From positions 1 to 42,013 of the IMG/VR virus record IMGVR_UViG_3300025154_000198: 42,013 nt of DNA, one strand, 5' to 3'. Each line of letters starts with the position of its first letter. Position 1 is the stretch's first letter. Source of the stretch: a virus. Positions 1 to 42,013 of the stretch are shown here, in pieces. Position numbers and translations under genes: made by a program. Under the pieces are notes generated by a model that was not told where the DNA came from, searched no databases, and was given only the letters and a program-made list of their open reading frames with translations.

Positions 1-127
1 TAACCTTTGGCTAGTAATAATTCAGCGAGATGACCACCAATAAAACCACTTCCTCCGATAACAATTGCTTTCATTTTCTAATCACCTTCTTTCTCATTTT
101 TTTTCTATCTCCCAATTAGTAAACTCA
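1..127. repeat. Terminal direct repeat, left copy (circular overlap)
   Basis: These 127 bases are identical to positions 41887-42013. The copy holds the first 25 codons of the epimerase gene that is complete at 41073-41960, plus the start of the following cupin gene's 3' end. An exact terminal overlap of 127 bp is what a de Bruijn assembler leaves on a circular contig, so the unique genome is 41,886 bp. It could instead be a real short terminal repeat, but its position inside a gene argues against that. Confidence 0.95.
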
Positions 128-465
128 TTATAAGGTTTGCGAAAATCGTCAGGGTTATCCATCTCATATTTATGTGTAGAGTGCTCAAGCATTACCCCAA
201 GTTCATCTCCCAATATCTGAAAACCATGCCATCTGCCAGGTTTGATTTCAACCATATCTCCTCTCTCCATGAAAAACTCCTCAAAAGGATCTGTTAAAAC
301 AAGCCTAATAATTCCACCAGCACAGAAAAACCATTCTGTCTTAATTTTGTGCATATGGAAGGCACGAATTGTGCCAGGGTAACTGAAGGAAATATCTGTC
401 TGCCCACATTCTCTTGGGAATAAATCGTAAAAACCTTTTCCTCTGGTATCTTTATTGATTCGCAT
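94..465 (-). CDS. RmlC-like cupin, sugar 3,5-epimerase/isomerase type
   Basis: A 123-aa protein resembling the single-domain cupins that epimerise or isomerise nucleotide-linked deoxysugars (RmlC/WxcM-like). The N-terminal RGKGFYDLFPRECGQ and the central FSYPGTIRAFHMHK, with its two histidines, fit the family's first beta strands and active-site region; GDMVEIKPGRWHGF fits the second cupin motif. It is shorter than classical RmlC (about 180 aa), so it is closer to small cupin isomerases. The start has AAGGAATTTTCAA before the ATG. It overlaps the aminotransferase stop by 14 nt, and across the circle junction it is followed by an epimerase. The substrate cannot be told. Confidence 0.75.
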   Translation of the reverse strand: MRINKDTRGKGFYDLFPRECGQTDISFSYPGTIRAFHMHKIKTEWFFCAGGIIRLVLTDPFEEFFMERGDMVEIKPGRWHGFQILGDELGVMLEHSTHKYEMDNPDDFRKPYNEFTNWEIEKK

Positions 466-1567
466 TTGAAAATTCCTTAATACATTCTACTATATATTCT
501 CGGTCTTTTTTAGTTAGCCACCAGCCCGAAGGAATAAATAGAATCTTATTTTGAAGGGCGGTCATATTTGGAAGTAGCTTCGGGAAGTCCTCTTTGAAAG
601 CAGAATATTGGTCATTTCTTCTCCACATTGGAGTTGTGATGATTCCTTTCTTATTAAGAAAATCCATCAATTTTGGTCTTTCATCTGTAAAAATATAGAA
701 TCCCCACCAATCAGGTAAAGCATCTTTCTCAATTGTGGGCAGAGTTATACCTTTGATTCCCTGTAATTCTTTCATGTAAAACTCTGCGTTATCCACATTA
801 CTACTTGTTACATCATCCAGGCACTCAAAATTTGCTAATCCGATTGTAGCTGCAATATCATTCATATGGAATTTATAACCCCACTCAGGCACATCCGCAG
901 TCATTTGATGCTCAAGTCTGGTCATTCCCTCCGGGACTTTCCTGCTCATACCAAACCATTTAAGCTTCTCAGCCCGGGCAAATTGAGCATCATCTCTGAT
1001 CACAAGTGCTCCCCCATCTCCGGTATTCAATTGCTTGATTGCCTGGAAGGAAAAGCACGAGTAATCAGCCCATTTGGAAATGTGCTCACCCTGATAGCAA
1101 GTGTCAATCGCATGTGCACAATCAGATATAATTGGAAGCCCAAGTTTGGACAATCCCTCCATATTGCAAGGCAACCCCCCAACATGCACTACAACAATGG
1201 CTTTTGTATTGGGGGTAATACTTTTCCTCACGCTATCCACAGAGATATTCACATCCGTTTCGTTAATATCAGCCCAAACAATCTTAACTCCAAAAGGCAT
1301 CAGAGCCACGCTTGTAGCGATCATTGTGAAAGGGGTAGAAATGACTTCATCTCCTGGCTTGAGTCCAATTAACCTGGCTGCAAGAGTAATTGCACTTGTG
1401 CAGCTATTAAGAAGCAATAAGTTTTTACAGCCGAAGTAGCTTTCAAGTTTCTTAGTAAATTCCACAACCTTTACGCCTTCCCCGATAAATCCACCCGCCA
1501 TAAGTTCAGACAATGCGGGGGCTACATTGTGAGATATTTTAGCGTTGAACATTTGAATTGTTTTCAT
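452..1567 (-). CDS. DegT/DnrJ/EryC1/StrS-family sugar aminotransferase
   Basis: A 371-aa PLP-dependent aminotransferase of the family that puts an amino group on keto-sugars of nucleotide sugars. The fold signature is clear: NSCTSAITLAARL binds the PLP phosphate, PGDEVISTPFT follows, SDCAHAID carries the Asp (about 149) that contacts the pyridine N, and SFQAIKQLNTGDGG carries the Schiff-base lysine (K178). Length is typical of the family (360-400 aa). It is preceded by AAAGGGAAGC and its ATG overlaps the TGA of the upstream glycosyltransferase. With the neighbouring cupin and epimerase it can modify an NDP-sugar. Confidence 0.93.
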   Translation of the reverse strand: MKTIQMFNAKISHNVAPALSELMAGGFIGEGVKVVEFTKKLESYFGCKNLLLLNSCTSAITLAARLIGLKPGDEVISTPFTMIATSVALMPFGVKIVWADINETDVNISVDSVRKSITPNTKAIVVVHVGGLPCNMEGLSKLGLPIISDCAHAIDTCYQGEHISKWADYSCFSFQAIKQLNTGDGGALVIRDDAQFARAEKLKWFGMSRKVPEGMTRLEHQMTADVPEWGYKFHMNDIAATIGLANFECLDDVTSSNVDNAEFYMKELQGIKGITLPTIEKDALPDWWGFYIFTDERPKLMDFLNKKGIITTPMWRRNDQYSAFKEDFPKLLPNMTALQNKILFIPSGWWLTKKDREYIVECIKEFSNANQ

Positions 1568-2484
1568 GCTTCCCTTTCTAAATAGAATTGGATTCTACTC
1601 AAAAACTGACTATGAATTTCGGGTAAACCTGAATAAAAAGAACAGAGGTAGTTTGGTTCTCTCCAGGATTTACCCCTCAGAGTTCCGAAGTAAGGATTAA
1701 ATGATTTAGTTTGATCTAGTTCCATAAGCCTGTGAGCATTTGCGAATTGCTCCATCCTTCTATTAAGACTATCTTCATTCCACGACCTTGTAAACCACCT
1801 TCCATCATAGCACCCTGCTTTTTCAAATACATCCTTCTTGACCATTCTCATACCATGTTGTTGCCAAACATGACCAACATTATTGGCAAAAGCCTGTTGT
1901 AACCAATCATTTGTAACTGCGTGAAATTCATCTTTAGGTTTGGTCTTTCGCACAATATTTAGAATATCAGGCATTGGATCAAGAGAGGTTGTGTCAAGCC
2001 AATCAAAATGTCCAACAATATCTCCAGGAATATTCTTGAAAGCTTCGTAAATTTTACTCAAATCTCCGAAACAAATATAATCAGCCGGGACTAAAAGAAG
2101 AACATCCCCACTCGCCATCTTAGCTGCTTTGTTATATAGAACTCCCGGGGGAAACCATAGGGTTTCAAGCTCCCCGCTTTCATATTGGTTTATTCTCTCA
2201 TCCATATTTGTCAATTCCTCTGGACTAAAAATATTTTCTCTCTTATAAAATTCAACACGATTTCTTAAAAACTTAATCCTTTGGGTTTTAGTTCTACTAA
2301 AAGAACGAAGGTTGGGAAACTCTAAAGCTAGTCTGCTAAGAAGATCTGCGGTTGCTGGTGAGGTTTCATCATTAGCTACAATAATTTCTATTTCTGAAGG
2401 AGTTGAAGCGTTCCCGAATACTGTTCTGACAAATACCTCTAGGCTGTCGGTTTCCCTATAGATACTGGTGCAGATTGATAACAT
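1564..2484 (-). CDS. Family 2 (GT-A) glycosyltransferase
   Basis: A 306-aa GT-A fold glycosyltransferase. The N-terminus MLSICTSIYRETDSLEVF followed by EIEIIVANDETSPATADLL is the usual GT2 nucleotide-sugar binding start, and DVLLLVPADYICF occupies the place of the DxD region (here degenerate, PADY). A later HGMRMVKKDVFEKAGCYDGRW segment resembles the acceptor-side region of GT2 enzymes. It is expected to transfer a sugar from an NDP donor to a glycan or a protein in the cytosol. No membrane segments are seen. It lies in a tight leftward run of glycan genes downstream of the capsid gene. Confidence 0.85.
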   Translation of the reverse strand: MLSICTSIYRETDSLEVFVRTVFGNASTPSEIEIIVANDETSPATADLLSRLALEFPNLRSFSRTKTQRIKFLRNRVEFYKRENIFSPEELTNMDERINQYESGELETLWFPPGVLYNKAAKMASGDVLLLVPADYICFGDLSKIYEAFKNIPGDIVGHFDWLDTTSLDPMPDILNIVRKTKPKDEFHAVTNDWLQQAFANNVGHVWQQHGMRMVKKDVFEKAGCYDGRWFTRSWNEDSLNRRMEQFANAHRLMELDQTKSFNPYFGTLRGKSWREPNYLCSFYSGLPEIHSQFLSRIQFYLEREA

Positions 2485-2486
2485 AT

Positions 2487-3491
2487 TTATAAATTATTCA
2501 AAAAGGTTTCCCATTGTTTCTTAATTGTTTCCTTGCCAAAAAGCTCTATGGCTCTAGCCCTACCCGCCTCTGAGATGCGTTTTCTCAGGGGTTCATCTTT
2601 CAAAAGCTGTCCAACTTTATCACTCAACACTTCTATGCTATCACTAACAAAGCCACTAAGACCACTATCTATTATTTCCGGGATCTCGTAGGTATTTTGT
2701 TCTTGCTTAAAAAGACTATTTCCAATATCGTTACCAACCGCAACAATGGGTATTCCGGTCATCATAGCTTCAATAAATCCAAGCGTATAAGAAGCAGGTT
2801 GAGTCCCTGTATAAAGGAAAACTCGGTTATCCCGAAGTTCACGCTTCAAATCTTCATAGCTTAACTGCCCACCCCACATAGCACCCAAGTCATCATTATC
2901 AGCTCCAAACACAATTCTTGGATAAGGTGCAGTTGCAGCATCAAATGCCTGGTAATTGCAGAAAGCACCACGCTTTTGAATGGCTTGACCAAGAGTAATA
3001 ACCCTTTCCACATTTCCATTCCAATCTTTGTATTCCTCCGGATCTTTGTAGAAACGAATCATGGCATCTTCTCCCAAATTCATTTGAATATTCTTTTCCT
3101 TTGGAGAATACCTGACAATCTTCATCCCTTCATAGCGGTAGTCAGCAAGTTGAATTTCTGTGGCTGCTGTTGACTGTCCAATTGTTCTCCAAATTACATT
3201 TTTGTGCTTGATCTGATCCCAATTATTCATAATCCATTCAGGCACATGCTGCACAATAATAGTATCAGCCCATTCAATCATCTCCTCACTTAGCTTGTCT
3301 TTTGAAAATCGGGTAGCAAGAACTGCCATATGTTCGTTATATTTAGCATCAGTTGCAGGTCGTTTAATATCCTGCGGAGCTTGAGGATTAACATATGCTC
3401 CATGACTGAAAACCTCATGTCCAAGCTCAGTTAAAAGCTTGGTTTCGTCATATTCTAAAATTGAATGGCACGATAGATAAAGTATTTTCAT
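2487..3491 (-). CDS. GT-B glycosyltransferase (group 1-like)
   Basis: A 334-aa protein with the two-Rossmann layout of GT-B enzymes: N-terminal MKILYLSCHSILEYDETKLLTELGHEV, a central linker, and a C-terminal half with YTGTQPASYTLGFIEAMMTGIPIVAVGND, which matches the group 1 donor-binding motif (E-x7-E style, MMTGIPIV). LRKRISEAGRARAIELFGKETIKKQWETFL is the typical C-terminal helix. GGAGGCAGACAAACC precedes the ATG and the start overlaps the upstream methyltransferase stop. It is predicted to be a cytosolic retaining glycosyltransferase; donor and acceptor are unknown. Confidence 0.85.
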   Translation of the reverse strand: MKILYLSCHSILEYDETKLLTELGHEVFSHGAYVNPQAPQDIKRPATDAKYNEHMAVLATRFSKDKLSEEMIEWADTIIVQHVPEWIMNNWDQIKHKNVIWRTIGQSTAATEIQLADYRYEGMKIVRYSPKEKNIQMNLGEDAMIRFYKDPEEYKDWNGNVERVITLGQAIQKRGAFCNYQAFDAATAPYPRIVFGADNDDLGAMWGGQLSYEDLKRELRDNRVFLYTGTQPASYTLGFIEAMMTGIPIVAVGNDIGNSLFKQEQNTYEIPEIIDSGLSGFVSDSIEVLSDKVGQLLKDEPLRKRISEAGRARAIELFGKETIKKQWETFLNNL

Positions 3492-4042
3492 GGTTTGTCT
3501 GCCTCCACATTTAAGCTCATCAACACCCCATGCTCTTTATCCATGTGCGGAATATAAGCTTGAGAATGGTCGTCATAATCTTTATGAATAGTTTTCTTCC
3601 AATCATACCTTCTAACATTTACAAATCCGGCAGCTTCAAGCATTTCTTTTAAGGAATCAAAGTCATAAACTGTCTTGTGATATATGGTTTTACTACCATT
3701 AACTGTATCAATCTGCATCTTTCCATATAACAATCCAAGAGTTCTATTTATATCTCCAAAGAATTTATAAGCTTTGATAATCTTTTCAAAATCAGGAACT
3801 GCAATCCGAAGCGTTCCTCCTGAAGCTAAAACTCTTTTCCACTCCTTTAATACATGGGCACCTTTTTCACGATCAAAGTATTCAAAACAATGACTGGCAT
3901 AAATTAGTTCCACAGTTGCATCATCAAAACAGGAAAGGTCGTCAATATTCCTGACATAATCAACGCCAGGTAGGTTACAAATATCTACATTTGTAAATTT
4001 CGGCAACTTCCTTTTCCAACAACCCAAATTTAGTTTAAGCAT
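3488..4042 (-). CDS. Class I SAM methyltransferase (type 11-like)
   Basis: A 184-aa Rossmann methyltransferase. MLKLNLGCWKRKLPKFTNVDIC is a short form of motif I with the acidic residue at the end of beta 2, DATVELIYASHCFEYF is motif II, and ASGGTLRIAVPDFEKII is motif III. Such small enzymes are common in O-antigen and capsule clusters. It may methylate a sugar or a glycan end. It overlaps the next methyltransferase gene by 8 nt and the GT-B gene by 4 nt, so the three are co-translated. Confidence 0.85.
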   Translation of the reverse strand: MLKLNLGCWKRKLPKFTNVDICNLPGVDYVRNIDDLSCFDDATVELIYASHCFEYFDREKGAHVLKEWKRVLASGGTLRIAVPDFEKIIKAYKFFGDINRTLGLLYGKMQIDTVNGSKTIYHKTVYDFDSLKEMLEAAGFVNVRRYDWKKTIHKDYDDHSQAYIPHMDKEHGVLMSLNVEADKP

Positions 4043-4646
4043 TTTTAATAAATAGAACCTGTTTATCTGCCATCAAAGGTGTCCATCCGTTATCTATTAA
4101 GAACTGAACCGAAAGCTTACACTTTCCTCCGTTTGTAAAATTGTTATCATCCAAAAGGATTACAGATTTATCAGTTAATTTGTCCCATGCAGCTTTGATT
4201 TCATTTAACTGGTGTTCTTGTGAAGCTATTAGATGAGGAGAATCAGCCTCGTCATTCTCTGGGCAATCCATTGAATCCAAATAAAGAAGGTCAATTTTCT
4301 CCGGGAAGTTCTTGAGAAACTCAACCGAATCACTTGTAACGAAATTTGTATTCTTATTGAACCCTTCCGTTTCTTTCTTTGAAAGTTCTATTGCCTCCGG
4401 AAGAATATCAACAGTCCAAAAGTGCTTGTCATAGTGTTGTGCGTAATCTCCGTAAAGAAGGGTAGAATAGCCTCCACCATTCATATCGTCAGCCATTCTA
4501 ATCGTGCCTGTTTCAACTATATTAGTGCCTCCTCTGAAGTGAAACAAATTAAGAGCAATTTTAGTTGAGAAATATCTCACGCCCTCGCCCATCTTGAAGC
4601 GATATTTTAGACTCCACCAATCATTCCATGCAATAAATTCATCCAT
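4035..4646 (-). CDS. SAM methyltransferase, family 24-like
   Basis: A 203-aa protein with a second, different methyltransferase fold. NIVETGTIRMADDMNGGGYSTLLY resembles the glycine-rich SAM loop of methyltransferase family 24 members, FWTVDILPEAIELSKK gives the acidic beta-2 residue, and KIDLLYLDSMDC and SVILLDDNNF are later strands. It probably acts on a small or sugar substrate. It is encoded between a glycosyltransferase (4649-5734) and a second methyltransferase, with short spacing or overlap on both sides. Confidence 0.75.
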   Translation of the reverse strand: MDEFIAWNDWWSLKYRFKMGEGVRYFSTKIALNLFHFRGGTNIVETGTIRMADDMNGGGYSTLLYGDYAQHYDKHFWTVDILPEAIELSKKETEGFNKNTNFVTSDSVEFLKNFPEKIDLLYLDSMDCPENDEADSPHLIASQEHQLNEIKAAWDKLTDKSVILLDDNNFTNGGKCKLSVQFLIDNGWTPLMADKQVLFIKNA

Positions 4647-4648
4647 AC

Positions 4649-5734
4649 TTATTTATAATCAAAGTTTTTAACCAAAGTGTCAAGCATATCTTCTGCACAA
4701 ACTTCCCAATTCCAATCCCTGTGCATCCAAGCTGAGGCTAATTTACCCTTTTCATAGGCTTCATCCTGGTGCTCGTAAATGTAACGCATCCAATACATAA
4801 GCTCCTCAACACTAATTCTTGCCTGGAATCCTGGTTGTTCCTCCTGCATCCTGGCATCAGGCATGTCAATTGCCACAGGATCAAGGGGATAGTTGTATCG
4901 GGAATCTGCCACATCAGCCATACCAGACCAATTGGTAATGATTACAGGAAGCCCTGTTGCCATAGCTTCTCTCCCGGGCATACCCGCACCCTCAGCTCTG
5001 GAACAGAAAAGGAAGCAATCTATATTCTTGTAGAAGATCTGCATCTGCTCAAAAGAAAGAAGTTCGTCAATTAGTTTTACCCTTTCGTCTGCAGGTTGTT
5101 CGTAACCGAACATATTATTGGAGTTTTTGAGCCATAATTCTACAGGCTCGTTATTATCAAATTCTGAAGTAAAAGCAGTTACCATTTCTTGCCAATTCTT
5201 TCTTTCATCAAGCCATCCGGCAGTAGCAAATATGAATTTCTCTCGGGGTTTCCTTTCAACTCTCCTGCGATCTACATACTTAAAAAGTTCAGGATTGATT
5301 CCCTGTTTAACTGTATAGATTGGTTTTGTAAATCCGCTTTCTTTGAACACATCCACTAAGTATTTAGAAGGAACAAATAGGGCATCCATAGCCATACATT
5401 TGTCAACCCAATTCTTACCTACCCGACTATTTTCAACCATTGTATATCCGATCTTAATATCTGAAATATTGTTATGAAAAAGCTCTGGAGTTGTTTTAAT
5501 TATCCCAAGTCTAGCTTTATCAAAAGGTTTGTAATGAATTAAGTTCTGTTGTTCTGTGGATAAGATCCTCCATTCTGAAGAATTATCCGGTTCTCTCCTC
5601 TGCCAACCCACAGAAATTTTACCTGTAAGCCTCTCAAGGGCAACCATATATTCAAGGCTTACTATTCCGTAGCCTGAAAATGGCGTAGTCCAACCATACC
5701 AATTGAGGTTCTCCTCATAATTTCTTTTTGTCAT
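4649..5734 (-). CDS. Family 4 GT-B glycosyltransferase
   Basis: A protein of about 361 aa starting at ATG 5734; a TTG three codons earlier is possible. The C-terminal half is a clear GT4 domain: KFIFATAGWLDERKNWQEMV, then CFLFCSRAEGAGMPGREAMATGLPVIIT, which has the E-x7-E motif and donor-binding loop. The N-terminal half starts with NLNWYGWTTPFSGYG, where the GxG-like loop usually sits. It is predicted to add a sugar from an NDP donor. The start overlaps the 3' end of the upstream gene by 20 nt. It is the first glycan gene after the capsid genes. Confidence 0.9.
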   Translation of the reverse strand: MTKRNYEENLNWYGWTTPFSGYGIVSLEYMVALERLTGKISVGWQRREPDNSSEWRILSTEQQNLIHYKPFDKARLGIIKTTPELFHNNISDIKIGYTMVENSRVGKNWVDKCMAMDALFVPSKYLVDVFKESGFTKPIYTVKQGINPELFKYVDRRRVERKPREKFIFATAGWLDERKNWQEMVTAFTSEFDNNEPVELWLKNSNNMFGYEQPADERVKLIDELLSFEQMQIFYKNIDCFLFCSRAEGAGMPGREAMATGLPVIITNWSGMADVADSRYNYPLDPVAIDMPDARMQEEQPGFQARISVEELMYWMRYIYEHQDEAYEKGKLASAWMHRDWNWEVCAEDMLDTLVKNFDYK

Positions 5735-6056
5735 CTTCGTCAATTGCTACATTTACAATCCGGGCAACCCTGCCTATGTTTTTCAACAAAGACCATACCT
5801 CCCAGGTAAGGTCAACAGGCTCACCACATGGAACGAATGTGTTTTTGTTGTTGATGGAAATCAACATTCCTTTCTTACCATCCACATTCTCAGTAGCATA
5901 TTCCATAGGAAAGACAAACTTTCGTTTGCCAAATACTGCCTTAAAAGGCAAGATTTCTTTTTTTGATTTAGGTCTTAACATATTTTTACTTTTGTGCCCT
6001 ATAAGGCTAGGGCTAACCTTGTGCTGAGTCATATGGTCGCACAATACCCATCTCAC
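5715..6056 (-). CDS. Small conserved-looking protein after the capsid gene
   Basis: A protein of up to 113 aa, family not recognised. The N-terminus is uncertain: the frame opens at a GTG (6056) but an internal ATG begins MTQHKVSP and another begins MLRPKSKKEILPF, which looks more like the start of the folded part (FKAVFGKRKFVFPMEYATEN, then VPCGEPVDLTWEVWSLL). Lying directly between the major capsid gene and the glycan cassette, it may be a head protein such as a completion or decoration factor. That is inference from position only. Confidence 0.6.
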   Translation of the reverse strand: MRWVLCDHMTQHKVSPSLIGHKSKNMLRPKSKKEILPFKAVFGKRKFVFPMEYATENVDGKKGMLISINNKNTFVPCGEPVDLTWEVWSLLKNIGRVARIVNVAIDEDDKKKL

Positions 6057-6068
6057 TACTCAACCTGC

Positions 6069-6986
6069 TTATCTTGCGGACTCAAGCCTTCTCATGAAGG
6101 TTTGCTGTAAGATAACGGACTTGAGATATGCCTTCCAAGCGATTGCGGTTTTAACTTTGTATTCATCACCATGTCCACCCGGAGGTGTAACGATAACATC
6201 AAAGTCGCCAGGTAGTAACCTAGCTATTCCGTAAGCACCCTCTCCTAGAATGATCGTTTGTTCAACATAACTAACTGTTGAATTTGATCCTGAGTTTGCA
6301 ATGGATGGAGCTGTAGAAGTTCTTACGAACTTTACACCATCAATAGTAGCAACTTCACCTGTAAACAGGGAGTTGTCTTTTGCTAAGTATCTAGTAGCTT
6401 CTCTGAAGTCTGTGTCCTTCATTAAGCGGGTTTTGACATAAGGAGAGATTATAGCGACATAATTATCTCCGATCATTGGAGCATCTGCGGTTTCAAGAGA
6501 TTCCACAGTATCCAAGATGTCATTAAGGTCAATCGTATCCGAGGTCAAAAGGTTGGTTCTAGCTGTCTTGGAATTTGCGTAATTAACGCTAGTTCCTGCT
6601 ACTAAAACATCTCTGACTTTTTCGTTGATAGTTTCACCTGCATTTTGTCCAACAAGTTTTTTATACTCATCAGGCAAGTCCAAGAAGGAAGTTTCCTTCA
6701 AGGCTTCTAACAAGGTTACTCCATTTCCCCAAAGCTCCAAAGTAGCTGTAACAGTAGAATCTGCAACAGTTGCTGGACTCCATGTAGGAGAGTCATCCAA
6801 GACTGTGCTTGGGACTGTCATCTTTGTGAATTTCAACCAGGATGCGGTTTGTCCTTTTCTTCGCAATGTCAAATCGGGTGCACCGAATTGAGGATAAACC
6901 AATTTAGGTTTAGCGAATTCCAATGTTTTACGAACATTGTAAGTTTCAATCGTATCTGTGCCTAGTGTGCGTGTCATTTCTGCCAT
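6069..6986 (-). CDS. Major capsid protein (N4-gp56-like)
   Basis: A 305-aa protein matching the N4-gp56 type of HK97-fold capsid proteins. The N-terminus ETYNVRKTLEFAKPKLVYPQFG followed by LRRKGQTASWLKFTKM is the hallmark opening, TATLELWGNGVTLLEALKETSF follows, and the C-terminal EYKVKTAIAWKAYLKSVIL is the typical closing stretch. GGAGGTGAAATAATAT precedes the ATG. The scaffold-like gene lies 20 nt upstream and the promoter and structured leader at 7729-7837 head this two-gene unit, giving a way to make much capsid protein. Confidence 0.92.
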   Translation of the reverse strand: MAEMTRTLGTDTIETYNVRKTLEFAKPKLVYPQFGAPDLTLRRKGQTASWLKFTKMTVPSTVLDDSPTWSPATVADSTVTATLELWGNGVTLLEALKETSFLDLPDEYKKLVGQNAGETINEKVRDVLVAGTSVNYANSKTARTNLLTSDTIDLNDILDTVESLETADAPMIGDNYVAIISPYVKTRLMKDTDFREATRYLAKDNSLFTGEVATIDGVKFVRTSTAPSIANSGSNSTVSYVEQTIILGEGAYGIARLLPGDFDVIVTPPGGHGDEYKVKTAIAWKAYLKSVILQQTFMRRLESAR

Positions 6987-7006
6987 ATATTATTTCACCT
7001 CCAATC

Positions 7007-7711
7007 TTATTGCTGTGGTTGGGACATTTTTGCAACAGCTTTATCTTTTAGCTTTTCCAATTTGCCTAATGGCATTGTCCAAAGATTTTGATCTTCTGGA
7101 CTACCCGGCTCTGCATTATCTGCTTCGCCTTCGGGTGCTGGATTAGCATTAACAGTCGCAGGTGCTACTGGAGCACTTGGCTGTTGTCCCTGTGGTTGTG
7201 CGGGAGTTCCGGCAGCAAGTTCTTCCACTCTATTAGCAATCTTATCTTCAATCTCATCAAGTGCGGTTTCCCAATCACCTGTAAGAAAAGACTGGCGAGA
7301 AGCAAAAGCCCAGGGATTTAGCCTGATTCTTTGCAACTCATCTGGTGAAAGTTCTGGATAAAGAGCTAGTCTTTCTTCCATATTCCCTCTCAACCTTGCA
7401 TCAGATAACTCTAATGCAGCAGCGTATTGCCCTGCTTCGGAATCAAAAGGATTACCTTCATCTCCACCTGGAGTAGTAGTTTTCTGCCTACCTGAACGCC
7501 TGGCATCAATCAAAGCTTTATTCAAGCCTGATATATTCTCTTTGAGAATTTTTATTTCTCCATCCTTATCATCTGTGGGTGGAGTTCCATTTTGACCTTG
7601 AGAAGCACCCTGGGGTGTAGTTTCACCGCCCTGACTTCCTGGATCGGAAGCACCAGGACTCGCTGCACTCGGATTTCCTGCGGGATCATTTGCGTTATTA
7701 TTATTTTCCAT
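7007..7711 (-). CDS. Scaffold-like protein
   Basis: A 234-aa hydrophilic protein lying just upstream of the major capsid gene, the usual place for a scaffold. The first 60 residues are low-complexity (Ser/Gly/Asn/Pro), a helical stretch DKDGEIKILKENISGLNKAL follows, the middle has YPELSPDELQRIRLNPWAF and WETALDEIEDKIANRVEEL, and a Pro/Ala linker leads to a basic C-terminus KLEKLKDKAVAKM. The charged C-terminal helix is typical of the capsid-binding end of scaffolds. A strong AAAGGAGGTTGTA precedes the ATG. No protease motif is seen. Confidence 0.8.
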   Translation of the reverse strand: MENNNNANDPAGNPSAASPGASDPGSQGGETTPQGASQGQNGTPPTDDKDGEIKILKENISGLNKALIDARRSGRQKTTTPGGDEGNPFDSEAGQYAAALELSDARLRGNMEERLALYPELSPDELQRIRLNPWAFASRQSFLTGDWETALDEIEDKIANRVEELAAGTPAQPQGQQPSAPVAPATVNANPAPEGEADNAEPGSPEDQNLWTMPLGKLEKLKDKAVAKMSQPQQ

Positions 7712-7728
7712 TACAACCTCCTTTCTAA

Positions 7729-7784
7729 GAGCTTAATAAGCTCAGGGTTGGACTCGTAACAAAACTTGAAACCAGTCCACCCCC
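7729..7784 (-). promoter_or_regulatory. Structured leader of the scaffold-capsid mRNA
   Basis: On the minus strand the leader between the promoter at 7804-7837 and the scaffold ATG contains two inverted repeats. One is a perfect 7+1+7 palindrome at 7729-7743 (GAGCTTA, one base, TAAGCTC) directly upstream of the AAAGGAGG site; the other pairs TGGACT with AGTCCA (7774-7779 with 7749-7754). They may stabilise the mRNA or tune translation of the most abundant virion proteins. No T-run follows, so a terminator is unlikely. Confidence 0.5.
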
Positions 7785-7803
7785 GAACTATCAAACTATA
7801 TCA

Positions 7804-7837
7804 ATTAAGATACTTCTACAGCTTCATGTCAACTAGA
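7804..7837 (-). promoter_or_regulatory. Leftward promoter for scaffold and capsid
   Basis: On the minus strand TCTAGTTGACATG holds a perfect TTGACA (7827-7832), with CTTAAT 17 nt further on (7804-7809) as a weak -10. The 13-mer recurs at 17319-17331 and 22752-22764 in the same orientation. It lies in the 128-nt gap after the 832-aa gene and would start an mRNA with a leader of about 85 nt before the scaffold ATG. Confidence 0.55.
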
Positions 7838-7839
7838 TA

Positions 7840-10338
7840 TTATTTTAGTATCTTTTCAAGCAACATTCTCTTATCTTCATCTGACATAGAATTGTCTTGC
7901 ATAACCTTCTTAATATCGTTTTGCTTACTTCGCATAATATTATTTTGTTGATAAAACTGATCCAAAACTCCCTTATCCTCACTAATAAAAGATGTTTTAA
8001 TACCCATGATTGTATCTGCTAAAGCTTGAACCATACTTCTTTCTCTACCTGCAAAGTCTTTTTGTCCTGTGGCAGCCGGAAGTATCTTTGAGATTGCATT
8101 ACTCACAAACTGTGGAGCACCAGTTCTAAACACATGAGCAGCACGAGCTTTGAGATTTTCTCCACGCATTGCCTTTGATTCATACTTGGCTATTGGCTGA
8201 TCATAGTAGAAATCTTTGTTTGCCATCTGTTGTGCAACTTCTGTAAAGATGGGATTAAATCCAAGCCCAAAAGGAAGTTTTCCGTTCTGTCCACCCTCAA
8301 AAACATTCCCAAAAGGATAGATATAGGTAGGATCAAGATAAGCATTTTCACCCTGTTTATTCTTCCAGGGAAGCCTAATGAAGTTTTCTGCGTATCCCGG
8401 TCTAGCCTGATCTTTGCTAAAGTTCTCAACTTCCCGCTTCATCTTTCCATATTTAGCAATTCTTGCTGGATTAGTAACAAGAGTTTTAGCCGTAAAAGGA
8501 ACTACCTGTCTAGTAAATGAATAAAATGGAATTAAATCTTTTGCTAAACCTCTTTCTGTCTGACTTAACCGATAAGGGGAAAAGATTGCCTCCTCCGCTT
8601 TACTTACCGCTTTCTGCACTATCTCTGGATCTTTTAGGGCATCATCTACTGACTTACCTGCTTTTCTAGCTAATTTCTCTATCCATGACTTAAATACATT
8701 AAGCTTGGAAGTTTCTTCAGTAACAGTCTGAAGTTTTCTTGGAAAGTCCAAAATCTTTGCTCCTTTACTTTGTTCTACAACTTTGGAAGCATCAAGAAAC
8801 TCATCTAAGGCTGCACCAAATCTTTTCTGTTTAATAAGCCCAAAAGCTTCTGCTGCATTAACAAACTTCTGATTTCCTTTCCCAATATATTGTCTAACAG
8901 CACCGATATAGTCTGATGCAGTTTGAACCAGTCCCTTGCCTGTGCTCATGTCTGATAAGATCTGATTAGAAACCACATTTCTGATATGGTAAGCGGGATT
9001 ATAGATTGTCTTACCAGCCTTCCAAGCATTAAGTAGTTTGTCCCATCCACTAACCTTTTTAATCTGAGAGGTTTTGTTTATATATTCAATAATTGAATTT
9101 GGTAAAGCTTTGTTCTTGAAAAACTTAGCTATCTTACTATTTTCAATAGCTTTGGGTGCATATTCAAATCCTTCTGGAACAATTCTATTAACAATCTTTC
9201 TTCCTTTCTTAACAACTTCAATTCCAGCTCCAAAATCTGAAGCTATCTTCTTATAAAACTTAGCAGCTTCAATATCTTTAATCCCTGCTCCGATTCCTGC
9301 AAATGTGGGTGCACTAAATTCTCTGATATAACCTTCAGCTCCTTTACGCATTTTACTAAATTGCTGCCCAATTCCCGGAGCTACACGCCTAACAAATCCT
9401 TGTTTCCCAGCGTTATCAATATACTTTTCAAAGATGTGTTTCATATAAACTCCTTTGTAAGTATTGAAACTCTTACGACTGAGTATTCCCAAATCAACAG
9501 CCTCTTTTCCGATCTTCTCTGTTAATTCTCTCAGGGGAGCAGCTAGTTTTTCGTATTTCGCACTTGTATCAATTCCACCCTCAAGAAGCTGACCAATTCT
9601 AGTTTGTTCTGCCGGGGACATGTTTTTAGCAGTAGTTTTAATTAACTTATAAAGATCATTTAATCTATTACTTGTAATTCCTTCCGAATCTTTCATTAAC
9701 TTACCGAACTCTGGATTCCTGAAAAACGGACTAAACTTTTCAGCAACTTTATAAATTGCGGGGGTTGTTCTTGCCCAATCCATCATTTTATCTGCCATTT
9801 TAGAAACCTTGACCACATCATCAACTTTAGATATACCTTTACCCACCACCTTAACAACCTTTCCGAAAGGAATAAAGTTTAATGGATCAAAAACAAATCT
9901 AGCTGCAGATCCTGCAATCTTTTTAGCAGTATCATTTTTCATTGCTGCTTCCCATTTTTCATCCTGTTTTTTCTTATAAGAAGGAATAATTCTTAATAGA
10001 TTGGTTTTGGCAACAAATTCATTAAATTTATGATAACCGCTATTTTCATTTCCCAAAGCTTCTTCATAAGTTTTACCTTTGGTTAATAAACTCTGTGTCC
10101 ATTCTGAGGGTTTATTGAGTGCAGCGAATACTTTACCCATTCCTGTTTTAGGCTGTTGCACCATAGGTTTAAGTGGAACTGTGGGAGCTGGTGCTGGTTG
10201 TGGTATGGGTGCAGGAGTAGTAGTTAATCTCGCCCTATTTATTTCAACCTTTTGTTGAAATGAAGGTGTAGCCGAAGGTGTGCTTTTCGGAGTTCCTACT
10301 GTAATATCATTAAATTTTATATTATCAAAATATCCCAT
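7840..10338 (-). CDS. Large virion (internal/ejection-type) protein
   Basis: An 832-aa protein, no family assigned with certainty. Residues 40-65 are a Pro/Ala linker (PAPIPQPAPAPTVPLKP); the rest is a long, mostly helical basic chain. FDPLNFIPFGK, IYNPAYHIRNVVSN, IPFYSFTRQVVPFTAK and DPTYIYPFGNVFEGGQ look like segments seen in large polyvalent phage proteins packed with the genome. Its place between the lysozyme-containing 969-aa protein and the scaffold gene fits an internal virion protein ejected with DNA. Its ATG overlaps the upstream stop (TAATG). Confidence 0.65.
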   Translation of the reverse strand: MGYFDNIKFNDITVGTPKSTPSATPSFQQKVEINRARLTTTPAPIPQPAPAPTVPLKPMVQQPKTGMGKVFAALNKPSEWTQSLLTKGKTYEEALGNENSGYHKFNEFVAKTNLLRIIPSYKKKQDEKWEAAMKNDTAKKIAGSAARFVFDPLNFIPFGKVVKVVGKGISKVDDVVKVSKMADKMMDWARTTPAIYKVAEKFSPFFRNPEFGKLMKDSEGITSNRLNDLYKLIKTTAKNMSPAEQTRIGQLLEGGIDTSAKYEKLAAPLRELTEKIGKEAVDLGILSRKSFNTYKGVYMKHIFEKYIDNAGKQGFVRRVAPGIGQQFSKMRKGAEGYIREFSAPTFAGIGAGIKDIEAAKFYKKIASDFGAGIEVVKKGRKIVNRIVPEGFEYAPKAIENSKIAKFFKNKALPNSIIEYINKTSQIKKVSGWDKLLNAWKAGKTIYNPAYHIRNVVSNQILSDMSTGKGLVQTASDYIGAVRQYIGKGNQKFVNAAEAFGLIKQKRFGAALDEFLDASKVVEQSKGAKILDFPRKLQTVTEETSKLNVFKSWIEKLARKAGKSVDDALKDPEIVQKAVSKAEEAIFSPYRLSQTERGLAKDLIPFYSFTRQVVPFTAKTLVTNPARIAKYGKMKREVENFSKDQARPGYAENFIRLPWKNKQGENAYLDPTYIYPFGNVFEGGQNGKLPFGLGFNPIFTEVAQQMANKDFYYDQPIAKYESKAMRGENLKARAAHVFRTGAPQFVSNAISKILPAATGQKDFAGRERSMVQALADTIMGIKTSFISEDKGVLDQFYQQNNIMRSKQNDIKKVMQDNSMSDEDKRMLLEKILK

Positions 10339-13247
10339 TACTTCTTTTTGAACAAATTGCTAACCCAACTCTTTGCGGTATTTACAGCCTGTGAAACTTT
10401 GTTCACTACAGGTTGAGTAACATTTTGAACCGCTCTTTGGATATTGGCAAGTCCAGAAGCAACAGGTGTTGACCAGAAATTCTGTCCTGCATTAGAGGTT
10501 GGGGTAAAGTAATTTTTAACCGCAGTTGATGCTTTTTGTGCAGCCTGTCCAATATTTGATGCAATCTGAGGAATATTGATTTTAGGAATCTCAATTCTAG
10601 GTGGATTCCAAGATGAGTTACCACCTGAAGAAGATCCCTGATAAGAAGGAGTTGGAGTTCCGGTGGGCATTGGTGTAGGCTCTGGTGAAGGATTAAATCC
10701 TTCTTCTTTCATAAGTTTAATCATGTCCTGGTTATTGCTTCTATACGCTTTATCAATTGCAGCCTGATCAACAGCAATTCCCTTTTTATAAGAACCTTCA
10801 GGAAGTCCGAGAGCTAATTCAATATTCTTGGTTCTGAGATCTCTTGAGTTCTGACTTGCCGAAACAGTTGCTTCTTTACCAGATCTTAAATCTTCAGGAG
10901 CTGCATACCAAGCAGCCCATCCCTGCTCATCTTTTATAATCTTAGCCATAGCTGTATTTTTCAAAGGATTAAGCATGTCATCCCAGGATTTAATTCCATA
11001 CTGTGCCATAAGTTGACCTTTTCTTCTCTGGAAATCCTTAAATGTATTTGAGTTAATTCTAAAAAGTCCACGATCAATTGAACCATCACGATTAGGAATA
11101 TCAACTTCAGTCCCAATCTGGTATCTAGTATTTTCTCCCTTAACTGCCCCATTCTCGTCTGTATATCTCAAAACCCTAGCAGCATCTGTAGCTTCTTCTC
11201 CGAAAATAGAGTTAATTTCTTTATCGTATGGAGTTTGATTCTCTCCTGGGGTTAACTGTTTTCCACTAACAGTAGGAGGATTAAAGATATTCATTCCCCG
11301 GAAAATATCCTTTGCTTTATTGATTGCCGTTGAAGCAAATTCTTTTCCTTGCTGGAATATGTTTTTAGCTCCCTCAACTCCTTTTTGCACAATCGGTGAA
11401 AGATTTTTCTTATAATAATCAACAATATTCAAAGATTTAGGAGATGTGTTGGTATATTGTTTATATCCTGGCACAACCCCCTGAACAAAGCTTTTTATAT
11501 CTTCTACTGATTTCATTAAATTTTTAACAGGAGTATTAGGTTTAACGATCAACTCACCTTTTTGATTCTGAATAGCAGCTTGTTCATTAAGTAATTTCTG
11601 TGCTTCGGTTTCAGTTACTGCCTTAATTCCTTCCGGAGATTTAAGAAATCTGATTCTTTCCTGTGAAACTACTCCGTTTTTAACTGTATCAACATAGGCA
11701 TTACCCAATATTTCCGCAGTATCACTTCCACTAAGTCCGGGGATCAAGAACCCATCCTTATCAAGGAACTTGGAATCGTATTTAATTCTGTGAAAAACCC
11801 CATCAACATTTGCATAGTTTTCATTCCATCTCCCAGATATTTTCAAATCCCGAACATCACTCAAAACAATATCTCCCTTGCGAAGTTTATCCCCATGAAT
11901 ATTTGTCAGATTGCTATCTTTATCAACCATAATGGGTTCATAATCGTCAATATTTTGAGCATAAGTAATAAGCCCTTCATGTAGATCCAAAGTTTCATTC
12001 ATACTATCCAAATACTTTTGAGCATTATCATCATCCCCAAATTGAGCAAACCCATTTGATGCCTGTTCATACAAAAATCCTTTAAGTTCTGCTGCTTGAA
12101 TTGCCGAAGCTATATAATCAATTTTATTGATTTCCCCTTTTTGGAATTTCTGTTCAATCTCTGTTTCTTTCTTGGCAGCTTCAGCGAGTTTCTTTCTCAA
12201 TTCTTGTTTGAAAGAAGATGCAGCAGCTTTGCCGTTTGCATCCTGAATCTTATAAACTGTGTCTGTGATATTTTGGGTTGTATTACTAATCTGATTATCA
12301 ATACTCACAATATCGTTCTTTAGATTATTAAGAGCAATTGTGAGTTGGGTTTTCTGATCTCCAGTAGCAGCATTGACCGCCTGTTCATAAGTTGAAACCA
12401 TAGCGTTTTTATCATCCTTGCTTTGATATAAACGATCCAATGTTTTCTTTTGGCGATCTAAACTCTCAAGTGCGTTTTTAACAGTTGGAGAAATTATACC
12501 AATCTTACCTCCTGTTAATTCGGAATATAAACTTTGTCCACCTTCTGCGGTTGGAACTCCTATTCCCGCACCAAATGTTTCAGAAGTTTGGAGTTTTGTT
12601 CCGGTAATAAGATCGTTGATGTCAGCTCTTTTCGCAGCAGAAGCATAATTGTTTTTCTGAATAGCCAATTGATCAGCCTGTGAAATATCTCCATCAACCC
12701 TAGCCTGTTGTTCAAGCTGATCATATAGATTATATTTCTCCCAGGTTTTTGCAGAACTATCTTCCGGCATCTGTGAAATTTCTAACATTCTTGCAGTTCT
12801 GGCAGATGACCTTGTTTCTCTTTCTGACTTATCTAAAAGCCCTTGAACCTTTTGTTCCTGTTTGATATAAGCCTGAGATCCGGGTTCGGTCATTTTATCC
12901 AACTTGGCTTTTTCGTAATCATACATTTCCTTTGAACCAATTTGTCCTCCCTGATAAGCCCTTGAATAATCAGCATCAGTTACATCTTGTTGAACATTCC
13001 TAATCTTTTCAGTTAAATTCTGACTTTGGAGTGGTGTATTACCAGATCTGCCCAATCTTTCTTGAAGTTTTGTAAGATAACTTTCAGCCGATAAGTTACC
13101 CTGCTCATATTGATCATCAATAATTGCATCCTCTGCCGAAGTTTGTTTTTTAGCAACCGAGGAATATGTAGAAGAACTCCCAGAGAAAACGGAAGGTCTG
13201 CTTATGCTTTTGTATTTTGATAATAAGCTTCTAAGTGTGATTGCCAT
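10338..13247 (-). CDS. Virion protein with lysozyme/transglycosylase-like domain
   Basis: A 969-aa protein. The first 480 residues are mostly coiled coil (Gln/Lys/Glu-rich). At about residues 670-790 there is a lysozyme/SLT-like domain: INSIFGEEATDAARVLRYTDENG, then DRGLFRINSNTFKDF (the S-x-G-L-F-Q-I-N type motif) and DDMLNPLKNTAMAKIIKDEQGWAAWY, which matches the closing motif of phage muramidases. The catalytic Glu should be the one in DENG. A Pro-rich linker (about 855-880) and a basic tail follow. Such proteins open the cell wall during DNA entry. It sits between the portal gene and the 832-aa gene. Confidence 0.8.
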   Translation of the reverse strand: MAITLRSLLSKYKSISRPSVFSGSSSTYSSVAKKQTSAEDAIIDDQYEQGNLSAESYLTKLQERLGRSGNTPLQSQNLTEKIRNVQQDVTDADYSRAYQGGQIGSKEMYDYEKAKLDKMTEPGSQAYIKQEQKVQGLLDKSERETRSSARTARMLEISQMPEDSSAKTWEKYNLYDQLEQQARVDGDISQADQLAIQKNNYASAAKRADINDLITGTKLQTSETFGAGIGVPTAEGGQSLYSELTGGKIGIISPTVKNALESLDRQKKTLDRLYQSKDDKNAMVSTYEQAVNAATGDQKTQLTIALNNLKNDIVSIDNQISNTTQNITDTVYKIQDANGKAAASSFKQELRKKLAEAAKKETEIEQKFQKGEINKIDYIASAIQAAELKGFLYEQASNGFAQFGDDDNAQKYLDSMNETLDLHEGLITYAQNIDDYEPIMVDKDSNLTNIHGDKLRKGDIVLSDVRDLKISGRWNENYANVDGVFHRIKYDSKFLDKDGFLIPGLSGSDTAEILGNAYVDTVKNGVVSQERIRFLKSPEGIKAVTETEAQKLLNEQAAIQNQKGELIVKPNTPVKNLMKSVEDIKSFVQGVVPGYKQYTNTSPKSLNIVDYYKKNLSPIVQKGVEGAKNIFQQGKEFASTAINKAKDIFRGMNIFNPPTVSGKQLTPGENQTPYDKEINSIFGEEATDAARVLRYTDENGAVKGENTRYQIGTEVDIPNRDGSIDRGLFRINSNTFKDFQRRKGQLMAQYGIKSWDDMLNPLKNTAMAKIIKDEQGWAAWYAAPEDLRSGKEATVSASQNSRDLRTKNIELALGLPEGSYKKGIAVDQAAIDKAYRSNNQDMIKLMKEEGFNPSPEPTPMPTGTPTPSYQGSSSGGNSSWNPPRIEIPKINIPQIASNIGQAAQKASTAVKNYFTPTSNAGQNFWSTPVASGLANIQRAVQNVTQPVVNKVSQAVNTAKSWVSNLFKKK

Positions 13248-13250
13248 GTT

Positions 13251-15170
13251 TTAGACACCTTGCTGTGCATTTATATTTTGACTTGTTTGAGCAACTGCAC
13301 CTTTAGCTGTTGCTGTTTGTCCAGTAGGTGTTCCCGTTGAAGTGGAGATTCCCCTCCTCTCCTGATTCTGTTCCGGAGAAAGAATTGGAGCTTTGGTTGG
13401 GGTTGATGCAGTTTGAGCTAGTTCAGTCATTGTTCCCATTGTTTCAGCATTGGCTTCCTCCGTTTTTCTGACTTCTTGAGAAGCATCAATCTGAGCCTTA
13501 ACAGCACCCGGGGATAGTTGCTGGAACTTGGTCATTGTAGAAACCAAATCTTCATTAGCCATTTCTTTGACAAGTTTCTTGATTTCTTTTTGAGGATCTT
13601 TGAATCCTGTAAGTTCAAGATAAGTTGAAAGCGAGATGGCGTTCCTATCACGCATTGTGGAAGCATCAACAACTTTGTCTGACCTTGAAAGTGGTAGGAT
13701 ATTCTCCCAATCAAATTCCACATCCCGAATAATAAGTTCACCATCTTCATATGTTTTTGAAGCCTCATTGTAAATACTTTCACGCATAAACTGATGGGTT
13801 TCCGGGAAGAAGTCAATGAAGTATTGCTGAATTGTTCCAATCAAATCTGTTAAAACATCCTCCCATTTCATACGAAGATTTTGAGTTATATCCGCAACTG
13901 GTTGGTATTGAATTGCAGCTACCCTGCCTGTATAGGGTGCAGTTCCTGCAGCAAGAGCAATCTTTGGAAGTCCGAGGTTGAAGATATGCTCAAGATTTCG
14001 GTCAATATAAGATTCAGATGGGAACGGAGTAATTGACATTTGAAGCGGTCTAAAATCAACATCCTCTCCTTCAAGGAAAATAACCTGACCACTACCAGGC
14101 TTAATTGAAGAAGGATCAAAATCAGGCATATTCACAACCAAGAATTTCATGTGTGAACCTACCCTAACAAGATCACCTTCCTCACCACTTCTATCATTAA
14201 GCTCAATTTGTGGATCAACCAAATCGTCAATAAATCCTTTACTCCATGGCTTACCCGCAACCATAAAGGAATGACCGATAAATCTTGGAATCCTCTTATA
14301 TTTGGTAACAACAAACTGCACAAGTTCTTTATTGATATAAACCAAATTAACAACCTTGACTGAAGATTGTTTCTCGCCTTTTGATTTCAAAACTTCATAC
14401 CCCCAATAATCCTCAATGTTTGCTTTTGGAATATTTGATTTACCAGAAGGAATTTTTCCAGCGTCAGTTCCTGATGGGGTTGACAGGATTCCGTATTGAT
14501 CATTAAGATGCGAACCTTTGCTCTCTGAAGTATTTTCTTTTTCAGAAATTGGTTCTGCATCATAATCAAATTCCCGCTTTATTTTGTCTATGCTCCAGGT
14601 ATCCGCAAAGGATACGAAGGAAAATGTAGTCCCGGAAGCATCATCCCAACCAACAGAAATTTTTAGAAGATCCTCATTTGGAGAAATAACAATTTTCTTT
14701 TTACCCTCAGCATCTTCTGTAACCTTACATTCAAAAACAAAATCGCCATCTCTTACTTGGTTGACTGCAAGTTTCTCAAGAATCAAAGTTTGGAATTTAT
14801 TTTCTTTGAAGGTTCTTCTAACTGCATCCTCAAGTGCCTCTGTTCTTGAAACTTCAATATCATTTGATTCATCTTCCGGAACGATTTTAATTTTTGCCGG
14901 GAAGTTGGTTAAAATCCAAATAAGTTTCTGACAGAATTTGCCGATATAGTTTATAACTACCTGGATGTGTCCTTCCTGTTGTTTGATTCCTTGCCCGATA
15001 ACATTTGTCCACTTGTGATGAAGCCCATTGAAAAAGTCCTGGCGTTTTTCAATAATTGTTTTTCTATCGGAGATCTCACTAGAAGATTGCTTGATCCTTT
15101 CCTTGACTTTAGAACTAATCCTCTCAATCGTTTTCTTTCCTACCGAATCATCAATAATAAAATTAGACAT
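13251..15170 (-). CDS. Portal protein
   Basis: A 639-aa protein directly after TerL. SDRKTIIEKRQDFFNGLHHKW and EGHIQVVINYIGKFCQKLIWIL form the usual portal N-terminal helix region, VRDGDFVFECKV and NLVYINKELVQFVVTKYKRI the clip and wing strands, and the C-terminal third (from about 520) is a Gln/Ala/Thr-rich tail. The length fits P22- or podovirus-type portals, which are longer than siphovirus ones. It should form the dodecameric DNA entry ring at one capsid vertex. The spacing to TerL is only 2 nt. Confidence 0.85.
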   Translation of the reverse strand: MSNFIIDDSVGKKTIERISSKVKERIKQSSSEISDRKTIIEKRQDFFNGLHHKWTNVIGQGIKQQEGHIQVVINYIGKFCQKLIWILTNFPAKIKIVPEDESNDIEVSRTEALEDAVRRTFKENKFQTLILEKLAVNQVRDGDFVFECKVTEDAEGKKKIVISPNEDLLKISVGWDDASGTTFSFVSFADTWSIDKIKREFDYDAEPISEKENTSESKGSHLNDQYGILSTPSGTDAGKIPSGKSNIPKANIEDYWGYEVLKSKGEKQSSVKVVNLVYINKELVQFVVTKYKRIPRFIGHSFMVAGKPWSKGFIDDLVDPQIELNDRSGEEGDLVRVGSHMKFLVVNMPDFDPSSIKPGSGQVIFLEGEDVDFRPLQMSITPFPSESYIDRNLEHIFNLGLPKIALAAGTAPYTGRVAAIQYQPVADITQNLRMKWEDVLTDLIGTIQQYFIDFFPETHQFMRESIYNEASKTYEDGELIIRDVEFDWENILPLSRSDKVVDASTMRDRNAISLSTYLELTGFKDPQKEIKKLVKEMANEDLVSTMTKFQQLSPGAVKAQIDASQEVRKTEEANAETMGTMTELAQTASTPTKAPILSPEQNQERRGISTSTGTPTGQTATAKGAVAQTSQNINAQQGV

Positions 15171-15172
15171 AT

Positions 15173-16738
15173 TTAATAATTTACTACAGTTCCTTTCATT
15201 ATATTAAAATCTACAGCTTTGTAAAATCCTGACTTCGGTGCTCTCATTTCAATGTAATGTAGAGCCATCATAAAACTTGAGAACTGGTCATTCTTTATTT
15301 TAACATCATCCTTACTAGCAATTTCAAGTTGTCTGCGTAGTCCGGTAAGTTTTGGAGATGCTTTTATGCCTCCCCAATCTTTATTCTTGTCAACTATCAG
15401 ACCATTTTCCCCAACTATAAAGTCCCTTTCTCTACCCAAAACCTCTTTAACTTTACCCATTCCCTCAGCTTTTATTTCTGCGTAACCCCTACCTTTTGGT
15501 GGGAAAGGATAACCATGTAATTCTTTGAAAGCATCCTCCGCATTTTTTCCTCCCAAACTTCCTGCATCATAAATGAACTTGGTTCTTGCGGGAGAAACCC
15601 GGTGGAATTTGTTGAACATTTCCTTAATCATCTCGTATTGAACCGAGAGTGGTAGGGACTCACCCTTCCAGGCTTTATGAAAAACAACCCGGTGGGGATG
15701 TTGTTTGAACTTTCCATCTTCAAGTTTAGTCCTTAAATTATATCTAATGCAAGTAACGGAAGTTTCATCTTCACTTGCAGCCAGGTCTGTAGCAAAAGCG
15801 TAGTATCCGTTTTCTTCCGGTTCTTCACAAAAGCCCGATTCTTGGTCATATTCTAAATCGCTTCTAAACATCTGAGCAATTTCCTCCCAAGAATATAAAT
15901 GCTTTGCCCAATCCACATATTGTCCGTAAATGATTTGCTTACGAAGTTCCGGATCTGCAATCGCTTCAATTTTTCTGATAGAATCTCCCGGCATAAATTC
16001 ATTCGTATAAACTGAAGCCATCTCCGGATTCGTATTTGCGGATATAATAAAATACTGATCCCGATCTTCCTCCGCATCCTCCGCAATCTCCTCATACTCA
16101 ACACCTTTGGGTTGGGAAGTCCCAACTAAATCTACCGAACCCTGAAAGAAGAAAAGACGAGGGAGCATAGTTCCGTTTAAGAAAAGCTTTAGATCGGGAA
16201 TATCTCCGCACTCATCAGCCGAGATAAATGCGAGTCGTAGTCTTTTGAACGCTTCCCCAAGTCCGTCAAAAGATCTGATCAAAGTCCGGGAGTGATTCCA
16301 CCAAGCGATCTGGGGAAGTTTCGGGGGAGCATCCCAAACCTCTTTAATAGCCCACCCCCGGAGTAAAGATTTGTTATATTGCCCTGTAGGTAGAAGATAC
16401 TTTCCCTCTGTAATGTCCACAGCCTGTTCCAAAACTCCCCGGGCAATCTCGTAGGTTTTACCCACATTCAAAGTCCTGTAATCAAACCGCATCCTATCCT
16501 CCAGAGTCATGTCAAAGCGGTCAAGTTGAGGCTTAGTTACTGCGTGAAAGACATGTTTAATTGCTTCAGCCGTAGTCTTTCCCCATTGGTTAGCAGGTTT
16601 TAGGACATTGATTGGTTTAGTAGAATTTCTTAGCCAATACTTCTGACCTTCGTGAAGGTGCATCCCGAGAACATCCTCCGCAAAAGCAACAACATCCCGA
16701 GTGGTTATAGCAGTCTGAATATCATATGGGTTAATCAT
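15173..16738 (-). CDS. terL: Terminase large subunit
   Basis: About 521 aa from ATG 16738, chosen because GGGGAG lies 10 nt upstream; a TTG eight codons earlier keeps the same frame. The ATPase has a Walker A variant ANQWGKT (about 49-55) and a Walker B RLAFISADE (about 168-176). The nuclease part has YYAFATDLAASEDETSV and KFIYDAGSLGG with the expected acidic residues. It packages DNA into the prohead through the portal. The first 8 nt overlap the end of TerS. Confidence 0.95.
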   Translation of the reverse strand: MINPYDIQTAITTRDVVAFAEDVLGMHLHEGQKYWLRNSTKPINVLKPANQWGKTTAEAIKHVFHAVTKPQLDRFDMTLEDRMRFDYRTLNVGKTYEIARGVLEQAVDITEGKYLLPTGQYNKSLLRGWAIKEVWDAPPKLPQIAWWNHSRTLIRSFDGLGEAFKRLRLAFISADECGDIPDLKLFLNGTMLPRLFFFQGSVDLVGTSQPKGVEYEEIAEDAEEDRDQYFIISANTNPEMASVYTNEFMPGDSIRKIEAIADPELRKQIIYGQYVDWAKHLYSWEEIAQMFRSDLEYDQESGFCEEPEENGYYAFATDLAASEDETSVTCIRYNLRTKLEDGKFKQHPHRVVFHKAWKGESLPLSVQYEMIKEMFNKFHRVSPARTKFIYDAGSLGGKNAEDAFKELHGYPFPPKGRGYAEIKAEGMGKVKEVLGRERDFIVGENGLIVDKNKDWGGIKASPKLTGLRRQLEIASKDDVKIKNDQFSSFMMALHYIEMRAPKSGFYKAVDFNIMKGTVVNY

Positions 16739-17291
16739 CTTTGACAATCTCCCCTTCCTCAATCGCCTGAGTCGTTTCCATTTTGATTATTTCAAACCCG
16801 CAATTAGGACAATGTGTTGGGGGAAGCTTTCCGTTAAATAAGCGATTAATAAGTTCCATTGCCAAAGTGTTTTTACTCTTAGCCTCCTCCTGTTTAAGCT
16901 GAAGTAATTGGGCTTGGTAGAAGTCGTAGAACTTGAAGTCATCCGGATATTTAAGCATCTTCTCAAAAACCTTTACGGCAACCATCCGACTAATTTCAGA
17001 TATATCTTTCTTCCCGGTTTTGAGATCTTCCAGGAACTGCTTTTCGGTGTCTGATAATTTCTGAGCCTTCTTAACAGGTTTTGCATTATACGGTTGCACT
17101 ACCCGATTAGTTACAATCTCCCCACTCTTAACTTTCTTATTTAGGTTGTGATAAAGTCCCCAAGCACTCATCCCTGCCTTCTTAGCATACTTAGTTGCGG
17201 TTTCAAAAGCCCCTACCTTCTTAACTGATTCTTCTATTTCCTCACGCAAAGATACAGGCAAAGACTTATATATGGGTTTAGGCATTGGCAT
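16731..17291 (-). CDS. Terminase small subunit (TerS-like)
   Basis: A 186-aa protein just upstream of TerL. Residues 25-65 (GAFETATKYAKKAGMSAWGLYHNL) look like a helix-turn-helix, as expected for the DNA-recognition end of TerS; the middle is helical, and the C-terminus carries a CPNCGF half zinc knuckle. It should choose the packaging site. The ATG (17291) falls 7 nt after the -10 box of the promoter at 17298-17331, with no room for a Shine-Dalgarno site, so the mRNA appears leaderless. The word-like region starting at 17332 may hold its binding site. Confidence 0.8.
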   Translation of the reverse strand: MPMPKPIYKSLPVSLREEIEESVKKVGAFETATKYAKKAGMSAWGLYHNLNKKVKSGEIVTNRVVQPYNAKPVKKAQKLSDTEKQFLEDLKTGKKDISEISRMVAVKVFEKMLKYPDDFKFYDFYQAQLLQLKQEEAKSKNTLAMELINRLFNGKLPPTHCPNCGFEIIKMETTQAIEEGEIVKDD

Positions 17292-17297
17292 AGACTT

Positions 17298-17331
17298 AGT
17301 ATTGACTTAGGTAATGCCCATGTCAACTAGA
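17298..17331 (-). promoter_or_regulatory. Leftward late promoter before terS
   Basis: On the minus strand TCTAGTTGACATG gives TTGACA at 17321-17326, a 17-nt spacer, and AATACT at 17298-17303. The first base of the terS ATG lies 7 nt after the -10 box. This predicts transcription from the A of the ATG. It heads the packaging and structural gene run. Confidence 0.65.
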
Positions 17332-17865
17332 TGAGAAAAGCCTTAGCCTTGAACATGGGGGATGAGCATAGCCTTGGGGATTGATACTGCCCTGGGTTTG
17401 GGAAGGTAATGACATAATACGGCAATGCATGGGCATAGCATTGAGCTATACCTACCCTCTAGCTGTGATTATTGGAAACGCAAAGCCTAAGCCATTGGTC
17501 AAGGTCAAGCCTAAGCCATAGCCTTGCACTGATCATGGTATATATCATGGTCATGATCATGGTCATGGTCATGGTATAGATCATAGTCATAGCTAAGGCT
17601 TAGCTATAGCTATGATCATGATCAAGGTCATAGCATTGGCAATGCCTTAGGCTAAGTGCTAAGTCTAAGACATGACTATGGGGACTATACAGTATCAAGG
17701 CTATGCCATTGGTCATGTTATTAACTAAGATCAAGGTCATGATCATAGGTCAAGGCATAGGCTAAGGCATTGATCAAGGGCATGAGCTAAGGCTAAGACA
17801 TAGATCAAGGTCATGATCATGATCAAGGGGGTAAGACATAGCAATTACTAAGGATATAAACGAAG
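17332..17865. repeat. Word-like low-complexity region between divergent arms
   Basis: About 530 bp without a credible gene, built from short words of the form C-(A/T)2-3-G in both orientations: CATG, CAAG, CATAG, CTAAG, CTATG, CTTAG and CATTGG, joined by AT, GT or G. The densest part (17525-17640 and 17725-17830) has runs such as CATGATCATG and GGTCATGGTCATGG, many GATC sites (about eleven in 300 bp) and many CATG sites. Homopolymers longer than four are nearly absent. It is unlike the rest of the genome. It may be a replication origin, a TerS packaging site, or a binding array. Confidence 0.75.
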
Positions 17866-17886
17866 CCGGGACATTACAATGCCCGG
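17866..17886. promoter_or_regulatory. Bulged hairpin upstream of the early promoter
   Basis: CCGGG (17866-17870), a bulged A, then CAT pairs across a TACA loop with ATG and CCCGG (17879-17886). It lies about 90 nt before the rightward early promoter. It may be an operator or a structural mark at the edge of the word-like region; no T-run follows. Confidence 0.4.
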
Positions 17887-17974
17887 AGCAATACTTATAC
17901 AATCCCGGTGCAAGTAAATGACTATTGACATAGCAATAATTATAACCGAGAATAAAGACAATACACTTCAATAA

Positions 17975-18003
17975 TTGTTAATACTTGACAATAGGTGTAT
18001 AAT
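17975..18003 (+). promoter_or_regulatory. Rightward early promoter (leaderless)
   Basis: TTGTTA (17975-17980), a 17-nt spacer and a perfect TATAAT (17998-18003). The ATG of the SprT-like gene begins 7 nt after the -10 box, so the transcript should start at the start codon. A nearby TTGACA at 17986 is too close to the -10 to pair with it. Confidence 0.7.
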
Positions 18004-18009
18004 AAAATT

Positions 18010-18450
18010 ATGAGAATTAAGGACACTATAAAACTAGCCCATGATCTGATGAAACTGCACAACTTGACTGATTGGTCATTTGAGTTTGACTATTCGGTAA
18101 GGCGTTTCGGGTGTTGCCATTATTCAAAAAAGAAAATAACACTCTCAAGAGAACTAACACTATTAAATGACGGAGCAAGAGTTAAAAATACAATACTTCA
18201 CGAAATAGCCCACGCCTTACTACCGAAAGGAATACATCATGGAAACGAATGGAAACAAAAGGCTATATCAATCGGGTGTGATGGTCAAAGATTGTATCCA
18301 AATAATGTATTAAAACCAAAATATAAGTATATAGCGACCTGTAAAAACTGCGGAGATATTAGCCATTACAACAGAAAAAGAAAATTATCATGTGGAAAAT
18401 GTAGCCCACGATTTAACAAAAAGTATTTACTAAAATTCAAACTACTATGA
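18010..18450 (+). CDS. SprT-like zinc metalloprotease
   Basis: A 146-aa protein, first gene of the rightward arm. HEIAH (64-68) is the zinc-metalloprotease HExxH motif, followed by HHGNEW (76-81) with the third ligand, then a C-terminal zinc ribbon (C111, C114, C128, C131). This matches the SprT-like domain, related to Spartan, which cuts proteins bound or crosslinked to DNA. The start is ATG 18010: it follows the TATAAT box by 7 nt, and an upstream in-frame GTG falls inside the promoter. A role in clearing host DNA-bound proteins is inference. Confidence 0.85.
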   Translation: MRIKDTIKLAHDLMKLHNLTDWSFEFDYSVRRFGCCHYSKKKITLSRELTLLNDGARVKNTILHEIAHALLPKGIHHGNEWKQKAISIGCDGQRLYPNNVLKPKYKYIATCKNCGDISHYNRKRKLSCGKCSPRFNKKYLLKFKLL

Positions 18451-18635
18451 GAACTATTAGAGATATTAAAGTTTTAGCCGGACAATGGTTAAGACACCAC
18501 AAACTATTAAGAGGACAGAAAAACTATCGCTTAATGATTCCATTCATTGAAGGAGTAGTGTTCGGATTTACTTTATACATACTATTTATATTTTTGTTTG
18601 TATTAAGTAGCGAGGGGGTGAACTATTATGGATGA
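18447..18635 (+). CDS. Small single-pass membrane protein
   Basis: A 62-aa protein with a basic N-terminal half (RDIKVLAGQWLRHHKLLRGQK) and one strong membrane helix near the C-terminus (GVVFGFTLYILFIFLFVL). Positive-inside logic puts the N-terminus in the cytosol. The ATG overlaps the SprT-like gene stop (ATGA), so the two are coupled. Its function is unknown. Confidence 0.65.
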   Translation: MRTIRDIKVLAGQWLRHHKLLRGQKNYRLMIPFIEGVVFGFTLYILFIFLFVLSSEGVNYYG

Positions 18636-18795
18636 AGATCAAGATCGGGACATTGAAGAACCGGAACACCTGGACAATGAAACTTGCCCGGATTGTGGAA
18701 GCCATAGAATTATAAAATACAATCAACAGACTAGCCCGGATGATTATGAAACAGTTTGGGAGTGCCTGGACTGCGGAACTACGCAGACTACTTGA
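18628..18795 (+). CDS. Small acidic zinc-ribbon protein
   Basis: A 55-aa protein with an acidic N-terminus (DEDQDRDIEEPEH) and two knuckles, CPDCGSH (20-26) and CLDCGTT (46-52), that make one zinc ribbon. GAGGGGGTGAACTATT gives a strong ribosome site. It overlaps the membrane-protein end by 8 nt. Such proteins can bind nucleic acid or RNA polymerase, but nothing shows which. Confidence 0.7.
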   Translation: MDEDQDRDIEEPEHLDNETCPDCGSHRIIKYNQQTSPDDYETVWECLDCGTTQTT

Positions 18796-18852
18796 CGGAT
18801 GGAAAGGACAGTTAAGTTTTGAGGAGATTGACGGATCGGAGGTGAAAAAATT

Positions 18853-19170
18853 ATGACATTAAAAGAAGCTAATGAAAAAATGGTTGGAGTGATGGAAGAA
18901 CTGGAAGTTCTGATTCCACAACTTGAAAAATTGGAATCGGAATATTACGGATCGTATTACAAGAAATTGTTACACGCTATGGAAAAGACGGAAGGGCAAA
19001 GGGAAGCCAGTTCAAAGTTACAACTAGCCCAAGAACCTATTGCAGAAAAATACCTGGGACTGAAGTATAAAGTCCGGGTGCTTTTGACAACTAAGGAATG
19101 TTTGATAGAAATTTGCCGAAATTTGAGAGTCATAGAAAGAGGTTACAATGGCGAGAAGGATTCATACTAA
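18853..19170 (+). CDS. Coiled-coil early protein, unknown function
   Basis: A 105-aa protein, not recognised. It is almost wholly helical with heptad-like spacing of Leu and Ile (NEKMVGVMEELEVLIPQLEKLE). GGAGGTGA lies 7 nt before the ATG, an excellent ribosome site. The 3' end is overlapped by 23 nt by an HNH gene that looks like a late insertion. Confidence 0.7.
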   Translation: MTLKEANEKMVGVMEELEVLIPQLEKLESEYYGSYYKKLLHAMEKTEGQREASSKLQLAQEPIAEKYLGLKYKVRVLLTTKECLIEICRNLRVIERGYNGEKDSY

Positions 19171-19537
19171 ACATTCAAAAACGACTCGTAAAAAAATGAG
19201 TGAAGCACATAAAAGGACAGGTGCTCCCTGGATGGTGGGCAAATCGGGTGAGAAAAGTGCAAGGTGGAAAGGAAACAATATTACCTACACGAGTTTGCAT
19301 ACTTACATCCGGTATCGTTGGAAAAGAGCAACCCATTGTGAGAATCCTGATTGTATTTATCCGAGAAAAAATGCAGCCGGGATAACATTACGGAAACCGA
19401 AAAGATTTGAATATGCCCTGATACATGGCAAGAAATATACTAAAGATAGAGAGAACTATATCATGCTTTGTCCATCTTGCCACCGGAAATATGATTCAGG
19501 TTTAATCAGAATCCTATTGACAAATAGGTATCTATAG
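19148..19537 (+). CDS. HNH homing endonuclease with NUMOD3-like start
   Basis: A 129-aa protein. Residues 8-25 (KHSKTTRKKMSEAHKRTG) resemble the NUMOD3 DNA-binding module of homing enzymes, HCENPDC (about 57-63) starts the zinc knuckle, and LCPSCHRKYDSG closes the HNH fold. It cuts DNA in target phages so its own gene is copied in. AGAGGTTACA precedes the ATG, which lies inside the previous gene; the next gene has its own leaderless promoter within this gene's 3' end. Confidence 0.8.
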   Translation: MARRIHTKHSKTTRKKMSEAHKRTGAPWMVGKSGEKSARWKGNNITYTSLHTYIRYRWKRATHCENPDCIYPRKNAAGITLRKPKRFEYALIHGKKYTKDRENYIMLCPSCHRKYDSGLIRILLTNRYL

Positions 19538-19545
19538 TGTAATAT
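19517..19545 (+). promoter_or_regulatory. Rightward promoter before the HTH gene (leaderless)
   Basis: TTGACA (19517-19522), a 17-nt spacer and TAATAT (19540-19545). The ATG at 19553 is 8 nt after the -10. The sequence ATAGTGTAATAT at the -10 recurs as ATAGTGTAGTAT in the promoter at 23716-23744. It lies inside the 3' end of the HNH gene. Confidence 0.65.
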
Positions 19546-19552
19546 AATGGAA

Positions 19553-19738
19553 ATGACAGACGAATTATACACAGTTGAGGAAGCAGCCGGGATCTTGAAA
19601 GTAAGCAGACGGACTATCACTAGAATGATTGAAACCCATAGGATCAAGGCACAGAATGTCGGATTCGGTAAGGAACGAAAGTTCTACCGGATTCCGGCTT
19701 CTGAACTCTTGAGAATTAAGCATGGATCAATTAAGTAA
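19553..19738 (+). CDS. Excisionase-type (MerR-like) HTH protein
   Basis: A 61-aa winged HTH: ELYTVEEAAGILKVSRRTITRMIETHRI is the classic helix-turn-helix of excisionase/MerR-like DNA-binding domains, with ERKFYRIPASELLRI forming the wing and end. ATG 19553 is preferred over ATG 19547 because of its distance from the -10 box and because no ribosome site is seen. As no integrase was recognised, it is more likely an early transcription regulator than a true excisionase. Confidence 0.8.
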   Translation: MTDELYTVEEAAGILKVSRRTITRMIETHRIKAQNVGFGKERKFYRIPASELLRIKHGSIK

Positions 19739-20366
19739 GGGAGATCAGCTTTTTATTGACGGAATCATTGAGGAGAACAAGGATGTTAAGACTACTACTG
19801 ACAATAATATATTTGATTTGGAAGAAGTTAGCGAAATTAGAAAGGGGGTGAGCAACAAAAATAATATGCCAAAATTTATAGAAGATGTAACAAAATATGA
19901 TATTCCTTCCGGAAGTGGTAACTTTCTCAAGCTTGAGGATGGTGCGAATAAAATCCGCATCTGCACAAAAGCCTTAGAAGTAGCTTATCACGAAGATAAG
20001 TCCGGGGGTAAATATTCAACAACAATTTGTTCTGATACAGGCTGTGAGCTTTGTAAAGCCGGAAAGCCAAAGAAATTCAAATACGCATTTCTTGTGTTAA
20101 ATCGTAAAGATGGTAAACCTTATGTTTACGAATCTCCGATCACAGTATTCAGACAGATTGTTGCTTACGAAACCAATGCCGAATATGGTGATATACGCAA
20201 GTATGACATCACAATCAATAAGGAAGGGATCGCAAGGAATACGACCTATACAATTATGCCTTCACCAAATAAATCAGAATTGTCTGATAAAGAGGTAACA
20301 ATGATAGCCGATTCCGGTGTTTCATTGGAAGCAGCCTACAATCTCAATGGAGATAGTGAAAGCTAA
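19722..20366 (+). CDS. gp32-like single-stranded DNA-binding protein
   Basis: A protein of 214 aa, or 166 aa from the internal ATG at 19866. The core begins MPKFIEDVTKYDIPSGSGNFLKL, continues ANKIRICTKALEVAYH, and has a metal knuckle (C103, C108, C111) followed by KFKYAFLVLNRKDGKPYVYE, a pattern known from phage SSBs of the gp32 type. It coats ssDNA in replication and recombination. An AGGGGGTGA site lies about 14 nt before the internal ATG, and the first 48 residues are acidic and low in structure, so both starts may be used. Confidence 0.7.
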   Translation: MDQLSKGDQLFIDGIIEENKDVKTTTDNNIFDLEEVSEIRKGVSNKNNMPKFIEDVTKYDIPSGSGNFLKLEDGANKIRICTKALEVAYHEDKSGGKYSTTICSDTGCELCKAGKPKKFKYAFLVLNRKDGKPYVYESPITVFRQIVAYETNAEYGDIRKYDITINKEGIARNTTYTIMPSPNKSELSDKEVTMIADSGVSLEAAYNLNGDSES

Positions 20367-20378
20367 GTAGGTTTATAG

Positions 20379-20410
20379 TGCGGAGGAGAACTTATCACCC
20401 CGCCTCCGCA
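20379..20410 (+). promoter_or_regulatory. Hairpin after the SSB gene
   Basis: TGCGGAGG (20379-20386) pairs perfectly with CCTCCGCA (20403-20410) over a 16-nt loop. There is no T-run, so termination is doubtful. It lies 11 nt before the next ATG (20422), which has no other Shine-Dalgarno site, so the GGAGG held in the stem may control access. A like GGAGGC/GCCTCC pair lies at 23165-23190. Confidence 0.5.
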
Positions 20411-20421
20411 TTAGTAAGCTT

Positions 20422-20649
20422 ATGGAAGAAAAATATAAAACAGTTCAGATTATGATTCCATCTAAGAAGGGACATTGGCGTTTCCAATTCTTTTTAATTG
20501 ATAGTGATGGAGAGATGTATTCTAATGCGATTGAAACAACAGCAAAACCAAACAAAAGATTTTATGCTGAATTTAGTAGATTGATTACCCGGAATGTTTT
20601 AGACACCTATCGGCTAAAGCCGATAGTTTCAAACAAAACATATGCTTAA
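20422..20649 (+). pseudogene. Early gene cut at its 3' end by the IS insertion
   Basis: The present frame encodes 75 aa, but the last 14 residues or so come from the mobile element. Joining the left flank at TTAGACA (20599-20605) to the sequence after the right TTAGACA (21864-21870) restores an uninterrupted frame ending NVLDNYYEKGSY, with a TAA at 21894-21896, so the original protein was about 70 aa. Its function is unknown; it is rich in Phe and Lys (GHWRFQFFLIDSDGEM). The inserted protein may still work, as only the tail is changed. Confidence 0.7.
20608..20625 (+). repeat. Left-end hairpin of the IS element
   Basis: TATCGGCT and AGCCGATA form a perfect 8-bp stem over a 2-nt AA gap, 2 nt inside the inferred left end. 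IS200/IS605 TnpA dimers bind such imperfect palindromes at each end. Confidence 0.85.
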
Positions 20650-21187
20650 CCAATACCCACACTTTAATCCTAAAACCTACGATATTCAAGTCAAAATATC
20701 TAGTGTCAAAAGTGGTAGCCATTGTAAACACAATATCAATTACCACATTGTCTGGATACCAAAATATCGGAAGAAATTACTGGTGGGTAAGGTAGCAGAT
20801 TTTCTAAAGCAAATTATCGGGGAACAGTGTAAAGAATTGAATTTAGAAATGTTGGCATTGGAAGTAATGCCAGACCACATTCACTTATTTGTTTCTGCCT
20901 TACCTACCCATACACCCTACGAGATAGTGAGGAAGATTAAAGGCAATACTTCACGAAGATTAAGACAGGCATTTTTAGACCTAAATTATCTTGGCTACCG
21001 AATACATTACAAAAAGTTTCCTTTCCTATGGGCAAGAGGATATTACATTGGTAGTGCTGGTCACGTATCACAGGATGCGGTGAAACGCTACATTTTAGAG
21101 CAACAAGGTAAGGATGTTTTTCAATTTAATGTTTATGGGAATAAGCACCAGACTATTGGTGATTTCACCCAAGGGAGGTTATTTTAA
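20642..21187 (+). CDS. tnpA: IS200/IS605 TnpA, Y1 (HUH) transposase
   Basis: A 181-aa protein. NINYHIVWIPKYRKKLL is the typical first strand, LEVMPDHIHLFV carries the HUH metal site (H79-x-H81), WARGYYIGSAG leads to the catalytic Tyr in VKRYILEQQ (Y150, with a nearby Gln). The length is near the usual 130-155 aa plus extensions at both ends. It cuts and joins single-stranded DNA at the hairpin ends. The ATG lies 17 nt after the left hairpin, and its stop overlaps the cargo gene ATG. Confidence 0.93.
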   Translation: MLNQYPHFNPKTYDIQVKISSVKSGSHCKHNINYHIVWIPKYRKKLLVGKVADFLKQIIGEQCKELNLEMLALEVMPDHIHLFVSALPTHTPYEIVRKIKGNTSRRLRQAFLDLNYLGYRIHYKKFPFLWARGYYIGSAGHVSQDAVKRYILEQQGKDVFQFNVYGNKHQTIGDFTQGRLF

Positions 21188-21849
21188 TGGCAGATATAAT
21201 TAAAAAAGACGAAAAGTATTATAAGGAAGTTTTGGCTAAAGTTTTTGAAGGTAACGGTAATTTCCAACAATTTGAATTTACTTCTTTTGGTGGTAGTTTA
21301 AGACCTGATTTTGTTATTTTAGATAAAGATTCCTTCACTTATTTTGAAATAAAGACGGAATATGATACTTTTGATAGATTAACAAGCCAGTTTAACGGTG
21401 CTTTAGGTTTGTTTACTCATAGATTTCTAGTAATACCAGAATCTAAATTAGAAGAATACATCAAATACGACATTGGAAGAATAGGAGATTGCGGTGTTTA
21501 TATTTTAGAAGATTTGGAAAAGGGTAACAAGTCACCAAGAATAAAGCAAAACCAAAAAGGTTGGGTATTGATAGACAAGGTTTGTGAGGTTTTATGGAGG
21601 GATGAACTTTTTCACTACATAAATCTGGTCAATCCCGATGCTTGGTGTATTGATTATGACGGCAAAAAGAAAACACTAAAATACTTGGATGTGATGAAAC
21701 TTCAAATTTTCTTCAAACTCTATTACTCAAACAAAGATTCACTCAAAATACTGAACGAGGTATTACCACAAAGAACATACAATTTAAGAACTCAAAGACA
21801 AGAACGGTTATTAAATTTAGGGGATAAGTCTAATTCCTCCCAGGGCTAA
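21187..21849 (+). CDS. PD-(D/E)XK nuclease-like IS cargo protein (sce7726-like)
   Basis: A 220-aa protein with a full PD-(D/E)XK core: GGSLRPDFVILD (P40, D41), TYFEIKTEYDTFDRLTSQ (E54-x-K56, then R64 and Q68). This layout fits the sce7726 family, a restriction-type nuclease fold. The C-terminal half is helical and ends with a basic stretch (LRTQRQERLLNL). It starts at the A of the tnpA stop (TAATG), and its own stop TAA falls in the right-end hairpin. TnpB and IscB are absent. Whether it cuts DNA at the donor site, defends the phage or acts on host DNA is not shown. Confidence 0.75.
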   Translation: MADIIKKDEKYYKEVLAKVFEGNGNFQQFEFTSFGGSLRPDFVILDKDSFTYFEIKTEYDTFDRLTSQFNGALGLFTHRFLVIPESKLEEYIKYDIGRIGDCGVYILEDLEKGNKSPRIKQNQKGWVLIDKVCEVLWRDELFHYINLVNPDAWCIDYDGKKKTLKYLDVMKLQIFFKLYYSNKDSLKILNEVLPQRTYNLRTQRQERLLNLGDKSNSSQG

Positions 21850-21858
21850 AGCCCAGGG
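21839..21858 (+). repeat. Right-end hairpin of the IS element
   Basis: CCC-A-GGGCT and AGCCC-A-GGG pair over an AA gap with one A-A mismatch. The tip GGCTAAAGCC is the same as in the left-end hairpin. It contains the stop codon of the cargo gene. Confidence 0.8.
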
Positions 21859-21876
21859 TATCCTTAGACAATTATT

Positions 21877-22050
21877 ATGAAAAGGGATCATATTAAATAC
21901 GGATACATTCAAAGAAAAGAAACCATAGTTCTTACGCCTGGTGGAAGGAAAGAGATAATAAACATTGGTGAACCAATAAGAACTGCCACTAGATGTAAAT
22001 GTGGCATAGGAAAAAATCATGAATCAAATATACCTCAGACAATCAATTGA
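21877..22050 (+). CDS. Small early protein, unknown
   Basis: A 57-aa protein with a basic, beta-like body (IQRKETIVLTPGGRKEIINIG) and a CKC near the C-terminus. It starts just after the IS element; before the insertion the ATG lay inside the 3' end of the interrupted gene, a coupling typical of this genome. The WYL gene overlaps it by 32 nt. There is no clear ribosome site. Confidence 0.5.
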   Translation: MKRDHIKYGYIQRKETIVLTPGGRKEIINIGEPIRTATRCKCGIGKNHESNIPQTIN

Positions 22051-22285
22051 GAAAGCCATCCTTGATAAGCGGTGGTTGAAGATTGACTTCGTTGACAAAA
22101 AACTAAAGATCACCCGAGATAGAGTGATTGAACCCATGCGGTTAAAGGTTAAGAACGGAGAAGATTATGTGGAAGCGAACTGTTATCTCCGGAATGATTA
22201 CAGGGAATTTCCCCTCATAGGTATCCAGAAAATTGCAGTAATATCTCCCGCAGACTACAATAAAGGTAATGACACACGAACATGA
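22019..22285 (+). CDS. WYL-domain miniprotein
   Basis: An 88-aa protein that is almost only a WYL-like domain: IEKAILDKRWLKIDFVDKK, then RVIEPMRLKVKNGEDYVEA, YLRNDYREFPLIGIQKI. This follows the family pattern of an AI-helix, an r-x-hEP turn, and a C-terminal R-x-F-x-hxxI ending. WYL domains sense nucleic-acid ligands and control transcription, often in CRISPR and defence regulation; here no HTH is fused. ATAGGAAAAAATC precedes the ATG. A regulator of host or phage transcription is a fair guess. Confidence 0.7.
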   Translation: MNQIYLRQSIEKAILDKRWLKIDFVDKKLKITRDRVIEPMRLKVKNGEDYVEANCYLRNDYREFPLIGIQKIAVISPADYNKGNDTRT

Positions 22286-22451
22286 TATTTACACAGGCGT
22301 TATGCTTGGAAAACCATTTGTTGCAGAGAATGGGAAAGTTACTTTCCTTAAAGTTGAAATTCCTCAGAGTCCAACTCCTACCAAACCAATCATCCCGGAT
22401 AGAAAACCTGAATGTCAAAAGAAACACATTAAGCGTGATGGTCGCAAATAA
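22269..22451 (+). CDS. Small early protein with basic tail
   Basis: A 60-aa protein, not recognised. A Pro/Thr hinge (QSPTPTKPIIP) separates the N-terminal part from a basic end, KKHIKRDGRK. The protein at 24270-24503 ends in KKHIKRNGKK after a Pro-containing hinge, so the two share a C-terminal tag, perhaps for nucleic-acid or ribosome binding. It starts inside the WYL gene end. Confidence 0.55.
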   Translation: MTHEHDIYTGVMLGKPFVAENGKVTFLKVEIPQSPTPTKPIIPDRKPECQKKHIKRDGRK

Positions 22452-22466
22452 AGGGGGTGAATCAAG

Positions 22467-22646
22467 ATGAGTCTTCTAAATAAAATTATAGCGTGGCACT
22501 CCTTAGTTGCGTGGTTAGCTGTCGGATTTTTCTTAACCAAGTTCGGAATAGTTGAACACAATGACATCATTATATGGTTTATGTTTTTGGTTGTTCTTCC
22601 TACGCTTTGGAGCTTAATACAACTCTGCAGAGCCACCCTCAAATAA
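22467..22646 (+). CDS. Small membrane protein, two helices
   Basis: A 59-aa protein with two hydrophobic segments (SLVAWLAVGFFLTKFGIV and DIIIWFMFLVVLPTLWSLI) joined by a short polar turn. AAGGGGGTGA lies 7 nt before the ATG. It could be holin-like or a membrane factor of early infection. It is the last gene before the small-RNA region. Confidence 0.7.
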   Translation: MSLLNKIIAWHSLVAWLAVGFFLTKFGIVEHNDIIIWFMFLVVLPTLWSLIQLCRATLK

Positions 22647-22683
22647 TAGCAAAAGGCTAACCGCTTGCCCAAACGATTAGCCT
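22641..22683 (-). terminator. Intrinsic terminator (leftward)
   Basis: On the minus strand AGGCTAATCGTTT pairs with AAGCGGTTAGCCT over a GGGC loop (22654-22683), followed by TTTTGCTATTATTT. It ends the candidate small RNA. The plus strand has no T-run after the stem. Confidence 0.7.
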
Positions 22684-22724
22684 CTGCCTGAGAACTAAGG
22701 ATACTTTTTTGAAGTATTCTAGCT
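22641..22724 (-). ncRNA. Candidate small RNA with its own promoter and terminator
   Basis: No leftward gene lies between here and 18.0 kb, yet a promoter at 22730-22764 points left and a strong terminator follows about 70 nt on. The predicted RNA of about 80 nt has a 5' stem (ATACTT with AAGTAT), a linker, and a 13-bp terminator stem. Two of its pairs are G-U on this strand and would be A-C mismatches on the other, which supports the minus strand as the transcribed one. It runs opposite to the early mRNAs. Confidence 0.55.
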
Positions 22725-22729
22725 TTTCA

Positions 22730-22764
22730 ATTTTATGATGTAACTCCAAGTCATGTCAACTAGA
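22730..22764 (-). promoter_or_regulatory. Leftward promoter of the candidate small RNA
   Basis: The 13-mer TCTAGTTGACATG (22752-22764) gives TTGACA at 22754-22759, with TAAAAT 18 nt on (22730-22735). Its TAG is also the stop codon of the leftward frame at 22760-23011. The same 13-mer heads the terS and capsid promoters. Confidence 0.6.
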
Positions 22765-23011
22765 CAGCAAAGATCTGCTGTGCCACTTTAACTATATCAT
22801 TTTTTCCGTTTATATTTTCTCTTTGGAGATCCCCAGCATGATAGTATTGCATTGGCTTTATCCCTCCACTCCCTATCTCTTGGGCAAAGTAATCCTTCAA
22901 GGCTTGAGCTATGGCATTGCCTTTGCTTCCTTTGGCTTTAATCAATTTCATTACTTCTTGTTTGGTCATGTTAAAAACTATCCCTGGAGCTAAGGCTTGG
23001 GCTAGAATCAT
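22760..23011 (-). CDS. Possible leftward small gene, 5' end unclear
   Basis: An 83-aa frame on the strand opposite to its neighbours, with ordinary protein composition (MTKQEVMKLIKAKGSKGNAIAQAL, then IKPMQYYHAGDLQREN). The frame stays open 15 codons before the ATG (ENTWWGVGGN reads well as protein) up to a TGA at about 23057, beyond which a short frame with a GGAGGGA site begins. So the present gene may be the 3' remnant of a longer one or may be started at the G-rich site. Its function is unknown. Confidence 0.4.
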   Translation of the reverse strand: MILAQALAPGIVFNMTKQEVMKLIKAKGSKGNAIAQALKDYFAQEIGSGGIKPMQYYHAGDLQRENINGKNDIVKVAQQIFAV

Positions 23012-23043
23012 GTTCCCCCCAACCCCCCACCAGGTATTTTCTA

Positions 23044-23100
23044 AACGATTGCTTCAGCCGGAACTTGTTTCATTTCCGGGGGACATTCCCTCCTATCGTT
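23044..23100. other. Three-stem structured element
   Basis: AACGAT (23044-23049) pairs with ATCGTT (23095-23100), closing two inner stems: CCGGAA with TTCCGG (23058-23063, 23074-23079) and GGGA with TCCC (23080-23083, 23087-23090). All arms are short and G+C-rich within an otherwise AT-rich genome. The transcribed strand is not known; both directions can fold. It lies in the 318-bp stretch 23012-23329 that holds no confident gene. Confidence 0.45.
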
Positions 23101-23164
23101 CAAAGGTTCACATGTCCTTTCACAAATTCATCCCTGTATGCTGAAGGATGAGCTTCGTGATCCG

Positions 23165-23190
23165 GGAGGCACTATTAAAGTCCCGCCTCC
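23165..23190. other. Hairpin GGAGGC/GCCTCC
   Basis: GGAGGC (23165-23170) and GCCTCC (23185-23190) pair, with ACT and AGT continuing the stem around an ATTAA loop and a CCC bulge. It resembles the hairpin at 20379-20410 in having GGAGG locked in a stem. No T-run follows. Confidence 0.4.
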
Positions 23191-23277
23191 ACTTATGTTC
23201 CCCAGGACTGTCTAACAAAAAACGCACAAAATGGATTTACTTGTGAGGGGGTGATAGAATAGAAGTTGTAAGACATA

Positions 23278-23306
23278 CCCCAGACTAAACCTCTGGGGTT
23301 TTGTTT
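23278..23306 (+). terminator. Intrinsic terminator (rightward)
   Basis: CCCCAGA (23278-23284) pairs perfectly with TCTGGGG (23292-23298) over a 7-nt loop, followed by TTTTGTTT. It would end the first early transcript (18.0-22.6 kb) before the second early promoter at 23716. Confidence 0.85.
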
Positions 23307-23329
23307 GCAAGAGGTATAAAAGAATCAAA

Positions 23330-23704
23330 CTATGTCAGTTTCCTATTTCTGGCATCTATCTGTTGAACTCTTTGATGAGTAACTCCTAAGACATCCCCAA
23401 TTTCTTGAAGTGTTAGTCCCATACTTCTCATTTCAGCAACATCTTCTCTTTTACCAGCAAGAAGTCCATGTCGTGCCTTGTGGCAATATTGACAGAGGGT
23501 AATCAAATTTGAATCAGAATTATTGCTTGGGTTTTTGTCTATGTGATGAACCAATAACTGATTCAATTCAAACGCTTTTTTGCAGTCTTGGCAGGTATAA
23601 TCATCTCTCCTTATTATTTTCAGGGCATTATAATATTTTCTTTTCATATACAAAGTATGGACTCTATTGCAAAAAATGCAATAGTTAATGGTGTTATTAC
23701 TCAT
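23330..23704 (-). CDS. HNH endonuclease with C-terminal HTH
   Basis: A 124-aa protein on the strand opposite to its neighbours. ATG 23704 is chosen over an ATG six codons earlier because AGGGGAATTG directly precedes it. YCIFCNRVH and TCQDCKKAF are the zinc knuckles, LLVHHIDKNPSNN the HH core, and TLCQYCHKARHG the closing motif. The end (MGLTLQEIGDVLGVTHQRVQQID) is a sigma-region-4-like HTH, seen in some free-standing HNH homing enzymes. It lies between the two early units, like a mobile insertion. Confidence 0.85.
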   Translation of the reverse strand: MSNNTINYCIFCNRVHTLYMKRKYYNALKIIRRDDYTCQDCKKAFELNQLLVHHIDKNPSNNSDSNLITLCQYCHKARHGLLAGKREDVAEMRSMGLTLQEIGDVLGVTHQRVQQIDARNRKLT

Positions 23705-23715
23705 CAATTCCCCTA

Positions 23716-23744
23716 TTGACATTTAATAATTCATAGTGTAGTAT
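23716..23744 (+). promoter_or_regulatory. Second early promoter
   Basis: TTGACA (23716-23721), a 17-nt spacer and TAGTAT (23739-23744). The ATG at 23755 is 11 nt after the -10 and has no ribosome site. It overlaps the 5' end of the leftward HNH gene region, so the two promoters face away from each other. Confidence 0.75.
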
Positions 23745-23754
23745 AGTGATTAGT

Positions 23755-23931
23755 ATGAAAACTAAAGATGAACTATCAGTTGCCCTTCTAAAACTTGCTG
23801 AGGAAAATAGGAAGTCTATTGAAGATATGAAACTTGCCTCCGAAAATCTTAATGACATTATGCTCCGGGCTTGTGATACTTCCATTGCATTGACACAGTT
23901 ATGTTTTGAGATATTAAAGAAACTAAAATGA
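23755..23931 (+). CDS. Coiled-coil small protein
   Basis: A 58-aa, wholly helical protein (LLKLAEENRKSIEDMKLASENLNDIMLRA) with heptad spacing. The ATG at 23755 has no Shine-Dalgarno site and lies close to the promoter, so translation is likely from a near-leaderless mRNA. A GTG three codons earlier lies within the promoter and is rejected. Its function is unknown; it is first of the second early unit. Confidence 0.65.
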   Translation: MKTKDELSVALLKLAEENRKSIEDMKLASENLNDIMLRACDTSIALTQLCFEILKKLK

Positions 23932-24023
23932 AAGATCCGTTTATTTATAATTGTATGTTGGGAATTGTTTTTGCCTTAGCAATGTTTATTGGCTTTATAC
24001 TTGGGACATCACTTGTAAAATGA
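23928..24023 (+). CDS. 31-residue membrane peptide
   Basis: A 31-aa peptide with one membrane helix (MLGIVFALAMFIGFILG). It overlaps the genes on both sides by ATGA (23928-23931 and 24020-24023), which is strong support that it is translated. Its role is unknown. Confidence 0.6.
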   Translation: MKDPFIYNCMLGIVFALAMFIGFILGTSLVK

Positions 24024-24295
24024 AAGCAACACTACTAAAAGTCTTACCAGTTAAAAGATCCGTCAATGGCAACCTCTACCAGCGTATAGAATTTACAATG
24101 GCAGGGGGTGAATGGGCTAAGACAGATGTATGCCCGGACTTTAGGAACTATGCCAGGTGGAAGCCAATCATTGCATCAGAGCCAGGGACTTATATCATGG
24201 GACTTAGGCTCAAGAGCAAGGGCACAGTTGACGCAGATAGCTTTCCAGGAATAATATCTAAGAAACAATATGACGAGAGAGATTTGGACAGGTGA
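24020..24295 (+). CDS. Early protein, unknown
   Basis: A 91-aa protein beginning MKATLLKVLPVKRSVNG at ATG 24020, which overlaps the previous stop; a longer in-frame reading would fall inside the membrane-peptide gene and is rejected. The body is beta-rich (YQRIEFTMAGGEWAKTDVCPDF, then PGTYIMGLRLKSKG) and looks like a small OB- or SH3-like domain, which is inference only. Confidence 0.65.
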   Translation: MKATLLKVLPVKRSVNGNLYQRIEFTMAGGEWAKTDVCPDFRNYARWKPIIASEPGTYIMGLRLKSKGTVDADSFPGIISKKQYDERDLDR

Positions 24296-24503
24296 AGATG
24301 AGTTGGCTTTTCAGATGGGAGATATGAATGGAATGGCTTTTAATGAGGAAGCAGATGTAAGGGGGTGCGACAAACCACATCATGTAGCTAGATCAATATT
24401 TCATCAGCCAAATCATTTGAAACATATTAAGTCAGTTCCGGCTATACCAATGAGGTTGCCGGAAGTAATGAAGAAACATATAAAAAGAAATGGGAAAAAA
24501 TAA
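24270..24503 (+). CDS. Small early protein with KKHIKRNGKK tail
   Basis: A 77-aa protein, not recognised. The acidic N-terminal part (WTGEDELAFQMGDMNGMAFNEEADV) and a His-rich middle (KPHHVARSIFHQPNHLKH) precede a Pro hinge and the tail KKHIKRNGKK, shared with the protein at 22269-22451. It overlaps the previous gene by 26 nt. Confidence 0.55.
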   Translation: MTREIWTGEDELAFQMGDMNGMAFNEEADVRGCDKPHHVARSIFHQPNHLKHIKSVPAIPMRLPEVMKKHIKRNGKK

Positions 24504-24520
24504 TAGTTCGTAGATTTTAG

Positions 24521-24593
24521 GATGGGCTGATCTGACTGTAGGTGTGCGAAGCCAACTGAGGATTTAAGGGGAAACCCGATTTCGCAGCCCATC
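24521..24593 (+). ncRNA. Candidate structured RNA / leader element
   Basis: The 98-nt gap between two early genes holds nested helices. GATGGGCTG (24521-24529) pairs perfectly over 9 bp with CAGCCCATC (24585-24593). Inside it GCGAA (24546-24550) pairs with TTCGC (24581-24585, sharing one base with the outer stem), and GGG-GAAA-CCC (24568-24577) forms a GNRA-capped hairpin. It is 8 nt before ATG 24602, which lacks a Shine-Dalgarno site. It could be a cis-acting switch or an excised RNA. No T-arm is found, so it is not a tRNA. Confidence 0.55.
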
Positions 24594-24601
24594 TAAAGTT
24601 T

Positions 24602-24787
24602 ATGAAAAAACAAAATAAATATACAGTTAGACAATTGATGGAAAAGTATTGGAAGTTTAGAAGGGTAATAATAACCGAGTATGTTTCATCTGGGAGTTAT
24701 GCTGGAAGCGGTAGTGGCGGTGGTTACAAAACTGTTTACAAAGACAATGCTCAAGATTTTTTAATCTGGTTAAAAGAAAATGAATAA
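24602..24787 (+). CDS. Small early protein
   Basis: A 61-aa protein, not recognised. A basic N-terminal half (KYTVRQLMEKYWKFRRVIITEY) is joined by a Ser/Gly linker (SGSYAGSGSGGGYK) to a short helix. It starts 8 nt after the structured RNA element and overlaps the next gene by 8 nt. Confidence 0.6.
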   Translation: MKKQNKYTVRQLMEKYWKFRRVIITEYVSSGSYAGSGSGGGYKTVYKDNAQDFLIWLKENE

Positions 24788-24998
24788 GAAACTAATAATT
24801 GAAAAAGGTAAGGCATTTAAGATTAGCAAACGAAGCAAGTATCTGCTAATCATGCCAGAGTCTGCTAACATTACAAGCCTTGCTCCTGCTGTGGCTAAGT
24901 TCTTTGATCCTGTGCCTGTGTTTGTATTGATCGCAAAAGATGTAACTCAAATTAAGTTAGCGGAGCTTGTGGAGGAAACTGAACATGGCAAAGATTAA
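24780..24998 (+). CDS. Small early protein
   Basis: A 72-aa protein, not recognised. A basic start (KKLIIEKGKAFKISKRSKY) precedes two hydrophobic strands (LLIMPESANITSLAPAVAKFF, VFVLIAKDVTQIKL), which suggests a small alpha/beta fold. Overlaps with both neighbours support translation. Confidence 0.6.
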   Translation: MNKKLIIEKGKAFKISKRSKYLLIMPESANITSLAPAVAKFFDPVPVFVLIAKDVTQIKLAELVEETEHGKD

Positions 24999-25374
24999 AA
25001 GTAAATACATAACGATTACAGAAAACAAATACTTACTTAAATTCAGGCTTCCCTGGTTGGAAAGATGTGATGAATATGATCATCTTTATTTAGCTACAAG
25101 AGAATTTAATTGGATCAAAATCGGATCTAAAAAGAAAAAAATAAAAGTATCCGAAACTCTTGATTACTACACAGCGTTAATGTTAAATGCTGCAGCTCCG
25201 AAATTAGTATATGCAGGTCTTGATATGGCTAGACCAAGATCTGAGAATATCGTTTTCACTACATACAAGGGTGGAAAAAATATAAAGATAGAAACGGAAA
25301 CAAAAGGATCTGCAAAATTAGTTGGTAAAATAAGAATAGAAAAATTGACACCAAGACAAAGAAGTAGAGTATAA
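24985..25374 (+). CDS. Early protein before the endolysin
   Basis: A 129-aa protein, not recognised. ATG 24985 is chosen because TGGAGGAAACTGAAC is a good ribosome site; an in-frame TTG six codons earlier is inside the previous gene. It is basic and beta-rich (YLLKFRLPWLERCDEYDHLYL) with a Lys-rich C-terminal half. The stop overlaps the endolysin ATG (TAATG). Confidence 0.6.
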   Translation: MAKIKSKYITITENKYLLKFRLPWLERCDEYDHLYLATREFNWIKIGSKKKKIKVSETLDYYTALMLNAAAPKLVYAGLDMARPRSENIVFTTYKGGKNIKIETETKGSAKLVGKIRIEKLTPRQRSRV

Positions 25375-26123
25375 TGAATAACATGAAAGACAAGTTCAAT
25401 GCGTTTTTCAGCAAGTGGAATGGAAAACCTTGTGAGGTAAACGATCCATCAAACATCAATCAATGTATGGACTTAGCCTATGCTTGGTTGGATGCACTTA
25501 ATATTCCACGAGATACAATCAGGCACTTATATGCTTCAGAGATCTACACAAAACCAAATGATTTAACAGTTAAGTATTTTGAGTTAGTTCCTAATACCGC
25601 ACTTGCAGTTCCAAAGGTGGGAGATATTGTTGTGTTCAAGGGTGGCACAGCCGGGCATGTATCAGTAGCAAACGGAATTGGAGATACGAGCACTTTCCAG
25701 ACCTTTGATCAAAACTGGAACACGACTTCGGATGATTACAATAACAAATGTATGCTTATTACCCATGTCTATGATAATGTCCTGGGCTTTCTGAGGTTCA
25801 GATCCATAGCTCCGGAGATAACTGATCAAACCATACTTCCGATTATTGATGCGAATGGCAACAACATGGAAGTCCAGGCAGTAAGAAGCTTAATTGCAGA
25901 CCAGGAAAGAAGAATAGTAACTCTCTTAAACGAGAAGGATGCTTTGCTAACAAGGGTTGATACCATGCAGGTAGATCTAATTAAACTTAACAATAAAATA
26001 ACCGAATTAGAAGCCTTGCCAAATACTTCTCTTGCACTTCTCAAATCCATCCATGATGTTTTGTATGGTTCGGGATGGTGGTGGCAGAAATGGGCTAAGA
26101 TCAAAGCACTTCTTCCGCAATAA
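25374..26123 (+). CDS. CHAP-domain endolysin
   Basis: A 249-aa protein. The N-terminal domain (about 20-145) is a CHAP peptidase/amidase: NINQCMDLAYAWL with the nucleophile C31, VGDIVVFKGGTAGHVSVANG with H95, and FDQNW with N114. It cuts peptidoglycan peptide or amide bonds at lysis. From about 165 there is a coiled coil (LIADQERRIVTLLNEKDALL) and a Trp-rich end (SGWWWQKW) that may bind the wall or the membrane. No signal peptide is seen, so a holin should release it; the gene at 26522 is a candidate. Confidence 0.85.
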   Translation: MNNMKDKFNAFFSKWNGKPCEVNDPSNINQCMDLAYAWLDALNIPRDTIRHLYASEIYTKPNDLTVKYFELVPNTALAVPKVGDIVVFKGGTAGHVSVANGIGDTSTFQTFDQNWNTTSDDYNNKCMLITHVYDNVLGFLRFRSIAPEITDQTILPIIDANGNNMEVQAVRSLIADQERRIVTLLNEKDALLTRVDTMQVDLIKLNNKITELEALPNTSLALLKSIHDVLYGSGWWWQKWAKIKALLPQ

Positions 26124-26133
26124 TCATACTATT

Positions 26134-26505
26134 ATGACTGAAAACACAAATGGTGCACAAACAAATCCTATCTTCTCGGAGTTACAATCAATGAACAAAA
26201 GACTGTCCGACCTGGATGAAGATGTAAATAGAATAGATCGGGATCTTTCAACTGACAGGAAAGATATTGAAAATCTCAAGATTGACATGGCTACAATCCA
26301 AGCCTCGCTTAAGGGAATTATGGAAATACTTACCCGCTTTCAGGTAAAAACTAAAGATGCAGTTATGGATGCCGTAACTGAAGCCAATGCTCCAATGGCA
26401 AAGCAAATGAAACAGTTTGTAAATAAGAAGGTTGTTCGGGTTCACATCCCGGCTGAAAGTTTGATCACCAAAATTAAAGCTTGGTGGAGTAGAATGAATA
26501 GTTAG
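26134..26505 (+). CDS. Coiled-coil protein in the lysis region
   Basis: A 123-aa protein from ATG 26134; a longer in-frame reading begins inside the endolysin gene and is rejected. Residues 15-75 form a coiled coil (MNKRLSDLDEDVNRIDRDLSTDRKDIENL in heptads), and the C-terminus is basic with Trp-Trp (ITKIKAWWSRMNS). It may sit at the membrane with the lysis proteins. It ends with a TAG. Confidence 0.6.
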   Translation: MTENTNGAQTNPIFSELQSMNKRLSDLDEDVNRIDRDLSTDRKDIENLKIDMATIQASLKGIMEILTRFQVKTKDAVMDAVTEANAPMAKQMKQFVNKKVVRVHIPAESLITKIKAWWSRMNS

Positions 26506-26521
26506 AAAGGGAGTGAGTATT

Positions 26522-26758
26522 ATGGATTTTCAAGAATTTGCAATGGCAGGATTCGTTTTAATAGGTTTAGTCAATGGCATCCAATTTGCTATAGATAAGA
26601 ATTGGAAAAGTTTTATTATGTTCATGACAGCAGTTGTTGCCGGAGGAGTCTTTGGCTACTTGGGCTGGTTCGGATTGCCAGGTATTGAAATAGGTTTGGC
26701 TGTAGGTATCTCAAGCTCAGGAGTTTATAAGATTGCTCAAAAGATAGGAGGGAAATGA
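26522..26758 (+). CDS. Holin-like membrane protein
   Basis: A 78-aa protein from ATG 26522, with AAAGGGAGTGAG as ribosome site; a GTG three codons earlier lies in that site. Three hydrophobic segments (FAMAGFVLIGLVNGIQFAI, FIMFMTAVVAGGVFGYLGWFG, IEIGLAVGISSSGVYKI) match small holins. It lies two genes after the endolysin. The role as holin rests on context and topology. Confidence 0.65.
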   Translation: MDFQEFAMAGFVLIGLVNGIQFAIDKNWKSFIMFMTAVVAGGVFGYLGWFGLPGIEIGLAVGISSSGVYKIAQKIGGK

Positions 26759-26892
26759 AGTATCTAGTTGACATGATTAGGAAGTTACTCCTAATATTAT
26801 TATTGTTACCGATAATTTTATTATATTTATTACCAATACACTTATTCTATGCGGTAACTGGAAAAGGAATAAAAAAGGTAATTAGCAAATAA
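26755..26892 (+). CDS. Small hydrophobic peptide next to holin
   Basis: A 45-aa protein with one long Leu/Ile-rich membrane helix (LLLILLLLPIILLYLLPI) and a basic tail. The ATG overlaps the holin-like stop (ATGA). It could be a second lysis factor. A promoter-like 12-mer lies inside its first codons. Confidence 0.6.
   Translation: MKYLVDMIRKLLLILLLLPIILLYLLPIHLFYAVTGKGIKKVISK
26764..26797 (+). promoter_or_regulatory. Possible internal rightward promoter
   Basis: CTAGTTGACATG (26764-26775), the core of the 13-mer found at three leftward promoters, followed by TAATAT 18 nt after TTGACA (26792-26797). It lies inside a coding region, so chance through codon use is possible, but it would drive the last early genes. 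Confidence 0.4.
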
Positions 26893-26893
26893 T

Positions 26894-27154
26894 ATGGATC
26901 TAACAGATTTTTCAGGAGTTCAGAATACTCCACAAATACCACAGGTTTCTACACCTAATAGTCCTGCTTCTCAGGAAAACCTCAGAGTTCCGGATAATGA
27001 AGCAGCCCGGGAATTTCGTAAATCCCATTGGACAATTGATAAAGCAGCAGAAGATGGTCAGATTGTTGCTGGAGTGGTTGATCAAAGCCAGGTTGAGTTC
27101 TTAAAGAATACTGAAATGGTGAATGATGAAAAAGAAAAGGGGGTGAGTCAATAA
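26894..27154 (+). CDS. Hydrophilic protein, unknown
   Basis: An 86-aa protein, not recognised. The N-terminal half is Pro/Gln/Ser-rich and likely unstructured (VQNTPQIPQVSTPNSPASQ); the second half has a short helical part (NEAAREFRKSHWTIDKAAED). The next gene has its ribosome site (AAGGGGGTGAG) inside this gene's end. Confidence 0.55.
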   Translation: MDLTDFSGVQNTPQIPQVSTPNSPASQENLRVPDNEAAREFRKSHWTIDKAAEDGQIVAGVVDQSQVEFLKNTEMVNDEKEKGVSQ

Positions 27155-27576
27155 TGGAAGGTCAAGAATCGTTAAAAGACATGAATATGGGCAAACTCTG
27201 GTCGTTAGCTAGGGCTAGAGGCATTGATTTCAAGGGAATGAAAAAGAAAGAACTTATTGAGAAAATTATCTCAACAGGTGAGGTTTCTAAACCCGAAAAG
27301 AAAGAAGTCAAACCCACAGAAAAGAAAGTTAAAGTTGTTGATATGGTTGAAGTTACTCTTAAAGACGGAACGAAAGCTAAAGTCCCGGCTGAAAATGTAA
27401 CTGCAAGTGTAATCGTGAAACCTGAAGGAACAGTAATAATCAAGTCAGTTGATGGTCGTGAACTTGAAGCCTCCGTTGGAAGGGAAATCTGGGTAGGTAA
27501 AGAAATTGAAGTCCCGGTTGAATATGAGGAGGAAGTTCGCAGATTATTAAAATCCGGAGGTTTTTATTTTGTATGA
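27154..27576 (+). CDS. SAP/HeH-like domain protein
   Basis: A 140-aa protein. Residues 9-40 (MNMGKLWSLARARGIDFKGMKKKELIEKI) match the helix-extended-loop-helix of SAP/HeH/Rho-N type, which binds nucleic acid. A Lys/Glu linker follows, then a beta-rich part (VEVTLKDGTKAKVPAENV, GTVIIKSVDGRELEASVG). Start and stop overlap with both neighbours. Confidence 0.65.
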   Translation: MEGQESLKDMNMGKLWSLARARGIDFKGMKKKELIEKIISTGEVSKPEKKEVKPTEKKVKVVDMVEVTLKDGTKAKVPAENVTASVIVKPEGTVIIKSVDGRELEASVGREIWVGKEIEVPVEYEEEVRRLLKSGGFYFV

Positions 27577-27887
27577 GTAAAAAGAATCAAAAAGATCCGA
27601 ATACAAAAACAGTAAGTCTATCAGGTGGAATGATGGGAGATTTATTGTTTGTTCTGAAGCCCTTAAAAGAAAGGCAGATGGAGATGTTGTTTTGGCAGAA
27701 TCAACTAAAAGAAATTGAATTAGATATTCTTAAAAGTGAAGCAATTGATCCTGCTAAATGGAGTCCGAATTGGCAACAGGCTTTCCTAACCGGAAAACTT
27801 GTTTGCACTAGAATACCCACGCCCAAACCAACATTAGAAAAGGCGGGTGAAAAGAAAGATGGAAAAACCAATAAAAATAACAACTGA
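27573..27887 (+). CDS. Early protein, unknown
   Basis: A 104-aa protein, not recognised. The middle is helical (DLLFVLKPLKERQMEMLFWQNQLKEIELDILK) and the C-terminal tail is Lys/Asn-rich and probably disordered. It overlaps the previous gene by ATGA and the next by 29 nt. Confidence 0.55.
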   Translation: MSKKNQKDPNTKTVSLSGGMMGDLLFVLKPLKERQMEMLFWQNQLKEIELDILKSEAIDPAKWSPNWQQAFLTGKLVCTRIPTPKPTLEKAGEKKDGKTNKNNN

Positions 27888-28179
27888 AACAACAATGGTT
27901 AGGGTTCATAGGAGCAAACTACTCTCAACAGAGTCAAACTGTATTGAGTGTGGCAATCCTTTCAAGGTTTCTATTGAGGAATATGGGCGTTTCAAGGATA
28001 AAAAGATTCCGCTTCCTACTAGATGTAAAGCCTGTAGAAGGTATAAACTAATAGAGATCAAGCTCAAGAAAATAACCAAGTTACTTTTCAATATATTAGA
28101 AAATACCAGAGGCAAAAAACATGAATATAAATTATCGCAGAAGCCGAGCAAGGGAATCACAACTCAAACTCAAACTTGA
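27859..28179 (+). CDS. Zinc-ribbon protein
   Basis: A protein of about 106 aa from ATG 27859, with GGCGGGTGA upstream; a GTG four codons earlier lies inside that site. CIECGNPF (about 28-35) and RCKACRRY form a four-Cys ribbon with the spacing seen in small nucleic-acid-binding ribbons. A basic C-terminus follows. It overlaps the nuclease gene start by 59 nt. Confidence 0.65.
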   Translation: MEKPIKITTETTMVRVHRSKLLSTESNCIECGNPFKVSIEEYGRFKDKKIPLPTRCKACRRYKLIEIKLKKITKLLFNILENTRGKKHEYKLSQKPSKGITTQTQT

Positions 28180-28501
28180 GAAGGAAGGCTATTACGCTAT
28201 TAGAGCTGCCGGAAGCAAAGGAATAGCAGATGTTATAGCAATTAAACCTGCCGATTGTGGGAACGCTTCTCACTTTGAAGTAAGGTTTTTGCAGGTAAAA
28301 GTATCTGAAAATCTCCGTCAGTTTCAGCACCTCTATGTAGTAACCGATTCTCCTTGCGGTGAGATAAATGTTGAATTTTTGAAATATCCTGTAAAATCTA
28401 GAAAATGGCATGAACATACACGATCACTTAAAAAGCGGGACTCAAAGAGGTCAAAGAGGAGGTTACAATCACCCAAGCCAACAACAAGGGTGGAAAGATA
28501 A
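28121..28501 (+). CDS. Hjc-like Holliday junction resolvase
   Basis: A 126-aa protein. The pattern RRSRARESQLKLKLEKEGYYAIRAAGSKGIADVIAI followed by FLQVKVSE is the PD-(D/E)XK fold of archaeal-type Hjc resolvases: E12, D37 and Q58-x-K60 (Q in place of E). These enzymes cut four-way junctions during recombination and before packaging. The C-terminal 35 residues are very basic. AGAGGCAAAAAAC precedes the ATG. Confidence 0.7.
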   Translation: MNINYRRSRARESQLKLKLEKEGYYAIRAAGSKGIADVIAIKPADCGNASHFEVRFLQVKVSENLRQFQHLYVVTDSPCGEINVEFLKYPVKSRKWHEHTRSLKKRDSKRSKRRLQSPKPTTRVER

Positions 28502-29021
28502 TAGCTATCACCCTTCACGAACTCTTGAGGAAGCCAATTATCTTGATGATGCCACATATAATGATCGTTTAGGAGTCCACAATCCCCTGTGGCGTTATAT
28601 TATAACAACCTATACCACAGAATCTGATGCTCCACTTCTTGTCATTGGCTATGAGGCTCTGCCTCTTGCCATTGAACTTTCCGAATGGACTTACCCTGTT
28701 AATGTCATTGTCAAAAATGAGGAGGAAAGAAGTCGTGCCAAAAGAGATGCAGAAAGACAAGCGGGGTTCTTCAAAAAAATAATGTTAGATGGAGAAGGTT
28801 TCCCGGCAAGTAGAATCGCAATCTTCATTGGAATCATAGATCATTGGGATGATCATAATGCTGAAAGCTATGTCAATCATCTATTGGAGGGGGTGAATGA
28901 AGTAGTTTGTGCAGTCAAACCAAATAGGGACTGGCGAGGTGTATTTGGAAAAAGAATTGAAAATGTATTAAGATATAATAGAGGTCAATGGATGCTATTA
29001 AGAATTAAGAAAAATGCTTAG
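28410..29021 (+). CDS. Rossmann-like protein, unknown
   Basis: A 203-aa protein. SDAPLLVIGYEALPLAIELSEWTYPVNVIVKNEEE looks like a Rossmann beta-alpha-beta start, and the C-terminal part (VNEVVCAVKPNRDWRGVF, RGQWMLLRIKK) like the last strands of a methyltransferase-type fold, but the glycine-rich SAM loop is not clear. The first 40 residues are Gly/Gln-rich and overlap the resolvase gene by 92 nt, so a later start is possible. Confidence 0.5.
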   Translation: MNIHDHLKSGTQRGQRGGYNHPSQQQGWKDNSYHPSRTLEEANYLDDATYNDRLGVHNPLWRYIITTYTTESDAPLLVIGYEALPLAIELSEWTYPVNVIVKNEEERSRAKRDAERQAGFFKKIMLDGEGFPASRIAIFIGIIDHWDDHNAESYVNHLLEGVNEVVCAVKPNRDWRGVFGKRIENVLRYNRGQWMLLRIKKNA

Positions 29022-29157
29022 AAGTCAACTATCATCTGATAAGAACAAAAAGGAGAGAATAAGACAAACGAAACTTAGGTGGTGGCATAAAAATAAAGAA
29101 AAAATTTTAGCAGAAAGACGAAGTTTGGGGTGGGCGGGTAACGGAAAGACTATTTAG
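29014..29157 (+). CDS. Short basic peptide at the arm end
   Basis: A 47-aa, very basic peptide (KKERIRQTKLRWWHKNKEKILAERR) resembling the N-terminal part of some HNH homing endonucleases, without the HNH core. It may be a remnant. It overlaps the previous gene by 8 nt and the convergent leftward gene end by 8 nt. Confidence 0.35.
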   Translation: MLRSQLSSDKNKKERIRQTKLRWWHKNKEKILAERRSLGWAGNGKTI

Positions 29158-29539
29158 AAACCTTCATAGGCTTAAAAGGTCGTTTAGTATCTATATCAAC
29201 CACTTTGAATTGCCTTTTTGGTTCATTTTTCGTGGCTATGACCTTCTGTAGTGGATTCTGCGAGGCGTTTTTAATGAGAGATGTTACTCTACTCATCCCA
29301 AGATGTGTTCCAAGCCTCAACCATTGAACAGGGAGCTTTCTATTGAGAACAATTGCAATCCCGGTGAAGAAAAAATACCAAAATGCTGCGACCAAAACGA
29401 TTAAGAAGTCTAAAAAACTAGAAGCTCCTCCGGAAATTTTACTTGCAGCAACTACAACTGTATCTTCAACCTTTTGGGGTAAGGTTTTTTTAGGAAACTC
29501 ATCTTCTAAATATTTTTCTGGAATGGTAGGAAATGCCAT
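29150..29539 (-). CDS. Membrane-anchored late protein
   Basis: A 129-aa protein with one long hydrophobic segment at about 40-65 (FLDFLIVLVAAFWYFFFTGIAIVL), a basic C-terminal half and an acidic start. It is the last gene of the leftward arm, where it meets the rightward arm tail to tail. Its function is unknown. Confidence 0.6.
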   Translation of the reverse strand: MAFPTIPEKYLEDEFPKKTLPQKVEDTVVVAASKISGGASSFLDFLIVLVAAFWYFFFTGIAIVLNRKLPVQWLRLGTHLGMSRVTSLIKNASQNPLQKVIATKNEPKRQFKVVDIDTKRPFKPMKVSK

Positions 29540-29540
29540 A

Positions 29541-29681
29541 TTATTTTTTACTCCTTAAATGTTTGAAATATTCTACTTGTCTTTCACGCTTTTTAATTCC
29601 TTCAAGCGATTGTGCCGTTCCGAGATTTCTCCCGGTTGTCTTGCTCCTGAGCATATAACCACCTTTTGTTCTTACTATCAT
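29541..29681 (-). CDS. Small basic protein, unknown
   Basis: A 46-aa protein (MIVRTKGGYMLRSKTTG start, Lys/Arg-rich helix at the end). Its ATG overlaps the HNH gene stop (ATGA) and 1 nt separates it from the next gene, which supports translation. No family is recognised. Confidence 0.5.
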   Translation of the reverse strand: MIVRTKGGYMLRSKTTGRNLGTAQSLEGIKKRERQVEYFKHLRSKK

Positions 29682-30013
29682 TGTGATGGGTTATTAGGAT
29701 TACCCTTAGTATTATGACCAATTCCTTTTGTAAAGTCTAGTCTATCTATCATTCCTGCATGTCGCCTACAAAGCACCCGAAGATTACTCATGCTGCGAGT
29801 TTTACCCTGGACAAACATTCCCATCTCGGTGTCATGCCTACCCCCACCCTTGATATGATCAATAACAAGATCACCTTCATGAAAATCTCCAGGGTATTGA
29901 AGTGGTATGGCACATTTATTACCTTTGGCTGCAATTACTTCAGCACGAGTAAAACCAAAACGCTGCTTTTCCATAGCCTCTCTTTGTGCTTTTAATTGTG
30001 ATGGATCACTCAT
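29678..30013 (-). CDS. HNH endonuclease
   Basis: A 111-aa protein. CAIP starts the fold, DLVIDHIKGGGRHD has the conserved D-H, and SNLRVLCRRHAG with Asn and His closes the HNH motif. Unlike the homing-type genes it has no extra DNA-binding module and lies among late genes, so it could serve packaging, as HNH proteins near terminases do in some phages. Homing is the other choice. It overlaps both neighbours by 4 nt. Confidence 0.8.
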   Translation of the reverse strand: MSDPSQLKAQREAMEKQRFGFTRAEVIAAKGNKCAIPLQYPGDFHEGDLVIDHIKGGGRHDTEMGMFVQGKTRSMSNLRVLCRRHAGMIDRLDFTKGIGHNTKGNPNNPSQ

Positions 30014-30207
30014 TTTTGCTTCAGCTTCCCTATTTCAAATCCTGAAAAGAATATAAAGATGACTCCTTCTACTGCGTCAAGATTTTCTTTGAAGAAACCA
30101 AGATGATCTGTCAATCTGTGCCCTGGAGTTGTATCAACAATAAGCAATAAAAATCCGAATATTCCTATAAAAGCATAAAATGCGAATCTTATTTTGTTTT
30201 CTTTCAT
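30010..30207 (-). CDS. Two-helix membrane protein
   Basis: A 65-aa protein with two hydrophobic segments (FAFYAFIGIFGFLLLIV and GVIFIFFSGFEIG) and basic ends. It could be a holin or spanin-like late membrane factor. It is coupled to the genes on both sides by short overlaps. Confidence 0.55.
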   Translation of the reverse strand: MKENKIRFAFYAFIGIFGFLLLIVDTTPGHRLTDHLGFFKENLDAVEGVIFIFFSGFEIGKLKQK

Positions 30208-30392
30208 TATTGTTTAGTTTTTTTTCCGAAATAAAACCCTGCAACTAATGTCATCAGCCCGGCAACAACTGTATCAATCTTAAATGCCATTAAAATAAAA
30301 CCACCTACTATAACTAGAATCGCAATAATGTCTTGAGCATCAAATCCATCAACAATCTTTTTGTTAAGTGCCGATTCCTTTTTCTTGCTCAT
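30207..30392 (-). CDS. Two-helix membrane protein, leaderless
   Basis: A 61-aa protein with a basic start (MSKKKESALNKKI) and two membrane segments (IIAILVIVGGFILMAF, VAGLMTLVAGFYFG), a holin-like layout. The ATG (30392) is 7 nt after the CATAAT box of the promoter at 30399-30429, so the mRNA seems leaderless. Confidence 0.6.
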   Translation of the reverse strand: MSKKKESALNKKIVDGFDAQDIIAILVIVGGFILMAFKIDTVVAGLMTLVAGFYFGKKTKQ

Positions 30393-30398
30393 ATATTC

Positions 30399-30429
30399 AT
30401 TATGTCATACCTAGCTTACTCATTGTCAA
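30399..30429 (-). promoter_or_regulatory. Leftward promoter before the membrane genes
   Basis: On the minus strand TTGACA (30424-30429), a 19-nt spacer and CATAAT (30399-30404). It overlaps the stop codon of the fibre gene. The 19-nt spacer is shared with the promoters at 36834 and 38756. Confidence 0.55.
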
Positions 30430-33400
30430 GCTTCTAGTAGTGTGATCGGCACTTCATTTTCCAAACCTCCCCAATAATCATCCTGGTTGATAACAAAGTT
30501 TTCTTCCGAGAAAGCATGGAACAAAACTGTGTAAGTAAGTCCGTCAATATCTGTAAATGTATATAGTGTCTTGGCTTCTTTCAAATCAAGCAATTTCTGG
30601 TGCATATCTCCTCCTGTTATTCTTACAACACTACCTGCAGCGTGTGCACCCACAGCGTTAGCTCCTGTTGATGGAACTCCGGTAAGAGTTGTTGCAGTTA
30701 AACCTGTGTAAGTAAATCTATCTGCCACCCCCGTTGTTGGGTTAATGATTGAACAATACATTGTGCTTCCATTTGGATCTGGAAAACCGCCCAGGGGAGA
30801 AGCATCATCTGAGGACTTGAGAGTGAGTGTTGTTTCCCCTCCTGTTGTAGCGGTTTGCAAAATTGCGATAGGTTCTTCTCCGTCAAGCCAGGTAATATTA
30901 TCAGCACAAAGCAATTTCATATCCCACATATACTTGAAGTCTGGAGCAAGAACATATTTATGAATTACCTTTTTAAGTTTGGGCGTGTTTGCTGATGATG
31001 TCGTTGCAAAAGTTACCTTAAATGAAATCTTCTTGGAATAGACCGCAACACCAAAATTGATAGTGGTTTCAGTTCCGGTGGATGCAGTTCCTAGGCTAGT
31101 CCAATCCGCTTCTGATTCATCTGTTTTGTAAGAAACAACAATCGTGCATCCGCTTGGCATACTTTCATACATCAAAGTAACCGATCTCCTGAGTTTATCT
31201 ATTGAGGGAAGTTGGGCTTCGTCATAAGAAGATTGCAACCAACCCGTAGATATGTATGTGTTTGAGCTAGTTTGATATACATATCCATCATCATTTCCTG
31301 CCATTAGGTTATTCTTAAAGACAGTCATGGCATACCAACTTCTGCTTGTAGCTGAAAAGGCAAGATGGAATCCGTTTCTGTCAAAGAGATAAATTCCTTC
31401 ATATCCTGAAACAGCACTCCCAGGAGTAGGAGCTGTTGCAAAAGCAAGTTTGTCATCCCACTTCTTAATCGCTGTAATCTGTAGATCATGTGGAAACTCA
31501 AACAATTTATCAATAGAAGCGGTGTTAAATACATAAATCTTTTTCTTAATCGTTCCTATAAATAGTAAGGAGTCAAAAGATTCCAAAGATGTAATAACTG
31601 TATGATCAAAATCTCCAACCTTAGTCCAGGTATATTCATCATAGGCATATAGAAAACCCTGATATTGATAATTGTTACCTGTAAGCTGTTGCGGATAACC
31701 ACCTGCCACATAAAGCTTGGAATTATATTCTGTTATTGCAAGAACCCATCCGGGATCACCCGGAACATCAATCGTTTTAGTAAGAGTAAATGTTGAGAAA
31801 TCTGTTGTGGTATAAATCTTAGCCTCAGCTCCAAGTCCGATATACATCTTTTGAGTAGTGCCAAACAGATACATGGCATTTACTGAGGACTCATTTGCGG
31901 TAGCAAATATCTTTACCAATGCGAAATTTGTTCCGTCATAGCTGTAAATTCTCGCATCTCCATTTGTAGTTCCACTTTGAAGTCCAGTTCCAAAATACAT
32001 CTTATTTGATCCACTTAGGGTGCTTAATATAGAACAGTTAATTGAGGTTTCATTTCCAAGAACCCTGAAGTAAGCATCTGATCCTGTAACTGCAGACCAA
32101 GTAGAACCACCATCTGTTGAGGCTGCCATAGTTCCTGCAGAGTAACCTGGAGATGAAGCATCCGCAGCCCAAGCATAATTTTGATCATTGGCTGCTGCTG
32201 CAGTTTTGAGAACAATCCAATAAGTTGTCGTGGCTGAAAGAGAAAACGCAGCCGGAAATTCTACTGTAATCCAACCATAGGTTGCGGTAGTAAAAGCGGT
32301 GATTGTGGTTGCTCCACTATCATTAACCAAAGTTCCTGATGGTTTATCCGTTGAATTGGTTTCAATTCTAACTGTAATATCTCCCGGAGTTCCGGCTGCC
32401 TTTTTAAGATAGACCTGCACAGCTTTCATCTGACAGGCAGCATCTACTTGAAAGCTTTGAGCTTGAGCTGTTTCAGTTCCCCCGGTATCTCCCACGACTT
32501 TATCTGCATCAGTTCCAGTTTCAAACCATTCAAGCCTCCTGGTATCAAACAATTCCGTATAGGTAGAAGCTCCATCCCACGAGTAAATCTTTCCATCCGA
32601 ATCTCCAACTATTTGTGCAGCAGAGGGGTCTACAGAAGTTTCTGTTAATGTGCCGTCTTGAGTTGCATCTATTGTTGGGGTCGTTGTGCCTGTGTAAGAA
32701 GTTAAATATTTTATTGCAATTCTTCCTACAGCACCATTTCCTCCAGCATACATGTAAGTAGATGTTCCACCTGAACCAGCGGCAACAGTCAAAAGATTTG
32801 TTCCTAATGTTCCTTGTTGCGTTGCTATATAAGTAGAACCACCTGAACCACCACCTCCACCACCAGCTTGACCTCCATTACTTCCATTATTTCCATTATT
32901 GGTTATATTTCCAGAAACAGTAACGGTTTTACCTTTTATCATTATAATTCCTCCACCCCTTCCTCCATCACTACCTGCCTGTGAACTATCTTGTCCTCCA
33001 GCACCACCTCCACCACCCATAAAAATAGTATCTAAATCTGCTTCTCCTCCTATTCCACCAGCAGCTCCTGGTGAAGATCCTGATCCAGCAGTTCCCGCAG
33101 CAGCATGTCCAGCACCACCTCCACCATATCTCCCAGGATCACCACCATAAGCACCTCCTCCTGCCATACCATTAGCTGTAGTTGCTGTTGTTCCTGTTCC
33201 TGTAGAAGATTCTCCTTGATAACCAATTAAAGCAGATGAAGATGGACTTCTTCCAGCACCACCTCTGAATCCTTTTCCTGTAGCAGTAATCGTTCCTGTC
33301 ACCGTTACTGTTCCATTTGCATAGAAAGCCAAAATTCCTCCAACAGTCCCATCCCAAGCTTTTGCTGTATAGGTTTTACCAGAATCAATGGTTACATCTG

Positions 33401-34055
33401 TATATTGTTTCATTACTCTGACTTGTGCTCCTGTTCCATAGGTAGCATTAAGAGCATCCGTCAAAGTAATTGTTCCCGCAGAATAACTTGAAATTTCATT
33501 AAACTGATAAGTTCCAGCCCCTGTGCCTTGAGTCTGATGAATCAAAACCTTTTGTCCTGCAGCAAAAGACGCATTAGTTGCAGATAAAGTTGTAGAACCA
33601 GATGTTCCTGTGCAAGCAGAATCAATCGGAGCTTCTGTAGTATCTGCTGATATAGTTAAAGCTTCATCAGAACCATCACCAAAAGCTGATGTCCCGGTTG
33701 TCTGCCTCCATGAATCCAAAACTGTTACATTGACTCCGGCTTGAGTTTGTCCGGCTGAAGAAAAGTTTTTCTCTAATTGGAGTTTTAATTGGCTAGTGGT
33801 ATCAAGTCCATTTGATCGGTAGAACTTACCACCATCATCAAAGAACTCCTGATCATATCCATTAAGCCAGTTAAGTTGAACCCAATGTGGAAAGAATGTG
33901 GAGTCCCGATAATTTGGTTCTCCGGAAGAAAACTTATTTACGAAATGTGGAGCTTCTTTTCGGGAATAATAATGCCTATCAGTTCTAGCCATACGAGCTA
34001 AAAGAAATCCGAAGTCGCCAATCTTGATGTGATACTTACTGTTAATTGCTGCCAT
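30426..34055 (-). CDS. Large tail fibre / receptor-binding protein
   Basis: A 1209-aa protein. The N-terminal 140 residues (INSKYHIKIGDFGFLLAR onward) are probably the virion-binding part. About residues 230-420 are a glycine-rich beta domain (GGGGAGG and like runs). Residues 480-680 contain a carbohydrate-binding-like or anchor-type sandwich (DAACQMKAVQVYLKK, then TYWIVLKTAAAANDQNYAW). About 690-960 repeats KMYIGLG/KLYVAGG/YLFG-type strands like a beta-propeller. The C-terminal 200 residues form another beta domain. It should bind a host surface glycan or protein. An HNH gene overlaps its start by 14 nt. Confidence 0.75.
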   Translation of the reverse strand: MAAINSKYHIKIGDFGFLLARMARTDRHYYSRKEAPHFVNKFSSGEPNYRDSTFFPHWVQLNWLNGYDQEFFDDGGKFYRSNGLDTTSQLKLQLEKNFSSAGQTQAGVNVTVLDSWRQTTGTSAFGDGSDEALTISADTTEAPIDSACTGTSGSTTLSATNASFAAGQKVLIHQTQGTGAGTYQFNEISSYSAGTITLTDALNATYGTGAQVRVMKQYTDVTIDSGKTYTAKAWDGTVGGILAFYANGTVTVTGTITATGKGFRGGAGRSPSSSALIGYQGESSTGTGTTATTANGMAGGGAYGGDPGRYGGGGAGHAAAGTAGSGSSPGAAGGIGGEADLDTIFMGGGGGAGGQDSSQAGSDGGRGGGIIMIKGKTVTVSGNITNNGNNGSNGGQAGGGGGGSGGSTYIATQQGTLGTNLLTVAAGSGGTSTYMYAGGNGAVGRIAIKYLTSYTGTTTPTIDATQDGTLTETSVDPSAAQIVGDSDGKIYSWDGASTYTELFDTRRLEWFETGTDADKVVGDTGGTETAQAQSFQVDAACQMKAVQVYLKKAAGTPGDITVRIETNSTDKPSGTLVNDSGATTITAFTTATYGWITVEFPAAFSLSATTTYWIVLKTAAAANDQNYAWAADASSPGYSAGTMAASTDGGSTWSAVTGSDAYFRVLGNETSINCSILSTLSGSNKMYFGTGLQSGTTNGDARIYSYDGTNFALVKIFATANESSVNAMYLFGTTQKMYIGLGAEAKIYTTTDFSTFTLTKTIDVPGDPGWVLAITEYNSKLYVAGGYPQQLTGNNYQYQGFLYAYDEYTWTKVGDFDHTVITSLESFDSLLFIGTIKKKIYVFNTASIDKLFEFPHDLQITAIKKWDDKLAFATAPTPGSAVSGYEGIYLFDRNGFHLAFSATSRSWYAMTVFKNNLMAGNDDGYVYQTSSNTYISTGWLQSSYDEAQLPSIDKLRRSVTLMYESMPSGCTIVVSYKTDESEADWTSLGTASTGTETTINFGVAVYSKKISFKVTFATTSSANTPKLKKVIHKYVLAPDFKYMWDMKLLCADNITWLDGEEPIAILQTATTGGETTLTLKSSDDASPLGGFPDPNGSTMYCSIINPTTGVADRFTYTGLTATTLTGVPSTGANAVGAHAAGSVVRITGGDMHQKLLDLKEAKTLYTFTDIDGLTYTVLFHAFSEENFVINQDDYWGGLENEVPITLLEA

Positions 34056-34596
34056 TTATTTTTTGTCCTTTCAATCTCCTATGTTTATCCATTTTAGCAT
34101 GACAACTGAGGCATAAAGCAATTCCGTTATTGATAGCGAAACGCAATTCAGGAAAGTCCGAAAAAGGAAATATGTGATGTGCTTCCAAGTCCCCACCTCT
34201 CTTTCCACACATCTGACAGATATAGTTATCTCTTTCAAAGACTGACTCTCTCCAAAGTTTATATTCAAGAGAAGTTCTTACCCTGTGTAGCTCTTTGCCT
34301 TTTCCACCTTTCCAATTAAAGTGTTTCTCCCCCATCATATTAGGTCGGTGCTTCCCTTTCCAGAATCCCACCTTACCCCAGAGGTGGCTTTTCGAACCTA
34401 GATTTGCTTGTCTAACTTTCTCAATAGTTTCAGGACTTCTTTTAATACCTAGAAGTTTTTTGCGTATTTTCAATCTCGTCTTTTTGGTTTGAACTTTTAG
34501 ATAGTTAGGGTGTCCAAGATTGTAATCTTTCAAACCTTTATTCCAAGGGGTATTTCCTTTATTAAATGGTTTGCCTATGACTTTTTTAGTTTCCAT
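34042..34596 (-). CDS. NUMOD3-HNH homing endonuclease
   Basis: A 184-aa protein. The start (KPFNKGNTPWNKGLKDYN) and RRSPETIEKVRQANLGS-type repeats are NUMOD3 DNA-binding modules; the C-terminal part is an HNH domain with CQMCGKRGGDLEAHHIFPFSDFP and ALCLSCHAKMDKH. It lies exactly at the boundary of the large fibre gene, overlapping its start by 14 nt, as free-standing homing genes often do next to their target site. Confidence 0.9.
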   Translation of the reverse strand: METKKVIGKPFNKGNTPWNKGLKDYNLGHPNYLKVQTKKTRLKIRKKLLGIKRSPETIEKVRQANLGSKSHLWGKVGFWKGKHRPNMMGEKHFNWKGGKGKELHRVRTSLEYKLWRESVFERDNYICQMCGKRGGDLEAHHIFPFSDFPELRFAINNGIALCLSCHAKMDKHRRLKGQKINGSN

Positions 34597-34600
34597 ATTT

Positions 34601-35050
34601 TTAACGCCCGATTGCTATCCAATGAATATCAAGACTAGTATGCGTAGCTGAAGTTAAATCCTCCCAGTATATGGTTATGCCTGTTACTGCAGAGGTAGAA
34701 ATTCCGATAGAGAAGTTAGAACTTCCATCAGCTACAGTAACAAAGACTGTGGGAGCAGAATTAAAAACTGTGCCAAAAGATAGAGCTACACTTCCGGCTG
34801 CTGCTGCAGTTCCTGTCCAAGTAGCTGTCCCATGCTCAACCCTTTCATTGGCTTGGAATCCACGAATAACATATGGGGTAGCTTCTGCATCAAGTTTCCT
34901 TGAATCAGAACCCTCATGCGTATGCAATTTAATCAACTGCATTTCAAGAAAAAAAGCGGGATGAAGATGTCTAAGCTCTACTTGACCAGAGCCTATATCT
35001 GATCCTTCAGTTACCGCCTTTGGAGTGGTTTTGAATTGTAAGTAACCCAT
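34601..35050 (-). CDS. H-type lectin-like fibre tip protein
   Basis: A 149-aa protein. The N-terminal part has SDIGSGQVELRHLHPAFFLEM and a His-rich HTHEG stretch. Residues 75-149 (VEHGTATWTG, SFGTVFNSAPTVFVTVADGS, ITIYWEDLTSATHTSLDIHWIAIGR) match the H-type lectin (snail agglutinin) fold with its closing W-x-A-x-G. Such domains bind GalNAc-type sugars as trimers. It is likely part of the receptor-binding tip. Confidence 0.7.
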   Translation of the reverse strand: MGYLQFKTTPKAVTEGSDIGSGQVELRHLHPAFFLEMQLIKLHTHEGSDSRKLDAEATPYVIRGFQANERVEHGTATWTGTAAAAGSVALSFGTVFNSAPTVFVTVADGSSNFSIGISTSAVTGITIYWEDLTSATHTSLDIHWIAIGR

Positions 35051-35052
35051 TT

Positions 35053-35934
35053 TTATCTACCAAAAATTTTGCTTCTTAACTTGCTAACTGTATTTTTGGC
35101 TGCTTGGGTTACACTTCTCAACGCACTACCAATATTTTGAGCCACAGGGGAATTAACAATAGCTTGTAAATTCTTTCCCGGTTGGGAAATTGAACCTACT
35201 CCACTCTTGGTAACTGCCGGATTTGTTGCATAGGATTGCATCTTGGCATTAGCTGCCGGAGATATAATCCCAAGTTTTGATCCAACGTTACCAACTGTTC
35301 CCCAAAACGCTTGACCAAAATTTTTTTCTATATTCTTACCACCTTCGCCTTCTGCAGAAACTCTACTACCGAAATTGGCAATACCAGGCCAGAAACTTCC
35401 CACAACATCTTGTGCCCTAGGAGCTTGATAACCCATTGGCATCATTTCAGCAGACCTAGCAGCTTCTGCTGCTTTGGCTGCCTCTGCTGCTCTTGCAGCT
35501 TTAGTTGTTGCAACCGCACCCATAGGTGCTCCTGTTGAAGCTCCTACTGTGGCTTGTCGCCCTGCTTGCCCAGGTGCTGATGCCGGTGCTCCACCTGCGT
35601 TATTGGTTTGGAACATGGGTTGATTTCCCTGTGCTCCTCCTGCTGGTGCTCCACCCGGAGATCCAATTCCTGCTACTAATGGCACATTTGATGGTGCAAC
35701 CCCTGCAACCCCAGGCAAAGAAGCCGACTCTATTCCAGGTGCTGACCTGATGACTTTCTCTGATCCTGGTGCTGTTGGAGTAATATTGGTTTCTTGAACC
35801 AAATTGCGTTCTGCTGTTCCCACAGCTCCTTTGCCCGGAACTTCAGGTTTCGTTATTCTCATCTCATCCTTTTTACGGGTAAGACTACCTGTTCCTGCTT
35901 TTGCTAGTAATGACGAACCGATTGATCTAATCAT
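35053..35934 (-). CDS. Ala/Gly/Pro-rich virion protein
   Basis: A 293-aa protein of low complexity in the middle (APAGGAQGNQPMF, KAARAAEAAKAAEAARSAEM), an Ala-rich helix and a basic C-terminus (TQAAKNTVSKLRSKIFGR). Its C-terminal part resembles the ends of the 969-aa virion protein in style. GGGAGGTGAATAAAAT precedes the ATG. It is probably a structural or internal virion protein. Confidence 0.55.
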   Translation of the reverse strand: MIRSIGSSLLAKAGTGSLTRKKDEMRITKPEVPGKGAVGTAERNLVQETNITPTAPGSEKVIRSAPGIESASLPGVAGVAPSNVPLVAGIGSPGGAPAGGAQGNQPMFQTNNAGGAPASAPGQAGRQATVGASTGAPMGAVATTKAARAAEAAKAAEAARSAEMMPMGYQAPRAQDVVGSFWPGIANFGSRVSAEGEGGKNIEKNFGQAFWGTVGNVGSKLGIISPAANAKMQSYATNPAVTKSGVGSISQPGKNLQAIVNSPVAQNIGSALRSVTQAAKNTVSKLRSKIFGR

Positions 35935-35954
35935 ATTTTATTCACCTCCCTTCC

Positions 35955-36824
35955 TTAAACGCCTGTCAGATTTATATCTGTAGGCTTACGAACTCTCCTT
36001 AATAATCGTTCTTGTCTTTGTATTTGCACCTCCAAGCGGGTGATTATTCTATCAAGAGAAGGAAGGTTTCCTCCATCCGGTTTTACAACCGAAGTATATT
36101 TATAGTATCTTGCACGATCAGCTTCAAGTGTTTCATAACCTTTAAGCATAAACTTGTGAAGAATATAACCATCCCATTGCTCAGGGACTTCAGCAAGTCT
36201 TGTGAATTTCTTTTCAACCCAAACTCTGTAAGTATCTCCGCTACTTGGAGCATCATCAAAAATCACATACCTTCCTCTTATCTGCCATCCTTTGACTGCT
36301 CCTTGATTATTTCCATCACTATCTACCCTCTCAATTCCGGTAACTCTAGTAACCCCGGTAGAAAAAGTAAATATCTTTGTTGATCCATCTGGGACAATCA
36401 TAGTATCGGTATAAGTTTCAATCCAAGTAATCGGATATAATTCTTCAACCACTTCTGTGCCAAAGATTTCAATATCATCATCAGTAAAGAAATAATTATT
36501 GGAATTTGTATCCCTCATCCTTCTCCTAAAACGAGTGTGAAAAACAGATCCACCTGCGGGAAAAATATCTGAATAGGAAGAAACTGCACCGGAAGCTGCA
36601 TTTTTATATCTAAAACGATAATAATGAGTTCCCTCTACTCCATCAGCATCAGTATATGAAGTGTATCCTGTAGAAAGATCTGAGGCGTAAGTTGTATCAA
36701 TGGAGGTATCGGTAGAAATATCTGCCATTGCTCCTGCAGAATTGGAAGTTGCCCTCTGTATTTCTATTTGATTGTATGTGGAGGTTAAATCGTCAGGATT
36801 TCTTAAATCAAGTTTTACTGCCAT
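35955..36824 (-). CDS. Virion protein with fibronectin-like start, connector-like
   Basis: A 289-aa protein. The first 90 residues look like a fibronectin type III fold (YNQIEIQRATSNSAG, TSYTDADGVEGTHYYRFRYKNAASGAVSSYS). After that FRRRMRDTNSNNYFFTDDDIEIFGTEVVEEL resembles head-tail connector helices, and the C-terminus is helical (LDRIITRLEVQIQRQERLLRRV). It may join the head and the fibres. It starts 10 nt after the promoter at 36834-36864. Confidence 0.6.
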   Translation of the reverse strand: MAVKLDLRNPDDLTSTYNQIEIQRATSNSAGAMADISTDTSIDTTYASDLSTGYTSYTDADGVEGTHYYRFRYKNAASGAVSSYSDIFPAGGSVFHTRFRRRMRDTNSNNYFFTDDDIEIFGTEVVEELYPITWIETYTDTMIVPDGSTKIFTFSTGVTRVTGIERVDSDGNNQGAVKGWQIRGRYVIFDDAPSSGDTYRVWVEKKFTRLAEVPEQWDGYILHKFMLKGYETLEADRARYYKYTSVVKPDGGNLPSLDRIITRLEVQIQRQERLLRRVRKPTDINLTGV

Positions 36825-36833
36825 ATTGATTTC

Positions 36834-36864
36834 ATTATAGACTAAACCCTCTCTGGTTTGTCAA
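36834..36864 (-). promoter_or_regulatory. Leftward promoter before the 289-aa gene
   Basis: On the minus strand TTGACA (36859-36864), a 19-nt spacer and a perfect TATAAT (36834-36839). The ATG is 10 nt after the -10, without a Shine-Dalgarno site. The promoter overlaps the TAG stop of the upstream fibre gene. Confidence 0.75.
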
Positions 36865-38140
36865 CAGAGTGAGCTACTCCAATACCAGGTTTGTCCTTGT
36901 CGTTAATAAAGCCTGTGGGAGAAGCAACTGAACCCGATACTCCGACACCAGGCTTATCTTTCTTTCCAAATATTCCTACCGATTTTGTTATCTTAGCATA
37001 GATATAAGCTGGTAATCTTCCTGCATAGTTAAAGAGTTTTTCAATAGTATCTGAAATTGATATTTGATCTGTTAATATTTTTTGGATAGATTTGATAATG
37101 AACTCTGTGATTGTTACTATGTCGCTTATAACTTTTCCTGCACTCTTGTTTACGGAATCAGTAATAGTTATGACTTCGGTAATAATTTTACCCCTTATAA
37201 AAGTATCAACGACTGTAACAATGTCTGATAAAATTCTTGTTTCATTTCTAATAATGGTATCAACTATTGTTACAACATCTGTAAGAGTTGTTGTCCAATC
37301 AGTATTTGCTGGAAAATCACTTGTTAAATATCTGATAATGACGACACCTGAACTTCCGTTACCTCCTGCAACAGTTTCTCCTGCTCCACCTCCACCACTA
37401 CCTGTATTTACCGCACCACTTGTTCCTGCTGTAGTGGTGTAATGACCACTTCCCCCGATACTTGAACCTCCTGCTGCTACTCCGCTTCCTGAATTATGAG
37501 TGCTTCCTCCTCCTCCTGCTCCGTAATATTTTGTTGAGCCATCATAAATTGTTGAGGATACTCCTGCACCACCTGCACCACCCTCTTTTCCATTTGTTCC
37601 TGATGTGTTTGCTCCAACAGCTCCAGCACCTCCACCTCCTGCTCCTCCGTATGCACTTGTCGAACTTAAATCTCCTCCATCATTACCCTGACCTGCAGTT
37701 CCAGCACCACCAACATCACTACTAACATCATCATTTTGCCCAGCACCACCACCTGAACCTCCTGCTGCTGCGGATTGGTTAGAGCCAGTATTATATGCAC
37801 CTCCTCCTCCACCGCCAACTGCGGTTAATGTAGAAAATACGGAACTACCACCATTACTACCTTTTGTATTTGATGCACCGACATTTCCACCCGCACCAAC
37901 AGTAACTGTATAGGCTTGTGCTGTTACGGCAAAAGAAGCGTCAGACAAAACACCCCCGCCCCCGCCCCCACCAGCATTTCCAGCAGAAGTCCCACCGCCA
38001 CCACCACCACCAGCCACAACTAAAACTGCTACATTTCCTGAATTGTAAACAGTAAAATCAGTTCCACTATCAGCTAGAAGAAAAGTGTGGACTGTATAAT
38101 CACCATCTGTTGTTATTGTTCCGCCCGTAGGTGCTGCCAT
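36842..38140 (-). CDS. Glycine-rich tail fibre with C-terminal repeats
   Basis: A 432-aa protein. TVYNSGNVAVLVVAGGGGGG opens a glycine-rich domain (about 35-270) of the kind found in phage fibres of siphovirus and podovirus type. Residues 280-385 hold about five copies of a unit of some 20 residues with the pattern LSDIVTIVDTIIR. The end has two copies of DKPG(V/I)GV (PGVGVSGSV, PGIGVAHSV). A trimeric fibre with repeated beta modules is likely. It stops at TAG. Confidence 0.75.
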   Translation of the reverse strand: MAAPTGGTITTDGDYTVHTFLLADSGTDFTVYNSGNVAVLVVAGGGGGGGTSAGNAGGGGGGGVLSDASFAVTAQAYTVTVGAGGNVGASNTKGSNGGSSVFSTLTAVGGGGGGAYNTGSNQSAAAGGSGGGAGQNDDVSSDVGGAGTAGQGNDGGDLSSTSAYGGAGGGGAGAVGANTSGTNGKEGGAGGAGVSSTIYDGSTKYYGAGGGGSTHNSGSGVAAGGSSIGGSGHYTTTAGTSGAVNTGSGGGGAGETVAGGNGSSGVVIIRYLTSDFPANTDWTTTLTDVVTIVDTIIRNETRILSDIVTVVDTFIRGKIITEVITITDSVNKSAGKVISDIVTITEFIIKSIQKILTDQISISDTIEKLFNYAGRLPAYIYAKITKSVGIFGKKDKPGVGVSGSVASPTGFINDKDKPGIGVAHSVDKPERV

Positions 38141-38143
38141 ATT

Positions 38144-38179
38144 AGATTAAGTATAGACTAGAGGATTAGTCAACATCAA
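38144..38179 (-). promoter_or_regulatory. Probable leftward promoter before the glycine-rich fibre
   Basis: On the minus strand two choices exist: TTGATG-18-TATACT (38174-38179, 38150-38155) or TTGACT-18-TAATCT (38168-38173, 38144-38149). Either puts the -10 within 10 nt of the ATG. Confidence 0.5.
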
Positions 38180-38189
38180 ACTCCACTTA

Positions 38190-38744
38190 CTAATCGACGT
38201 CGAATTTATAAGTGATTTGGAGGGTATCTCCTGAAACTACATTGATTGCGGAGAATACCTGTCTACCAAGAAGTGTCCCGGTTGAAGCTGCGTTAAGTGC
38301 TCCTGCCTCAGTTACTGCTTTTGTTCCAGTAACAGACCAAGATTTAAGAAGTTGTGCGGTATCATTAGTTACATCCGTAGTTACCCTGGAACAAGTGGCT
38401 GCAGCTCTCTCAAGCCCGGAGTCAACAATCTCCGATTCAAGTGCGGTGTCAGCAGCATCAGCAGCAGTAGTTCCAATTCCAACTGCTAGGTAAGTAAAGG
38501 CTGCCAAAGCTCCATCTCCATTGATTCTTGAGGCAACACCAGCTTTCCCTGCTGTAGTAACTAAGTTTGCAAGGGTTTTGGTATAACCAAAGTTGCCTGT
38601 GAAGTAAGGAATTTGAAGATCTAAATGAAGGAATTTCTTGATTAACTTCCAAAGTTTATTCTCTTTGAAAATCTTTTTGGGTTTACCACTTTTATCAAAT
38701 ACCCGATAGGTAACATTCTCTGTGAGATGAAGTTTAGCGTTCAT
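38190..38744 (-). CDS. Small phage structural protein
   Basis: A 184-aa protein that looks like a known phage structural type: NLVTTAGKAGVASRINGDG, AFTYLAVGIGTTAADAADTAL, RVTTDVTNDTAQL and SGDTLQITYKFDVD are recurring strings in tail or fibre-associated proteins of many tailed phages. The first 45 residues are basic. It ends in TAG TAA, two stops in a row. The ATG is 12 nt after a perfect TATAAT box. Confidence 0.7.
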   Translation of the reverse strand: MNAKLHLTENVTYRVFDKSGKPKKIFKENKLWKLIKKFLHLDLQIPYFTGNFGYTKTLANLVTTAGKAGVASRINGDGALAAFTYLAVGIGTTAADAADTALESEIVDSGLERAAATCSRVTTDVTNDTAQLLKSWSVTGTKAVTEAGALNAASTGTLLGRQVFSAINVVSGDTLQITYKFDVD

Positions 38745-38755
38745 AGCAATAATTC

Positions 38756-38786
38756 ATTATAACACCAACTCAAATCAGGTTGTCAA
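38756..38786 (-). promoter_or_regulatory. Leftward promoter before the 184-aa structural gene
   Basis: On the minus strand TTGACA (38781-38786), a 19-nt spacer and a perfect TATAAT (38756-38761), 12 nt before the ATG at 38744. It overlaps the 3' end of the glycosyltransferase gene. Confidence 0.75.
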
Positions 38787-39813
38787 GAAACGCAGCGACC
38801 TTTTTAGCATCTTCCTCAAAGTTGACCTCACTTTCAAATTTATTCCTAATTGCTTTACTCATCTGATCTGCCACTTCCGGTCTTGAAAAGAATCGGATTT
38901 TATCAGCAATTTCATTTGGACTCATACTGTCAATATTTATACAGGTATCATCATTTGCCAATCTTCCGGGCATTTGTCCATTATAATAAGAACCTTTGTA
39001 AATAAAAGGTCTGCCAATTGCTGCTGCTTGGTGGGGTAAATGACCATATCCATCACCTTGAGATTTGACTTGCCAAATAAATAACGAGTTTTTCATTTCC
39101 TCTGCTATTCCTTCCTCATCATGAAATGCTCCATCCTCACAGCCACCTCCGTAGCTTTTCCAATCAAAGTCAGGCATCAAGTCTTTGAGTTGCCAATAAA
39201 GCTGATAATCAGGCTGAGATTGAAGTGCGTTCATGAAAGAAGTTATCTTATTGTAATTTCGCAAGGGGGTGAAACAGAAAGTATCCTCATTAAATTCCTG
39301 GTGATAATTAACAGCGTTACAGAGATAGTCCGGAACAAAATTGGTTGAGATCAGGAGGTTTTTTCCATTTGAAGTTTGTCCGTTATTACCAAGTTGACAA
39401 ACTCTTTTAGCATTAGGTTTATAGGTTTTACAAAGGAGATCATAGGTTTCATCATGACCTGGATAACTAGATATAACTACATCAATCTGCATCTCTCTGA
39501 ACTTATCCGGAGTAATTGCTTTTTGATGATAATGGTAATGAGTGTCATAGATATGGTAGATTCCATCCTCTAAAACATAATTGCCATTGAGATTTTTATA
39601 CTGATCCCAATCGGTCTGATCTATTCCCAAGAACTGTCCAATTGTATCTGGTGCATTTCCGTAGGGTTCTGCGATTCTCCAGAAACCCTCCTCAAACCAT
39701 TCAGTCCCAATAGGTCTAAAAAGTTTATGTCCCAATCGTTTTTCTAGGAGAAGATGTAGTGAGTAATATAATCCTCCTAGCTAATGGTGCAAATCACAGA
39801 AGATATTGCACAT
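38770..39813 (-). CDS. GT-B-like glycosyltransferase with an in-frame amber codon
   Basis: The frame starts at ATG 39813, seven nt after GGAGGTG, reads MCNIFCDLHH, meets TAG at codon 11 (39781-39783), then continues LGGLYYSLHLLLEKRLGHKLFRPIG to 38770. Without the amber the product has 347 aa; a 321-aa form needs a TTG at 39735. The C-terminal half has GDGYGHLPHQAAAIGRPFIYKG, a GT-B donor-loop-like stretch, so it is likely a glycosyltransferase. It lies next to an HNH gene whose 3' end carries its ribosome site. It may be broken, suppressed or wrongly sequenced. Confidence 0.6.
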
Positions 39814-39814
39814 A

Positions 39815-40180
39815 CTACACCACCTCCTTGTGGCAATTGGTGCACAACCATTGCACTCTAAGCCAGTTTTCTGGCAAATAACCTAAATGATGATGTGCTT
39901 CAATCATACTTCTTTTAATTCCCCAATCTTTAATTCCACATTTTTCACAATAATCTGGTCTAAAAAGCCTTCCATCTCTAACCGCATTACTTACAGTATA
40001 ATGAGCTTTTCTGATATTTTCATCAGTTAAATGGTATCTCTCCCTCGCTTTTTCTTTATATTCCTTTGTATTTCGGTATCTTTTATATTTAGCCCTGCCA
40101 ACTTCCGACCTATCATATTTCTTTCTACTCGCAATTCCTTTTGGACTTTTTTTCCATCTTTTATCCGCTTCGCTTATCAT
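39815..40180 (-). CDS. HNH homing endonuclease
   Basis: A 121-aa protein. A basic N-terminal half (RKKYDRSEVGRAKYKRYRN) precedes YCEKCGIKDWGIKRSMIEAHHHLGYLPENW and LCTNCHKEVV, the HNH knuckles and HH core. It lies between two glycan genes, and its stop comes 1 nt before the ATG of the damaged glycosyltransferase gene, so an insertion here fits the neighbour's amber problem. Confidence 0.85.
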   Translation of the reverse strand: MISEADKRWKKSPKGIASRKKYDRSEVGRAKYKRYRNTKEYKEKARERYHLTDENIRKAHYTVSNAVRDGRLFRPDYCEKCGIKDWGIKRSMIEAHHHLGYLPENWLRVQWLCTNCHKEVV

Positions 40181-40218
40181 TATATGATTTAATCATGGTG
40201 ATAGTTAAAAGTCAAGAC

Positions 40219-41076
40219 TTATTGAGATAGTTTATTCCAGGCATCTAAAACAGAAGCCTCCCCGCCAAATAATTTGATTGCCTGGTCTAAATATAGATTT
40301 ACAAATTCAGAATAAATCTCTCTCTCATAGCGGTTTCTTTGATAGGTAAAATATCCAATACGAGCCTTGTCTATCTCAGAACTAAAATTTAGTAAATGAA
40401 GATCACCCTTATCAAGAATATTATAATATTGGGTAAGGTTTCCAATATGAAACCACCCCTCACCTTTGTGGGAATAAGTTAGCCTAGACACCCTTCTGTG
40501 AACCCCAACCTTAACACCTGTCCCAAAAATTGCTCTTACAATCTCCCGAGTATTTATAAAATCATCTTTTTTCAACCTGTCCCAGGTTTTTCTTTTAATA
40601 AGCATGAAAGCGTTTTCGTAATGGGGAATTGGTTTGAAAGTGTAAGGAGGTTGATCTACCGATTCAAATCTTTGGTTTTTAACTCTAGCGATTAAGCCTT
40701 CAAATTCATATTCTGGAGTATAGTCAAAGCCATTCTCAAAGTAAGAGCAGAAACCATAATCACTTTCGTTAAACTGTTTTATAAGCTCCTCTGCATAAGT
40801 AATATCCTCAAAGAAAATATCGCTATCCAGAAACACCACAGTATCCCAATCGTATTTACTTAACTGTTCTTTAAGATCAACCATTCCATTATCAAAGCTT
40901 CCTGGCTGTGCTTCCAGGTGGATTACATTTTCATGCACAATCCCAAAAGTTCCGAAGCTGTTATTGTCCACAGTTTCATACAAATAAAGAGGATACCCGG
41001 CATCCAAAAACTTTGAAATGCTTTCCTCATACATCAAGCTTCGCCTGTGGTATAGCGTAACTAATATGGTTTTCAT
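40219..41076 (-). CDS. GT-A-like glycosyltransferase
   Basis: A 285-aa protein. WDTVVFLDSDIFFED (D84, D86) is the DxD metal and nucleotide site of GT-A enzymes, and IPHYENAFMLIKRKTWDRL resembles the acceptor side. HRRVSRLTYSHKGEGWFHIGNL may hold the conserved His. It likely adds a sugar to a glycan. It follows the epimerase with a 4-nt overlap. Confidence 0.75.
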   Translation of the reverse strand: MKTILVTLYHRRSLMYEESISKFLDAGYPLYLYETVDNNSFGTFGIVHENVIHLEAQPGSFDNGMVDLKEQLSKYDWDTVVFLDSDIFFEDITYAEELIKQFNESDYGFCSYFENGFDYTPEYEFEGLIARVKNQRFESVDQPPYTFKPIPHYENAFMLIKRKTWDRLKKDDFINTREIVRAIFGTGVKVGVHRRVSRLTYSHKGEGWFHIGNLTQYYNILDKGDLHLLNFSSEIDKARIGYFTYQRNRYEREIYSEFVNLYLDQAIKLFGGEASVLDAWNKLSQ

Positions 41077-41960
41077 GGATCAAAAGTCTTGTAATTTTCC
41101 CGATACCATTCTATTGCTTCTTTCATTCCTTCTTCCAAACCAATCTGAGGTCTAAAACCTAGTAATTGGCAGACTGGAGCTGGATCTGCTAATGTAACAG
41201 AATTTTCAGGTTCACCCATTCGCATAGGTTGATTTACAAGTTTTGATTGACTTCCGGTTAATTTGATTACCAATTCAGCAACCTCTTTAACTGTAACAGG
41301 AATCCCTGTTCCTCCATCAATTGCTTTACCCCAACAATTATCTTTCTCAAAAGCTCTAATCATGATCTCTGACAAGTCTTTAGCATGAACCATATCAACA
41401 ACTTGATTTCCAGTTCCGTTCAAAACAATATCTACATTATCCAAAGCTCTAGTAATAAAAGTAGGAGCAATTTTTCTTATCTTCTTCCAATGTTGTCTTG
41501 CTCCATACGCATTTAATCCTCTGACTACAGCCACCTTCATGCCATATTCTTTGGCATACATAAGGCAGAATTTAGTCGCTGCCCTTTTCGTGATCGTGTA
41601 GGGATTTAGCCATTTGTTTGTCAGGCTGCAATAAATAAATGGAACATTATACTTTTTAGCCACATCCAGGGCGTTAATAACTCCCTTAATATTGACATCA
41701 ATAGCATCATGTATCCTGCCGAAAGTTTCAGCAGTTCCAAGCACTCCGGAACAATCAAAAATTACATCCGGCTTAAATTCATTAACAACCAAATCAATAT
41801 CCTCAATTTTACCCACATCAGTTTTTATAAAGTTTCCTTTCCATTCAAACCCTTCAGGTTGCTTTACATCTGCTATAGTAGTTTCATAACCTTTGGCTAG
41901 TAATAATTCAGCGAGATGACCACCAATAAAACCACTTCCTCCGATAACAATTGCTTTCAT
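41073..41960 (-). CDS. NAD-dependent epimerase/dehydratase (SDR)
   Basis: A 295-aa extended SDR. GGSGFIGG (7-14) is the NAD-binding loop, FDCSGVLG lies near the cofactor, and S112 with Y121-x3-K125 (YTITK) is the catalytic set. VVRGLNAYGARQHW is the family's substrate loop. It turns an NDP-hexose into another one (epimerase, dehydratase or reductase; which is not clear). AAGAAGGTGATTAGAAA precedes the ATG. Through the circle it follows the cupin gene at 94-465. Confidence 0.92.
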   Translation of the reverse strand: MKAIVIGGSGFIGGHLAELLLAKGYETTIADVKQPEGFEWKGNFIKTDVGKIEDIDLVVNEFKPDVIFDCSGVLGTAETFGRIHDAIDVNIKGVINALDVAKKYNVPFIYCSLTNKWLNPYTITKRAATKFCLMYAKEYGMKVAVVRGLNAYGARQHWKKIRKIAPTFITRALDNVDIVLNGTGNQVVDMVHAKDLSEIMIRAFEKDNCWGKAIDGGTGIPVTVKEVAELVIKLTGSQSKLVNQPMRMGEPENSVTLADPAPVCQLLGFRPQIGLEEGMKEAIEWYRENYKTFDP

Positions 41961-42013
41961 TTTCTAATCACCTTCTTTCTCATTTTTTTTCTATCTCCCA
42001 ATTAGTAAACTCA
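41887..42013. repeat. Terminal direct repeat, right copy (circular overlap)
   Basis: Identical to positions 1-127. Here the epimerase gene is complete, so this copy is the one to keep when the genome is written as a circle. Confidence 0.95.

Follow-up and report, generated by a model that had tools for sequence, protein, structure and literature searches.

It is not yet understood how small terminases locate a pac site when its sequence offers no clear motif. In this work, we ask what function could be served by an array of short, degenerate words that lies between the two divergent arms of a phage genome, beside a presumed small terminase gene. The window, by which we mean the whole stretch of DNA that was analysed, is an IMG/VR viral record of 42013 bp.

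Word Content and Periodicity of the Array

The array of C-W2/3-G words with a period of 6 bp occupies positions 17332-17865 and was delimited by word coverage, periodicity, a hexamer scan and the absence of an open frame. A previous inspection of the letters, the sequence-only reading, had described this stretch as consisting almost only of such short words. The word-like array was indeed present: we counted 11 GATC, 15 CATG and 2 CATGATCATG sites as well as 63 overlapping C[AT]2-3G words (118/kb vs 22.7/kb in the rest of the window). The words cover about half of the stretch and not nearly all of it, since coverage was 0.537, compared to 0.161 (sd 0.032) in order-1 Markov copies. Coverage rose to 0.66 in the best 300 bp of the array, while the maximum elsewhere in the window was 0.32 and the highest value among 398 other loci (3.36 Mb) was 0.51. 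The proposed check for k-mer and word enrichment thus placed the array words well above both the Markov copies and the rest of the genome. The lowest 5-mer diversity of the genome per 400 bp was also found in the gap with the array (182 vs 293, sd 17).

The period of 6 bp is a strong feature that had been missed before. Autocorrelation gave z = 9.0 at lag 6, with harmonics at 12, 18 and 24. Four-letter words (CATG, CTTG, CAAG) are combined with 2-base joints and five-letter words (CTTAG, CTATG, CTAAG, CAATG) with 1-base joints, and for this reason word starts lie 6 bp apart. This start-to-start step occurred 37 times in the window and 30 times in the nearest relative, L002. The core of the array is at 17480-17865, and its best single unit is GGTCAT on the + strand. 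Out of 700 hexamer units, GGTCAT was the top tandem consensus in the window and in L002 alike (scores 92 and 134, against 25 for a control stretch). The array has a strand polarity, with a GG-rich + strand and a CC-rich terS strand. At a lower level, the word content extends to about 17280, across the terS promoter spacer into the start of terS (ATGCCAATGCCTAAACCC).

The array had been thought to lack exact tandem repeats. This did not hold, as Tandem Repeats Finder gave scores >50 at 17530-17590 and 17545-17575. Direct duplications exceeded the expectation from the word grammar in the window and in L002 (longest 19 and 20 nt, p ~0.01), and inverted repeats showed no excess in the two arrays.

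In agreement with the view that the array codes for nothing convincing, none of its frames was open with translation table 11 or 4, and neither a leader nor an RBS for a reading frame was found. Changes from G to A relative to GGTCAT were equally frequent at the two G positions (17 and 17), as expected of non-coding DNA. Single-strand folding was strong when compared to dinucleotide shuffles (z about -6) but not when compared to unit shuffles (z of -1.3 and -1.8). The palindromes and hairpins are therefore by-products of the words, and a specific hairpin or a structured RNA or ssDNA element was rejected, as there was no folding beyond the word content.

Genome Organization, Promoters and Neighboring Genes

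The ends of the record overlap by 127 bp (1-127 and 41887-42013), which corresponds to a circular assembly of about 41.9 kb. The record is classed as linear despite this complete circular assembly; end overlaps are also present in the relatives G054 (127 bp) and G001 (133 bp). With regard to headful packaging, the overlap indicates a circular assembly, which is also compatible with a terminally redundant phage. With few exceptions, the genes of the structural arm run leftward from 17291 across the origin of the record and then from 42013 to about 29150, and those of the early arm run rightward from 18010 to about 29020. The array is located in the divergent intergenic gap between the arms (17292-18009). 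No other non-coding gap of the genome is as large; a mechanical gene model gives it 703 bp. Its position between the divergent arms and beside a terS-like gene had thus been described correctly.

A presumed late promoter (TTGACA-N17-AATACT) is found on the minus strand at 17298-17326, and a presumed early promoter (TTGTTA-N17-TATAAT) on the + strand at 17975-18003. The -35 boxes of these two promoters flank the array, whose end is within about 50 nt of the terS ATG. The hexamers and the spacing of the late promoter are both kept in L002, where the spacer is again built of array words. Consensus matches were near shuffle level (4 found vs 3.2 in shuffles), and the conserved terS promoter is therefore the stronger of the two assignments. 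For both divergent first genes (starting at 17291 and 18010), the -10-like box ends 6 nt before the ATG, pointing to leaderless mRNAs. Judged from these boxes, the array would fall outside both transcripts.

The presumed terS gene (16731-17291, minus strand) is directly upstream of the gene for the terminase large subunit, TerL (15173-16738, minus strand; phrog_2, E 3.1e-13). Its product has an N-terminal three-helix HTH-like domain (about residues 10-58; AF2 pLDDT 80-89 for residues 11-60), a helical middle part and a C-terminal Cys pair. It had no significant family match by sequence and no significant match in the PDB, either with Foldseek or with a profile. The best structural matches were homeodomain-like HTH proteins with a Z of 4.7 in the VIA list, in which TerS folds did not occur, so that the list does not speak against a TerS fold. 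From synteny and architecture we infer that this gene codes for TerS.

On the other side of the gap, the first early gene of the window virus codes for a SprT-like protein (18010-18450, + strand; PF10263). The adjoining early genes are not conserved, and TerS was the only conserved HTH gene found next to the gap. The end of the early arm (28121-29021, an Hjc-like resolvase and the next gene) was found in G001, G054, G055 and G056, while the genes beside the array are variable.

The Same Place Is Occupied by Different Words in Several Related Viruses

Scans with single proteins and narrow TerL/TerS profiles retrieved only L002 and a fragment of the same virus. All remaining relatives came from IMG/VR with profiles of the major capsid protein (MCP) and a profile of four TerL sequences. 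No TerL match was obtained in GenBank phages or among 49 distant MCP relatives, and the MCP of the window is about 29% identical to that of Pagevirus. The members of the group are tailed phages with genomes of about 41-45 kb that assemble as circles. TerL identity to the window was 86% for L002, 65% for G054 (L492), 63% for G055 (L493 and L494), 49-50% for G001, 47% for G056 (L496/L498) and 42-44% for G002. The TerS proteins of G001 (L486:941-1396) and G002 (L489:1402-1881) are missing the N-terminal HTH-like domain; the C-terminal part of the G001 protein is still 39% identical.

The sequence-only reading had suggested a comparison with related phages, in which the array might turn out to be missing or to be an assembly artefact. 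Neither was the case. L002 carries an array of the same grammar, which is largely rearranged and shares the hexamer GGTCAT. One and the same sibling array was recovered in two separate metagenome assemblies (L493 and L494), and together with the array of L002 this ruled out an artefact. Some homology remains between the arrays of the window and L002 (local score 90 vs 64.7, sd 6.1, in unit shuffles). For the terS-proximal stretch, the local score was 62 (vs a unit-shuffle mean of 22.0, sd 3.8), and local alignment identified a non-word island on the minus strand at 17390-17457 (GGGTAGGYATAG..CATTACCTTC.CAAA.CC) that can be aligned with L002.

Low-complexity words are present in the gap of the window, L002, G001, G054 and G055, but the words differ. 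The dialects of G054, G055 and G001 are AGAATA/AATAAG, GGGTAA with TTACTC, and the 8-bp word TAAGGGAA, the last of these with an exact 24-bp tandem and a near-exact 15-bp tandem. Periodicity was weaker in these three viruses (z 3.6-5.6), and the gaps of G056 and G002 showed almost no array and almost no periodicity. In every complete genome examined, the gap in question is the largest non-coding one (703, 1115, 891, 751 and 899 bp). Another stretch in G055 (about 3626-4100 in L506) is extremely repetitive, with 97 different 5-mers per 400 bp, and has the appearance of a coding repeat of short peptides, for example WVYGNA/RVSGNA.

Predicted Bendability and the HTH-Like Domain of the Presumed TerS

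Bendability was predicted with provisional values of a trinucleotide scale derived from DNase I cutting. In the window, the array exceeded all other parts of the genome in bendability at each size between 100 and 500 bp (z 5.7-7.2). The gap held the bendability maximum at all window sizes also in L002 (within 7.7 kb), G054 and G055, with z values at 200 bp of 6.3 for the window, 6.0 for L002, 4.5 for G054 and 4.0 for G055. In G056 the gap held the maximum at 100-300 bp, and its z of 3.4 at 200 bp is inside the baseline range. No maximum was located in the gap of G001 or G002. The baseline consisted of 51 loci from distant relatives. None of their maxima was located in a gap of at least 300 bp, no z exceeded 3.9, and the 29 gaps of at least 300 bp all stayed below a z of 4.

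The mean bendability of the gap was largely explained by dinucleotide content (order-1 Markov z 1.2), which shows how bendability arises and not whether it matters. Under a crude model of random decay, the changes from GGTCAT kept bendability better than expected in the window (0.0267 vs -0.0033, sd 0.0059, z 5.1), and the same model gave z 3.0 for L002.

In all five viruses with a bendability maximum in the gap, TerS carries the N-terminal HTH-like domain, and in the two viruses without the maximum this domain is missing. The correlation is imperfect when the array itself is considered, as G001 has an array without HTH and G056 an HTH without array (n = 7). We regard this co-occurrence, seen in seven viruses, as no more than suggestive.

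Related Hexamers in Small ORFs of Other Viral Contigs

A first pattern scan for similar arrays in other viral contigs gave 56 matches out of 120, compared to 6 of 120 with a complement control. The matches were mostly small (Ser-X)n ORFs. A virus-wide class of non-coding arrays was therefore discarded, and the matches are no evidence for the element of the window. These ORFs have a leader of about 8-14 residues followed by (Ser-X)n, in which X is mostly Trp, Arg or Gly; they are built of GGTC(A/T)N hexamers and are often tandemly duplicated (L084:3304-4711, L050:1450-3200, L067:2085-3523, L044:1552-1843, L147:12797-13103, L132:5450-8100 and others). Of the 101 arrays tested, 86 contained an ORF that starts with M and has 15 or more Ser-X. 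The third base of the Ser codon hardly varies, nor does the GG of X, which confines variation to one base per hexamer.

On their 5' side, the (Ser-X)n ORFs often directly adjoin a small gene for about 87-125 aa, of which several kinds were seen (for example L106:4848-5114, L052:11813-12076, L142:9244-9507 and L513:2405-2698, the last in GenBank MW202825), with motifs such as YIYTGKLVGVND..VKLE.A.IVYETG..KDAQPLPNDWYV..IESFG. These partner genes had no Pfam match and at most one weak PHROG match, and in MW202825 both the partner gene and the (SX)n ORF are without annotation.

Candidate Functions of the Array

We favor the view that the array is a non-coding cis element in a divergent promoter hub, namely a pac region that is recognized by shape, as in SPP1/SF6, and is renewed by short duplications. 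Based on the present computational analysis, we give this reading a probability of about 0.4. What we computed for the array are its position and non-coding state, its period and duplications, the change of dialect and the predicted bendability. Three traits of this type of pac were found: the position at the promoter and start of terS, with TerS assigned by synteny; direct repeats without sequence conservation among relatives; and DNA that is predicted to be unusually bendable. TerS may bind to the array and packaging may start there, with selection possibly acting on bendability. It counts against this reading that in some other phages the pac site lies within terS.

In a possible mechanism, a ring of TerS subunits, each with an N-terminal HTH, would wrap the array by many weak and nearly sequence-independent contacts. 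Specificity could come from closely spaced flexible steps (CATG, CTAG, TCATGA), with G/C joints between them at intervals of 6 bp. The array would be renewed by duplication of short segments and would diverge by point changes and one-base indels. Lineages would thus drift to their own word dialects, with position, short period and usually bendability being kept. A further-reaching version assumes a mechanical rather than a letter code, in which a fast-changing array lets its words drift by lineage but keeps its flexible steps, and co-evolves with the DNA-binding domain of TerS up to its own loss along with the domain. This version appears doubtful to us.

Among the alternatives, a neutral slippage satellite is the least unlikely. 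The gap would be little constrained beyond its two promoters, and words would expand from a lineage-specific seed and decay. Segmental duplications, dialects that are unrelated between lineages, the near absence of an array in G056 and G002 and a folding that is wholly explained by word grammar all fit this explanation. It agrees less well with the retention of a 0.7-1.1 kb gap at one position in every complete member examined, with words that diverge yet keep bendability, and with a grammar shared by the window and L002 though the arrangements largely differ. A replication origin, with the words as degenerate iterons for a phage initiator and with unwinding in the adjacent A+T-rich stretch toward the early arm (about 17900-18010), is less probable still. 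SPP1 oriL and oriR have direct repeats and an A+T-rich flank (PMC6316719), and the cumulative GC skew of the record, a check put forward with the sequence-only reading, turns at the divergent point that holds the array. However, the skew tracks gene direction here and hence provides no independent evidence. Furthermore, no DnaA box with up to 1 mismatch was present at 17156-17993, the searches of early proteins recognized no initiator, helicase or primase, and none of the early genes that adjoin the gap is a conserved DNA-binding gene.

A phage or host architectural protein that polymerizes on the array and controls the flanking early and late promoters would resemble p6 of phi29. This protein recognizes a pattern of sequence-dependent bendability, contacts the DNA at 12-bp intervals (2 x 6) and has a role in the early-to-late switch (PMC10899789). 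The array of the window reaches both promoters, and its words continue across the terS promoter spacer. On the other hand, no p6-like gene was recognized in searches that were not directed at one, and the early arm is not conserved while the element is. We consider such a switch improbable. Even further down is a decayed (Ser-X)n small-ORF array, for which we see very little chance. The consensus GGTCAT is common to several of these arrays, whose hexamer GGTC(A/T)N is related. Against this origin speak the lack of an open frame, leader and RBS, the equal G-to-A counts, the frequent frame-breaking steps of 5 and 7, and a site that is not beside the conserved partner gene. The least credible of all is the methylation-controlled switch suggested by the sequence-only reading. 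It could draw on the 11 GATC sites in 534 bp, but the nearest relative L002 has 5, so that a dense GATC cluster is not conserved, and GATC is absent from the dominant words of the other dialects.

That reading had listed an origin, a pac site, a methylation switch and a DNA-condensing array. Of these functions, a pac region or another shape-recognized nucleoprotein site is best supported: what the relatives have retained is a repetitive stretch at this place, in most cases a bendable one, and not its sequence. The element is conserved, yet by sequence comparison alone it would pass for unconserved filler. As the relatives offer one place with repeat-rich, mostly bendable DNA of unrelated words and a TerS with or without HTH, shape recognition becomes directly testable.

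Comparison with Known Systems

A partial literature search for intergenic hexamer arrays of phages retrieved nothing relevant. The (Ser-X)n small-ORF arrays share a related hexamer, direct tandem arrangement and strand polarity with the array of the window, but they are open frames with an RBS, a leader and a conserved neighbor gene. The nucleation regions of phi29 p6 are likewise bendable DNA without fixed sequence; in contrast to the array, they lie at the ends of a linear protein-primed genome. With the SPP1 origins and other iteron origins, the array has in common direct repeats near an A+T-rich stretch. It differs in that no initiator was recognized, the repeats are highly degenerate and the dialect is not conserved among relatives.

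The SPP1/SF6 system provides the closest reference for the pac reading. Its pac spans the promoters and the start of terS, and the direct repeats differ between the two phages (PMC4737164). In the model for this system, the TerS protein (G1P) acts as a ring of weak HTHs that chooses bendable DNA without local sequence specificity, with one DNA-binding domain covering 3-5 bp (PMC4737164). Whereas this pac has a few boxes, the array comprises half a kb of degenerate words with a 6-bp period and is in a divergent intergenic position, and the presumed TerS of the window matches no TerS family by sequence. Like the SPP1/SF6 pac, the array spans the terS promoter and start, has direct repeats that change between relatives and is predicted to be bendable, and for the presumed TerS of the window an N-terminal three-helix HTH-like domain is predicted, the kind of domain that the SPP1/SF6 protein carries.
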